A DNA stretch of 55,199 nt from Flavobacteriales bacterium (GTDB lineage: Bacteria; Bacteroidota; Bacteroidia; Flavobacteriales; TMED113). The position numbers and the translations under genes were made by a program. Below the pieces are notes generated by a model. It did not search any database, was not told the origin of the DNA, and saw only the letters and a program-made list of their open reading frames with translations. Shown here one piece after another: positions 1 to 55,199 of this stretch (positions are counted from its first letter, which is position 1; every line of letters begins with the position of its first letter). The stretch lies in contig PKDT01000001.1 in NCBI GenBank assembly GCA_002863085.1, forward strand, positions 1 to 55,199. The letters run 5' to 3'.

Positions 1-94
1 AATTCGAAAATCCGAAAATACTTGCTAAAATTGACCAAGCTATTCCCATTAACATTCCAATAATAATTTTCCAATGTAAACTTATATTTTTCAT
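1..94 (-). CDS. Partial N-terminus of a membrane protein, possibly a dicarboxylate/amino acid:cation symporter (runs off left edge)
   Basis: Reverse complement reads ATG AAA AAT ATA AGT TTA CAT TGG AAA ATT ATT ATT GGA ATG TTA ATG GGA = MKNISLHWKIIIGMLMGIAWSILASIFGFSN..., resembling the start of DAACS-type symporters. Its ATG overlaps the aroC stop (ATGA). Confidence 0.5.
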   Translation of the reverse strand, partial: MKNISLHWKIIIGMLMGIAWSILASIFGFSN

Positions 95-1182
95 AAATTA
101 GAAATTTTTGATGTTTTATTCATTAAAAGATGATCCAATAATATAATAGATGTGATTGACGAAACCACAGGCACTGCTCTTGGTACAACACAAGGATCGT
201 GACGGCCATCAATACTAAACTTTATGTTCTCGTTATTGATATTAACTGACTCTTGCATAGTGGAAATTGAAGACACCGGTTTAAAGTAAGAGTTAAAAAA
301 AATATCCATACCGTTACTTATTCCACCTTGGATACCACCAGAGTTATTTGTTTTTGACATTACAGATTTATTTTTTGAGTCAAAGTATAATTGGTCATTT
401 TCTTGAGACCCGGAATTTTTAGTTCCACTGAAACCCGACCCAAATTCTATAGCTTTACAAGCATTTACTCCAAGAATAACTTTACCAATATCTGCATTAA
501 GTTTATTAAATACTGGCTCTCCCACTCCAGCTGGTAATCCAAAAATTATTGTCGAGATTCTCCCACCTAGTGTATCACCACTTTCAATACACTCATTTAT
601 CTTTTCTTTCATTTTTTTTGCATGAACTGAAGACGGACATCTAACTTCATTTTCGAAAGTTTTATCAAGATTTAATTCACTGTAGTGAATATCTAAATCA
701 ATTTTACCGATTGAGGAAACATAAGATTTGACTGAAATTCCATTTCTATTTAGTATCTGACTGGCTATTGAACCCGCTACAACCCAACTAGTTGTTTCTC
801 TTGCAGAAGCACGACCGCCACCTCTGTGGTCTCTCAAACCATATTTTTTGAGATAAGTATAGTCAGCATGTGAGGGTCTCAACACCTCTTTCAAATTATT
901 ATAATCAGCTGATTTATGGTCATTATTTCTAATTATAAAAGCTATTGGGGTTCCAAGAGAAACTCCATTGCAAATACCCGACAAAAACTCAGGAATATCT
1001 TTCTCATTTCTTTGGCTATGAAATTTACTAGAACCCGGTTTTCTTCTTGTGAGAGCAAGATTAATTTTATCAAAATCAATTTCAACACCAGAGGGTATGC
1101 CGTCAATTACACCTCCAACAGCGGGGCCATGAGATTCACCAAAAGTGGTGAGTCGAAAAATTTCTCCAATTGATGATGACAT
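91..1182 (-). CDS. aroC: Chorismate synthase
   Basis: 363 aa; FRLTTFGESHGPAVGGVIDGIPSG, RPSHADYTYLKKYG, DHRGGGRASARET and DGRHDPCVVPRAVPV motifs. Confidence 0.97.
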   Translation of the reverse strand: MSSSIGEIFRLTTFGESHGPAVGGVIDGIPSGVEIDFDKINLALTRRKPGSSKFHSQRNEKDIPEFLSGICNGVSLGTPIAFIIRNNDHKSADYNNLKEVLRPSHADYTYLKKYGLRDHRGGGRASARETTSWVVAGSIASQILNRNGISVKSYVSSIGKIDLDIHYSELNLDKTFENEVRCPSSVHAKKMKEKINECIESGDTLGGRISTIIFGLPAGVGEPVFNKLNADIGKVILGVNACKAIEFGSGFSGTKNSGSQENDQLYFDSKNKSVMSKTNNSGGIQGGISNGMDIFFNSYFKPVSSISTMQESVNINNENIKFSIDGRHDPCVVPRAVPVVSSITSIILLDHLLMNKTSKISNL

Positions 1183-1189
1183 AATTCTA

Positions 1190-1197
1190 CAAATATA
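1190..1197 (-). promoter_or_regulatory. Candidate Bacteroidota -7 box (TATATTTG) just upstream of aroC
   Basis: Exact TAnnTTTG match on the minus strand, 8 bp from the aroC ATG; no clear -33 TTG seen. Confidence 0.3.
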
Positions 1198-1246
1198 TCA
1201 TTTTCATAATTTACTATTTGGTTAAGATTGCTTATATTGATTTATT

Positions 1247-2509
1247 ATGAAAACATTAATTAAAAATATCAAACAAATTTTTGGGGTTTCAACAAACCGC
1301 AATACTAACCTGAAATGCGGCAATGATATGAGTATGGTTGAAATTATTGAAAATGGATGGATATTAATTGAAAATGATGTAATTGCCGATTTTGGAGAAA
1401 TGAAAAACTTTACTGGTATTGATGACTGGAATAACACTGAAATTATCGATTCCAATAATGGTCTTGTTCTTCCAACTTGGTGCGACAGTCACACACACAT
1501 TGTTTATGCCGGTAACAGAACTGGTGAATTCGTTGACAGAATAAATGGGCTAAACTATGAAGAAATTGCTAAAAACGGTGGAGGAATTTTAAACTCTGCA
1601 GAACTTCTTTCAAAAACAAGTTTTAATGAACTTTATAAGCAAAGTTCAGAGAGACTAAATAAAATTATTAGTCTTGGTACAGGGGCAATCGAAATCAAGA
1701 GTGGTTATGGACTTAACACAAATGATGAAATAAAAATGCTTCAGGTAATTAAGGAGCTAGATAATAATTTTCCAATTAAAATTAAGTCTACATTTTTGGG
1801 AGCTCACGCAGTACCCAAAACTATGTCTCAGGAAAATTATGTTAATTTGATTATCAATGAGATGATTCCAGAAATTGCGAAACAAAATTTAGCTGATTAT
1901 ATTGATGTTTTTTGTGATAAAGGGTTTTTTAGCCCTGAAGAAACTGAAAAAATATTATTGTGTGGTAAAAAATATGACCTGAAACCAAAAATACATGCCA
2001 ATGAACTTGCCTGTTCGGGCGGAATTCAAGTCGGTGTTAAAAACAATGCTATCTCTGTAGACCACCTACAATATACGGGGGACGAAGAAATCAAAATTTT
2101 AAAAAAATCAAACACTATAGCTACTCTACTTCCAGGTACTGCATACTTTTTAAACTTAAAATATCCTCCAGCTAGAAAGATGATTGACTCAGGACTTTCT
2201 GTCGCATTGGCATCAGACTACAACCCTGGTTCATTTCCTTCAGGAAATATGTCTTTTATTTTTTCTCTAGCATGCACCATTATGAAAATGAAACCAGTTG
2301 AGGCTTTCAACGCCTTAACAATAAATGGTGCATTTGCAATGGAGCTCCACGACGAAGTAGGAAATATATCCAGAGGCAAAAAAGCCAATCTAATTTTGAC
2401 AAAAAAGATACCGAATTTGGAATATATACCTTATTCCGTTGCAGAAAATTTTATTGACAAGGTCATAATTAATGGCAAAATTCACCAAGATTCTGAAACA
2501 AATTATTAA
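1247..2509 (+). CDS. hutI: Imidazolonepropionase
   Basis: 420 aa; LPTWCDSHTHIVYAGNRTGEF, EIKSGYGL, FLGAHAVP, HANELACSGG, ALASDYNPGSFPSGNMSF. Confidence 0.96.
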   Translation: MKTLIKNIKQIFGVSTNRNTNLKCGNDMSMVEIIENGWILIENDVIADFGEMKNFTGIDDWNNTEIIDSNNGLVLPTWCDSHTHIVYAGNRTGEFVDRINGLNYEEIAKNGGGILNSAELLSKTSFNELYKQSSERLNKIISLGTGAIEIKSGYGLNTNDEIKMLQVIKELDNNFPIKIKSTFLGAHAVPKTMSQENYVNLIINEMIPEIAKQNLADYIDVFCDKGFFSPEETEKILLCGKKYDLKPKIHANELACSGGIQVGVKNNAISVDHLQYTGDEEIKILKKSNTIATLLPGTAYFLNLKYPPARKMIDSGLSVALASDYNPGSFPSGNMSFIFSLACTIMKMKPVEAFNALTINGAFAMELHDEVGNISRGKKANLILTKKIPNLEYIPYSVAENFIDKVIINGKIHQDSETNY

Positions 2510-2534
2510 GTTTGTATAACTTCAATATAACGTC

Positions 2535-3662
2535 ATGATAAAAAATATCTCAATACTCATTAAACTTGCCTTTGTTTTTTGTTTTTTTTTGAATTTTTCG
2601 TTGAACGCTCAAAACACATGCGACTGGATAGAACAATATGCGATTGAAAATGAAATATCCTACGACTACAATCAAGGGTTTATTTCCCTCCATTATTGTG
2701 AAAATATATATGACGACCTAGTATTAGAACAAAATTCATTTAATGGTCAATTGATTAATGATGTTTTATGGTCATACATTACAAATGATGGTCTAGAATG
2801 TCAGGATTGGAGTGGAACAGATGAAAATGGAAATTATTATTTCTCAATTGACTTTAACGACCCATGTTTACAAAACGCCGAGTCTATTTCTGTTTTATTT
2901 GAAGCTACACTTGAAGATAATTCAATTGTTCAATGTGAATTTAACATTGATTTTTTTATTCCTGGTCAACCCTACGTTGGTGTAGATAATTTCAATATTG
3001 ATGAACAGATTGTCTTGTGCGAAGAAAATACAAACATAAATCTGTTTGCAAGTGCTTACGGCACTAGTCCAAACAACAGCTATGTCAATCATCAGTGGTA
3101 TATTAACGGAAACCCCATTCCCAATTCCAATTCACCGAGTATAAACATCGCTGAAACAAATTTTGAAATCAATTCTTCTAACACATACTATTTTACTGTA
3201 ACAAATTATTGTTCTCCAGATACAAACGGAGATGGCATTGCTGATGAAATTTCATCTGATTGGATTACAGTTAGCATCTTTGAAGGATATGATGATTGCG
3301 AACCATGTAAATGGGAATTTCCTGATGAAGATAAAAATGAATTTTTTGGCTTCTCTCCTAACAACGATGGACTAAATGATTTTTTTCCTGAAATGATAAA
3401 CAATATTCAAAATAGGAACGACGACTCACATATAACCTGTCAGGCAACTAATTACAAAGTAACAATTTACAACCGTTATGGAAGAAAAATTTTTGAGTCT
3501 AATGAAAATAACGAACCTTGGGATGGCAAAAACAACAATGGAAAAGTTTGCAAAGATGGTACTTATTTTTACAAAATTGAGTATGTACTTAATCCTTTGG
3601 TCGAACAAAATAATCAGGATGAGAAAAAAGTCAAATATGGCTCTGTACATCTAGCAAATTAA
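2535..3662 (+). CDS. Secreted protein with gliding-motility-associated C-terminal (T9SS type B) sorting domain
   Basis: Signal peptide; C-terminus FGFSPNNDGLNDFFPE...YKVTIYNRYGRKIFESNENNEPWDGKNNNGKVCKDGTYFYKIEY is typical of the CHU_C/T9SS type B domain. Confidence 0.85.
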   Translation: MIKNISILIKLAFVFCFFLNFSLNAQNTCDWIEQYAIENEISYDYNQGFISLHYCENIYDDLVLEQNSFNGQLINDVLWSYITNDGLECQDWSGTDENGNYYFSIDFNDPCLQNAESISVLFEATLEDNSIVQCEFNIDFFIPGQPYVGVDNFNIDEQIVLCEENTNINLFASAYGTSPNNSYVNHQWYINGNPIPNSNSPSINIAETNFEINSSNTYYFTVTNYCSPDTNGDGIADEISSDWITVSIFEGYDDCEPCKWEFPDEDKNEFFGFSPNNDGLNDFFPEMINNIQNRNDDSHITCQATNYKVTIYNRYGRKIFESNENNEPWDGKNNNGKVCKDGTYFYKIEYVLNPLVEQNNQDEKKVKYGSVHLAN

Positions 3663-3667
3663 ACATA

Positions 3668-5362
3668 ATGACAAAAAAACTAATTGAGTGTGTCCCTAAT
3701 ATTTCTGAAGGTAGGGATAAAAAAGTAATTGAGAAAATTGTAAATGAAGTCAAAACTGTTGAAGGAGTTGAATTATTAGACGTAGACCCCGGTCATGCCA
3801 CCAACAGAACAGTTATTACATTCGTTGGAGAACCAGAAAAAGTGATCACGGCTGCATTTTTGGTTATCAAAAAATCTTCTGAACTTATTGACATGAGCAA
3901 ACACTCTGGGGAACACCCTAGAATGGGTTCAACAGACGTTTGTCCTTTAATTCCTGTATCAGGAATATCAATGGAGGAAGTTAACCAATATGCTGTTAAA
4001 CTTTCTGAAAAAGTAGGTGAAAAACTACGAATTCCTGTTTTCCTATATGAGAATTCTGCAAAAAATCAAAAAAGAAAAAACTTAGCTAACGTAAGATTAG
4101 GTGAATATGAGGGCTTAGACAAAAAATTAAAAGATCCGAAATGGAAACCTGATTTTGGATCAACTGATAAAGACGTCTATAAAAAAACAGGTGCTACTGC
4201 TATTGGAGCTAGAGACTTTCTTATTGCATATAATATAAATCTAAATACCACCTCAACCAGAAGAGCAAACGCAATTGCCTTTGATATCAGAGAAAAGGGA
4301 AGAATTGCAAGAAAAAACAACAAACTAACTGGTGAAATTCTTAAGGATAAAAATGGTGAAACAATATGGAAACCCGGAACTTTAAAACATGTCAAAGCCA
4401 TAGGATGGTTCATTGAAGAATATGGCATTTCACAAATTTCGATGAATCTAACAAATATTAACGAAACTCCTATTCACAAAGTTTTTGATGAAGTATGCGA
4501 AAAAGCTCAAAAAAGGGGTGTAAGAGTGACAGGCTCCGAATTAGTAGGCTTGATACCATTAAAGTCAATGTTAGATGCTGGAAAGTATTTCTTAATTAAA
4601 CAACAAAGATCTACTGGGATATCTGAAAAAGAAATCATAAAGATTGCAGTAAAATCAATGGGATTAAATGAAATTTCTTTATTTGAACCTGATGAAAAAA
4701 TTATCGAATACAAGATAAAAAGTAAAGATTCAAAATTAGTTAATCTTGGTTTATCTACATTTTTACAAGAAACCGCATCTGAAAGTCCTGCACCGGGTGG
4801 TGGTTCAATCTCTGCATACGTCGGAGCTCTTGGAGCTTCATTAACAACTATGGTTGCTAATTTATCAAGCCATAAAAGAGGATGGGATGATAGGTGGAAA
4901 GAATTCTCTGATTTAGCTGAACTGGGTCAAAAATTCATAGTTAAACTTGAAAAGCTCGTTGATGATGACACAAATGCATTCAATATGATTCTTAATGCAT
5001 TTAGAATAAAAGCCGATACAGAGGATGAAAAAATAGAAAAAGAATCAAAAATTCAATCCGCAACTTTAAATGCCATAAAAATTCCTCTCTCAATCATGGA
5101 AAATTCTTATAATTTGATGAATCTTATTGCCAAGCTAGTTAAAAAAGGAAACCCCAACTCAGTTAGTGATGTTGGTGTTGCTGTTTTGTGCGCGAGAGCC
5201 GCTGTACTTGGTGGTTATTTAAATGTTATGATTAACATTAAGGACCTTAAAGATGTAAAACTAAAATCTAGTATGATAGAAAGAGCTGAAGAATTAAAAT
5301 TACTTTCCATGGAATCTGAAAAGAAAATTTTGAAAGATGTTATTAAGACAATTAATAATTAA
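3668..5362 (+). CDS. ftcD: Bifunctional glutamate formimidoyltransferase / formimidotetrahydrofolate cyclodeaminase
   Basis: 564 aa; N-term KLIECVPNISEGRDKKVIEKI (formiminotransferase), C-term ETASESPAPGGGSISAYVGALGASLTTMVANLS (cyclodeaminase). Confidence 0.94.
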   Translation: MTKKLIECVPNISEGRDKKVIEKIVNEVKTVEGVELLDVDPGHATNRTVITFVGEPEKVITAAFLVIKKSSELIDMSKHSGEHPRMGSTDVCPLIPVSGISMEEVNQYAVKLSEKVGEKLRIPVFLYENSAKNQKRKNLANVRLGEYEGLDKKLKDPKWKPDFGSTDKDVYKKTGATAIGARDFLIAYNINLNTTSTRRANAIAFDIREKGRIARKNNKLTGEILKDKNGETIWKPGTLKHVKAIGWFIEEYGISQISMNLTNINETPIHKVFDEVCEKAQKRGVRVTGSELVGLIPLKSMLDAGKYFLIKQQRSTGISEKEIIKIAVKSMGLNEISLFEPDEKIIEYKIKSKDSKLVNLGLSTFLQETASESPAPGGGSISAYVGALGASLTTMVANLSSHKRGWDDRWKEFSDLAELGQKFIVKLEKLVDDDTNAFNMILNAFRIKADTEDEKIEKESKIQSATLNAIKIPLSIMENSYNLMNLIAKLVKKGNPNSVSDVGVAVLCARAAVLGGYLNVMINIKDLKDVKLKSSMIERAEELKLLSMESEKKILKDVIKTINN

Positions 5363-5407
5363 ATAGACAGATCTAAGTTAATTGTATATATACTGATACT
5401 GATTTAA

Positions 5408-5983
5408 ATGTCCAGGTTAAATATTAAAAAAATTAGAAAAGCTTACTTAAGCTTTTCTATTTTCCTTGGTTTTTTTTCACCCGCTATATGTCTGTACCTT
5501 TTTCCTGAATATGATCCAAGAATTCAACCAGTTTCTTATTTTGGTGTTCTTAAATCCACAAGTTGGATATTTACTTTTTCTCTTGTAATTTTTTCAACTG
5601 CAATATATTGGAATGGAGTTAGCTCAGTAAAAAAAATTATAAAAAATAAAAAATATAAATTTTGGTTAATTTCCATTCTAACATTTTCAAGTATTTGTCT
5701 CTTTTTGACTGGGGTGATTAGTATGAATTTTGGCCCATTACATGGTATACCAGCTATTTTATTTTTTTTGAGTTATAATTTTTATGTTTTTTTATTTGGG
5801 ATTGTCAGATCAACATCATACGTAAGACGAGGATTGTTTTCAGTCATAACTGGTTCATCAATGTTATTATCTTCGTTGCTATTAATACCCTTTCCAAGTT
5901 ATGGAGTGGCAGAATTAGTATATATTTTTTTGGTCTTGTTTTGGAACACAATAATTTGGATGAAAAAAAATCAGTATTTATAA
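5408..5983 (+). CDS. Multi-pass membrane protein, DUF998-like
   Basis: 191 aa, about 6 hydrophobic segments; arrangement resembles DUF998. Family call tentative. Confidence 0.5.
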   Translation: MSRLNIKKIRKAYLSFSIFLGFFSPAICLYLFPEYDPRIQPVSYFGVLKSTSWIFTFSLVIFSTAIYWNGVSSVKKIIKNKKYKFWLISILTFSSICLFLTGVISMNFGPLHGIPAILFFLSYNFYVFLFGIVRSTSYVRRGLFSVITGSSMLLSSLLLIPFPSYGVAELVYIFLVLFWNTIIWMKKNQYL

Positions 5984-7953
5984 ATCCTTTCAATTGCCTC
6001 GTTAAGTCTCTCATTCGCTAAGTATATCTTTTCTAAATTTTCAGCAAATGGCACCGGTGTATCAAGGCTTGAAACACGATGTATGGGAGCATCAAGGTAT
6101 TCAAATAAGTTCTCAGAAATATAAGATGCTATGTCTGAGCCGAATCCCCCTATTTGAATGTCTTCATGAAGAATTAATACTTTACCTGTTTTTTTTACAG
6201 TTAAATCAATAGCTTTTTTATCTAGAGGAACGAGAGTTCTCAAATCAATTAGGTCAATTGATATATTTTCATTATTTCTGATAAAATCTAGAGCCCAGTG
6301 TACACCCAGGCCATAAGTTATTATGCTTAAATCTGTACCTGATTCAACAATTTTTGCATTACCAAATGGAATAGTAAAATAACCTTCTGGCACCTGCTCT
6401 GAAATACTTCTATATAGAGCTTTGTGTTCAAAAAACATAACAGGGTTAGGGTCTTCAATTGCAGTCAGTAAAAGTCCTTTGGCATCAATTGGACTGGAGG
6501 GATATACAACTTTTAGTCCAGGAGTGTGAGTAAACCATGCCTCATTTGTTTGAGAATGAAAGGGTCCCGCACCAACCCCCGCACCGCAAGGCATTCTTAC
6601 AACAACATCAGAACACTGCTGCCACCTGTAATGAGACTTTGCTAAATTATTTACCACCGCATTAAAACCACTACTGACAAAATCTGCAAATTGCATTTCG
6701 ATAATACTTTTGTAGCCAGCAACTGATAAACCTAAACCCATACTCAAAATGATTGATTCACAAATTGGGGTATTTCTAATTCTTTCTTTACCGAACTTTT
6801 GTAGAAATCCATCAGATATTTTAAAAACTCCACCGTATTCAGCTATGTCCTGGCCCATGAAAATAAGTTTTTTGTGTTTTTTCATGCCTAGGCTTAAAGC
6901 AGAAGAGATAGAGTCAATAAAACGTAATTTTGATGAGATTTTTGAAGGTGAAACGATTTTAGGTTCAAAATCTTTATATACACTCTTTAGCTCTTTAGAT
7001 ATATTGCTCTCAACACTAGGCTCATTGAAGGCAACTTCAACAGCTTCATCAATCTCATTCTTAAAATTTTTTTTGAAGTTTTCCAAATATGTCTTTGTAA
7101 TTTTTTTGTGTTTTAGAAGAAATTTTTCAAAATTTTTAACTGGATCTTTTTTTGACCAATATTCAATTAATTCACTTGGAACATACTTGGTACCAGAAGC
7201 TTCCTCATGTCCACGGATTCTGAATGTTTTGCACTCAATTAAGACTGGTCTTGGTTCTAGTTTTAAATTGTCATGGATGGTTTTGAGCTTTGAATACATT
7301 TCCATAATATTGTTTCCGTCAATAACATGAGACTCCAAACCGTATCCAATAGCTCTGTCCGCTAAATTTTTACATTTATATTGTTCTGAAGTCGGAGTAG
7401 ATAGACCATACCCATTATTTTCAATCAAAAAAATTACAGGAAGTGACCAAACAGATGCAACATTTAATGCTTCATGAAAATCTCCCTCACTAGTTCCACC
7501 CTCACCAGTGTAAACTAAAGTTATTTTATTATTCTTTTCTATTTTATTAGCTAATGCAATTCCACTTGCGACTCCCATTTGAGGACCTAAATGAGAAATC
7601 ATACCAACAATATGATGTTTTAAAGAACCAAAATGAAAAGATCTATCGCGCCCGTTAGTGAAGCCATTTGATTTACCCTGGAATTGAGAAAATAATTTAC
7701 TTAATTTGATTTTTCTTCCGGTAAAAACACCAAGATTACGGTGCATTGGAAGGATGAATTCATCATTTGATAAAACGTTAACAACCGCTGAAGAGATTGC
7801 TTCTTGACCTATACCTGAAAACCACTTAGATATTCGTCCCTGTCTAAGAAGAAGGAGCATTTTTTCCTCAATCATTCTTGGTTTTAGCATTGACAGATGC
7901 AAATCAAGAAGTTTATCTTTATTAATATCTGAATGTTCAAATTTAAATTTCAT
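5971..7953 (-). CDS. 2-oxoacid (branched-chain type) dehydrogenase E1, fused alpha and beta subunits
   Basis: Alpha half with GQEAISSAVVNVL, GGTSEGDFHEALNVASVWSLPVIFLIENNGYGLSTP; beta half with FMGQDIAEYGGVFKISDG, MPCGAGVGAGPFHSQTNEAWFTHTPGLKVVYPSSP. The ORF track starts at a TTG (7962); the ATG at 7953 is more likely. Confidence 0.92.
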   Translation of the reverse strand: MKFKFEHSDINKDKLLDLHLSMLKPRMIEEKMLLLLRQGRISKWFSGIGQEAISSAVVNVLSNDEFILPMHRNLGVFTGRKIKLSKLFSQFQGKSNGFTNGRDRSFHFGSLKHHIVGMISHLGPQMGVASGIALANKIEKNNKITLVYTGEGGTSEGDFHEALNVASVWSLPVIFLIENNGYGLSTPTSEQYKCKNLADRAIGYGLESHVIDGNNIMEMYSKLKTIHDNLKLEPRPVLIECKTFRIRGHEEASGTKYVPSELIEYWSKKDPVKNFEKFLLKHKKITKTYLENFKKNFKNEIDEAVEVAFNEPSVESNISKELKSVYKDFEPKIVSPSKISSKLRFIDSISSALSLGMKKHKKLIFMGQDIAEYGGVFKISDGFLQKFGKERIRNTPICESIILSMGLGLSVAGYKSIIEMQFADFVSSGFNAVVNNLAKSHYRWQQCSDVVVRMPCGAGVGAGPFHSQTNEAWFTHTPGLKVVYPSSPIDAKGLLLTAIEDPNPVMFFEHKALYRSISEQVPEGYFTIPFGNAKIVESGTDLSIITYGLGVHWALDFIRNNENISIDLIDLRTLVPLDKKAIDLTVKKTGKVLILHEDIQIGGFGSDIASYISENLFEYLDAPIHRVSSLDTPVPFAENLEKIYLANERLNEAIERIYKY

Positions 7954-8019
7954 TATCTTCAAAATTATACAATAAATATTTAATTTTGATTAAATTATTA
8001 TTATTTAGAACTAATTTAA

Positions 8020-8973
8020 ATGACCAAAATAAATATTCCATCTTTAAATCTTGACAATTTTATTAACGGAAACGAATCACAAAAAAAATCTTTTGTTAAG
8101 AATCTTGGTGAAGCTTACGAAGAAATTGGTTTTGTAGCTATCGAAAATCACGGACTAACTGAAGAACTGACTAATTCATTGTATGAAGAAGTTAAAAAAT
8201 TTTTTCATCTCGAAGATAAAATAAAATTCAAATACGAGAGACCCGAACTCAATGGACAAAGGGGCTATATATCATTTGGAAGAGAGACCGCTAAAGGTTC
8301 AACAAAATCAGATTTAAAGGAATTTTGGCACTTTGGTCAAGAACTAGAAAAAGACGATCCGCTATTTAATGAATACGAACCAAATATTATGTGTGATGAA
8401 TTACCAAAATTTAATGAAGTTGGTAGAGAAACATTTAAAATATTAGAAAAAACAGGAGTTTCAATATTACAAGCTCTCGCTCTTCATCTTGGTATTGAAG
8501 AAAACTATTTTGATAAAAAAGTTAAGGGTGGCAATAGTATCTTAAGGGCGATTCATTATCCACCCATTACTTCTGCTCCAAAAGGTGCAGTCAGAGCAGC
8601 AGCCCACGGAGATATTAATTTAATAACTATTTTAATGGGGGCCAGTGCAAAGGGATTAGAAATCCAGACTAGAAAAGGTGATTGGATTGCAGTCACTGCT
8701 TTACCCAATCAAGTGATTGTGAATATTGGTGATATGATGTCAAGACTGACTAATGACAAACTTCACTCATCAATTCATCAAGTTACAAACCCTCCAAAAG
8801 ATGAGTGGGGCACTTCAAGATTTTCAATTCCATTTTTCATGCACCCAAGATCTGAAATGTCATTGAATTGTTTAGATTCATGTATATCAAATGAAAATCC
8901 AAAAAAATATCCTGATACAACAGCAGGTGAATTTTTAGAGGAAAGAATCAAAGAACTTGGATTAAAAAAGTAA
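8020..8973 (+). CDS. Isopenicillin N synthase-like 2-oxoglutarate/Fe(II) dioxygenase
   Basis: 317 aa; N-terminal DIOX_N-like IPSLNLDNF...GFVAIENHGL, AAHGDINLITILMGASAKGLEIQTRKGDWIAV, and HSSIHQVTNP...RFSIPFFMHP iron/2OG motifs. Confidence 0.92.
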   Translation: MTKINIPSLNLDNFINGNESQKKSFVKNLGEAYEEIGFVAIENHGLTEELTNSLYEEVKKFFHLEDKIKFKYERPELNGQRGYISFGRETAKGSTKSDLKEFWHFGQELEKDDPLFNEYEPNIMCDELPKFNEVGRETFKILEKTGVSILQALALHLGIEENYFDKKVKGGNSILRAIHYPPITSAPKGAVRAAAHGDINLITILMGASAKGLEIQTRKGDWIAVTALPNQVIVNIGDMMSRLTNDKLHSSIHQVTNPPKDEWGTSRFSIPFFMHPRSEMSLNCLDSCISNENPKKYPDTTAGEFLEERIKELGLKK

Positions 8974-9290
8974 TGGTAGGACAAATAGTATACTCAACAA
9001 ACAGTTCTATTTATAATGATGGTGAAGAGGATTTAAATTTTTCAAAAAATGATTATGTTATTGAAGTTTGTTTTGAAAAAAAAGGTCGTGCTGGAAAAGG
9101 AGTTACAATCTTAAAAGGATTTTTAGGAAACAAAGAAGCTTTGAACAGTCTTGCCAAGGAAATTAAAACACATTTGGCTATTGGAGGAAGCACTAAAAAA
9201 GGAGAAATAATACTTCAAGGAAGAATTCAAGAAAAGGTTATTAATTTTCTAAAAAATAAAGGATATAAAACAAAAAAGGTAGGTGGATAA
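8973..9290 (+). CDS. SUI1/eIF1-like translation factor (YciH family)
   Basis: 105 aa; EVCFEKKGRAGKGVTILKGFLGNKEALNSLAKEIKTHLAIGGSTKKGEIILQGRIQEKVINFLKNKGYKTKKVGG. TAATG junction with the upstream gene. Confidence 0.93.
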   Translation: MVGQIVYSTNSSIYNDGEEDLNFSKNDYVIEVCFEKKGRAGKGVTILKGFLGNKEALNSLAKEIKTHLAIGGSTKKGEIILQGRIQEKVINFLKNKGYKTKKVGG

Positions 9291-9291
9291 A

Positions 9292-10392
9292 TCATTCTAA
9301 CAATTTGTTATAACATTTTTCATACTCAGGAATTATTTTTGTTTTATCAAATTTCAATGCTGTTGAAAAAGAGTTAACACTAAAGCTCTTGTATAATTTT
9401 TTGTCATCCAACAGTTTTATAGACTTATTACTCATCTCATTGACATCTCCAACATTACAAGTAAAACCATTTTTATTATTTATTACTAGTTCAGTAACTC
9501 CCCCAGAGGATGTGGTAATAACTGGGACTCCAAATGACATTGCTTCCAGTGCGACTAAGCCAAAACTTTCTGACTCTGATGGCAATAAAAATAGGTCTGA
9601 TTTTTTTAAATAAGTCTTAATATTTCGGCTTTTTCCAACAAAGTGAATATTATTGTGGATACGTAATTTTTTTGACATTTTTTTTGCTTTGTTAAGTTCG
9701 GGTCCATCACCTATCATAATAAGTTCTGAATCAATTTTTTTGAATATATTACTAAAAATTGATATCACATCACAAACTCTCTTTACAGGTCTAAAATTTG
9801 AAATATGTGTCATTACTTTTTTCTTATTTTTTTTAAAGTCAAGAAAAAATGATTTATCAATATCTATAAAATTAGGAATAACATGAATTGGCTTTTCTAT
9901 GTTAAAATACTTTAAAGTTTGATTTTTGAGATCATTAGAAACACATGTAACAATTGTTGATTCATTTATTGCGTATCTAACAGAGGATAGAACAAAAGGA
10001 CTTTTTCCAACAAGAGAAATATCTGTACCATGGAGGGTGGTTATGATTGGAATTTTAATATTTTCTTTATCTAAAATTTTTTGAGCATTGACTGCAGCAT
10101 ATGCGTGTGGTATGGCATAATGGACATGTAATAAATCTAAGTTATATTTTTTTACTACCTCAACAATTGTCGCAGTTAATGCGAGCTCATAAGGTGGATA
10201 TTCAAAAAGTGGATACAATGGAACTGTTACTTTGTGAAAAAAAATATTTGGTTCGGCTAAATCAATTCTTACTGGCTTCTCATATGAAATGAAATGTACT
10301 TCGAAATTATTTGTTAAACCTCTTCCAAGCTCAGAGGCAACAATACCACTTCCACCAAATGTTGGATAACATATTATTCCGATCTTCTTCAT
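9292..10392 (-). CDS. bshA: N-acetyl-alpha-D-glucosaminyl L-malate synthase (bacillithiol biosynthesis)
   Basis: 366 aa GT4; IGIICYPTFGGSGIVASELGRGL, LHVHYAIPHAYAA, TTLHGTDISLVG, LLPSESESFGLVALEAMSFGVPVITTSSGGVTELV. Confidence 0.93.
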   Translation of the reverse strand: MKKIGIICYPTFGGSGIVASELGRGLTNNFEVHFISYEKPVRIDLAEPNIFFHKVTVPLYPLFEYPPYELALTATIVEVVKKYNLDLLHVHYAIPHAYAAVNAQKILDKENIKIPIITTLHGTDISLVGKSPFVLSSVRYAINESTIVTCVSNDLKNQTLKYFNIEKPIHVIPNFIDIDKSFFLDFKKNKKKVMTHISNFRPVKRVCDVISIFSNIFKKIDSELIMIGDGPELNKAKKMSKKLRIHNNIHFVGKSRNIKTYLKKSDLFLLPSESESFGLVALEAMSFGVPVITTSSGGVTELVINNKNGFTCNVGDVNEMSNKSIKLLDDKKLYKSFSVNSFSTALKFDKTKIIPEYEKCYNKLLE

Positions 10393-10394
10393 GT

Positions 10395-11132
10395 TTAATT
10401 GTTATTGTATTCAATACACTTTTTAGAAACACCTAAACTATCATATTCACACCACTCACCTATCTTATTTCCATTTTTTAAGCTCCCCTTTAAACGTATC
10501 ATTCCAGACTCGAAAAATACAATTTTTTCGCCATTTGGGTTGTTATTACTGTAAGGAATTTGGGACTTCAATTTTCCAGATTTGAAATAGGTGAAAACAG
10601 TGTCAACTATACTGCCCATTGAATATTTGTATTGAATGCTTAAAACACCATTATCAAAATACCAGCTAGATGTTCCATTTTTTTTATTTTTAATAAAATT
10701 TGCATATTCTTGAATTTTTCCGTTACGGTAATATTTTTTGTATTCTCCATTAAGTGAGCCCATGTTAAAAATTTTATCTTCTTTTATTTTACCATTATCA
10801 TAAAAATAAATCTGTCTACCATCATTCATGCCGTCAGAATAAAACTCTTGTTCCTTTAATTTTCCTTTTTTGTCAATTAGCAATCGAATGCCATTTAAAA
10901 TTCCAGATTTGTAATTTATAATTTCTCTAATTTGACCATTTTCATGATATTTAATCCATTGACCTTCCTCCTTATCGTTTAAAAAAAATCCTTCCTCGGC
11001 GATTGTGGAATCATTTTTAAATGGAAAGGTCAATTTCCAGAAACCTTGTTTAAATCCTTTGTTATCGATCTTATTTTGTGATAATATGATTAATGGAACA
11101 AAAAATAAAATTAATAAGAATCTAATAGTCAT
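10395..11132 (-). CDS. MORN-repeat variant / YwqK-like secreted protein
   Basis: Signal peptide; repeated G-x-W/x-Y-x-N/D-G-K/Q-I units (GQWIKYHENGQIREIINYKSG, GRQIYFYDNGKIKEDKIF, GEYKKYYRNGKIQEYANF). Track start 11141 is a TTG; the ATG at 11132 is preferred. Confidence 0.8.
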   Translation of the reverse strand: MTIRFLLILFFVPLIILSQNKIDNKGFKQGFWKLTFPFKNDSTIAEEGFFLNDKEEGQWIKYHENGQIREIINYKSGILNGIRLLIDKKGKLKEQEFYSDGMNDGRQIYFYDNGKIKEDKIFNMGSLNGEYKKYYRNGKIQEYANFIKNKKNGTSSWYFDNGVLSIQYKYSMGSIVDTVFTYFKSGKLKSQIPYSNNNPNGEKIVFFESGMIRLKGSLKNGNKIGEWCEYDSLGVSKKCIEYNNN

Positions 11133-11133
11133 A

Positions 11134-14061
11134 TTATTCAATAATTGAGTTATATATTATTTTTTGAATATCTGTACGAATATTTTGATCTATAAGTTTT
11201 TTATTCATGCCGTCTGGAAACGAACGGCCGTTTGATAAGAAAACATATGATATATTTTTATCAGGATCAGACCAAGCCATAGTTCCTGTCCAACCAGAGT
11301 GTCCAAAACTTAAATTTGATATTGAATCACATGTTGGACCATTTTCATCAGGATCAATACTAGGTTTGTCAAAAATAATACCTCTTCTATTTTCGTTTTC
11401 TGTAAAATGAGAACTTGAAAAATAATTAATTGTTTTTTGGGAAACAAAAAATTCTTCAATGTGGTTAACATCAAGATAATAATTCATTATTCTTATGACA
11501 TCTATCGCATTAGAAAATAGTCCAGCGTGCAGGGCAACACCCCCTAACATTGCAGCTCCTTGGTCGTGAACATATCCTTGAACTAACTGTTTTCTAAAAT
11601 AATTATCATTCTCTGTTGGGACAATTATTTGTTTTGGGAATTTTTCAAGTGGGTTATAAAGAACTCTATGCAAACCAAGAGGATGATATAGTCTTGATGA
11701 TATGAAGTCCTGAATATTGGATTCTATTTTTTTTTCAATTATTCCTTGTATCAAATAGAATCCTAAATCACTGTATTTGTATTTCTTTTCATCAAGTAAA
11801 TCAGACTTGAGAACTGTTTTAAATATGGAATCTTTATAGCTGTTATTTATGTATAAATCCCTTGCGACTTTAATATTGAAATTGTGTTTTTCATTTTTTG
11901 AAAATATATTTTCCTTATAATTACCGGAATCATTAATGGTATTTTTATAAAAAGGTATCCAAGGAAAAAGTCCGGCCTGGTGGGTAAAAATATTAATTAT
12001 CCTGAGATTTGCTTTGTTACTAACTTTGAATATTTTATCATAACTTTTGAGTTTCTTATTTAAATTTATTGATCTCTTTTCTTTAAGATACATTACAATT
12101 GGAGCGGCAGAAAGAATTTTAGTCAATGAAGCAATATCATAAAGATGATAGTCCTTTACTGCTTTAAGCGTGTCGTAAGTATGAAAACCAAAAGATTTGT
12201 TATAAATTATTTTACCATATCTTGATACAACTATTTGACAACCTGGCAGCACCTTGTCTTTTATTGCAGTATTTACAACAGAATCGATTTTTTTTAGTGT
12301 ATCTAAGCTCATACCTACTTCAGTTGGCAAGGCAAATTCTGTTATTGTAGTTTTTTCTAAATTGATTCCACTATTACAGGGAAATTCATTTAATGAAATT
12401 GGCAACTGGCCTTTAGCACCAATAGATCCAAAAATCAATTGTGCAGTTAAATCCTGAAAATCAAATGAATTTTGATAAGAAACAATAATTGAATTAACAT
12501 TCTTAGTATGAAGTTTATTTAATAATCTTGGATGACCAAAGACGTTTAAAATCACATCTTTTTTTTGTGACAAATTCTCTATAAAGTCCTTCTCAATTTT
12601 CTTTAATTTATGTGAATCCCAAAAGTTTTCATTTGGAAAATGTAAACCAATAATCACAAGGTCATAATTTTCTAGTTTTTTATGCAAATTATTTTCTTTA
12701 CTGAAATTGTACTTATTAAAATCATAACTGTCTACTGGTAAATAATTGTTAAGTCTGTTGTAAAAAATATTACCACTGTCTGACCCCATCTTCAAAAAGG
12801 CAATTTTGGACTTAGTAAAGGTCTTAATAGGCAAAGAACCATCATTTTTAAGTACAGTGATAGCATTTTTTGACAAATCCCTATTTAATTGCAAATCTCT
12901 TGAGTTGAGAAGCTTAAAATCATTAGATTTAATATCACTATTTTTTTTCTGAACCCATGCTTTAGCCATTAAAATACGACGACAACTTTCATTGAGTTGA
13001 TCTTCTAATGCTTTATTTTTAATTACAGATTTTTTAATAAGATCTATAGCAGCCTCAACGTGACTAGGAAAAAGTAATATATCGTTCCCAGCCAAGAATG
13101 CATTTAATTCTTTTTCACCAGGTTTACTGAAATTTGATAATGCTTTCATATTTAGAGCATCACTTATAACTAGACCATCAAAATTTAAACTATCTCTCAA
13201 AATATTTTTAATAATCGTTTTTGAAAGTGAAGATGGAACATTACTGGAATCAACAGACGGTAAACTTATGTGAGCCGTCATAACTGAACTAAGATTGTGA
13301 TCAATAAGTTCTTTAAATGGAAATAATTCTAAACTATCCAATCTTTCATAGCTGTGTCTAATAACAGGAAGCGAAATATGTGAATCAACGTTCGTATCTC
13401 CATGACCAGGAAAATGTTTGGCACATGCTAAAATGCCATTTTCTTGCATTGAAGACATGAATAACATCCCTTTTTTTGATACTAAATGTTTGTTTTGGCC
13501 GTATGATCTTCGGTCAATTATTGGATTATCTGGATTATTGTTAATATCTAAAACCGGTGCAAAATTAATACCAACACCTAAATTATTTAACTGATTAGCC
13601 ACACTTCGTCCCATTTCATAGATTAGACTGTCGTTTTGTATTGCTCCTATTGTCATTGCCCAAGGAAAGGTTTGAGAACTATCAATTCTCATCGAAACAC
13701 CCCACTCAGCATCAATTCCCGTCAATAAGGGAATTTTTGATAAATTGTTATATCTTTTGATTAATGACCTTAAATCGCTAGGACTGGATTTAAAAAAAAT
13801 TAACCCCCCAATATTGAATCTATTTATTAGAGTATCAACTTTTTTGAAGTAATCCTCACCTAGATTTTTACCATTGCCAGCAACCATAAATAGTTGAGAT
13901 ATCTTTTGCTCAGTTGAAAGCTTAGAAATAATACTGTCTGCCCATACAATTGAATGCCTTGTTTCGAAAGCAGGTGATTTTTTATTTTCATTAAAAGTTG
14001 TTTCAGGAGTTTTAAATGAGATTAATACCAAGAAAGAAATTAATAATGTTGAGATTCTCAC
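11134..14061 (-). CDS. Glycoside hydrolase family 3 (NagZ-like) fused to a class C beta-lactamase-like serine hydrolase
   Basis: 975 aa; GH3 motifs GIDAEWGVSMRID, ACAKHFPGHGDTNVDSHISLP, FDGLVISDALNMKAL; C-terminal serine-hydrolase SxxK in DIASLTKILSAAP and YSDLGFYLIQGIIEK. GTG start. Confidence 0.92.
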   Translation of the reverse strand: MRISTLLISFLVLISFKTPETTFNENKKSPAFETRHSIVWADSIISKLSTEQKISQLFMVAGNGKNLGEDYFKKVDTLINRFNIGGLIFFKSSPSDLRSLIKRYNNLSKIPLLTGIDAEWGVSMRIDSSQTFPWAMTIGAIQNDSLIYEMGRSVANQLNNLGVGINFAPVLDINNNPDNPIIDRRSYGQNKHLVSKKGMLFMSSMQENGILACAKHFPGHGDTNVDSHISLPVIRHSYERLDSLELFPFKELIDHNLSSVMTAHISLPSVDSSNVPSSLSKTIIKNILRDSLNFDGLVISDALNMKALSNFSKPGEKELNAFLAGNDILLFPSHVEAAIDLIKKSVIKNKALEDQLNESCRRILMAKAWVQKKNSDIKSNDFKLLNSRDLQLNRDLSKNAITVLKNDGSLPIKTFTKSKIAFLKMGSDSGNIFYNRLNNYLPVDSYDFNKYNFSKENNLHKKLENYDLVIIGLHFPNENFWDSHKLKKIEKDFIENLSQKKDVILNVFGHPRLLNKLHTKNVNSIIVSYQNSFDFQDLTAQLIFGSIGAKGQLPISLNEFPCNSGINLEKTTITEFALPTEVGMSLDTLKKIDSVVNTAIKDKVLPGCQIVVSRYGKIIYNKSFGFHTYDTLKAVKDYHLYDIASLTKILSAAPIVMYLKEKRSINLNKKLKSYDKIFKVSNKANLRIINIFTHQAGLFPWIPFYKNTINDSGNYKENIFSKNEKHNFNIKVARDLYINNSYKDSIFKTVLKSDLLDEKKYKYSDLGFYLIQGIIEKKIESNIQDFISSRLYHPLGLHRVLYNPLEKFPKQIIVPTENDNYFRKQLVQGYVHDQGAAMLGGVALHAGLFSNAIDVIRIMNYYLDVNHIEEFFVSQKTINYFSSSHFTENENRRGIIFDKPSIDPDENGPTCDSISNLSFGHSGWTGTMAWSDPDKNISYVFLSNGRSFPDGMNKKLIDQNIRTDIQKIIYNSIIE

Positions 14062-14115
14062 AATATTTATAAATTTAAATTTTCCAAATAACTAAACATA
14101 AATTCAAATAATTAA

Positions 14116-14532
14116 TTAACTAAACTTCATGTGAAAATCATTTGGTAATCTTACAGTTTTTTTTTTGTTGTAGTCATAACATACTATGCCTGTTTTAATC
14201 TTTGCAATAGTATTTTCATTGTTTGTTATCAAATAAAATAAATCAAAACCAATTTTTGAAATTTCTGTTACAGATAACCCTATTGACAACTTATCACCAT
14301 GAAAACTTTGATTTTTATATTCAATAGCGCAATCCGCCATAATCAAACTACAGTTATAAAATTTATTTTCGCTTTGATTAATAGATTTTAAGAACCTAAT
14401 TCGCGCTTCATGAGCAATGGTCAAAACAGAATCATTTCCCATGTGCCCCCCATAATTTATATCACTGATTCTTATAAAAATTTCAGTTTTAAAGTGAAAA
14501 AATTTAGGTTCGATTAATTTAACTCTTGGCAT
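14116..14532 (-). CDS. Acyl-CoA thioesterase, hotdog fold
   Basis: 138 aa; EIFIRISDINYGGHMGNDSVLTIAHEARIRFL is 4HBT/YbgC-like. Confidence 0.8.
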   Translation of the reverse strand: MPRVKLIEPKFFHFKTEIFIRISDINYGGHMGNDSVLTIAHEARIRFLKSINQSENKFYNCSLIMADCAIEYKNQSFHGDKLSIGLSVTEISKIGFDLFYLITNNENTIAKIKTGIVCYDYNKKKTVRLPNDFHMKFS

Positions 14533-14570
14533 TTGATTAAATTACAAATAAATTAATACATTTAGATAGA

Positions 14571-15137
14571 ATGAATCAATTTAAATATACCATATTCTTA
14601 ATTTTCACAATTTGTTTGAACATATATTCGCAAGACTACATAAAGAGTCTTCCAGAAAATTTTTTATTAGTAAGACTAAAAACAAATGAAAAGCTAATTC
14701 AGTACTACATCAAAAATGGAGACGTAAATTCAGCAAATCGTGAAAAGTTAAAGATCAAAGAACTAAACAATGAGATTATGAGCTCATTTAAAAAAAACTG
14801 GACATTATCCCCCGTTTATTTTTTTTATAGTAATTACACTGAGGAAATAAAAAAAGGAAACTTTAAATCTGTTTTTCACGATAAACCAAACAAAAATATA
14901 AATAACTTTGACACAAATATTTTGAATAAAAAACCTGTTATTGTATATTTTGGTTATCCTCAAGGAAAAATAAAGTTTGATGCTCTTGTAATTAGCAATT
15001 TTAAATTAGAACAATTAGAAAAACCCTATCCAAAATATGTAAGAACTTTTAAAGGGCTGGGTTTTCTTAAAAGAAGTACCGACAGAGTGGTTAATATCCT
15101 TAATAAAAAAGTTAAGTGGTATTATGACAACAAATAA
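14571..15137 (+). CDS. Hypothetical secreted protein
   Basis: 188 aa with N-terminal signal peptide (IFLIFTICLNIYSQD); no family recognised. Confidence 0.65.
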   Translation: MNQFKYTIFLIFTICLNIYSQDYIKSLPENFLLVRLKTNEKLIQYYIKNGDVNSANREKLKIKELNNEIMSSFKKNWTLSPVYFFYSNYTEEIKKGNFKSVFHDKPNKNINNFDTNILNKKPVIVYFGYPQGKIKFDALVISNFKLEQLEKPYPKYVRTFKGLGFLKRSTDRVVNILNKKVKWYYDNK

Positions 15138-15703
15138 TCTCTTTTTTTAAACTCATTTAAAATTTTTGGACAAATCCAAGCATCAATTGCGGCATAGTTT
15201 TTTTGACTTTCGCTAAGTGTATCAACTTCCCAGTCTGAAAGTCTTTGTTTCTTGCTAATTCTTTTACCTAACATTAAAATTGAAAGCTTAATAGCACCAA
15301 AACTTTTAAAGTCATTGTTTTTAGCAATTTTGTTGAGATCAACAAATGAATTAGCTTCAAAGGACTTTATCTTGTTTAGTCCATTAATATCATTTTTTAA
15401 ATCAATGCCAACTTTGATAATTTTAGAATTTTCAAATAGTTTAATTAATTCATTAAACAACCCTATTTTATTGATTCTGAAAAGAAATATATCATTATCA
15501 ATAGAAATCTGAACTAGTGAGATACTATGATATACTCCTCTTTTAAACGCTGGTTTGGTTTCTGTATCGAAACCAACAACTTTTGCTGATTTTATTTTTT
15601 CTTTGAAAGTTGAATTTTTTTTTAGATCATCAACTAGGTGAATTCTTCCATCAAAATCAATTAGTGGATAATTTTTAATTTCGTCTTTATCTAAATATTT
15701 CAT
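15122..15703 (-). CDS. 3'-5' exonuclease (RNase D/WRN-exonuclease-like)
   Basis: AKVVGFDTETKPAF, VGIDLKNDINGL, NYAAIDAWICPKIL: DEDDy-type signature. Confidence 0.85.
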   Translation of the reverse strand: MKYLDKDEIKNYPLIDFDGRIHLVDDLKKNSTFKEKIKSAKVVGFDTETKPAFKRGVYHSISLVQISIDNDIFLFRINKIGLFNELIKLFENSKIIKVGIDLKNDINGLNKIKSFEANSFVDLNKIAKNNDFKSFGAIKLSILMLGKRISKKQRLSDWEVDTLSESQKNYAAIDAWICPKILNEFKKRDYLLS

Positions 15704-15704
15704 A

Positions 15705-16463
15705 TCAAACAGCTAAAAAACCATAAAAATCAAATTTATCTTCAAATTTTAAATTTTTCCATGATGGAACTAAAGACATAGTGTCAATTTGCATACAATA
15801 TCTAATATCATTTACTAAATTCAGTCTATTCATGTAAGCAGATTTTTCAACCGCACTCATCAAATTTAACTTATTGCTTTCATAAATATTGAAAGACATT
15901 GCAGCCGAGTCAGATTCATATTTAAAATTGTAATCAAGTAGTTTATTTACAATCATTCCAGCTAATAATGTATCCTCAATACAAAACCTACCTTTCCATC
16001 CCGAGCAGAAAACTAAAACATCATTATTAAAATTCTTAGCTAAGGATCTGACGACTGAACCTACATTGAGAAATGAAGCAATCAAAACACCATGTCCGGC
16101 TTTTTTTGATTTTTCAATGGCTTTAGTACCATTGGTTGTAGTTATGACTAAGGATTTATTTCTAAAATTTTTCCCATCGTACGAAACAGGTGAATTTCCA
16201 AAATCGAAGCTTTCTACAATTTTACCATTTCTTTCAGCGGCAAAAGTATATTTGTTGTTATCTAGTTTTTTTTTTAGAAATTCAGCTTGATCTAGTGAAG
16301 ATACTGGAATTACTTTATCTCCGTGATGTTTTAAAAAAACACACATAGCTGTTGTAGCTCTAAAGACATCAATTACCACTACGGTTTTTTCTTTTAAATC
16401 GAACAAATCAATCATCAAGGGAGAAAGACAAACGTCAACTTTTCTTGTTTTTTCACTTAACAT
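15705..16463 (-). CDS. comB: 2-phosphosulfolactate phosphatase
   Basis: 252 aa; VVVIDVFRATTAM, AAERNGKIVESFDFGNSPVSY, LVITTTNGTKAIE, FCSGWKGRFCIEDTLLAGMIV. Confidence 0.92.
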   Translation of the reverse strand: MLSEKTRKVDVCLSPLMIDLFDLKEKTVVVIDVFRATTAMCVFLKHHGDKVIPVSSLDQAEFLKKKLDNNKYTFAAERNGKIVESFDFGNSPVSYDGKNFRNKSLVITTTNGTKAIEKSKKAGHGVLIASFLNVGSVVRSLAKNFNNDVLVFCSGWKGRFCIEDTLLAGMIVNKLLDYNFKYESDSAAMSFNIYESNKLNLMSAVEKSAYMNRLNLVNDIRYCMQIDTMSLVPSWKNLKFEDKFDFYGFLAV

Positions 16464-17532
16464 AGAAAGGTCTTTTAACTATCATTCCTTTTACTAACTT
16501 ATTTCTGATTTTAATAAAAATATAATTATCAACATTCGATTCCTTTATATTAACATAGCCCATCCCGATAGATTTATTTAGTGAAGGGGACATGGTTCCA
16601 GATGTAACAATACCAATTTTTTGATTATTTGAGTCGAAGATTTCATAACCCTTTCTTGGAATCCCTTTGTCAATTAAAGTGAAACCTACTAATTTTCTTT
16701 TTAATCCGATAATTTTTTGGTTTTTTAATTTATCTCTCCCAATAAAATCGTTTTCGAATTTCACAATCCATGATAAGCTCGCTTCTAGAGGTGTTGTTGT
16801 TTCATCAATATCATTTCCATACAAGCAATAACCCATTTCTAGTCTTAAAGTATCTCTAGCTGCTAAACCCGCAAGTTCAGGCTTAGTTTTATCATTTAAT
16901 AAGTTGTTTAAAATTTCAATTGCTACTTCTTTGTCAAAATATAATTCAAAACCTCCCGCACCAGTATATCCTGTGTTTGATATAATTACATCAAAATTCA
17001 TAAATTTAACTCTTTTGAACTTGTAATATTGAATTTTTTTTAAGTCAAAGTCCGTAAAGTTCTGTAAAAAATCTAATGACTCAGGTCCCTGAATTGCTAA
17101 CAAACCTCTATGACTGGTGATGTCTTCAACCAAACATTTAAATTCGTGATTATTTTCATTTATCCATTTAAGGTTCTTCTCAGAATTGGATGCATTGGTA
17201 ACAAGCATAAACTCATCTTCGTCAAATTTATAAACTAGCAAATCGTCAATGATACATGCATTTTTATTAAGCATACACGAATATTGAACATCAAGCTTTG
17301 AAAGTTTTAAAACATTATTTGTTGTAATTTTTTGAACTAATTTTTTAGCATTTTCACCCTTAATTATAATTTGAGTCATGTGAGAAACATCAAAAATACC
17401 AAGTTGATTTCTAACTGTATTATGTTCGGAAATCACCCCTTTATATTGGATGGGCATTTCATATCCAGCAAAAGGAACAATTTTGGCATTATTTTCGATG
17501 TGAATATCAAAAAAAGGGGTTCTTTTTAACAA
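16453..17532 (-). CDS. gcvT: Glycine cleavage system aminomethyltransferase (T-protein)
   Basis: LKRTPFFDIHIENNAKIVPFAGYEMPIQYKGVISEHNTVRNQLGIFDVSHMTQI; GYTGAGGFELYF; LAARDTLRLEMGYCLYGNDIDETTTPLEA. Starts at TTG with an in-frame stop two codons upstream. Confidence 0.95.
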   Translation of the reverse strand: MLKRTPFFDIHIENNAKIVPFAGYEMPIQYKGVISEHNTVRNQLGIFDVSHMTQIIIKGENAKKLVQKITTNNVLKLSKLDVQYSCMLNKNACIIDDLLVYKFDEDEFMLVTNASNSEKNLKWINENNHEFKCLVEDITSHRGLLAIQGPESLDFLQNFTDFDLKKIQYYKFKRVKFMNFDVIISNTGYTGAGGFELYFDKEVAIEILNNLLNDKTKPELAGLAARDTLRLEMGYCLYGNDIDETTTPLEASLSWIVKFENDFIGRDKLKNQKIIGLKRKLVGFTLIDKGIPRKGYEIFDSNNQKIGIVTSGTMSPSLNKSIGMGYVNIKESNVDNYIFIKIRNKLVKGMIVKRPFYVK

Positions 17533-17557
17533 TCTTTAATTCAGTTATATTTTAAAA

Positions 17558-17565
17558 CAAATATA
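17558..17565 (-). promoter_or_regulatory. Candidate -7 box (TATATTTG) for gcvT
   Basis: Exact TAnnTTTG on the minus strand with TTG 15 nt upstream; 25 bp before the gcvT TTG start. Confidence 0.4.
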
Positions 17566-17630
17566 ATTAAGAATTTTTTTCAATTAAAATTATTGTTATA
17601 AATATGCTGTTTTTTGAAGTTTATATTAAA

Positions 17631-17638
17631 TAATTTTG
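17631..17638 (+). promoter_or_regulatory. Candidate -7 box (TAATTTTG) for trxB
   Basis: Exact TAnnTTTG on the + strand, 26 bp before the trxB ATG. Confidence 0.35.
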
Positions 17639-17664
17639 CTAATTTTTCATAAATATTTTTTGAA

Positions 17665-18594
17665 ATGATAGAATGCACAATAATTGGATCCGGCCCTGCT
17701 GGGTACACAGCAGCAATTTATGCTGCAAGAGCAAATATGAAACCAACACTCATTCAAGGTATGCAGCCTGGTGGACAACTTACAACTACTAATGATGTTG
17801 AAAACTACCCTGGCTATCCTACTGGAATCACCGGACCTAAAATGATGGAGGATTTTTTAAAACAAGCTGAAAGATTTGGTACTAATGTTATTTTTGGAAC
17901 TGTAACAAAAGTTGAACTATCAAAAAAAGAAGGCGAATCACATAAAATTATTGTGGATAACAAAAATGAAATTATAACGAAAACAGTAATAATATCTACG
18001 GGTGCTTCAGCTAAATATTTAGGACTGCCATCTGAAAGTAAATTTATGGGTTCGGGTGTTTCTGCCTGCGCTGTGTGTGATGGCTTTTTCTTTAAAAATC
18101 AAGATGTAGTAGTTGTTGGTGGTGGCGATTCTGCAGCTGAGGAAGCTACATATCTATCTAACCTGTGCAACAAGGTTTATTTGTTGGTTAGAAAAAAAGA
18201 AATGCGTGCTTCTAAAATCATGCAAAAGAGAGTTTTTGAAACAAAAAATATTGAAGTTTTATTTAATCATGAAACCGTTGAAATCTTAGGTGATAACAGT
18301 GTATCTGGTGTAAAAGTAAAAAACAATCTAAGTTTAGATGAAAAAATAATTGAAGCAACTGGTTTTTTTCTTGCTATAGGTCATAATCCCAATACGGAAA
18401 TATTTAAAAATCAACTTGACATGGATGAGACTGGATACCTTATCACAAAACCTGACAGTACACTTACAAATTTGCCAGGTGTATTTGCAAGTGGAGACGC
18501 GCAAGACTCTGTATACAGACAAGCTATTACTGCAGCTGGCACAGGATGTATGGCCGCATTAGATGCAGAGAGATATTTAGCTAATAATAGTTAA
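17665..18594 (+). CDS. trxB: Thioredoxin-disulfide reductase
   Basis: 309 aa; IIGSGPAGYTAAIYAARA, GVSACAVCDGFFF (CxxC), VVVGGGDSAAEEATYLS, GVFASGDAQDSVYRQAITAAGTGCMAALDAERYL. Confidence 0.97.
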   Translation: MIECTIIGSGPAGYTAAIYAARANMKPTLIQGMQPGGQLTTTNDVENYPGYPTGITGPKMMEDFLKQAERFGTNVIFGTVTKVELSKKEGESHKIIVDNKNEIITKTVIISTGASAKYLGLPSESKFMGSGVSACAVCDGFFFKNQDVVVVGGGDSAAEEATYLSNLCNKVYLLVRKKEMRASKIMQKRVFETKNIEVLFNHETVEILGDNSVSGVKVKNNLSLDEKIIEATGFFLAIGHNPNTEIFKNQLDMDETGYLITKPDSTLTNLPGVFASGDAQDSVYRQAITAAGTGCMAALDAERYLANNS

Positions 18595-18620
18595 AAAGGG
18601 TGACAATTAAGCCACCCTTA
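18594..18620 (-). terminator. Intrinsic terminator downstream of RNase P RNA
   Basis: Minus strand AAGGGTG-GCTTAATTGT-CACCCTT followed by TTTAAC: 7-bp stem with T tract, directly abutting the trxB stop. Confidence 0.75.
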
Positions 18621-18621
18621 A

Positions 18622-18985
18622 ATATACAAATCTATAAGCCGGATTCTGTATCTTGTAAAAAGACCCTTATCATTTATCTAGTTATACTATCACTAATATA
18701 ATCAATCGATCTACCCTCCAAGATTGAGCGAGTAACTCTCTGTATTAAAAAATACGCCTTGGTCTATTTGATCTTTCAATCCATAAGGTTTACCCAAAAG
18801 TAATATCACTATTACTTTTTGTGAGCTCTTACCTCACATTTTCACCCTTACCATAAAATGGCGGTATTTTTCTGTGGCACTGTCTGTATTTCAAAAATTT
18901 GAAACCCTTCCCGTTAGGAAGTATGGCACTCTGTATTGTCCGGACTTTCCTCTTTTAAATTAAAAGCGATAAGGCAATTTGCATA
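18622..18985 (-). ncRNA. rnpB: RNase P RNA, bacterial class A
   Basis: Minus strand contains GAGGAAAGTCCGGAC near the 5' end, the ACAGTGCCACAGAAA and GGTAAGGGTGAAAATGTGAGGTAAGAGCTCAC blocks, GGTAAACC, and the ACAGAATCCGGCTTATAGATTTG 3' end. Exact ends approximate. Confidence 0.95.
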
Positions 18986-19022
18986 AAATTCAATGAACCA
19001 AATACAAAGATAAAATAATTAT

Positions 19023-20042
19023 TTAATATATTTTTCTTGAGTTTAGCCAACTATGAAATTGTCTTGCATTAAGGAGGTGTTCTTTTTCAGTTTTTGCAAA
19101 ATTATGATATTCAGACCTGTCAGGTTTTGCACACATAAAAAAATATTCATGATCTTCGGCAAATAATACTGACTCTATTGACTGTAAACTTGGAACACAT
19201 ATTGGTAATGGAGGTAATCCTAGGTTGTGATATGTGTTAAACGGTGAATCTTTAGTTCTCTTAATGTGTTTATTTCTTATTCTTTTTAATTGTTTTCCGT
19301 TTTGTTTTTTCCAAATGTATGAAATTGTTGGATCAGCAGCCAACGGCCAATTTTCTTTAATACGGTTCAAATAAAGTCCAGCAATCCTAGGCATTTCATC
19401 AAAATGGCTAGCCTCTTTATGAACTATAGACGCTAAAATAAAAACTTCATCTTTTGATAAATTAATTTTATTCGCTGCATCTAATTTTTCAGGTGTCCAA
19501 AACTTATTGTATTCTAAATTAACTCTCTGAAAAAAATCCGAAGGTGTAATATTCCAATACATTTCATAGGTATTGGGAATTAGTAAAAAATACAGGCTAT
19601 CTATTGAAAAAGACTGATCTCTGAAAAAATTAACAAAATCTATTGAGTCTACCTCGAACTTATTTTGTAAAATTCCAAAAATAAAATTTATATCATCCAC
19701 GCTGTTAAATGTAAATTTTACAGGGTCTTGGGATCTAGATCTTAACTTGTTAACAATATCATTTAAGCTAGAATTTTTTTTAAAAACATATCTGCCATTC
19801 ATCATCCAATACTCTAATCTTTTTTGGGACAAAAATGAATCAAAAAATAAACTTGAGAACCAACTCATTTCAGAAGATATATTATGTAAGTTGTTTTTGA
19901 GTGAATCATATGATGTGTTTTTATCTATGAAAAACTCTGTGTCTTGAATAATCAAATTTTTTGTGAAATAATCTTTTTTGATTAGTGTACCTAAGTAAAC
20001 TAAAATTGATATTAAAAGTATAAAGTAAATTCTAAGACTCAT
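19023..20042 (-). CDS. mltG: Endolytic murein transglycosylase MltG
   Basis: 339 aa; single TM N-term; LASIVHKEASHFDEMPRIAGLYLNRIKENWPLAADPTISYIW, NTYHNLGLPPLPICVPSLQSIESVL. Confidence 0.93.
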   Translation of the reverse strand: MSLRIYFILLISILVYLGTLIKKDYFTKNLIIQDTEFFIDKNTSYDSLKNNLHNISSEMSWFSSLFFDSFLSQKRLEYWMMNGRYVFKKNSSLNDIVNKLRSRSQDPVKFTFNSVDDINFIFGILQNKFEVDSIDFVNFFRDQSFSIDSLYFLLIPNTYEMYWNITPSDFFQRVNLEYNKFWTPEKLDAANKINLSKDEVFILASIVHKEASHFDEMPRIAGLYLNRIKENWPLAADPTISYIWKKQNGKQLKRIRNKHIKRTKDSPFNTYHNLGLPPLPICVPSLQSIESVLFAEDHEYFFMCAKPDRSEYHNFAKTEKEHLLNARQFHSWLNSRKIY

Positions 20043-21957
20043 TAATTTTTTTTAGTAAATATAAACCATCTTTATTTTGGGGATATAATTTTAGAAGAGA
20101 ATTAATATAATCCAATGCTAAATCATCTTTTTCTTCAAATATCAACAACTGAGACATATTAATTAAGGTTTTTTCATGATTGGGATCTAGTTTAAGGGCA
20201 TAGTCAAAATAATTTTTGGCTTTAGAGTAACTGCCAATTGTGAAGTATAAAAATCCAAGATTTGCATATGCTGAGGTATAATTATTGTCTTCGTTTATGA
20301 TAAAGTTATATTCATCTTCTGCAAATTGAAGTCTTCCCAAACTGAACAAGTTAGTTGCATACTTATTTCTAAATTCTAAATTGTAAGGTGCAAGTTTTAC
20401 TGAATGATTGTAAAAAATATCAGCAGAGGCTAAGTCATTTATTTTGCTAAAAGATTCACCAATCCTGTATGCAGTCCATGCATCTTGGTTAGAATAATCT
20501 TTTTTTGTTAGATAATGATTTATAATTTTATCTACACCAAGCACTTTAACATACTTAGTTAGATTTTCATAGTCCTCCTTTAAATAATAATAATAAATAT
20601 ATAAGTAAATTCCTTCGTCAGAGTCAAAATCAAAATATTCTAAATATGAATAGGCAGAATCGAGATAATATTCATGAGGGTTAAATCTTTCAAACTGTTG
20701 TAAATATGCCTGAATCTTACTGAGTTTTGAGGGGTTTTTATTGTTAACACATTGCAAAGTAATAAATTCCTTAATTGAATCTAAGTCAGAACTTAATGTG
20801 CTATTAGGAATAGAAATTTTATGATCAGTAATTTTTACGTGTGGTATGTCTGTTGTTTTGGATTTTGGCATATGACACGAAATGCAGTCATTTTTATTTT
20901 CAATACTAGAGTGAATTTCAGAATTACAATCAAAATCGATATGGCATTCAGAACACTTATTATTGAAAAAATTTGGCGGTGAATTATGTACTGAAACATG
21001 TGGATTATGACAACTAATACATGACATTTTTTCATCTGATTTGATATAGCATTCACTCAATTTCATTCTGTCTACATGTGATGCCATAATGAAATCATTT
21101 TCTGAATTTGTATATCTTGGAACATATACATCCATTATATCCTTCAAATACATACCGGGTAAAAAGTCAAAAAAAGATTTGTTTGGTTTAAGTACAGAGT
21201 TTCCCTGTAAATGGCACCTTGAACAAATATCATTTTGTAGATCAATAGGTAACTTTGATGGATTTATTATTGTATAATCCGGAACAGTTGATGTATCTGT
21301 AATATTTTGATTTTTAATTTTTTCAACATGAAGTTGTCCAGGGCCGTGACACCTCTCACAGTCAATTCCTGTAGGGATAAAATTATATTTATTTTCCGAA
21401 CCTAATACAAAATCGGGGTATGCGTTATGACAAGCAACACACTCTAGTCCCATTTTTCTAGAAAACCTGCTGTTTTTATTATTTTCAAAACCAGGAGGAA
21501 AATCTAATATTGAGTCCTGGGTGTAATATGTAAACGGTGTCTGATACAAATAGCCATTGTTGTTTATTAAGTGAGAATTTGTGTGATTTCCAGATCCAAC
21601 AATAAAGTCTATTTTATTAAGATTTATATATGTAGTGTCATAACTTTTTGAAAGTCTATATTCATTTAAATAAAGTGAATCATCAATCCATCTGGGCTCA
21701 TAAAACAAATCTAATGCAGTATCATTAAGAAAAAAATGGCCATGTATGGAACTGTTTTTCCTGATTGCATGTTGGAACGAACGTCCCATGCCAGTTTTTA
21801 TGTAATGTTGATACTGATCTTGATGACACGAAATACAGGTTGACATTCCAACATATTTAACGTCAGTGTTGATGTTTAAATATTCTTTTTTATTCATACA
21901 AGATATAAACAAACACAGTACAAAAAAAATATTAAAAAATTGGTAATGCTGCTTCAT
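20032..21957 (-). CDS. Multiheme c-type cytochrome lipoprotein with C-terminal TPR repeats
   Basis: 641 aa; signal/lipobox FISC; seven CXXCH motifs (CISCHQ, CVACHN, CERCHG, CSRCHL, CISCHN, CSECHI, CISCHM); C-terminal TPRs (SAYANLGFLYFTIGSYSKAKNYFDYALKLDPNHEKT). Confidence 0.92.
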   Translation of the reverse strand: MKQHYQFFNIFFVLCLFISCMNKKEYLNINTDVKYVGMSTCISCHQDQYQHYIKTGMGRSFQHAIRKNSSIHGHFFLNDTALDLFYEPRWIDDSLYLNEYRLSKSYDTTYINLNKIDFIVGSGNHTNSHLINNNGYLYQTPFTYYTQDSILDFPPGFENNKNSRFSRKMGLECVACHNAYPDFVLGSENKYNFIPTGIDCERCHGPGQLHVEKIKNQNITDTSTVPDYTIINPSKLPIDLQNDICSRCHLQGNSVLKPNKSFFDFLPGMYLKDIMDVYVPRYTNSENDFIMASHVDRMKLSECYIKSDEKMSCISCHNPHVSVHNSPPNFFNNKCSECHIDFDCNSEIHSSIENKNDCISCHMPKSKTTDIPHVKITDHKISIPNSTLSSDLDSIKEFITLQCVNNKNPSKLSKIQAYLQQFERFNPHEYYLDSAYSYLEYFDFDSDEGIYLYIYYYYLKEDYENLTKYVKVLGVDKIINHYLTKKDYSNQDAWTAYRIGESFSKINDLASADIFYNHSVKLAPYNLEFRNKYATNLFSLGRLQFAEDEYNFIINEDNNYTSAYANLGFLYFTIGSYSKAKNYFDYALKLDPNHEKTLINMSQLLIFEEKDDLALDYINSLLKLYPQNKDGLYLLKKINES

Positions 21958-22759
21958 ATTCTCTTTTTACAATTGACTTTAAAAAAATATTTGTAAAAAT
22001 ATTTCTGGTATTTTTTTCAAATGATACGTTAAGAACTCCACCTCTAGTAAAAACATCAACATTATTTTCACTTATTAATCCTTCATCAAAAGAACACAAT
22101 ACAGCAGCAACTGCTCCCGTTCCACATGATAAGGTCTCAGACTCAACCCCCCGTTCGTATGTGCGAATAAATATTTTGTTTTTTTTAATGTTTGTGAAGG
22201 TTACATTGATGCCATTTTTTTTAAAAATATTGCTGTTTCTTATATGTTGTCCCTCAAAATCCACATCAATTGAATCAATTTTTTCATTATAAATTACAAT
22301 ATGTGGAGATCCAGTATCAACTACTTTACCAATATCATTTGTGTGAATATCAAACACGTCAATCATTGATATTTTAGTTTCAAATGATTCAAAATTACTT
22401 TTAAAAAAAAACTCCCCTTGACTAGTTTCGAAGACACCAGAAAAAAAATCTTTTTTATCATCTCCTAATATTCTTGCAGCAAAATTTGCACAACACATAC
22501 TACCATTTCCGCAGAAAGTCGAAACTAAACCATCGGAGTTATAATATGTCATCTTATAAGAGTTTTTTTTGTTATTTGGATTTTCAAGCAAAATAAAACC
22601 ATCAGCTCCAATACCATGATGTCTGTCACAAATTTTTTTAATATAACTTTGACTATCATTCACAAAATCTACTAGCTTACTTTTTACAAAAATATTTTGT
22701 CTATTATCTACGATAATGAAATCATTTCCACATGAATTGTATTTAGTGTAACTAATCAT
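21932..22759 (-). CDS. dapF: Diaminopimelate epimerase
   Basis: YTKYNSCGNDFIIVDNR, HHGIGADGFILLE, STFCGNGSMCCANFA, TYERGVESETLSCGTGAVAA. Confidence 0.95.
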   Translation of the reverse strand: MISYTKYNSCGNDFIIVDNRQNIFVKSKLVDFVNDSQSYIKKICDRHHGIGADGFILLENPNNKKNSYKMTYYNSDGLVSTFCGNGSMCCANFAARILGDDKKDFFSGVFETSQGEFFFKSNFESFETKISMIDVFDIHTNDIGKVVDTGSPHIVIYNEKIDSIDVDFEGQHIRNSNIFKKNGINVTFTNIKKNKIFIRTYERGVESETLSCGTGAVAAVLCSFDEGLISENNVDVFTRGGVLNVSFEKNTRNIFTNIFLKSIVKREYEAALPIF

Positions 22760-22779
22760 TAAATAAATATTATATACTA

Positions 22780-22787
22780 CAAAAATA
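22780..22787 (-). promoter_or_regulatory. Candidate -7 box (TATTTTTG) for the dapF-cytochrome-mltG operon
   Basis: Exact TAnnTTTG on the minus strand with TTG 24 nt upstream (spacing slightly long). Confidence 0.35.
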
Positions 22788-22853
22788 ATTAAATAAAAAA
22801 ACTACATTTACCAAAATTAAAAAGTATCAATTAATGAATTTATTTTTACTAAA

Positions 22854-24293
22854 ATGAAAAAAAATTACTCTGAAAAGCTAGAAGAATTCATTTCTGCAAA
22901 GAAAGCTGCAACAGATCTAATTAGTTCAGTAAGTAACCTCCTTTATAATAAAGGGGTTGAGCTTGTACTTTTTAGAAGACATTTAATTGATAAAAATATT
23001 TCAGATATATTGAGACTGCATCAATACGCTACTGATTTTGTCAAGAAACCTATCAATGTGTTTGAAACATCAAAGCTTGCTAAAAACTTAATAAAAATGG
23101 ATTTAGCACCATCCAAAATTGATATTGGGAAACTAACATATGAATTTTTACACAAAGAGAACATAATCGATGATCAAATTGAGTTTCTAAACGAAAGAAT
23201 TGGGTTTCTAAAAAACTCTGATGATAAAAAACAAAACTCCAAAGACGTAGTTTTATTTGGTTTTGGAAGAATTGGTAGATTGTGTGCTCGTGAACTGATA
23301 AAGCAGGCTGGCAAAGGACAGCAACTTAGACTAAAGGGGGTTATACTTAGAAAGATTAACAAAGATGAATTACAAAAAAGATGTGCTCTACTAATTCAAG
23401 ACTCAGTTCATGGCAGTTTTTCTAGTTCCTTAGAATTAGATTACGATGATTTATCAATTTTAATAAATGGCCAAAAAATAAAATTTTTTGACTCTGACTC
23501 AATGAAAAATTTATCTGACTATGGGATTAATGACGCATTACTTATTGACAATACTGGAGTATACAAAGACTATAAAAGTTTAGAAAGACATTTGAAGTTA
23601 AAAGGAATTAGTAAAGTTTTATTGACCGCCCCGGGACAAAATATGCCAAATGTTGTTTATGGAGTAAATCACAATATAATCAGCATTAACGATGATAAGA
23701 TTCTTTCCGCTGCATCATGTACAACAAATGCAATTGCTCCAATTCTTAAAGTCATAAGTGAAGACAATAGCATCATCAAAGGCCACATTGAGACCATACA
23801 TGCATACACCAATGATCAAAATCTTTTAGACAATATGCATTCAAAAAATAGAAGAGGAAGATCTGCACCTATAAATATGGTAATCACCTCAACTGGAGCA
23901 GGCAAGGCAGTGACAAAAGTTATTCCATCTCTTAAAAATAAGCTAACTGCAAATGCTATTAGAGTTCCAACACCTAATGGTTCTTTAGCAATAATTAATC
24001 TTGATTTAAAAAATAAATATAGTGTTCATGAAGTAAATGAATTGATTAGAAACGCAGCTCTTGAGGGCTCTCTTGTGAATCAAATAAAGTACTCTATGGA
24101 TAAAGAGTTAGTTTCAAGTGACATAATAGGAAGTCCCAGAGCTTCTATTTTCGACTCTCAAGCAACAATTTCATCAAATGATGGAAATAATATCTTGCTA
24201 TATGTTTGGTACGATAATGAATTTGGATACACTAAACAAGTAATAAGATTAGCAAAGTATATTTCAAAAGTAAGAAGATTACATTACTACTAA
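22854..24293 (+). CDS. gap: Glyceraldehyde-3-phosphate dehydrogenase, long form with about 120-aa N-terminal extension
   Basis: 479 aa; VLFGFGRIGRLCARELI, LSAASCTTNAIAPILKVI active-site Cys, IETIHAYTNDQNLLDNMHSKNRRGRSAPINMVITSTGAGKAV, WYDNEFGYTKQVIRL. Confidence 0.95.
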   Translation: MKKNYSEKLEEFISAKKAATDLISSVSNLLYNKGVELVLFRRHLIDKNISDILRLHQYATDFVKKPINVFETSKLAKNLIKMDLAPSKIDIGKLTYEFLHKENIIDDQIEFLNERIGFLKNSDDKKQNSKDVVLFGFGRIGRLCARELIKQAGKGQQLRLKGVILRKINKDELQKRCALLIQDSVHGSFSSSLELDYDDLSILINGQKIKFFDSDSMKNLSDYGINDALLIDNTGVYKDYKSLERHLKLKGISKVLLTAPGQNMPNVVYGVNHNIISINDDKILSAASCTTNAIAPILKVISEDNSIIKGHIETIHAYTNDQNLLDNMHSKNRRGRSAPINMVITSTGAGKAVTKVIPSLKNKLTANAIRVPTPNGSLAIINLDLKNKYSVHEVNELIRNAALEGSLVNQIKYSMDKELVSSDIIGSPRASIFDSQATISSNDGNNILLYVWYDNEFGYTKQVIRLAKYISKVRRLHYY

Positions 24294-25420
24294 GACAATA
24301 AGTCATTTAGCTTTTCTATTGCCAAATCTATTTCATCTATTGAGTTATTCTTGCTAAATGAAAATCGAATGACCGGGCCTTTAATTTTTTTTAATTCTGA
24401 AATCACGTGAGACTGGCTCACACTTCCGGAACTACATGCACTTCCACCAGAGCATGAAACACCCATTAAGTCGAGGTTGAAAGTTAATAAATCTCCAAAT
24501 TCATTTGGTGGTAATTGAATACTAAGAATTGTGTAAAGACTTTTTTCTAGAGATAGACTTTTGCCGTTAAATTTGATCATGGGTAGATTTTTATTTATTT
24601 TATTGATCATATGTCGTTTTAGTGTCTCTATATGATTTCTATGGTTTTCTAAGTCCCTGTAGGCAACTTCCATTGCTTTAGCTAAACCAACTATTCCATA
24701 TACACACTCAGTGCCTGCTCTCATATCTCTTTCCTGAGACCCACCATGAATCAGGGGAGTTATATCAACATTTTTATTTATGTATAAAAACCCCACCCCT
24801 TTTGGACCGTGGAATTTGTGCGCAGAGCATGCTAAAAAGTCAATTTTTGTTTTAGAAAGATCAAAATTATAGTGACCAATAGTTTGAACAGTGTCAGAGT
24901 GAAAAAGTGCTCCATATTTTTTACATAATAAACTAACCTTCTCAATATCCAGTAGATTACCTATTTCATTATTTCCATGCATTAAACTGACTAATACATT
25001 AGAGTTATTCGAAAGTAAATACTCTAAGTTTTCTAAATCAATCTCACCGTCTTCGTTTAATTTAACAAAACTAGTTGTAACTTTTTTCTTGCTTTCTAAA
25101 TTTGCAACTGTATTTATAACTGCAGCATGTTCAATTTTTGATGTAATGATATGTCTTACACCCGCATCTCTTACAGCACCCCTGATAGCCATATTATCAG
25201 CCTCAGTTCCCCCTGAAGTGAAAAATATTTCTGATGGACTAGAATTTAATAAATCTGCGATTTTTTTTCTTGATTTTTCAATTAAACTCCTTGTCTTTCT
25301 TCCTTCAGAATGAATTGATGATGGATTACCAAAATTATTTCTCATGGTTTTTACCATGACATCAATAACCTCAATATCTATTTCTGTTGTAGCTGCATTA
25401 TCTAAATAAATATTCTTCAT
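24290..25420 (-). CDS. Cysteine desulfurase (NifS/IscS family)
   Basis: IYLDNAATTEIDIEV, FTSGGTEADNMAI, SAHKFHGPKGVGFLYI (PLP Lys), CSGGSACSSGSVSQSHV. Confidence 0.94.
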   Translation of the reverse strand: MKNIYLDNAATTEIDIEVIDVMVKTMRNNFGNPSSIHSEGRKTRSLIEKSRKKIADLLNSSPSEIFFTSGGTEADNMAIRGAVRDAGVRHIITSKIEHAAVINTVANLESKKKVTTSFVKLNEDGEIDLENLEYLLSNNSNVLVSLMHGNNEIGNLLDIEKVSLLCKKYGALFHSDTVQTIGHYNFDLSKTKIDFLACSAHKFHGPKGVGFLYINKNVDITPLIHGGSQERDMRAGTECVYGIVGLAKAMEVAYRDLENHRNHIETLKRHMINKINKNLPMIKFNGKSLSLEKSLYTILSIQLPPNEFGDLLTFNLDLMGVSCSGGSACSSGSVSQSHVISELKKIKGPVIRFSFSKNNSIDEIDLAIEKLNDLLS

Positions 25421-25421
25421 A

Positions 25422-26807
25422 TCAAAAAAATGTAATTTCTTTTATAATCAATTGTTTTATTTTTTTTGCATTTTCTGAGCTGAATGATTCAACAATTAGT
25501 CTCAAAAGTGGTTCTGTATTTGATTTTCGAATGTGAACCCAGGTTTTATCATCAAACCACATTTTTAAACCATCAATTTTAGAAAATTTTATTTTGTTTT
25601 GCTTACAAAATTCGACTTTTTTATCAATATATTTTTGAATCTTATTATTATTTTTTTCATCAAAAATAATTTTATCCTTCATCATAAAATATTTTGGTAA
25701 TGTTCCTAATAACTCTTTCAATGATATTTTTTTTATGGCGAGGTGAGATAAAATTAAACATATAGCTACCAAAGCATCTCTACCATAGTGGGAGGGCTTA
25801 AAAATTACTCCACCGCTTCCTTCCCCACCAAGAATTGATTTTTTAAGTTTCATCATTTCAACAACATTCGTTTCTCCAACTGCAGACTCAAAGTGATTTC
25901 CATTATTCTTGTTTACAAGCTCTTTAACAGCGGTTGTTGTTGATAAATTAGTTACTACATTTAAATTTTTGTGATTTTCAAGAATATGTTTGGTTACCGC
26001 AACAATTGTATTTTCTTCATTAAAAAATGAACCATCTTCACATATCAAAACCAGTCTGTCAACATCTGGATCAACTGCAATTCCAAGATCAGAGCCAGTT
26101 TCTTTAACCATTTTAGAAAGTTTTTTTAAATTTCGAGGAACAGGTTCAGGGTTGTGTTCAAACCTGCCATCCGGGTTGCAATTTAATTCTATTACATTAC
26201 AAAAAAGTTTTTCTAGCAAAAAGGGAACATAAATTCCCCCCGAGGAATTTATACCATCAACAACTACTTTAAATTTTCTTGTTCTTATTTTATCTAAATC
26301 TACATCTGACAAATTAATTACGTTTTCAATATGATTTTGCATAAAGTCTAATTTTTCTATTGAACCTTTCTTGTGTGCTTGTTCTCTTGATTTGGTACTA
26401 GAAACATAAACTTTCATACTTTGATTATATGTGAGAAACTCTCCTAAATTATTCAAAAACTTAAGGCCATTCCAATCAATTGGATTATGACTCGCAGTAA
26501 TCATTATACCAGCATCGCATTTGATTTCTGAAACAGCTATTTGTAAGGTGGGTGTGGTGGTTAACCCAAGATCTATTATATTAATTCCAAGGCGGATTAA
26601 ATGATTTATAATTTTTATTGAAATTGATTCTCCTGAAATTCTTGCATCTCTACCAACTGCAATTTTATATATTTTATTGGGTGAATTTTCGATTAACCAA
26701 TTTGTTAACTGATTGACAGATTGAATAATCTCTTGAGTTGATAAACCCTCATTATCTTCTGGGTGTATAGTTCCTCTTATTCCTGAAATTGACTTTATTA
26801 AGGGCAT
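25422..26807 (-). CDS. glmM: Phosphoglucosamine mutase / phosphomannomutase family
   Basis: ISGIRGTI, IAVGRDARISGESI, GIMITASHNPIDWNGLKFL (phosphoserine loop), AVDPDVDRLVLI, GGEGSGGVIF. Exact substrate uncertain. Confidence 0.88.
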   Translation of the reverse strand: MPLIKSISGIRGTIHPEDNEGLSTQEIIQSVNQLTNWLIENSPNKIYKIAVGRDARISGESISIKIINHLIRLGINIIDLGLTTTPTLQIAVSEIKCDAGIMITASHNPIDWNGLKFLNNLGEFLTYNQSMKVYVSSTKSREQAHKKGSIEKLDFMQNHIENVINLSDVDLDKIRTRKFKVVVDGINSSGGIYVPFLLEKLFCNVIELNCNPDGRFEHNPEPVPRNLKKLSKMVKETGSDLGIAVDPDVDRLVLICEDGSFFNEENTIVAVTKHILENHKNLNVVTNLSTTTAVKELVNKNNGNHFESAVGETNVVEMMKLKKSILGGEGSGGVIFKPSHYGRDALVAICLILSHLAIKKISLKELLGTLPKYFMMKDKIIFDEKNNNKIQKYIDKKVEFCKQNKIKFSKIDGLKMWFDDKTWVHIRKSNTEPLLRLIVESFSSENAKKIKQLIIKEITFF

Positions 26808-26835
26808 TAACTATAAAATATTTCGATAAATTTTC

Positions 26836-26863
26836 TTGAAATTTTATCAATTTAATATTTTTG
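26836..26863 (+). promoter_or_regulatory. Candidate promoter for the comA-rhodanese-DUF368-aroE-uvrB operon
   Basis: TTG (26836-26838) - 17 nt - TATTTTTG (26856-26863): good match to the Bacteroidota TTG/TAnnTTTG consensus, 25 bp before the comA ATG. Confidence 0.55.
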
Positions 26864-26888
26864 CAAATATTATCTAATATATCATATT

Positions 26889-27653
26889 ATGATTCATTTA
26901 CCAAATACCCCCGAAAGACCCAAAAAATCCAGAGAAATGGGACTTACAATGGTCATGGATAAAGGACTTTCAACTATCGATGCTGAGGGCTTAATGGAAA
27001 CTTCATCTGAGTATATTGATATAATAAAATTTGGATTTGGAACATCATTACTAACCCAAAATATTTCCAAAAAAATTAAATTATATAAAAAAAACAACAT
27101 AAAAGTTTATCTAGGTGGAACTTTATTTGAAGCATATATTATTAGAGGAATGTTTCATGAATATTGCGACCTAATTGATAAGCTTGAACTTGATACAGTT
27201 GAAATTTCAGACGGTAGTATCAACTTAGAACATAATCTAAAATGTGATTACATTTACAGACTTTCTAAAAAAAAATTAAATATTTTTTCTGAGGTTGGAT
27301 ATAAAAGCTCAAACAAAATAATTCCCCCATCAAAATGGATTGAACTAATGGCTAAAGAACTTGACGCTGGGTCATGGAAGGTTATTGCAGAAGCAAGAGA
27401 AAGTGGCAATGTTGGGCTCTACAGTAGCAGTGGAGAAGTCAGATCTGACTTAATAGAAGAAATCCTTACCGAAATTCCTAAAGAAAAAATCTTATGGGAG
27501 GCGCCAAAAAAACAACAACAACTCTACTTTATAAATTTACTTGGACATAACGTGAATCTCGGAAACATAAACACCAGTGACGTAATTCCTCTCGAGTGTT
27601 TGAGACTTGGATTAAGAGGCGATACATTTTTTAATTTTATAAAAAATGATTAA
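26889..27653 (+). CDS. comA: Phosphosulfolactate synthase
   Basis: 254 aa; RPKKSREMGLTMVMDKGLS, IDIIKFGFGTS, VYLGGTLFEAYI, FSEVGYK, WKVIAEARESGNVGLY, LWEAPKKQQQLYFINLLGHNVNLGNI. Confidence 0.93.
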   Translation: MIHLPNTPERPKKSREMGLTMVMDKGLSTIDAEGLMETSSEYIDIIKFGFGTSLLTQNISKKIKLYKKNNIKVYLGGTLFEAYIIRGMFHEYCDLIDKLELDTVEISDGSINLEHNLKCDYIYRLSKKKLNIFSEVGYKSSNKIIPPSKWIELMAKELDAGSWKVIAEARESGNVGLYSSSGEVRSDLIEEILTEIPKEKILWEAPKKQQQLYFINLLGHNVNLGNINTSDVIPLECLRLGLRGDTFFNFIKND

Positions 27654-27948
27654 AGAAATAACACTACAAGAAATACAAAACCTCAATGAAAATGATGTAC
27701 AAATAATTGACATTAGAGAAGAATATGAGTATGAGGGAGGTAATTTGTGTGATACAAACATACCAATGGGAGAAATTTTAAACTCTAAAAATCTTCTTGA
27801 CACCAAAAAAAAAATAATAATTTATTGTCAAACTGGCAGAAGAGGAGCGGCTGTTGCCTATATGTTGATGAAACATCATAATATTCAGAATATTTACAAC
27901 CTATCTGGAGGTTACAATGAATTTATAAATAATAAAAAAAATGAATAA
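27646..27948 (+). CDS. Rhodanese-like sulfurtransferase, single domain
   Basis: 100 aa; VQIIDIREEYEYEGG, IIYCQTGRRGAAVAYML (active-site Cys loop CQTGRR). Confidence 0.92.
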   Translation: MIKEITLQEIQNLNENDVQIIDIREEYEYEGGNLCDTNIPMGEILNSKNLLDTKKKIIIYCQTGRRGAAVAYMLMKHHNIQNIYNLSGGYNEFINNKKNE

Positions 27949-28873
27949 TTTTTTTTTAGGTATTCTACAAGGAATTATAATTGGAATCGCCAATATAATT
28001 CCTGGTATTTCTGGGTCAACCCTCGCTGTTATATTAGGGATTTATGAAAAAATCATTAATATAATTACAAAGTTTGACTTCAAACTTCTACTCCTATTTA
28101 AAAAATTTGAATTCAAATCTATAGGAAAACACATTTCTCTGAAATTTTTAATTTCAATTAGCACAGGAATTATTATTAGCTATATTTTCATGGCTAATTT
28201 AATTCAGTACCTCTTTGCAAATTTTGAAAAATTAACATGGTCATATTTTTTTGGGATAATTCTGATATCTTCTTGGATTGTTTCCAAATACGTTAAAAAA
28301 TGGAGCATTAAAGAAATTGTTTTTTTGAAAATTGGACTTATATTTTCTCTGTTAATTTTTCTAATAAATCCAAACATAGAAGAGAATCAAAACCTTCTTT
28401 ATGTCTTTATATGCGGGGTAATTGGAGTACTAGGAATGTTAATTCCTGGTCTATCTGGTTCATACTTATTATATCTAATGGGAAATTATGAATTATTAAT
28501 GTCAAAAATTTTATTAATTCTAAATCCAGTTGTAATCAGAGACTATTTTCTTGGAATAGAAAAAAATCAATTTGAAAACTATTTTATTATTTTCGTTGTG
28601 TTCATGATTGGTCATATTTTTGGCATATTGATTCTGAGTAGATTTGTTAAATGGCTACTTTTAAAACATAAAAACATTACATTTGCATGTTTGACGGGTT
28701 TTATTTTAGGATCTTTGCTTTGGATTTGGCCTTGGAAATCACAGTTATCTAATAAAATTTCATTACCAGGTCTAAACGATATCAGTGATATTTATTCAAT
28801 TCTTTTGATAATTGCAGGAGTAATAACTATTTTAATGATTGAATCTTTTGGCAAAAAATTTAAGAAAATATAA
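27941..28873 (+). CDS. DUF368 membrane protein (PopT-type undecaprenyl-phosphate translocase family)
   Basis: 310 aa polytopic; FFLGILQGIIIGIANIIPGISGSTLAVILGIYEKI and GVLGMLIPGLSGSYLLYLMGNYE duplicated PG(I/L)SGS motifs. Confidence 0.92.
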   Translation: MNNFFLGILQGIIIGIANIIPGISGSTLAVILGIYEKIINIITKFDFKLLLLFKKFEFKSIGKHISLKFLISISTGIIISYIFMANLIQYLFANFEKLTWSYFFGIILISSWIVSKYVKKWSIKEIVFLKIGLIFSLLIFLINPNIEENQNLLYVFICGVIGVLGMLIPGLSGSYLLYLMGNYELLMSKILLILNPVVIRDYFLGIEKNQFENYFIIFVVFMIGHIFGILILSRFVKWLLLKHKNITFACLTGFILGSLLWIWPWKSQLSNKISLPGLNDISDIYSILLIIAGVITILMIESFGKKFKKI

Positions 28874-29615
28874 TTTAGGCCTAATTGGATATCCACTAGA
28901 CCATTCATTTTCAAAAGATTATTTTGAACAAAAATTCTTACAAAATAAGATTGATAATTTCACTTATAACCTTTTCCCTCTCAATGATATTTCATTATTA
29001 GAAAAGCTAATAAATAAAAAAAATCTAATTGGATTTAATGTCACGAGCCCCCATAAATCAAACATATTAAATCATTTAGATTCTCTTGGAGAAATTGCAA
29101 ACAAAACAAAGACTGTAAACACTGTTTTTATAAGTCCAAAAAAACAAAAAATAGGCTTTAACACAGACTACGTTGGATTTGAAACATTAATAAAGAAAAT
29201 CAATAAAAACATCAAATCTTCGTTGATTTTAGGATCCGGAGGTGTATCAAAAACAATTTCGGCTGTTTTTGATAAAAAACAAATTAAATATAATATTGTC
29301 TCTAGAACACCCACCCAAAATAAAAACATTTCATATTTTGAAGCAAACAAAGTTATTGGTCAAAGAGAATTGATAATTAATACTACCCCACTCGGTCAAT
29401 TTCCAAAATTAAATGAGTGTCCAAAAATTAATTTTGAATCCATTACAAAAGATCACATTTGTATTGATTTAGTTTATAATCCAACTAAAACTCTTTTTTT
29501 AAAGAAATGTGGAAAAAAAAATGCAACTATAATTAATGGTTTAGAAATGCTTAAAAGACAAGCAGATGAGGCATGGAAAATATGGGTTAATTTAATAAAT
29601 AAAGAATATGTTTGA
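28839..29615 (+). CDS. aroE: Shikimate dehydrogenase; non-ATG (TTG) start
   Basis: NLGLIGYPLDHSFSKDYF, GFNVTSPHKSNIL, NTDYVGFETLI, LILGSGGVSKTI, GLEMLKRQADEAWKIW. No ATG precedes the domain; candidate starts are TTG at 28839 or 28848. Confidence 0.93.
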   Translation: MNLLAKNLRKYNLGLIGYPLDHSFSKDYFEQKFLQNKIDNFTYNLFPLNDISLLEKLINKKNLIGFNVTSPHKSNILNHLDSLGEIANKTKTVNTVFISPKKQKIGFNTDYVGFETLIKKINKNIKSSLILGSGGVSKTISAVFDKKQIKYNIVSRTPTQNKNISYFEANKVIGQRELIINTTPLGQFPKLNECPKINFESITKDHICIDLVYNPTKTLFLKKCGKKNATIINGLEMLKRQADEAWKIWVNLINKEYV

Positions 29616-31590
29616 GTTAGAATCGTCTTTTAAACCCACAGGAGATCAGCCAAATGCAATTAAAGAGCTATCAAACGGACTAAAACAAGGAAGTAAATAT
29701 CAATGTCTTTTAGGAGTCACGGGATCAGGAAAGACGTTCACTGTAGCAAATGTGATTAAAAAATATAATACACCGACTCTTGTAATTTGTCATAATAAAA
29801 CTCTGGCTGCTCAACTTTACGAAGAGTTCAAAGAGTTCTTTCCAAATAACTCTGTCGAATATTTTGTTTCATACTATGACTATTATCAGCCGGAAGCCTA
29901 TATACCGGCAACCAATACTTATATTGAAAAGGATTTATCAATTAATGAAGAAATAGAAAAGTTCAGAATCAGTGCAACAAGTGCGTTATTATCAGGAAGA
30001 AAGGACGTAATTGTAGTATGTTCTGTTTCATGTATTTACGGCCTGGGAAATCCAACTTTTTTTAAAGAAAAATCTATTCACATTTCTGAAGATATTTTAA
30101 TCGAACCTAAAAATTTGTGTAAAAAGCTTATTGATTCACTTTATACAAGAACAGAAAAAAGTCATCTAGAACGTGGCGAATTTAAAGTTGTAGGGGATGG
30201 AATAATAATCCATCCTAGTAACAAGGATATTTATTATAAAATTGAATTTTGGGGAGACCAAATAGATAATATTGAAATTATCGACTATGTCAATAAATCA
30301 AATCAAAAAATTAATGAATTGACTTTGAGCCCTGCAAACATATTTGTAACATCAAAAAACTACATAAATGAAGCAATACCAAAAATCCTCAAAGAATTAG
30401 AATCTCAAGTAAATTTTCTCATTAACAATAATCAAAATGAAGAAGCTGAAAGGCTTAGGGATAGGGTTCACTATGACATGGAAATGATAAAGGAACTTGG
30501 ATATTGTAGCGGGATTGAAAATTACTCAAGATATCTGGATGGAAGAAAAGAAAATGAAAGACCATTTTGCTTAATGGACTATTTTCCAGAAGACTTTCTG
30601 CTTGTGGTAGACGAGAGCCATGTTACTCTGCCACAAGTTAGAGCTATGTATGGAGGAGATCAATCAAGAAAAAGAACACTGGTTGAATATGGATTCCGAT
30701 TACCCTCTGCATTAGATAACAGACCCTTGAGCTTCAATGAATTCGAAGAAATAAATAATAAAACAATTTACCTTAGTGCAACACCAGGTGATTATGAAAT
30801 AGAAAAATCTGATGGAGTAATTGTTGAACAACTCATTAGGCCAACAGGATTACTAGAACCAATTATTGAAATAGTTGAGACAAAAAACCAGATTGATCAC
30901 CTGATAGATCAAATTCATAACAGACTAAAGAAACAACAAAGAGTTTTGGTAACAACATTGACAAAAAAAATGGCAGAGAAATTAAGCGAATTCCTTATTG
31001 AAGCTGGTATTAGAACAACTTACATTCATTCAGATGTTGACACTATAGAAAGAATTGAAATAATGAAAAATTTAAGACTCGGAAATATTGATGTTTTAAT
31101 TGGTGTTAACTTACTCAGAGAGGGATTAGATCTACCTGAGGTTTCATTGGTAGCAATTCTTGATGCAGATAAAGAAGGTTTCTTGAGATCCAAAAAATCA
31201 CTCATACAAACAATTGGAAGAGCTGCAAGACACATTGAGGGGAAAAGTATACTATATGCTGATAACATAACTGATTCAATGAAATCAACTATAGATGACA
31301 ACAAAAGAAAACGTACAATTCAAATTAAATACAACAAAAAACATAACTTGAAACCTAAATCATTAGTTAAAAATATAAAGACAGAAGGTAATTTTAACAA
31401 TAAAAATAAAGTCAAGGAATTAGATAAAGTTAAACATGACATAGATGAATTGTCTGTAGACGAATTAAAAAAAGTCATTGTAAAGACAAAAAATAAAATG
31501 AATGAAGCAGCAATATCTATGGAGTTCATAGAAGCGGCAAAATATAGGGATATGCTTAAAGTTATGGAAGCAAAATTGTCTAAACTGTAA
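29608..31590 (+). CDS. uvrB: Excinuclease ABC subunit B
   Basis: 660 aa; QCLLGVTGSGKTFTVANVI, VSYYDYYQPEAYIP, LLVVDESHVTLPQVRAMYGGDQSRKRTLVEYGFRLPSALDNRPL, C-terminal UVR motif. Confidence 0.98.
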   Translation: MFELESSFKPTGDQPNAIKELSNGLKQGSKYQCLLGVTGSGKTFTVANVIKKYNTPTLVICHNKTLAAQLYEEFKEFFPNNSVEYFVSYYDYYQPEAYIPATNTYIEKDLSINEEIEKFRISATSALLSGRKDVIVVCSVSCIYGLGNPTFFKEKSIHISEDILIEPKNLCKKLIDSLYTRTEKSHLERGEFKVVGDGIIIHPSNKDIYYKIEFWGDQIDNIEIIDYVNKSNQKINELTLSPANIFVTSKNYINEAIPKILKELESQVNFLINNNQNEEAERLRDRVHYDMEMIKELGYCSGIENYSRYLDGRKENERPFCLMDYFPEDFLLVVDESHVTLPQVRAMYGGDQSRKRTLVEYGFRLPSALDNRPLSFNEFEEINNKTIYLSATPGDYEIEKSDGVIVEQLIRPTGLLEPIIEIVETKNQIDHLIDQIHNRLKKQQRVLVTTLTKKMAEKLSEFLIEAGIRTTYIHSDVDTIERIEIMKNLRLGNIDVLIGVNLLREGLDLPEVSLVAILDADKEGFLRSKKSLIQTIGRAARHIEGKSILYADNITDSMKSTIDDNKRKRTIQIKYNKKHNLKPKSLVKNIKTEGNFNNKNKVKELDKVKHDIDELSVDELKKVIVKTKNKMNEAAISMEFIEAAKYRDMLKVMEAKLSKL

Positions 31591-31592
31591 AA

Positions 31593-32405
31593 CTATTTGC
31601 CAAGAATTATTGGCAAGCCATCTTCAGCAGAACCTACAACTACAACTTTTGAGTTTGGTGATTCAGAAAGCTGTAAAGTTGCCTCAATTCCTTTATCTCT
31701 TAGTATATTGTCAGTTAAGCTGGCACTAAGAATTCTGTTAGCTTTTGCTTTACCCTCAGCTTCAATAATTTGTTTTTGAGCCTCTTTTTCAGCCTGAACT
31801 AATTTGAAATCATACTCCAGGGATATTTGTTCTTGTTTTAATTTGTTTTCAATTGCATCTTGTAATGTTTTCGGAAGAGTAACATCTCGAATTAAGACAG
31901 CGTCAAGTAACAGGTTTTTATCTAATAAAGTGACTTTTGTTCTTTCAAAAATTTCATCTTCAATTACTTCACGCTTTGTTGAGTATAATTCCTCGGGTAG
32001 ATACTCGCCAATAACTTCCCTAGTTACAGATCTGATTTCAGGAATTATTATATTGTCATGGTAATTAATACCTAAATCATCATGAACATAACCCACTTTG
32101 TTATCAACAGGTTTGTATCTGTAAGACAGTTCAGTTTTAATGGTTAGTCCATTTTTTGAAAGTACTTCCATAATTGATAAATCTTCCTGAATTCTGACAT
32201 TGTAAATGTACTTTTCATTCCAAGGAGCGATAAAATGAAATCCTTGGTTTTTTACATTTTCTTTATCTAGTCCTTTGCCAAATCTGTAAAATACTACGGC
32301 TTTTTGTCCAGGACCTACGGTGTAGGTTACTCTTGTTCCAAAGAGAAGTATGAAAATTGCAGCAAATAGACCTACAATAGCGATGGGATTTAATTTTTGA
32401 TTCAT
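31593..32405 (-). CDS. SPFH/prohibitin family membrane protein
   Basis: 270 aa; N-terminal TM, VGPGQKAVVFYRFGKGLDKENVKNQGFHFIAPW, coiled-coil EAEGKAKANRILSASL. Confidence 0.9.
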   Translation of the reverse strand: MNQKLNPIAIVGLFAAIFILLFGTRVTYTVGPGQKAVVFYRFGKGLDKENVKNQGFHFIAPWNEKYIYNVRIQEDLSIMEVLSKNGLTIKTELSYRYKPVDNKVGYVHDDLGINYHDNIIIPEIRSVTREVIGEYLPEELYSTKREVIEDEIFERTKVTLLDKNLLLDAVLIRDVTLPKTLQDAIENKLKQEQISLEYDFKLVQAEKEAQKQIIEAEGKAKANRILSASLTDNILRDKGIEATLQLSESPNSKVVVVGSAEDGLPIILGK

Positions 32406-32509
32406 GATGTTACATCTTAAGTTAAAGCTAATATTAGCTCGATTAAATTATTATTACAAATTTATTATTTTTTTAAAATATAGAACTATATTTTAATTCT
32501 AAAATTTTA

Positions 32510-34600
32510 TCAAAAATTTATATACCTTCTTCTCACTATCCATTCAGAAATCATAAGAAACAGTAATGCAATTAGTATAAATACTTTGTCTAAAAGTGTG
32601 CTGAGGCTATCCATTGTGTCTATTTTACTTTTATATGATTCTGATTCAATAATAGTGTCAGTCAGTTTGTCAAGATTTTTAAGTTCAAAAAAAAGACCAT
32701 CATGTTTAGACGCAAGATTATTTAGAAAATTAATATTTCCTTTTGTGATTCGGGATTCAATATCGGGACTGACAACAGTAAATTTACCACTATCAATCAA
32801 GGTTTGATCATTTAAGTTAGTTTTAGCAATGAAGGAATAGTTACCAACTGGCAAATTAATTTTTAAAAAAAATCTATTTTCATTTTTTAAAAATTCATTA
32901 ACGTAATTGTTTCCATTTTCATCTTTTACAGACAACTCTACATCATGCTTGTTAGTTAGGTCGTAATTTTTATCATATAGATGTGCAGAAAAATCTATTC
33001 CATTTTCAAAAGAGTAAATCGGTTTGTATTTTACATCAAATCGTTTTTTGTTTTCATCGACCAATATCGATTGAATAATGTTAGAAATAAATCTGTCAAA
33101 AACTGAATTATTATCATAAATTTCAAAACTGTTTAATTTTAATCTCCAGAGTCCCTCACCAATCAGATATGCGCTATTAATGTTGTTTGTTGTAAAAAAG
33201 AAAATTGGTTGTTTTGTTATTAGTCCACCTACTTTTTTATATAACAATACATCTGAAAGATTGTTTATTGTCGGGGTGTTGAACGGAACTAATAAGTTAT
33301 TCGAAATTGATAAAAGAAAATTTAAACTATCATCAATTTCAAATGAATTGAAATACAAATTTTTTGAAAATTCAACATTTTCAAAAAAATTACTTTTTTC
33401 TTGAAAGGATATGTTGTGTGTTTTTAAAGAAAAGTCATCTAACTGAGAATTTTTACCTAAAATATACCACTTTGGGATAGATTGAAGAATTAAATCAATT
33501 TCTTCGTCAAGCTTAGAAAGTTGATGAAATATAACTAAATCATATTTTTTGATATCTTGTGTTTGTTGTAAATCTTTTTCCCAGACTGATTCCACAACAT
33601 ATTGATCAAAACTCTCTAGTGTATTTTTCAATGCGGCAATATCAGGATGAAAATCAGAAAAAAGAATTAGAATTTTTTTTCTGTTATCTATTACGTCAAT
33701 AAAGAAAGATTCTTCATTATTATTTTTATTTTGTTCATTCGAGTTGCTATCTAAAATAATTTTATATTTATTTAGTCCAACTTCTTGTGAAGTAATGTCA
33801 AAAATCAAGTCCGTTGAAAAATTTGAATTATTAACCTTAATTGTCTTTGACTTAATTAAATTTTTAAATGAATCATCTTCATTTAAATCATATAACTTAA
33901 CATAAATCTCAGATCCTTTCATTTTTTTTGCCTTCAACAACACATTGACTTTGAATGAATTTCCTAAATAGGCAAAATTATTATTTGAAACTTTATCAAT
34001 ATAGATATCATTTTTGGTAACAGAATCACCTATAAAAATGCAATGTAAAGGGGCGTTGAGATTTATATCTTCATAAATGGGATTGATGCCACTGTTGTAG
34101 ATTCCGTCCGAAGAAAGGACATAAGCAACAATATTTTCATTAGAATATAAATCTTTTGCCCTGTTGATTACATTTGAAAAGTCAGTTAAATTGCCATCAA
34201 AGTTTGAAAAACCTGGCTTGATTGTTTTATCAAAAGAAATGACATCAAAATCAATTTTTTTTGATTTAAAAAGTGAATCAATTAGATCAGTATATTTTTT
34301 TTTAAAAAATATAGAGTCACTAGTAGATAAAACAGATCTACTGTTATCTTGTAAAAAAACAATTTTAGGTGATTTAGAAATTCTTTGTTGTGTCATTATT
34401 TGAATATTTAGCAAAATCAAACAAAGAATAAAAAAAATCAAAAATCTGATGGAAAATAAAGATAAATGAACTGTTTTAGGTAAATCATTTAATGTATAGT
34501 GTTTTCTATACATCAAATAGGTGGCAAAAAAGGAAAAAACCACACACAATAGAAATTTAGCTGGACTTAAATTAGCTAAATAAAAATTTGAATATAACAT
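32510..34600 (-). CDS. Membrane-anchored protein with vWA-like/BatA-type N-terminal region
   Basis: 696 aa; N-terminal and C-terminal TMs, IVFLQDNSRSVLSTSDS (degenerate DxSxS MIDAS-like), AYVLSSDGIYNSGINPIY. Confidence 0.7.
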   Translation of the reverse strand: MLYSNFYLANLSPAKFLLCVVFSFFATYLMYRKHYTLNDLPKTVHLSLFSIRFLIFFILCLILLNIQIMTQQRISKSPKIVFLQDNSRSVLSTSDSIFFKKKYTDLIDSLFKSKKIDFDVISFDKTIKPGFSNFDGNLTDFSNVINRAKDLYSNENIVAYVLSSDGIYNSGINPIYEDINLNAPLHCIFIGDSVTKNDIYIDKVSNNNFAYLGNSFKVNVLLKAKKMKGSEIYVKLYDLNEDDSFKNLIKSKTIKVNNSNFSTDLIFDITSQEVGLNKYKIILDSNSNEQNKNNNEESFFIDVIDNRKKILILFSDFHPDIAALKNTLESFDQYVVESVWEKDLQQTQDIKKYDLVIFHQLSKLDEEIDLILQSIPKWYILGKNSQLDDFSLKTHNISFQEKSNFFENVEFSKNLYFNSFEIDDSLNFLLSISNNLLVPFNTPTINNLSDVLLYKKVGGLITKQPIFFFTTNNINSAYLIGEGLWRLKLNSFEIYDNNSVFDRFISNIIQSILVDENKKRFDVKYKPIYSFENGIDFSAHLYDKNYDLTNKHDVELSVKDENGNNYVNEFLKNENRFFLKINLPVGNYSFIAKTNLNDQTLIDSGKFTVVSPDIESRITKGNINFLNNLASKHDGLFFELKNLDKLTDTIIESESYKSKIDTMDSLSTLLDKVFILIALLFLMISEWIVRRRYINF

Positions 34601-34609
34601 TTGATGATA

Positions 34610-35356
34610 TTATGTTACCATTCCACCACAAACATTAATTACTTGACCGGTGACATACGATGACATATCCGAGGCTAAAAATAATGCAACATCAGAAATA
34701 TTTTCGGTAGACCCAGTTCTGTTTAATGGTATTTTTTGTTTCCATGAGTTCAAAACTTCGTCAGGTAACTTCTCAGTCATTTCAGTTTCTATGAAACCAG
34801 GAGCAATAACATTGCACCTTATATTTCTTGAACCAAGTTCAAGAGCAATTGACTTGGAAAAACCAATAATCGCAGATTTTGATGCGGAATAATTAGACTG
34901 ACCAGCATTGCCTTTTACCCCAACAACAGAGCTCATATTAATAATTGAACCTTTCCTATTCTTTAACATACTTCTTTGTACACATTTTGTCAAATTAAAA
35001 ACTGAATTCATATTTATCTCCATGACAGATTGAAAGTCGTTTTCAGACATTCTCAAAAGTAAGTTGTCTTTTGTTATGCCTGCATTGTTAACCAAAACAT
35101 CTACCGAACCTAAATCCTTAATAACACAGTCAACTAAGTCTTGTGAAGACTCATAGTTTGATGCGTCGGACTTGTAACACGCAACATTACTACTAATTTT
35201 TTTAAGCTCGTTTAATGTTCTGTCTGATTCTTCTTGTGAAGAATAATGAGAAAATACAACGTTGGCACCATTATTTAAGAATTTTTTTACGATGGACTTA
35301 CCGATTCCTCTAGAACCCCCTGTTACAATAATATTTTTGTCTTTTAGTAAATTCAT
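34610..35356 (-). CDS. fabG: 3-oxoacyl-[ACP] reductase
   Basis: 248 aa SDR; IIVTGGSRGIGKSIV, VLVNNAGITKDNLLLRM, VVGVKGNAGQSNYSASKSAIIGFSKSIALE. Confidence 0.95.
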   Translation of the reverse strand: MNLLKDKNIIVTGGSRGIGKSIVKKFLNNGANVVFSHYSSQEESDRTLNELKKISSNVACYKSDASNYESSQDLVDCVIKDLGSVDVLVNNAGITKDNLLLRMSENDFQSVMEINMNSVFNLTKCVQRSMLKNRKGSIINMSSVVGVKGNAGQSNYSASKSAIIGFSKSIALELGSRNIRCNVIAPGFIETEMTEKLPDEVLNSWKQKIPLNRTGSTENISDVALFLASDMSSYVTGQVINVCGGMVT

Positions 35357-35358
35357 AA

Positions 35359-36225
35359 TTAAATTATTTTGAGCATAGTTTCACCAATTTTTGCTGGTGA
35401 ATCAACTACATGAATTCCACAGCTTTTCATAATTTTCATTTTTGCATCAGCTGTGTCGTCTTTTCCTCCAACAATTGCCCCAGCATGTCCCATTTTTCTA
35501 CCTGGAGGAGCTGTTTGACCTGCAATGAAACCAACGACTGGTTTATTTCCATTTTTTTTGATCCATTTGGCAGCATCATTTTCCATCTGACCACCAATTT
35601 CACCAATCATCACAATACCTTTGGTGTCTTTATCTTTCATAAACATTTTAACAGCATCGAGTGTTGTAGTACCTATAACTGGATCTCCTCCGATTCCAAT
35701 ACAAGTTGACTGTCCCAGTCCAACTTTTGTTAGTTGATCAACTGCTTCGTATGTCAATGTTCCTGATCGGGATACAACCCCAATATTACCTTTTTTATGA
35801 ATAAAACCAGGCATGATACCTAATTTAATCTCATCAGGAGTAATAATCCCAGGGCAATTTGGGCCTACAAGTACAGTTTCAGTTTTGTCAACAATGTTCT
35901 TTACTTCAACCATGTCCCTGACTGGGACCCCCTCGGTAATACAAACAATAACCTCAATACCGGCTTGAATTGACTCAACAATTGCTGACTTTGCAAATTT
36001 TGGTGGGACGAAAATAATAGAGACGTTTGCTCCTGTGGTTTCGACTGCTTCTTTAACTGTATTAAAAACAGGCTTTTCAAGATGCACAGTGCCTCCTTTA
36101 CCGGGAGTTACGCCAGCTACAATTTTTGTTCCGTATTTAATCATTTGTTCAGAGTGGAAAGTCCCCTCAGAACCAGTAAAGCCCTGGACAATAACTTTTG
36201 AATTTTTATTAATTAAAATGCTCAT
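35359..36225 (-). CDS. sucD: Succinyl-CoA ligase subunit alpha
   Basis: [65 protein letters not shown] (active His). The track start at 36264 is a TTG; the ATG at 36225 gives the canonical N-terminus. Confidence 0.96.
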
Positions 36226-36243
36226 AAAAAAAAAATTGTACAA

Positions 36244-36251
36244 CAAACTTA
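36244..36251 (-). promoter_or_regulatory. Candidate -7 box (TAAGTTTG) for sucD
   Basis: Exact TAnnTTTG on the minus strand, 18 bp before the sucD ATG. Confidence 0.35.
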
Positions 36252-36297
36252 GAAAATAATTCAACTAATATTAAAATATAAGCTAATAATAATAAAT

Positions 36298-36305
36298 TAA
36301 ATTTG
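36298..36305 (+). promoter_or_regulatory. Candidate -7 box (TAAATTTG) for mnmE
   Basis: Exact TAnnTTTG on the + strand, 15 bp before the mnmE ATG. Confidence 0.35.
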
Positions 36306-36320
36306 TAAAAAATTAATATT

Positions 36321-37700
36321 ATGCAGTCTGATACAATTTGTGCAATTTCTTCAGCCCACGGAAAAGGGGCAATTGCTGTAATAAGAATCTCAGGACATAA
36401 CTCAATTGACGTATTAAACAAAATTTACTCACCCTATGGCAAGAAAGAAACATCAAAAAAATTAAGAAGACGTGTCTCGGTCGGCCAAATAACTGATGGA
36501 ACAAAATTTATTGACGAAGTCGTAGTTAATGAATTCTATGAGCCTCATTCGTACACAGGTGAAAATGTTGTTGAGATTTCTTGTCACGGTTCAACATATA
36601 TTCAAAATTATTTAATTGAACTATTGATAAAAAATGAATGTAGAATTGCAAACAAAGGAGAATTTACCTACAGAGCATTTATGAACAAAAAACTAGACCT
36701 ATCTCAAGCTGAAGCAGTTTCTGAGCTAATTTCTTCCAAAACCAGCAAATCCCATGAGTTAGCATTAAAACAAATGCGCGGAGGTATCTCAAGTGAGATT
36801 AAAATACTTAGAGATAAACTCATAAAATTTGCTTCACTAATTGAACTTGAGCTTGATTTTAGCCAAGAAGATGTTGAATTTGCTGATAGAAAAGAGCTAA
36901 TGACATTACTGGATTCCATAAAGTTTAAAATTCTCGCAATTATTAAATCTTTCAAATATGGAAATGCAATAAAAAACGGGGTGCCGATTTCAATTGTTGG
37001 ACAACCAAACTCAGGAAAATCTACTTTACTCAATAAGATTCTCAATGAGGAGAGATCAATAGTCTCTGACATTGAAGGAACGACAAGAGACACAATTGAA
37101 GAAATGATTAACTATAATGGAATTGAAATGAGATTCATTGACACTGCCGGTATAAGAAATACGGATGACAAAATTGAAAAAATTGGAATATCAAGAACTT
37201 ATGAAAAAATAAGTTCATCTTTATTTATTTTGTATTTAATTGATAGAAGTAATTACAATTCGTCACTGACAAAAAAAGAAATTCAATCCATAAAAAGTAA
37301 AATCTCTGACGAAGTGAAAATCATTGTACTTTTAAACAAATTTGACCTTAACAAATCTGATTTTAAAGATAATTTTTTAGAAAATTTTGATTGTTTTGAC
37401 ATTTCAGCTAAAAAAAATATTGGAGTAGAAAAAATTTTGAAAAACATCGAACAAAATGTTATAAATTGGAATGACATCAACTCAGATATTGTTATTACAA
37501 ATCAAAGACACTACAGTTCACTTACAAACACTATAAGTACGATTAATGAAATTGAAAAAGGTCTGGAGTCTAAAGTTTCCGGAGAATTTTTGTCTATTGA
37601 TATAAAAAAATCATTGGAATATCTCGGCGAAATCTCAGGGGAGATTTCAAATGAAGATTTACTTGACTCAATTTTTAGAGATTTTTGTATAGGAAAGTAA
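36321..37700 (+). CDS. mnmE: tRNA modification GTPase MnmE/TrmE
   Basis: 459 aa; DTICAISSAHGKGAIAVIRISG, VGQPNSGKSTLLNKILNEERSIVSDIEGTTRDTIEE, C-terminal FCIGK. Confidence 0.97.
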   Translation: MQSDTICAISSAHGKGAIAVIRISGHNSIDVLNKIYSPYGKKETSKKLRRRVSVGQITDGTKFIDEVVVNEFYEPHSYTGENVVEISCHGSTYIQNYLIELLIKNECRIANKGEFTYRAFMNKKLDLSQAEAVSELISSKTSKSHELALKQMRGGISSEIKILRDKLIKFASLIELELDFSQEDVEFADRKELMTLLDSIKFKILAIIKSFKYGNAIKNGVPISIVGQPNSGKSTLLNKILNEERSIVSDIEGTTRDTIEEMINYNGIEMRFIDTAGIRNTDDKIEKIGISRTYEKISSSLFILYLIDRSNYNSSLTKKEIQSIKSKISDEVKIIVLLNKFDLNKSDFKDNFLENFDCFDISAKKNIGVEKILKNIEQNVINWNDINSDIVITNQRHYSSLTNTISTINEIEKGLESKVSGEFLSIDIKKSLEYLGEISGEISNEDLLDSIFRDFCIGK

Positions 37701-37717
37701 AAAAAATATTAATTTTG
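37684..37717 (+). promoter_or_regulatory. Candidate promoter upstream of TPP riboswitch
   Basis: TTTG (37684-37687) - 22 nt - TAATTTTG (37710-37717), placing the start a few nt before the riboswitch core. Confidence 0.5.
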
Positions 37718-37721
37718 ATTT

Positions 37722-37796
37722 GACATTGGGGGTGCCCTTACGGCTGAGATTATACCCACAGAACTTGCGGTGGTAATTCATCGAAAGAATTATTAA
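37722..37796 (+). promoter_or_regulatory. TPP (THI-box) riboswitch
   Basis: GGGGGTGCCCTTACGGCTGAGATTATACCCACAGAACTTGCGGTGGTAATTCATCGAAAGAATTATT: conserved GGGGTGCCC/GGCTGAGAtnATACCC and the degenerate (G)GTAATnC..CGAAaGgAA element. Confidence 0.93.
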
Positions 37797-37812
37797 TTTA
37801 AAACTTAATACA

Positions 37813-39846
37813 ATGAAAAATATTCCAATTTTCCTATTATTTACAATCAACTTAGTATTTGCACAAAATTCATCTGACTCAATAATCCAATTGAGTGAAG
37901 TTAACGCAACTTTTTTGGCAACAAAAAAAAGTCCTATCAACCACCAAAATATTCACATTGATTACATCAAAAATAAATCAGTGGGCCAAGAACCTTCTAT
38001 TTTACTTAGCAATACTCCCTCAATTACATATAGCGTTGATGGAGGTCATAGTCAAGGATATTCGTACTTTAGAATGAGAGGCTTAGATCAAACAAGAATA
38101 AATATTACAATTGATGGAGTTCCTCTAAATGACCCAATGAATCAAGCATTTTATTTCTCAAATTTTGCCAACTTACTTGGTTCTATTGAGATGATTCAAA
38201 TTCAACGAGGAGCAGGAATTTCTAAAAACGGAAATGCTAGTTATGCTGGTAGTATTGAACTATTTTCAAAAAAACTAAGTGATCCTCAGAGTTTTACTTT
38301 TGATATTGGTTACGGATCATACAACTCTTTTAAAACTTCTGCCTTTTTTAATTCTGGAATTAAAAACGGAAAGGCACTAAATTTAAGAGTTTCAAAAATT
38401 TACTCTGACGGATACAAAAATCATTCTTTTAACAATTCTCATTCATTAAACTTTTCTGGAGGTATTTTTCGTGATAAATCAATATGGAAACTAAGTGTGT
38501 TGGCGGGAAAACAAAAAAATGGGCTTGCATGGATGTCTGTTCCAGAAAATGACATTAACTGTTGTAAAACTACGAATGCAAATAGTGAATTTGAAGAAGA
38601 TGATTTTACTCAAGTTCAAACCAAAATCAACAACACTTTTTTAATAAATAAAAACAGCTCGGTAAAGTCAACTTTTTACTATACTTTTGCTGACGGCTGG
38701 TGGAACTTTGATTTGGATAACTATTATGGTGTTGATTCTGACGGCACTAATCTAACAAAAAATGAAATCAAGTCTGGAATGTTGGGTTTTTTTAGTAATT
38801 ACGAATACTTAGCTAAAAGCTTAAAATTCAACTTTGGTATTCATGGTAATACTTATAAAAATAATTACATTGAAAGCGACGCAAATTTAAATTCTATTTT
38901 TTATGATGTTGACAGGTTTAAAGAAGAACTAAGCACTTACACAAAAGTTGAATTCAACTTGGGCGAAAATTTTTTATTTTCCTCCGACATTCAGTTTAGA
39001 AAAACTAGTTTCGATTACGAGGGAGACGTAATGAAATTTAGAGAAATTTCGTGGAGTTTTATAAATCCAAAAATTGGCCTTAGTTATATAAGTCAAAACA
39101 ATGATGTTATTTATGTCAGTTTTGCGTCAACAGGAAGAGAGCCAGCCAAATATGACATGTTCCAAGGAAATGACATATTATCATATGTTCCTGGCGCTTT
39201 AGACTGGGACACCTATGAGTACATCGGCCCTGAATATGGAAATCAACTTATTTCCAAGAATCCTGAATTTGTAAATGATTTTGAATTTGGAGTTAGAAAG
39301 GAATTCAAAAATTTCAATATGAATTTAAATTTCTTTTACATGGATTTTAAAAACGAAAGGATACTTAATGGTCAAACTGGTCCAAGTGGCCTAGCTCTTA
39401 GATCTAGAGTTGATAACAGCCTTCGAACTGGATTAGAATTTTTTGGAGAATTATCAATTTTAAAGAATCTTAAACTAACAAATAATTCATCATACAATTA
39501 TAGTTCTGTAATACAAAATGATACAGAATTTACACCCATTCTTACGCCTGAGATAATAATCAATCAAGAGATAAGCTATTCAATTAAAAATGCAACTTTA
39601 AATCTTTCAGCTAGATATCAAAGTGATTCGTACATGAATTTTGAAAACTCAGAAAGTCTAGCTGACTATTTTTTGTTAAATGCAAGAATCGACTATAAAT
39701 ATGGTAATTATTTTACTTCATTATATTTAAATAACGTCACGGACATACATTACTTTAACAATGGAGAAGTAAACTCAGAAGGTCAAAGAAGCTATTGGGT
39801 TCAACCACCTAGAAACTTTTTTATATCGGTTGGATGTAATTTCTAA
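37813..39846 (+). CDS. TonB-dependent outer-membrane receptor, predicted thiamin or thiamin-precursor uptake
   Basis: 677 aa; signal peptide, plug domain SYFRMRGLDQTRINITIDGVPLNDPMNQAFYFSNFANLLGSIEMIQIQRGAG, barrel with C-terminal aromatic ending SVGCNF; directly behind the TPP riboswitch. Confidence 0.92.
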   Translation: MKNIPIFLLFTINLVFAQNSSDSIIQLSEVNATFLATKKSPINHQNIHIDYIKNKSVGQEPSILLSNTPSITYSVDGGHSQGYSYFRMRGLDQTRINITIDGVPLNDPMNQAFYFSNFANLLGSIEMIQIQRGAGISKNGNASYAGSIELFSKKLSDPQSFTFDIGYGSYNSFKTSAFFNSGIKNGKALNLRVSKIYSDGYKNHSFNNSHSLNFSGGIFRDKSIWKLSVLAGKQKNGLAWMSVPENDINCCKTTNANSEFEEDDFTQVQTKINNTFLINKNSSVKSTFYYTFADGWWNFDLDNYYGVDSDGTNLTKNEIKSGMLGFFSNYEYLAKSLKFNFGIHGNTYKNNYIESDANLNSIFYDVDRFKEELSTYTKVEFNLGENFLFSSDIQFRKTSFDYEGDVMKFREISWSFINPKIGLSYISQNNDVIYVSFASTGREPAKYDMFQGNDILSYVPGALDWDTYEYIGPEYGNQLISKNPEFVNDFEFGVRKEFKNFNMNLNFFYMDFKNERILNGQTGPSGLALRSRVDNSLRTGLEFFGELSILKNLKLTNNSSYNYSSVIQNDTEFTPILTPEIIINQEISYSIKNATLNLSARYQSDSYMNFENSESLADYFLLNARIDYKYGNYFTSLYLNNVTDIHYFNNGEVNSEGQRSYWVQPPRNFFISVGCNF

Positions 39847-40572
39847 TTACTTTTTGTATTTTTCTTCAACAATCTCTGCGGATACTATTCCAGTTGGAAC
39901 AGCAATAATTCCATAACCGAGAATCATTATAAAAGTTGCAATAATTTTACCCAATATGGTTACTGGCACTACGTCTCCATATCCCACTGTTGTTAATGTT
40001 ACTATTGACCAATAAATACGTTCAGGGAGGGTATTGAAACCATTTTGTTGACCTTCAACAATATACATTATAGAGCCTAGAACAACAGCTAACAATAAAA
40101 CAAATAGTACAAAAGCAAGTATTTTTGGTCTAGATTTATCTAGTGCAATCATCATTATATTACCACCGGTCATATATTTTTTTAATTTAAACACCCGGAA
40201 AACTCTTATGAGTCTCAATATTCTTATGTCTAATAAAACTCCAATTGGCGGATATAGTGTTCTTAAATATGTTGGTATAATTGCTAAAAAATCTATAATT
40301 CCCCACCATGACACTATATACTTGAAGCGTTTTTTTGAGGAATATATTCTTAAAGCATACTCTATTGTAAATAAAATTGTAAAAAACCACTCTGTAAAAA
40401 GTAATAACCTACCCCAATCTTTTTCAATCGATGGAACGCTCTCTAAAATTACGCCAATACATGAAAGGACAATAAAAATTAACAGCCAAACATCAAATAA
40501 ATAAGCATACCTTCCATTTGTGGTGAAAATAATATTATGAATTTTTCCTTTAAGGGGGGTTTTTTTTGCCAT
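39847..40572 (-). CDS. Voltage-gated ion (potassium) channel
   Basis: 241 aa; S4-like DIRILRLIRVFRVFKLKKY, selectivity filter TLTTVGYGDVVP. Confidence 0.92.
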   Translation of the reverse strand: MAKKTPLKGKIHNIIFTTNGRYAYLFDVWLLIFIVLSCIGVILESVPSIEKDWGRLLLFTEWFFTILFTIEYALRIYSSKKRFKYIVSWWGIIDFLAIIPTYLRTLYPPIGVLLDIRILRLIRVFRVFKLKKYMTGGNIMMIALDKSRPKILAFVLFVLLLAVVLGSIMYIVEGQQNGFNTLPERIYWSIVTLTTVGYGDVVPVTILGKIIATFIMILGYGIIAVPTGIVSAEIVEEKYKK

Positions 40573-40628
40573 TAGACTTCACTATATTGTTCAAATATAT
40601 AACAATTATAAATTACAAAACTATTTTA

Positions 40629-40763
40629 ATGTATGATAAAAAATTCAAGTTTATTGCAATTTTAGGCTTAATTCTAACAATCATCGGATTTCTTACAGGA
40701 AAGTTTTTCTTCTTATTATTACTATTTCCTTTCGGTTTTGGTTTTTTTAAAAAAAATAATTAG
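40629..40763 (+). CDS. Small hydrophobic protein (44 aa)
   Basis: MYDKKFKFIAILGLILTIIGFLTGKFFFLLLLFPFGFGFFKKNN. ATG-initiated alternative to the TTG-started ORF at 40566; likely two hydrophobic segments. Confidence 0.45.
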   Translation: MYDKKFKFIAILGLILTIIGFLTGKFFFLLLLFPFGFGFFKKNN

Positions 40764-41674
40764 TCAAAACTAAAAACAGCATAAACTGCACGATGATCAG
40801 ACTCGAAATCAATCAATTTTATATCGGATTGATCGTCAGGACCTATAATTTTAAAATCGTTTACATTTAATAAGGAATTATGGTAAATCATATCAATCCT
40901 GTCATAAACTTCATCATTACTTATTTGTGGAGTCCAAGTATAGCCAGGAAATTGAACTGGACTGCTGAATAATTCTCTATATGAGTCTTTCATTCCAACA
41001 TTAGATATTTTATTAGATGTTGGCCAGTCGACTGTAAATTGATTGTTGTTGATTAAAAATCTAACGGGATTTTCTGCATTTTCAACCCAGTCGAGATGAG
41101 ATGGTTCGTTAAAGTCTCCACATATTATTAATGGTTCATTTTTAATCACAAGGTTGATATTATCGACTAAAACATCAACATTTGCCCCACGAGTTTGTTC
41201 AGCCTGATGAATAGCTTGTGAATCAGTGGTTATTAGCGTATCACGAATGTCATAAGGTTGATACGGAAATGCTTTCAAGTGAACATTCATAAAGTTAATA
41301 GCTTTATCAGGAGATAATTCTATTTTTATATGTATGTCGTTAATAACCTCAATTGGAAATCTAGACAGATAAGCCGTACTCATTCCATCACTTCCAAAAA
41401 AACAATAATTATATCTGTCAGCGATTTGTTTACCGATTTCATATGACTCTTGAAGACCTATTATATCTGGATTAACCTGGTCGATAACGGCACTGACACT
41501 ATTCAAAGAAGTATTGTTTAATCTGTTAAAAGATAGAACTGAAAAGTCAGACTTTTGTAATTGCACGTCACCACATAATTCAATATATCGTTGATCAATA
41601 TTTATATTATTATCTTCGCAGCCTAGGATTAAAAATGATGAGATAATGAAGAGTATTGTTTTTTTCATAAACAT
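40760..41674 (-). CDS. Endonuclease/exonuclease/phosphatase family lipoprotein
   Basis: Lipobox FLILGC; FSVLSFNRLNN, VNPDIIGLQESYE, LIICGDFNEPSHLDW, ESDHRAVYAVF. Confidence 0.88.
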   Translation of the reverse strand: MFMKKTILFIISSFLILGCEDNNINIDQRYIELCGDVQLQKSDFSVLSFNRLNNTSLNSVSAVIDQVNPDIIGLQESYEIGKQIADRYNYCFFGSDGMSTAYLSRFPIEVINDIHIKIELSPDKAINFMNVHLKAFPYQPYDIRDTLITTDSQAIHQAEQTRGANVDVLVDNINLVIKNEPLIICGDFNEPSHLDWVENAENPVRFLINNNQFTVDWPTSNKISNVGMKDSYRELFSSPVQFPGYTWTPQISNDEVYDRIDMIYHNSLLNVNDFKIIGPDDQSDIKLIDFESDHRAVYAVFSFD

Positions 41675-41729
41675 AATCGATAAATTAATTTATCTCGAAA
41701 CTTAAAATAAAACTTAAAATAAAGCAAAT

Positions 41730-42755
41730 TTAGTTAGAATGATTTTTTATATAATTTCTCCATTTTTGAAGTATATTAGAAAAATCTTCAGGTAATTCGC
41801 ATTCAAAGGAAACTTTCTTATTTGTAATTGGGTGTACAAAACTTAATAATTTAGCGTGAAGAGCTTGTCTAGGTAAAATCTTGAAACAATTATTTACAAA
41901 TTGTCGGTATTTTGAAAATGTTGTTCCTCTCAAGATCTTATCACCACCGTACTCATCATCATTAAATATGGGATGTCCAATGTGACTCATATGTACTCTA
42001 ATTTGGTGAGTCCTTCCTGTTTCAAGGTTACATTTTATTAAAGTAACATATCTAAACCTTTCAATTACCTCGAAATGAGTAATTGCTTGTTTTCCGTGGT
42101 CAGAACTATCATATACAGTCATTTTTTTTCTATTTTTTTTATCTCTTCCAATGAAGCCTGTAATTGTTCCTTTGTCTTTATCAAAATCTCCCCAAACCAA
42201 GGCAAAATATGTTCTTTTAATAGATCTATCGGAAAACTGTGATGACAGATTTGTTAGTGCAACTTCGTTCCTTGCAATCACAATAAGACCCGTAGTATTC
42301 TTATCTAATCTGTGTACAAGACCTGGTCTTTCGTTGTTAAAGTCGCCTTTTATATCCTTGAATCTATGAAGTATTGCATGTACTAACGTACCTGAGTAGT
42401 GTCCGTAACTAGGGTGAACAACCATGTTACTTTTTTTGTTAATAACAACAATATTATCGTCTTCAAATACAACATTTAAAGGAATATCTTCAGGTATTAT
42501 TTCTTTATTTATAGGTTCAAATTCAAATTTTAACTTTATAATATCTCCTGGCTTAACCTTGTAATTTGACTTAATAATTTTATCATTACAAAAAACATTA
42601 CCTGAGTTAATACACTTTTGAATCTTTGACCTCGTAGAGTTTGGAACTCTTAACATTAAAAACTTATCAATTCTTATGATTTCATTGTTTTTATCAACAA
42701 TAAACGAGTGATGTTCATGTAGCTCTTCTTTAGAATAAAAAATATCACTTTTCAT
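41730..42755 (-). CDS. rluD: Ribosomal large subunit pseudouridine synthase (RluD family)
   Basis: S4 domain then RPGLVHRLDKNTTGLIVIARNEVAL, LETGRTHQIRVHMSHIGHPIFND. Confidence 0.95.
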   Translation of the reverse strand: MKSDIFYSKEELHEHHSFIVDKNNEIIRIDKFLMLRVPNSTRSKIQKCINSGNVFCNDKIIKSNYKVKPGDIIKLKFEFEPINKEIIPEDIPLNVVFEDDNIVVINKKSNMVVHPSYGHYSGTLVHAILHRFKDIKGDFNNERPGLVHRLDKNTTGLIVIARNEVALTNLSSQFSDRSIKRTYFALVWGDFDKDKGTITGFIGRDKKNRKKMTVYDSSDHGKQAITHFEVIERFRYVTLIKCNLETGRTHQIRVHMSHIGHPIFNDDEYGGDKILRGTTFSKYRQFVNNCFKILPRQALHAKLLSFVHPITNKKVSFECELPEDFSNILQKWRNYIKNHSN

Positions 42756-42758
42756 AAA

Positions 42759-43505
42759 CTAGTTGACTATTGTGTCTGAACACCAGACAGAAATGAATGC
42801 ACCCAATGTAATTTTATCACCAATTTCAGGACTCTGTTTGAATACAGTTGAACTAGTTGTATCATTATTATTGAAATGTACTTCACCTAGGTTTAATGAC
42901 ATAGAATTTAATTTTTTCTTTAGGTCCTGTATTTTTATTCCAGTCAAGTCGGGTGCTTTAATATATTCAACTTTTCCATCACCCAAATAAAGATCAACCG
43001 TTGAAAACTTTGGTAGACTATCATTTTGCTCAATTATCTTCCCATCGTATTTTGAATTTATTAAAACATCTCTAGCAAAATATTCTTGATAATAAAGATT
43101 TCCAACTCGTAATGCACTATTATTTAATAAGTTAATTGATTGTCTGAGTGACTTGTTGATTAAATTTGGAAAAATAACATAGCTAACTGATACTGGATTG
43201 ATTGTCAAATAAATCTTCCTACCAGGCTTGACCTTTGAGTCACTTATTGGATTGTGAGACAAAATAGAACCTCTGGAGAAGTTTGGATCAAATGCTGCAG
43301 AATCAATAATTACGTAATTTAAATTAATTGACTTCAGGGTGTCATCTACTTGCTTTAAAGTTAGACCTTTTAAATTTGGAACATTGATATTATTGTTATG
43401 GAGTGTGTATTTTTTTAAGCCATAATTTGTCATTACAAAGAAAATGACCGCGAATATCAATAACCCAAAGGTCCAAATTAAATAAAATCGAATATTGAGA
43501 TTCAT
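42759..43505 (-). CDS. PASTA-domain membrane protein
   Basis: N-terminal TM plus PASTA repeats (VPNLKGLTLKQVDDTLKSINLNYVIIDS...VKPGRKIYLTI; APDLTGIKIQDLKKKLNSMSLNLGEV). Track start 43565 is a TTG; the ATG at 43505 is preferred. Confidence 0.9.
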   Translation of the reverse strand: MNLNIRFYLIWTFGLLIFAVIFFVMTNYGLKKYTLHNNNINVPNLKGLTLKQVDDTLKSINLNYVIIDSAAFDPNFSRGSILSHNPISDSKVKPGRKIYLTINPVSVSYVIFPNLINKSLRQSINLLNNSALRVGNLYYQEYFARDVLINSKYDGKIIEQNDSLPKFSTVDLYLGDGKVEYIKAPDLTGIKIQDLKKKLNSMSLNLGEVHFNNNDTTSSTVFKQSPEIGDKITLGAFISVWCSDTIVN

Positions 43506-43592
43506 AATTTGATTATGGCAACTATTAATGTAATATTTAAGAAAAATACAAAAATTAAAAAACAAATTTTATATTTAGTTTAAATAATAAAT

Positions 43593-44543
43593 ATGATGGA
43601 AAATATTGCAATTCTTTGTGGTGGAAATTCTGATGAAAAAATTATTTCTATTGATAGTGCACAAAATATTTATGAAAATATCGACAAAAATAAGTACAAT
43701 GCTTTTAAAATTATTCATAGAGACAATTTAATTTTTGAAGTACTACATAACAAAAAAAAAATACAGGTAAAAAATAATGATTTTTCATTTCTGATTGATA
43801 ATAACAAATATAGAATAGATAAGGTGTTCATGATGATTCATGGAGACCCCGGAGAAAATGGAAATTTATGTGATTTTTTTGATGACTTAAATATTCCTTA
43901 CACAAACAGCAACAAAGAGATTTCAAATATTACTTTCGACAAATACTTATGCAATACCCTTTTAAAAAAAAAAGGTTTTGACGTACCATCTTCATTTATT
44001 TACAGTGACGACTGTAAAATAAATTTCCCATGTATTATAAAGCCTACGTCTAGTGGATCAAGCTTAGGAATTTCCAAAGTTAATCACACAAATGAAGTCT
44101 CATCTGCTCTGGAAAAAGCTAAAAAAAGTGGTAACAAAATTATGATTGAAGAATTCCTTGAGGGCAGAGAATTTACATGTGCAGTATTTAGATCAAAAAA
44201 AAAAATAATTAGTCTTCCAATTACAGAAATAATAAGTTTCAATGACTTCTTCGACTATGATGCAAAATATAATAATAAATCCCTTGAAGTCACACCTGCA
44301 AAAATCCCAAAAAGTATTGCTAAAAATATTAAATCCTTGAGCAAGGAAATTTATGCCAAACTATCTATGAGAGGTATTGTTAGAATAGATTACATTCTTC
44401 ATAATAAGAAACCATTTATTATCGAAATTAACACGGTACCAGGCTTTTCAAAAAAAAGTATTGTTCCTCAAATGTTGAAAAGTGAAAATATTAAGATAAG
44501 TGATTTTATCTCTGAACAATTAGATGAACTTGATTCAAATTAG
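43593..44543 (+). CDS. ddl: D-alanine--D-alanine ligase
   Basis: MIHGDPGENGNLCDFFDDLNIPYTNS, IKPTSSGSSLGISKV, IEEFLEGREFTCAVF, IEINTVPGFSKKSIVPQM. Confidence 0.95.
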   Translation: MMENIAILCGGNSDEKIISIDSAQNIYENIDKNKYNAFKIIHRDNLIFEVLHNKKKIQVKNNDFSFLIDNNKYRIDKVFMMIHGDPGENGNLCDFFDDLNIPYTNSNKEISNITFDKYLCNTLLKKKGFDVPSSFIYSDDCKINFPCIIKPTSSGSSLGISKVNHTNEVSSALEKAKKSGNKIMIEEFLEGREFTCAVFRSKKKIISLPITEIISFNDFFDYDAKYNNKSLEVTPAKIPKSIAKNIKSLSKEIYAKLSMRGIVRIDYILHNKKPFIIEINTVPGFSKKSIVPQMLKSENIKISDFISEQLDELDSN

Positions 44544-45104
44544 AAAATTCACCAACTTTTCAATTGCTTTTGACCTATGGCTTATCTTATTTTTTAATTT
44601 GAAGGGCATTTGTGCAAAAGTATCGTCAAATCCGTTGGGCACAAATATTGAATCATAACCAAATCCATTTTTTCCCTGTGGAAATCTAGTAATTTCACCA
44701 TGACATTCACCTGTGAAAAAAAAGTGATCTGATTTGTTTTTAAGACAAATGACCGTTTTAAACTTAGCCTGTCTATCATTCTGATCTTTCAACTCATTGA
44801 GAAGTTTTCTAATATTTGCGTCAGTGTTACATTCACTGCCTGCATACCGTGCTGAAAAAACTCCAGGCCTACCATTCAAGCAACTTACAATGAGGCCTGA
44901 GTCATCAGAGATAGTATCAATACCACAATGATGAAAAATTGTTAGAGATTTTATATAAGAATTTTCATGAAAAGTAGAACCTGTTTCATCAATTTCACTA
45001 TGAAATCCAATATCATCAAGACTTAAAATATCAAACTTTTTCAACTTTTCTTTAATTTCCTTTAATTTATTTTTATTTGAGGAAGCGAGAACATATTTAT
45101 TCAT
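44535..45104 (-). CDS. rdgB: XTP/dITP diphosphatase (RdgB/HAM1)
   Basis: VLASSNKNKLKEIKE, TISDDSGLIVSCLNGRPGVFSARYAG, GFGYDSIFVPNGFDDTFAQM. Confidence 0.95.
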   Translation of the reverse strand: MNKYVLASSNKNKLKEIKEKLKKFDILSLDDIGFHSEIDETGSTFHENSYIKSLTIFHHCGIDTISDDSGLIVSCLNGRPGVFSARYAGSECNTDANIRKLLNELKDQNDRQAKFKTVICLKNKSDHFFFTGECHGEITRFPQGKNGFGYDSIFVPNGFDDTFAQMPFKLKNKISHRSKAIEKLVNFLI

Positions 45105-45537
45105 TATGATATGGATGATTATTTGTGATTGTTAGAGACCTATATACTTGTTCAACAATTAAAAGTCTGGCAAACAAATGAGTTAGTGTCATTTTAGACA
45201 ATGACATTACATAATTAGATTTGTCTAAAATTGTATTATTAAAGCCATTAGAGTCGCCAACAAGAAAACAAATTGTATCAAAACAATTTATATTAAATTC
45301 TAAAAATTCAGAAAAAGATTTAGAATTGATTTCTTTCCCTGACTCGTCCAAACAAATTATAAAGTTTTTTTTAATGAACAAATTCTCCAATTTACTTTCA
45401 AGCTTATTATTATTTTTTTCATAAAAATAGATTATTTCAGACTTAACAAAAAAATTAATTCTTTTATTATACTGCTCAACCAATTGAGTTATAACTGATG
45501 ATTTTTTTTTCCCTAGAAATATGAACCTAATTTTCAC
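45097..45537 (-). CDS. rlmH: 23S rRNA pseudouridine1915 N3-methyltransferase
   Basis: KIRFIFLGKKK, FIICLDESGKEINSKSFSEFL, CFLVGDSNGF, SLSKMTLTHLFARLLIVEQVYRSLTITNNHPYHNE. Likely GTG start at 45537. Confidence 0.95.
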   Translation of the reverse strand: MKIRFIFLGKKKSSVITQLVEQYNKRINFFVKSEIIYFYEKNNNKLESKLENLFIKKNFIICLDESGKEINSKSFSEFLEFNINCFDTICFLVGDSNGFNNTILDKSNYVMSLSKMTLTHLFARLLIVEQVYRSLTITNNHPYHNE

Positions 45538-45553
45538 CAAAAAAATAATTTCA

Positions 45554-45576
45554 TTAATTTGTACAATGCAAATTAA
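45554..45576. repeat. Interrupted palindrome TTAATTTG-N7-CAAATTAA in the rlmH/nadC divergent gap
   Basis: Perfect 8-bp arms (45554-45561, 45569-45576) separated by TACAATG. Confidence 0.7.
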
Positions 45577-45584
45577 GCTTTTAT

Positions 45585-46424
45585 ATGAACAATCAAATAT
45601 CTGAATTTATAAAAAATGCACTCAAAGAAGATGTTTACAGTGGTGATGTTACATCTTTAGCTTGTCTTGATGAAAATACAATGGGTGAAATTAAACTTAT
45701 AGCTAAGGATGACTGCTATATTTCTGGATTAAAGCTGGCAAATCACATTTATAATTTTTTCGACAATAAAGTTGTTCCATCATTTTTTTTTCATGATGGT
45801 GATTTTGTTAAAAAAAATAGTGTAGTTTTTTCTGCCATAGGAAAGCAAAGGTCTCTACTAGCAACAGAGAGATTGATTTTAAACTGTATGCAACGTATGA
45901 GCGGCATAACTACTAAAACAAAAAAAATTGTTGAAGAAATCAAAGGAACGAACGTAAAAATATTAGATACTAGAAAAACATGTCCAAACATTAGATTTCT
46001 TGATAAGCTAGCTGTTAAACTTGGAGGTGGTTTCAATCACAGATTTGGATTATATGATCAAATGATGATAAAAGAAAATCATATTGACTTTTGTGGCGGA
46101 ATAGAAAAATCTATTAAAAAATGTGTCAATTATAATAAGCTTAAAGGAAATAAAATTCCAATAATCATAGAAGTCAGAAATATCGAAGAACTACAAAAGG
46201 TATTAAATGTCGGAGGAGTAAACAGAATTATTCTAGACAACTTCAATATCAAAATGACCAAAGAGGCAGTAAGATTAACAAACTCTAAAATTTCACTTGA
46301 GTCTTCTGGAAATATTACTATTGAAAATATTCGAAAATACGCAGAATGTGGAGTTAATTATATTTCAGTTGGCAGTTTAACACACTCTGTCAAAAGCATT
46401 GATTTAAGCATGTTAATTACATAA
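45585..46424 (+). CDS. nadC: Nicotinate-nucleotide pyrophosphorylase (carboxylating)
   Basis: LKEDVYSGDVTSLA, ATERLILNCMQRMSGITTKT, ILDTRKTCPNIRFLDKLAVKLGGGFNHRFGLYDQMMIKENHI, LESSGNITIENIRKYAECGVNYISVGSLTHS. Confidence 0.96.
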   Translation: MNNQISEFIKNALKEDVYSGDVTSLACLDENTMGEIKLIAKDDCYISGLKLANHIYNFFDNKVVPSFFFHDGDFVKKNSVVFSAIGKQRSLLATERLILNCMQRMSGITTKTKKIVEEIKGTNVKILDTRKTCPNIRFLDKLAVKLGGGFNHRFGLYDQMMIKENHIDFCGGIEKSIKKCVNYNKLKGNKIPIIIEVRNIEELQKVLNVGGVNRIILDNFNIKMTKEAVRLTNSKISLESSGNITIENIRKYAECGVNYISVGSLTHSVKSIDLSMLIT

Positions 46425-46480
46425 TCTGTCCCATTGAAATTAACAAACTATATTTTATTATCTTAGCAAAAAAAATTCTC

Positions 46481-49400
46481 ATGAAAAAATTACTCTCTCT
46501 CACATTAATGTTAATATTTTTTGGATTGAATTCACAAGATTTGGTAAAAAATATTACTTCAAACGATAGTATTGTATCCACAAACGATACCATTATTCAA
46601 AAAGAACTTGAAGTGCCTTACAACCCACTTACTAAGCCAAACACTTATAACTCTACAAAAAACCCAAATTACTGGAAAAATAAAATGCCATATGAAGGAT
46701 ATTGGCAGCAAGATGTTCATTACGTTATAAAAGCTGAAATAATTGACACACTAAATATGATTAAAGCATCTCAAGAGTTGATTTATACAAATAACTCACC
46801 TGATGATTTAAATTATGTTTTTTTTCACTTGTATGCAAACGCATTTGAGCCTGATTCATATCTTGATAAATTTAGGAAGGGTAATAAAATGAAAACCATC
46901 TTTCGTGAAGATGAAAAGAAGAAAAAAAACCTTGAAATCAACAGCATATCTACTGAAGGAGAGTCACTTGACATAGAAATTGATAACACAGTAATGAAAG
47001 TTTTTTTGAATGAGCCTCTCAAAAGCGGTGAAACCATAAAGTTCAATATTGATTTTGAATCACACTTTGGGGGTGACGAGAATACAGGAAATGTCAGAAG
47101 AAGAATGAAAACCTACACCGAATTTGGAAATAAACATTACAATGGCGTTCACTGGTATCCAAGAATTTCAGTATATGATAGTAAATTTGGCTGGACAACT
47201 GATCAACATCTTGGGAAGGAGTTTTATGGGAACTTTGGATGTTTTGATGTTGAATTAACATTTCCTGATAACTACATTGTCGAAGCTACTGGATTTATGA
47301 CCAACAGAAATGAAGTGTTACCCAGTGAGCTCATGAAAAAATTAGATATCAAAAATTTTGCTGATAAAAAATATAATACTCCCCCATCTACAATTATTAG
47401 ATATAATCCAAATAAAAAGAAAACATGGAAATTCCATGCAGAAAATGTCCATGACTTTGCATTTACCGCCGATCCAAGTTACAGAATCGGAGTAGCTGAA
47501 TGGAATGGCATAAAAGCATATTCATTAGCTCAAGAACAACATGCCTCAAAATGGCAGAATGCCGCAGATTATGCCGCTGAAATTATCAGAGTTTTTTCTG
47601 AAGATTTTGGAATGTATACATATCACAAAATTATTGTAGCTGATGCTAGATCTGGAATGGAATATCCGATGATAACTCTTGACAGAGGCAGCGACCCAGG
47701 TTACAGAGGTCTGTTGATTCACGAAATTGCACATATGTGGTTTTTTGGACAAGTTGGTAATAATGAGACTTATCGTGCTGCACTTGACGAAGGATTTACA
47801 CAGTTTTTAACTGCATGGGCAACTGAAGTAATAGAAGGTGAATACATGACTGTAAGCAAATCATATGTCAATGACTCACTTTTAGATAATAAAGAGGTAG
47901 ATGTACTTCAAAGAATTAAATGGATCAAAAATAACAAGACGTTTTTAAATAAATATTTTGATAAACACCGCAATCAACTTAATGCAAAGGACGATGATGC
48001 ATTTTACAGATATACAATGGATGCATCTGAAAATAATACTCCAAAACTTAACACACATTCTCACGACTTTGGTGGTTCTCTTGCTCACAGAGGTTCTTAC
48101 ACTCACGTTTATGGTAAAACCGCTACAATGCTATATAATTTACAATATGTTTTAGGAGACGATTTGTTCCTTCAAGCAATGAAAAATTATTTTGAAACAT
48201 GGAAAATAGCTCATCCTTATCTAAACGACTTCAGAAACTCAATTATCCAATTTACGGGAGTCGATCTAAACTGGTTTTTTGACCAATGGCTTGACACAAA
48301 TAAAGACTTGGACTACTCGATCAAAAAAGTTGAAAAATTAGACAACGACTCTGTGCTTATAACTTTATCAAGATGTGGAGAAATGGAAATGCCAATTGAT
48401 TTAACGATTGATTCAAAATTTGGAATGCTTTATGAATACCACATTCCCAACAACTGGTTTGAAAAAGAGACAAATGCTAAAATACTCCCAAGATGGATTG
48501 GATATGGAAATTTGAATAAAGAATATTCATTTATAGCTCATGTTCCCTCGGGTGTAAAAAATATAATAATTGATAAGTCAAACAGACTAGCTGATTCATA
48601 CATGATAAATAATAGGCTAAATGGTAATGTTGACTTTTCTCTAGACTATGGTGTGAAAAAATATTCCAATCTGAGAAAATACGAACTTAAAGCAAGACCT
48701 GCAATTTGGTACAATGACTTTGATGGAGTTAAAGTTGGTACACGTCTCAGAGGTGACTATTTGAAAAAACATCATAATCTAGATGCTGGATTATGGGTTA
48801 ATTCTGGAGTTGGTCAGTCCAAAAGGTACGATGGTGATTCAAACAATGATAAAGTTTCTTATAGCCTAAGTTATTCAACCACCCTCTTCAAGTATGTAAA
48901 AAATAGCAGAATGAGATTTTCTCTAAATGAATTAGACGGTCTTAGTTACTATTCTGTTGGATATAACATCAAGTCAATTGATAAAAAAAATTCATTTGAT
49001 GTTTCATTGAATAGTTTTGAAAGAAAAGAACTTTCAGATATAAATTACTTGCTCTACGAAGATCAATGGTTGCCTAACAATATAAATTCTAATTTAACTG
49101 TAAGTCTTTCTCACCAATACTTTTATCTACAAAACAACGAATTCGATGGAACTGGAATAATTAATATGGAACTGAAATCATCGTCTATTATGAGTGATTA
49201 TAATTTTGCTTTTTTAAGCTTATCAACAGTAAACAGAAGTGAGTTCAATGGCTATGGTATCAATACAAGACTATTTATACAAAGAGGTTTTGGAGATAAC
49301 TTTCCGCTTGAAAGTATGCTTTATTCAGCTGGAGCAAATCCAGAAGAACTTATGAGTAATGAGTTTACGAGATCATCTGGCTTCATCCCTAATGACTGGG

Positions 49401-49840
49401 TTGGTTATGGTAACGGAAGTGGAACATTCCACATGGGAGGTGGTCTTAACCTGAGAGGTTTCAGTGGATATTACATGAACGAACCAACCGATAATGGTAC
49501 TCAGAACACCTATAAAGGAACTTCGGGTCTTGCCTTTAATACAGAAATTGATTTTACTGAAAAATTCGATAAACTTGAATATTTTGGTCTCAATACATAC
49601 CTATTCGCAGACATAGGTGTAATAAATGAAAATAAAATTGGAGATAAACTTGCATTTAGCAGGCCAAATTTTGATTTAGGTCTTGGTTTTACATGCGAAC
49701 TCTCTAGACTTTGGGACGATGTTTTAGATGGTGAGCCACTAACTCTTCGTTTTGATTTTCCAATTTATGTAAATCATACTCCGTCTGATGAAAGTTCTGT
49801 TAAATTAAGGTGCCTATTTGGATTTAACAGAGCATTTTAA
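46481..49840 (+). CDS. M1-family metallopeptidase with C-terminal Omp85/surface-antigen-like beta-barrel domain
   Basis: 1119 aa; signal peptide; gluzincin LLIHEIAHMWFFGQ...NETYRAALDEGFTQFL; M1 GMEYPMI (GAMEN-like); C-terminal about 400 aa barrel-like with GGGLNLRGFSGYY (LRGF), LTLRFDFPIYV and terminal FGFNRAF. Confidence 0.88.
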   Translation: MKKLLSLTLMLIFFGLNSQDLVKNITSNDSIVSTNDTIIQKELEVPYNPLTKPNTYNSTKNPNYWKNKMPYEGYWQQDVHYVIKAEIIDTLNMIKASQELIYTNNSPDDLNYVFFHLYANAFEPDSYLDKFRKGNKMKTIFREDEKKKKNLEINSISTEGESLDIEIDNTVMKVFLNEPLKSGETIKFNIDFESHFGGDENTGNVRRRMKTYTEFGNKHYNGVHWYPRISVYDSKFGWTTDQHLGKEFYGNFGCFDVELTFPDNYIVEATGFMTNRNEVLPSELMKKLDIKNFADKKYNTPPSTIIRYNPNKKKTWKFHAENVHDFAFTADPSYRIGVAEWNGIKAYSLAQEQHASKWQNAADYAAEIIRVFSEDFGMYTYHKIIVADARSGMEYPMITLDRGSDPGYRGLLIHEIAHMWFFGQVGNNETYRAALDEGFTQFLTAWATEVIEGEYMTVSKSYVNDSLLDNKEVDVLQRIKWIKNNKTFLNKYFDKHRNQLNAKDDDAFYRYTMDASENNTPKLNTHSHDFGGSLAHRGSYTHVYGKTATMLYNLQYVLGDDLFLQAMKNYFETWKIAHPYLNDFRNSIIQFTGVDLNWFFDQWLDTNKDLDYSIKKVEKLDNDSVLITLSRCGEMEMPIDLTIDSKFGMLYEYHIPNNWFEKETNAKILPRWIGYGNLNKEYSFIAHVPSGVKNIIIDKSNRLADSYMINNRLNGNVDFSLDYGVKKYSNLRKYELKARPAIWYNDFDGVKVGTRLRGDYLKKHHNLDAGLWVNSGVGQSKRYDGDSNNDKVSYSLSYSTTLFKYVKNSRMRFSLNELDGLSYYSVGYNIKSIDKKNSFDVSLNSFERKELSDINYLLYEDQWLPNNINSNLTVSLSHQYFYLQNNEFDGTGIINMELKSSSIMSDYNFAFLSLSTVNRSEFNGYGINTRLFIQRGFGDNFPLESMLYSAGANPEELMSNEFTRSSGFIPNDWVGYGNGSGTFHMGGGLNLRGFSGYYMNEPTDNGTQNTYKGTSGLAFNTEIDFTEKFDKLEYFGLNTYLFADIGVINENKIGDKLAFSRPNFDLGLGFTCELSRLWDDVLDGEPLTLRFDFPIYVNHTPSDESSVKLRCLFGFNRAF

Positions 49841-49843
49841 AAT

Positions 49844-50272
49844 ATGTTTCATTTCGTTATTTCTTTATTTTTTCCTCTCATGATATTTTCTCAACAAATA
49901 TCCGATGATATTTGTGGAATATGGCTTGAAGAAAAAAAAGAATCACATATAGAAATATATAAAATAGATGATATGTACTATGGCAAGATTGTTTGGTTAG
50001 CCAATCCCAACAATGATGACGGATCTATAAAATTAGATAAAGAAAATCCTGATCCAGAACTTAAAAACAGAAATATTCTTGGATTAGAGATTATTAAAAA
50101 TCTGGAATTCATTGAATCAAACGATTGGGCTAATGGACAAATTTACGATGCCAGAACAGGAAAAACATATGAACTAAATGCGAAATTAAAAAGCAAAGAC
50201 ATTCTTCTTTTGAGAGGTTTCATTGGTCTTAGCTTAATAGGTAAAACAACCAACTGGTCAAGAGTTAAATAA
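49844..50272 (+). CDS. DUF2147 secreted protein
   Basis: 142 aa; signal peptide; DDICGIWLEEKKESHIEIYKIDDMYYGKIVWL, GQIYDARTGKTYELNAKLKSKDILLLRGFIGLSLIGKTTNWSRV. Confidence 0.88.
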   Translation: MFHFVISLFFPLMIFSQQISDDICGIWLEEKKESHIEIYKIDDMYYGKIVWLANPNNDDGSIKLDKENPDPELKNRNILGLEIIKNLEFIESNDWANGQIYDARTGKTYELNAKLKSKDILLLRGFIGLSLIGKTTNWSRVK

Positions 50273-51118
50273 TCTTTTCATAAAAGATTTAAATCGGTAA
50301 GTTCTAATAAACTTGCCAAGCTCACTTGATACAACAAATTTCTTTGCTGTTATTATGCAAGAAACATAGCCTAAAATCATACTAATTGAATGTATTAAAT
50401 ATGGCTTTTTAAAAATCAATTTTATACAATTACCCAGTGTTAATACAATACCCATTCTTATACTGTATAGCATTTGGCCATTTCTAAAAGATGCATTAAT
50501 CACACCAAATTCAGAGTGAGTGGGTCTTTTATGTATGATTTGCAAATCTGTGATTATCTTAACATCCCATCCCTTAAAGCGAGCTGTATGTTCATCAATT
50601 GTATCCCATCCCATAGCCTTAACTAACCCCCCTATTTCATCAAAGCATTTTTTTCTATAACACTTTATTGCCCCTCTTACATGATCGAGATTGGTTACAC
50701 TCTCAATCTCATACTTTTGATTATTTTTAACTACACAAACACCACCACAAATACCGATTTTTTTATCTGACTGGAACTGACCTATAACTCTTTCAATGTA
50801 ATTTTTCGGAAGAACTAAATCAGCATCAATCTTAAATATAAAATCATAATTTTTTGTTTTTAAAAATCGATGACCAAAATAAAATGTTTCCATAACACTC
50901 CTACCAGGAGATCTGACATCTTTTTTTTCCTTTCGCAAATATTTTATCCAACTAAAGACTGAAGATGCTTTTTTTATTACATCACTAGTGGAATCAATTG
51001 ATCCATCATCGATGATAATCCATTCAGTTGGCAACATAGTTTGATTTGTTACTGAATTTATTAAATCCGGAAGACTTGCTTCCTCATTGCATGCTGGTGT
51101 AATTATCGTTATTTTCAA
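50258..51118 (-). CDS. Family 2 glycosyltransferase
   Basis: LKITIITPACNEEASLPDLINSVTNQTMLPTEWIIIDDGSIDSTSDVI, FIFKIDADLVLPKNYIE. Likely TTG start at 51118 coupled to the flippase stop (TTGA); the track's longer GTG-started form begins at 51175. Confidence 0.9.
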   Translation of the reverse strand: MKITIITPACNEEASLPDLINSVTNQTMLPTEWIIIDDGSIDSTSDVIKKASSVFSWIKYLRKEKKDVRSPGRSVMETFYFGHRFLKTKNYDFIFKIDADLVLPKNYIERVIGQFQSDKKIGICGGVCVVKNNQKYEIESVTNLDHVRGAIKCYRKKCFDEIGGLVKAMGWDTIDEHTARFKGWDVKIITDLQIIHKRPTHSEFGVINASFRNGQMLYSIRMGIVLTLGNCIKLIFKKPYLIHSISMILGYVSCIITAKKFVVSSELGKFIRTYRFKSFMKRLFNS

Positions 51119-52440
51119 GATATATACTTTTTCAATGTTAAATATGATAAAATGCCGAGAATAAAGTACATACACGCACCAGTAATTGAGTATGTGAGTA
51201 TCATCTGGTTGACAGATTTGAAATTAAAAAATAAAAATAATACCAATAAAGCAACTAAATAAATAATTTGCCAAATCAATAAAATTTGATTTTCCATTTT
51301 ATATGAAATACTTGGAGTAACAACGTTGGAAACAAATCTGAAAAATAATAATGGACATAACATCTTTACGAATAGAGCTGTATCACCCCAATTGGGACCA
51401 AATAAAAAGATGTAAAATTCATTATTCAACAAAAAAAATGGAATAATAACAACACTACAAACTAGTGACATTAGCACTACTGACTTGACAAAGATTAAAG
51501 GTTTATTTTGGGCAGTCGTAATTCGTTTGTAATAAACTGTCTTTAATGAATTTGAAATTATTCCAAGAGGTTTTCCAATAATCTTGTCAGCTAGGTCGAA
51601 GACACCTACTACGAAGAAACCAAAAGAAAATGTAAAAAAAGCTAAAATAATTTTTTGTGAAAAAAAGTTTAAAATGGACTGCGGTGTTTCGTAAATAATA
51701 AATTTCTTGTAAAAATGAACAAGGAATCTTGAATTAATAAAAATATTTTTAAAATCAATTTTTTTGATTTCATCAATGATGCTCGTTGCTAAAGAAATAC
51801 ATGCAACAAATCTTCCTATTATTTGTCCTAAAATCAAAGCAAATATTTTAACCTTGGTAAAATAAAAAAAAATTGACAACGGAGTACTAAAAATTGAGTG
51901 AGATAAGTGCGAGAATGACATATTTTTATACATTTCTATTCTGTTGTTCCAAGCATATAAAATATTATATAATCCTAAAAAAAAAGAACCAAATGGTACT
52001 AAAATAATTAAAAATGGAAAATAGTTTTTGTTCGAGAGCTGGCTCATCCAAATTTTAATATCGTAAAGCTTATCAAAATAAAATGAGTTATTATTTTCTA
52101 AAAATTTCCACAAAAAATATAGAATAAAAAAAACTAATACCGATGTAATAACAAGAAGAACAAAAGCATTTAGACAAAGAATGGCAGCATCTGTATTTTT
52201 TTTGGGTAAAACAACAGCCATTTCTAGTCTTAAGGTGCTTGAAATAGCAATAAGTTGAGTAAGTGCTAAAAAAATTGCTAAGATACCAAAGTCATATGGA
52301 CTAAAAAATCTTGTGAGAAAAGGTAATGCAATAAGTGGGATTAGTTGCGAAATACCGACTCCACTTGATAGCACCAAAATATTTTTTAAATATTTTGATG
52401 ATTTTAATTCGCTAATAATATCAAAAATCATTTTTCGCAT
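51115..52440 (-). CDS. Lipopolysaccharide/oligosaccharide flippase (Wzx/MATE-like)
   Basis: 441 aa polytopic; NILVLSSGVGISQLIPLIALPFLTRFFSPYDFGILAIFLA. Confidence 0.9.
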   Translation of the reverse strand: MRKMIFDIISELKSSKYLKNILVLSSGVGISQLIPLIALPFLTRFFSPYDFGILAIFLALTQLIAISSTLRLEMAVVLPKKNTDAAILCLNAFVLLVITSVLVFFILYFLWKFLENNNSFYFDKLYDIKIWMSQLSNKNYFPFLIILVPFGSFFLGLYNILYAWNNRIEMYKNMSFSHLSHSIFSTPLSIFFYFTKVKIFALILGQIIGRFVACISLATSIIDEIKKIDFKNIFINSRFLVHFYKKFIIYETPQSILNFFSQKIILAFFTFSFGFFVVGVFDLADKIIGKPLGIISNSLKTVYYKRITTAQNKPLIFVKSVVLMSLVCSVVIIPFFLLNNEFYIFLFGPNWGDTALFVKMLCPLLFFRFVSNVVTPSISYKMENQILLIWQIIYLVALLVLFLFFNFKSVNQMILTYSITGACMYFILGILSYLTLKKYIS

Positions 52441-53705
52441 AATGAATTTATAATTTTAATCAATCTTTTGGCCTGATTCAATCTAGAATAATCACTTGTG
52501 ACGTCTTCAAATTCATAATTTTTATTTAAACTAAATATTTCATTGATTGATTGCTTTAGTAGATTCTTGTTACCAAAATCCACGAACCAGCCGAAGGAAA
52601 TTTTTGATATTATTTTTTCCAAATCACTATCTTTTTTTCCTATGGCTAAAATTGGCCTTCGAGCACCAATATATTCGAATAGTTTAGCGGGTAAACGACC
52701 CATAACAGATTTAGTATCTGCCTGAGAGACCAACAATATATCTGAATCTAACATATAATCAACAACATCATTGTGTTTGAGATGCGAATGGTACTTAATT
52801 TTTTTTATGAACCTGTAACTTTCTAAGTTGAGGAAGAAATTGGAGTGAACTTCTCCAGCAAAAATCAACTTTAATTTTTTATTGAAATCAGGGTTCTCGT
52901 CTGAAATATTTCTAAGTACCTGCCAAAAAAAAGAATGATCTCTTTTCTCGCCATAAAGACCAAAATGACATATTTTGAAATCATAGCTGTTATGATTTCT
53001 TTTGGCAGAAAAATCATCATCATCATAACCATTATTTAACACTTCTATTTTTTTTAATCTATTTTTTTTAAAATCACTTGACCAAGTTTCACTTACAGTC
53101 AGTACTAAGTCTGCATTTTCAATAACTTTTTTTTCCAACAATACGTGTTTCTTTCTCTGTTTTTTCATTAGAGGTAGTAAGTCAAAATATTCAATATTAG
53201 TCCAAGGATCTCTGAAATCAGCTATCCATTTTATATTGTGTTGTTTTCTGAGCTCTATCGCGATTAGGTGCATACTGTGGGGGGGACCAGATGAGATAAC
53301 GAGATCGACAGGATTTTTCTTGAGGTAATTATTTAAAAAACTAACAGATGGCTTAATCCACAAACATCTTGAATCAGGAACAAAAAAGTTAGCTCTAATC
53401 CAAATTAGAACTTTTCCCCAAAAACTTGTTGGTCTTTTAGTAAGAATATGAGATGACGGATTACTTGAATTGAAAATTGAAAAAAATTTATTTGGTTCAA
53501 AAATATCTTTCTTTATGACTTCAACTCCTTTTTCTATATCATCAATAGTTGATAAATCTTTGATTGGAGAGGTTGGATTAGAGGGGGTATATATGATTGG
53601 CTTTAGTTTATTTCTAATTAGATACTTGGATAACTTTAACCATCTTTGAGTGCCAACTCCACCTGTTGGAGGCCAATAATAAGTTATAATCAATATGTTT
53701 TTCAT
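52428..53705 (-). CDS. Glycosyltransferase (GT4/GT1-like)
   Basis: 425 aa; ILIITYYWPPTGGVGTQRWLKLSKYL, VISSGPPHSMHLIAIELRKQHNIKWIADFRDPW, GRLPAKLFEYIGARRPILAIG. Confidence 0.9.
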   Translation of the reverse strand: MKNILIITYYWPPTGGVGTQRWLKLSKYLIRNKLKPIIYTPSNPTSPIKDLSTIDDIEKGVEVIKKDIFEPNKFFSIFNSSNPSSHILTKRPTSFWGKVLIWIRANFFVPDSRCLWIKPSVSFLNNYLKKNPVDLVISSGPPHSMHLIAIELRKQHNIKWIADFRDPWTNIEYFDLLPLMKKQRKKHVLLEKKVIENADLVLTVSETWSSDFKKNRLKKIEVLNNGYDDDDFSAKRNHNSYDFKICHFGLYGEKRDHSFFWQVLRNISDENPDFNKKLKLIFAGEVHSNFFLNLESYRFIKKIKYHSHLKHNDVVDYMLDSDILLVSQADTKSVMGRLPAKLFEYIGARRPILAIGKKDSDLEKIISKISFGWFVDFGNKNLLKQSINEIFSLNKNYEFEDVTSDYSRLNQAKRLIKIINSLCEK

Positions 53706-55199
53706 TTTGATTTAATTATTTTTTTGAAAAATAAATAAAAACCAACAAGAATTAAAACGATTGACATTACTAATGAAATTATAGCTGACACATGAAAAGA
53801 ATTTGGTTTAAATTCAAAAAGAATTTCTTTTGTTCCTTTGGGAATAAAAATACCCCTTAGTAAGTAATTTATAGGAAAATGTTCTACAAAGCTCCCGTCA
53901 ATATATGCATTCCATCCTTTTGGATAATAAATTTCTGAAAAAGCAATCAATGAATTTGAGTTGCAATTTACATTATAAACTAACTTATTGGGCTTGTAAG
54001 ACGTTAGATTTATTTTGTTATTGACGTCGTTTTCAAAGTTCTGCATGAGAGGCCTATATTTTTCATTAACAATAGCTGAAATAGATGGATCAAAGTCTGA
54101 AAGTAGAGAAAACTCTTCATCCTTGTTTTTTGCCCAAATTATATTTTCGACAAACCAAGCATTACCACAAGCTTCTGGATTTATTTGCACGAAGGGTTTG
54201 TTATTATCAGCACTAATTATATATTTCGTATTTAACATATTTATAACAGGCATGGAGCCTTTACTTAAATATGAGTCCATAATTTCTTGATATTTTCCTA
54301 GTTTAGCACCATGATACCCCCCCAAAGAATGATGGAAATAAGATGTTCTAGCACCTTGATCTAACCTTTCATTTAAATTGTAAACTCTAAATGTTGTACT
54401 GTCTTGATGAATAATTTTATCATATTCTTGTTTTTTAAATGGTTGTTCGACTAAGGACTTATCTACGAAACTATCAATATTAAAATATCTCTTATTCACA
54501 AACCACATATCCGTTAGAATGATAAGGGCAAGAAAATAAATCCAAGAAAGAGATTTTTTAAAATAATTTTTGATTTGTAAAAAAATAATGATTGAAGACA
54601 TCATCACAAATACAAGCGATCTTAAAATATCACTTTTGAACATTAAAAATCTGTCCTCCTGAATCGACTTGGATAACCAATTTGGAAGCTGTGAATCAAC
54701 TGCACTTGAAAAATCAAATAATCCTCGACCAAACACTAAAAAAATTAGAGATAAAATTCCTAAAAAGGCTGTTGATTTTAATAAAATATTTAGCCTATCT
54801 CGATCCTTAAATTTAGCTTTAAAAAAACTATGTAATCCAAGAATTGCCATTAGTGGAACCACAAACTCAACTATTACCAATATCATTGAAACAGTTCTAA
54901 ATTTGTTGTATAGAGGAAAATAATCAAGCATCAGATTTGAAAGAGGCATAAAATACCTTCCCCAAGCAAGTAATAAAGAAATAATTAAAAGTGAAAGTAG
55001 TGTGAACTTTATTGGTTTTTTTAATGTAAATAGTGAAATGAAAAATAAAAGCCACACCACTGCCCCTAAGTAAACCGGACCCGCAGTAAACTCTTGTGGA
55101 CCAAAATATAATGGTACGTTTTGAATAAAGCTATTACTATCTCTTTTTGAAATACCGTTAGATCTGAGGGCCTCATATGTTTTTGATTTATCTGTAAGT
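53702..55199 (-). CDS. YfhO-family membrane protein (partial; runs off right edge)
   Basis: Polytopic N-terminal part; RVYNLNERLDQGARTSYFHHSLGGYHGAKLGKYQEIMD, MLNTKYII, SEIYYPKGWNAYIDG...NYLLRGIFIPKGTKEILFEFKP. The frame stays open from the track's 55060 start to the window end (...RSNGISKRDSNSFIQNVPLYFGPQEFTAGPVYLGAV). Confidence 0.9.
   Translation of the reverse strand, partial: LTDKSKTYEALRSNGISKRDSNSFIQNVPLYFGPQEFTAGPVYLGAVVWLLFFISLFTLKKPIKFTLLSLLIISLLLAWGRYFMPLSNLMLDYFPLYNKFRTVSMILVIVEFVVPLMAILGLHSFFKAKFKDRDRLNILLKSTAFLGILSLIFLVFGRGLFDFSSAVDSQLPNWLSKSIQEDRFLMFKSDILRSLVFVMMSSIIIFLQIKNYFKKSLSWIYFLALIILTDMWFVNKRYFNIDSFVDKSLVEQPFKKQEYDKIIHQDSTTFRVYNLNERLDQGARTSYFHHSLGGYHGAKLGKYQEIMDSYLSKGSMPVINMLNTKYIISADNNKPFVQINPEACGNAWFVENIIWAKNKDEEFSLLSDFDPSISAIVNEKYRPLMQNFENDVNNKINLTSYKPNKLVYNVNCNSNSLIAFSEIYYPKGWNAYIDGSFVEHFPINYLLRGIFIPKGTKEILFEFKPNSFHVSAIISLVMSIVLILVGFYLFFKKIIKSK

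Follow-up and report, generated by a model that had tools for sequence, protein, structure and literature searches.

What does a cytochrome with seven heme-binding motifs do when its gene is embedded between two genes of peptidoglycan metabolism? The question is raised by a stretch of 55,199 nucleotides from a Flavobacteriales bacterium (contig PKDT01000001.1, hereafter the window). The features on which the following analyses are based are listed below, the cytochrome being termed CYT.

20032..21957 (-): CYT, a seven-heme, TPR-containing lipoprotein cytochrome of 641 aa (open reading frame, translation, orthologs and profile matches)
21898..21957 (-): CYT signal peptide and lipobox, residues 1-20 (...LCLFIS-C20; sequence, with Cys20 found in 62/63 core orthologs)
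20803..21870 (-): CYT heme domain, residues 30-385, with seven CXXCH (motifs, conservation and profile matches)
21784..21792 (-): CYT Gly-Met57-Gly, residues 56-58, a candidate axial heme ligand (alignment)
20035..20775 (-): CYT C-terminal helical and TPR region, residues 395-641 (TPR profiles, AlphaFold and conservation)
21932..22759 (-): dapF, diaminopimelate epimerase, upstream of CYT with a 26 bp overlap (TIGR00652, E 4e-52)
19023..20042 (-): mltG, endolytic transglycosylase, downstream of CYT with an 11 bp overlap (PF02618, E 2.9e-61)

The preliminary description of the window presented the protein as a lipoprotein with seven CXXCH motifs and a TPR tail, and the motif count, the lipobox and the TPR profile matches all agreed with it. 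The open reading frame begins with ATG, and the motifs lie at residues 41, 173, 200, 245, 313, 335 and 358, seven in total vs a mean of 0.02 and a maximum of 1 in shuffled copies of the protein. The signal peptide ends in a lipobox cysteine (LFISC20), which qualifies CYT as a bacterial lipoprotein. TPR_8, TPR_2, TPR_1 and TPR_19 exceeded the Pfam cut-offs, all within residues 562-637, and AlphaFold, run on two input sequences, placed confident paired helices over about residues 447-640 and gave a pLDDT of <50 across residues 19-410. CYT is thus a TPR protein by both profile matches and helix pairs, and the PDB fold search with its model retrieved TPR-type proteins only, among the matches listed. 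Both Pfam and TIGRFAM models confirmed the identities of dapF and mltG, and the coordinates reproduced the same-strand overlaps described earlier (26 and 11 bp, all three genes on the minus strand).

Profile searches connected the heme domain of CYT with c554, NrfA, OcwA, MccA and MtrA. When the full-length CYT profile was compared with the PDB, TPR proteins came top and swamped the others, which the profile of the heme domain alone avoids. The latter matched 6r2q_A (1.1e-14), 6i5b (2.5e-13), MccA (4rkm; 2.9e-8), c554 (1bvb; 3.7e-6) and NrfA (about 2e-3), as well as cytochrome cf. We take 6r2q_A to be MtrA and 6i5b to be OcwA, their database labels being 'Cystathionine beta-synthase' and 'Uncharacterized protein', respectively. 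No Pfam or NCBIfam model spanned the whole of CYT, the partial matches being only to C554, doubled-CXXCH and DmsE/GSU2203 decaheme models. Full-length CYT fell narrowly below the cut-off of PF13435 (Cytochrome_C554), and a search of its own genome with this model gave no match under the threshold used; the heme-domain sequences matched PF13435 in 19/19 members. This significant similarity to structurally characterised members places the heme core of CYT in the c554/NrfA/MccA/OcwA/MtrA lineage.

CYT shares with the c554/NrfA/MccA/OcwA superfamily a YVGxxxCxxCH start, the motifs CExCHGPGxxH and CxxCHNPH, and conserved distal-type His residues. Packing of the hemes in alternating parallel and perpendicular pairs is a further trait of the superfamily; for CYT, the AlphaFold model of this domain was of too low confidence to be reliable. 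On the other hand, it is a lipoprotein, has Met57 in place of a His, and lacks both CXXCK and CX15CH. Its seven hemes compare with four in c554, five in NrfA, eight in MccA and nine in OcwA, and TPRs make up its C-terminus in place of the three-helix bundle of OcwA and NrfA. Thus, CYT is neither an NrfA, which is defined by five hemes and a catalytic CXXCK (CYT has seven CXXCH and zero CXXCK), nor an OcwA-type nonaheme surface reductase with nine hemes and the three-helix bundle. MtrA was the best PDB match, and local similarity to the MtrA/DmsE and GSU2203 decahemes (TIGR03508 and NF041028) extends over residues 173-366. The scores, however, were far under the cut-offs of these models (43.6 vs 192.2 bits for TIGR03508 and 54 vs 325 for NF041028), and CYT differs from the decahemes in having seven hemes instead of ten, a TPR tail and no porin partner seen nearby. 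We therefore regard CYT as an uncharacterised, conserved member of a known multiheme lineage, in which the combination of seven hemes with a TPR tail is distinctive. Literature searches found no paper describing it.

Paralogs of ~410 aa (L072 and L096-L099), encoded in other genomes within the order and class, share with CYT the seven CXXCH, H210, H320, H379 and C303. They differ from CYT in lacking TPRs and having His at position 57, are 26-29% identical to it, and showed no mltG neighbour in the flanks read. One short seven-heme paralog (L097:4-1351 (-), the same location as L071) adjoins a gene for an FG-GAP repeat protein, and inspection by eye suggested a SusC/SusD-like setting. A distant homolog of 738 aa with eight hemes and TPRs (L080:5014-7230 (-)) is encoded in a same-order genome (G014), and its neighbours look sulfatase-like by eye.

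Met57 is invariant in the core family, and the alignments show that OcwA and MccA have a His after heme 1. Over 88 aligned rows, position 57 was occupied by Met in 79, His in six, Lys in two and Thr in one, with few changes on the tree. The six His-57 homologs are five of the short TPR-less paralogs and the eight-heme protein, and the Lys-57 sequences are two distant homologs. Thr aside, all of these residues are able to bind heme iron, and the pattern in the alignment suggests that position 57 is a swappable axial ligand. If this is confirmed, the occurrence of His, Met and Lys at position 57 would offer a natural series for studying heme-ligand exchange in evolution. A gene for a di-heme cytochrome c peroxidase / MauG protein (L092:287-1342 (+)) lies directly upstream of the gene for the Thr-57 homolog.

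H210, H320 and H379 were common to all homologs compared, as was C303 except in the eight-heme protein, and H125, H129, H294 and H373 were mostly restricted to the core family. Altogether, eight conserved ligand candidates outside the CXXCH motifs (Met57 and His 125, 129, 210, 294, 320, 373 and 379) are available for seven hemes. A catalytic heme is therefore possible, at least one of the eight conserved His/Met candidates may be catalytic, and CYT is not established as a pure electron carrier. OcwA also shows mixed ligation: its NrfA-like pentaheme part is fused to a tetraheme scaffold resembling c554, and of its hemes six are bis-His, one is His/Met and two are open (PMC6703420).

The main rival to an electron-transfer role starts from these residues. 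CYT could be a catalytic multiheme reductase or a detoxifying enzyme (acting, for example, on NO, nitrite, hydroxylamine or peroxide) with one five-coordinate heme, as in c554 and heme 2 of OcwA. The closest solved relatives (MccA, NrfA, OcwA and c554) include enzymes and catalytic hemes, the conserved His/Met candidates outnumber the hemes that need a second ligand, and the family-specific invariants H125, T126, N127, H129, R164, R167 and C303 look to go beyond ligand scaffolding. However, CYT lacks the CXXCK and CX15CH motifs, no enzyme-typical gene partner was found, and co-occurrence with NrfA is rare. Taken as the primary function, catalysis appears to us somewhat unlikely, albeit worth serious consideration.

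The genomic background of CYT was also examined. The genome to which the window belongs encodes CcsB (ResB) and CcsA side by side, so a system for cytochrome c maturation is at hand. In this genome the two are separate proteins of 468 and 561 aa (L115:5557-8649; G000 contig C23). A short CcsA frame is found in several members of the family, and many relatives have a single open frame of ~1050 aa for CcsB/CcsA. The genome also has an operon of ACIII make-up followed by haem-copper oxidase subunits, in which NrfD and COX1 were matched by profile; gene order, size and heme count served to assign the other subunits. No respiratory gene and no other c-type gene was noticed near CYT in the window from the list of open reading frames and spot checks, in line with the preliminary description, and the homologs of CYT had no consistent respiratory neighbour either. 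Neither of the two findings named beforehand as refuting the preliminary description, a lack of maturation genes or a steady association with a respiratory complex, was thus observed. None of the gene neighbours and partners of CYT points to an electron donor or acceptor.

COX1 was present in 148/149 class genomes with CYT vs 134/146 without it (Fisher p 0.001, which is indicative only as related genomes were not corrected for), and NrfA in 6/295. CYT thus goes with genomes having an oxygen-type oxidase and not with nitrite ammonification. We rejected CYT as a marker of anaerobic or nitrite respiration, given the rarity of NrfA and the presence of COX1 in nearly all CYT-bearing genomes. At the same time, CYT is missing from many aerobic genomes of the order that do have NrfD and COX1, indicating that it is not obligatory in that chain.

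The lipobox, the seven strongly conserved heme sites, CcsBA and the ACIII-oxidase chain in the genome together support well the role of an envelope electron carrier, one of the two offered in the preliminary description. In our best explanation, to which we assign a probability of roughly 55%, CYT is an electron-transfer cytochrome that is anchored in the outer membrane and probably faces the periplasm; it is possibly a reductase, and its TPR tail serves for docking. According to this model, CYT would be exported and lipid-anchored at Cys20, most plausibly at the outer membrane on its periplasmic side, and the CcsBA system would load its seven c-type hemes. The heme domain would form a wire of the c554/NrfA/OcwA type, in which most hemes are probably bis-His and one site is probably ligated by Met57 instead of His, giving that heme a higher potential. 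The TPR domain would probably dock a partner. Electrons would most likely pass between the aerobic chain of ACIII and haem-copper oxidase on one side and, on the other, an envelope partner or a small acceptor; donor, direction and acceptor are what we infer, and CYT itself may be a reductase. If the model is confirmed, the Bacteroidota envelope gains a redox protein.

The face of the membrane matters for another interpretation, in which CYT is part of an outer-membrane conduit or a surface reductase for extracellular electron transfer, as are MtrA and OcwA. These two were the best profile matches, and CYT shares with such systems a multiheme, lipoprotein nature. Surface-exposed lipoproteins of Bacteroidota carry an acidic export signal just after the Cys. 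In the core orthologs, however, the fraction of D/E at +2 to +5 after Cys20 was 0.06-0.19, and no surface-export-like acidic stretch follows it. Neither in the window nor in the loci read was a gene for an MtrB-type porin noticed beside CYT by inspection, and CYT is nearly confined to COX1-bearing genomes. We consider this interpretation improbable.

We then asked how widely CYT is distributed. A single-protein search of genome contigs gave one relative only, and another genome search was used instead. Of 60 relatives, 44 had a match at E <= 0.001, of which 31 were full-length or nearly so and the others were short, mostly TPR-only. The only two genomes without CYT in the window's own family were also without mltG and are incomplete assemblies. 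Across the class, profile matches at 1e-20 were found in 149/295 genomes, a count that takes in fragments, distant homologs and some TPR-less paralogs. A few lineages outside the class but within the phylum have relatives of CYT, some as several paralogs. The number of heme motifs is fixed at seven in the long homologs; a single core sequence shows six and contains undetermined residue(s) in the region of the first motif. Over the 63 core orthologs, the mean identity to the window's CYT was 55% in the heme domain and 35% in the TPR part.

In the gene tree, the CYT sequences grouped by taxonomic family and those of the window's order formed one well supported group, as expected for vertical descent. 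A scan of IMG/VR detected no relative of CYT and thus gave no sign of a link to phages. In Bacteroidia, this lipoprotein cytochrome is inherited vertically and is normally present as a single copy, and it is an ancient, overlooked part of Bacteroidota electron chemistry rather than a local oddity. Its retention across many families of COX1-bearing Bacteroidia, in genomes down to 1.3 Mb, implies that its role is likely important.

The order of dapF, CYT and mltG is present in most core orthologs. Of 64 core loci, 53 have mltG immediately downstream of CYT in the same orientation, and dapF precedes CYT in this orientation in at least 39, a minimum owing to short flanks. The commonest order across families is dapF-GNAT-CYT-mltG, in which a GNAT acetyltransferase gene lies between dapF and CYT; it does so in most other families and is missing from that position in the window's family. 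The overlaps with dapF and mltG had led the preliminary description to propose translational coupling to two peptidoglycan genes, which is only partly right. The distance between CYT and mltG stays small (from about -8 to +86 bp in the loci read), so that the two are likely co-transcribed. The dapF side is limited to the window's family, to which the tight overlaps with both neighbours belong, and elsewhere GNAT usually intervenes.

A functional tie to the wall is a separate matter. CYT could be a redox sensor or regulator of peptidoglycan synthesis that acts on MltG or with DapF, as its position directly before mltG at such close junctions might suggest, together with the ability of TPR domains to mediate protein contacts. 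Nevertheless, dapF, GNAT and mltG remain clustered and intact in many genomes without CYT, CYT is located away from mltG in 11/64 core loci, mltG was not noticed in the flanks that were read for the relatives outside the class, and the sequence of CYT shows nothing like a wall-binding domain. The address is thus ancient and provides no evidence of a wall function; we read the position between dapF and mltG as reflecting an ancient genomic address and shared transcription. The link to peptidoglycan and the redox sensing raised in the preliminary description found no independent support, a peptidoglycan role for CYT is not supported, and we regard the regulator as very unlikely.

A bolder interpretation is that CYT might be an ancestral respiratory or redox enzyme of Bacteroidia, in which the axial His of one heme was replaced by Met (Lys in two distant homologs) and another heme was left open for catalysis. 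It would link the aerobic ACIII chain to an envelope substrate, and its gene would have shared an operon with wall-synthesis genes from an early stage of the class. This scenario is speculative, and we give it little credence.

Other genes in the window deserve brief mention. A gene for a ComB-like 2-phosphosulfolactate phosphatase (15705-16463 (-); PF04029, 1.9e-67) and one for the phosphosulfolactate synthase ComA (26889-27653 (+); PF02679, 2.1e-87) lie about 10 kb apart, flanking the CYT locus on either side. The pair represents a sulfolactate branch in a tiny genome, perhaps serving sulfonolipid or sulfonate synthesis. Finally, a gene at 11134-14061 (-) encodes a protein of 975 aa, in which a glycosyl hydrolase family 3 domain is fused to a beta-lactamase-like domain.
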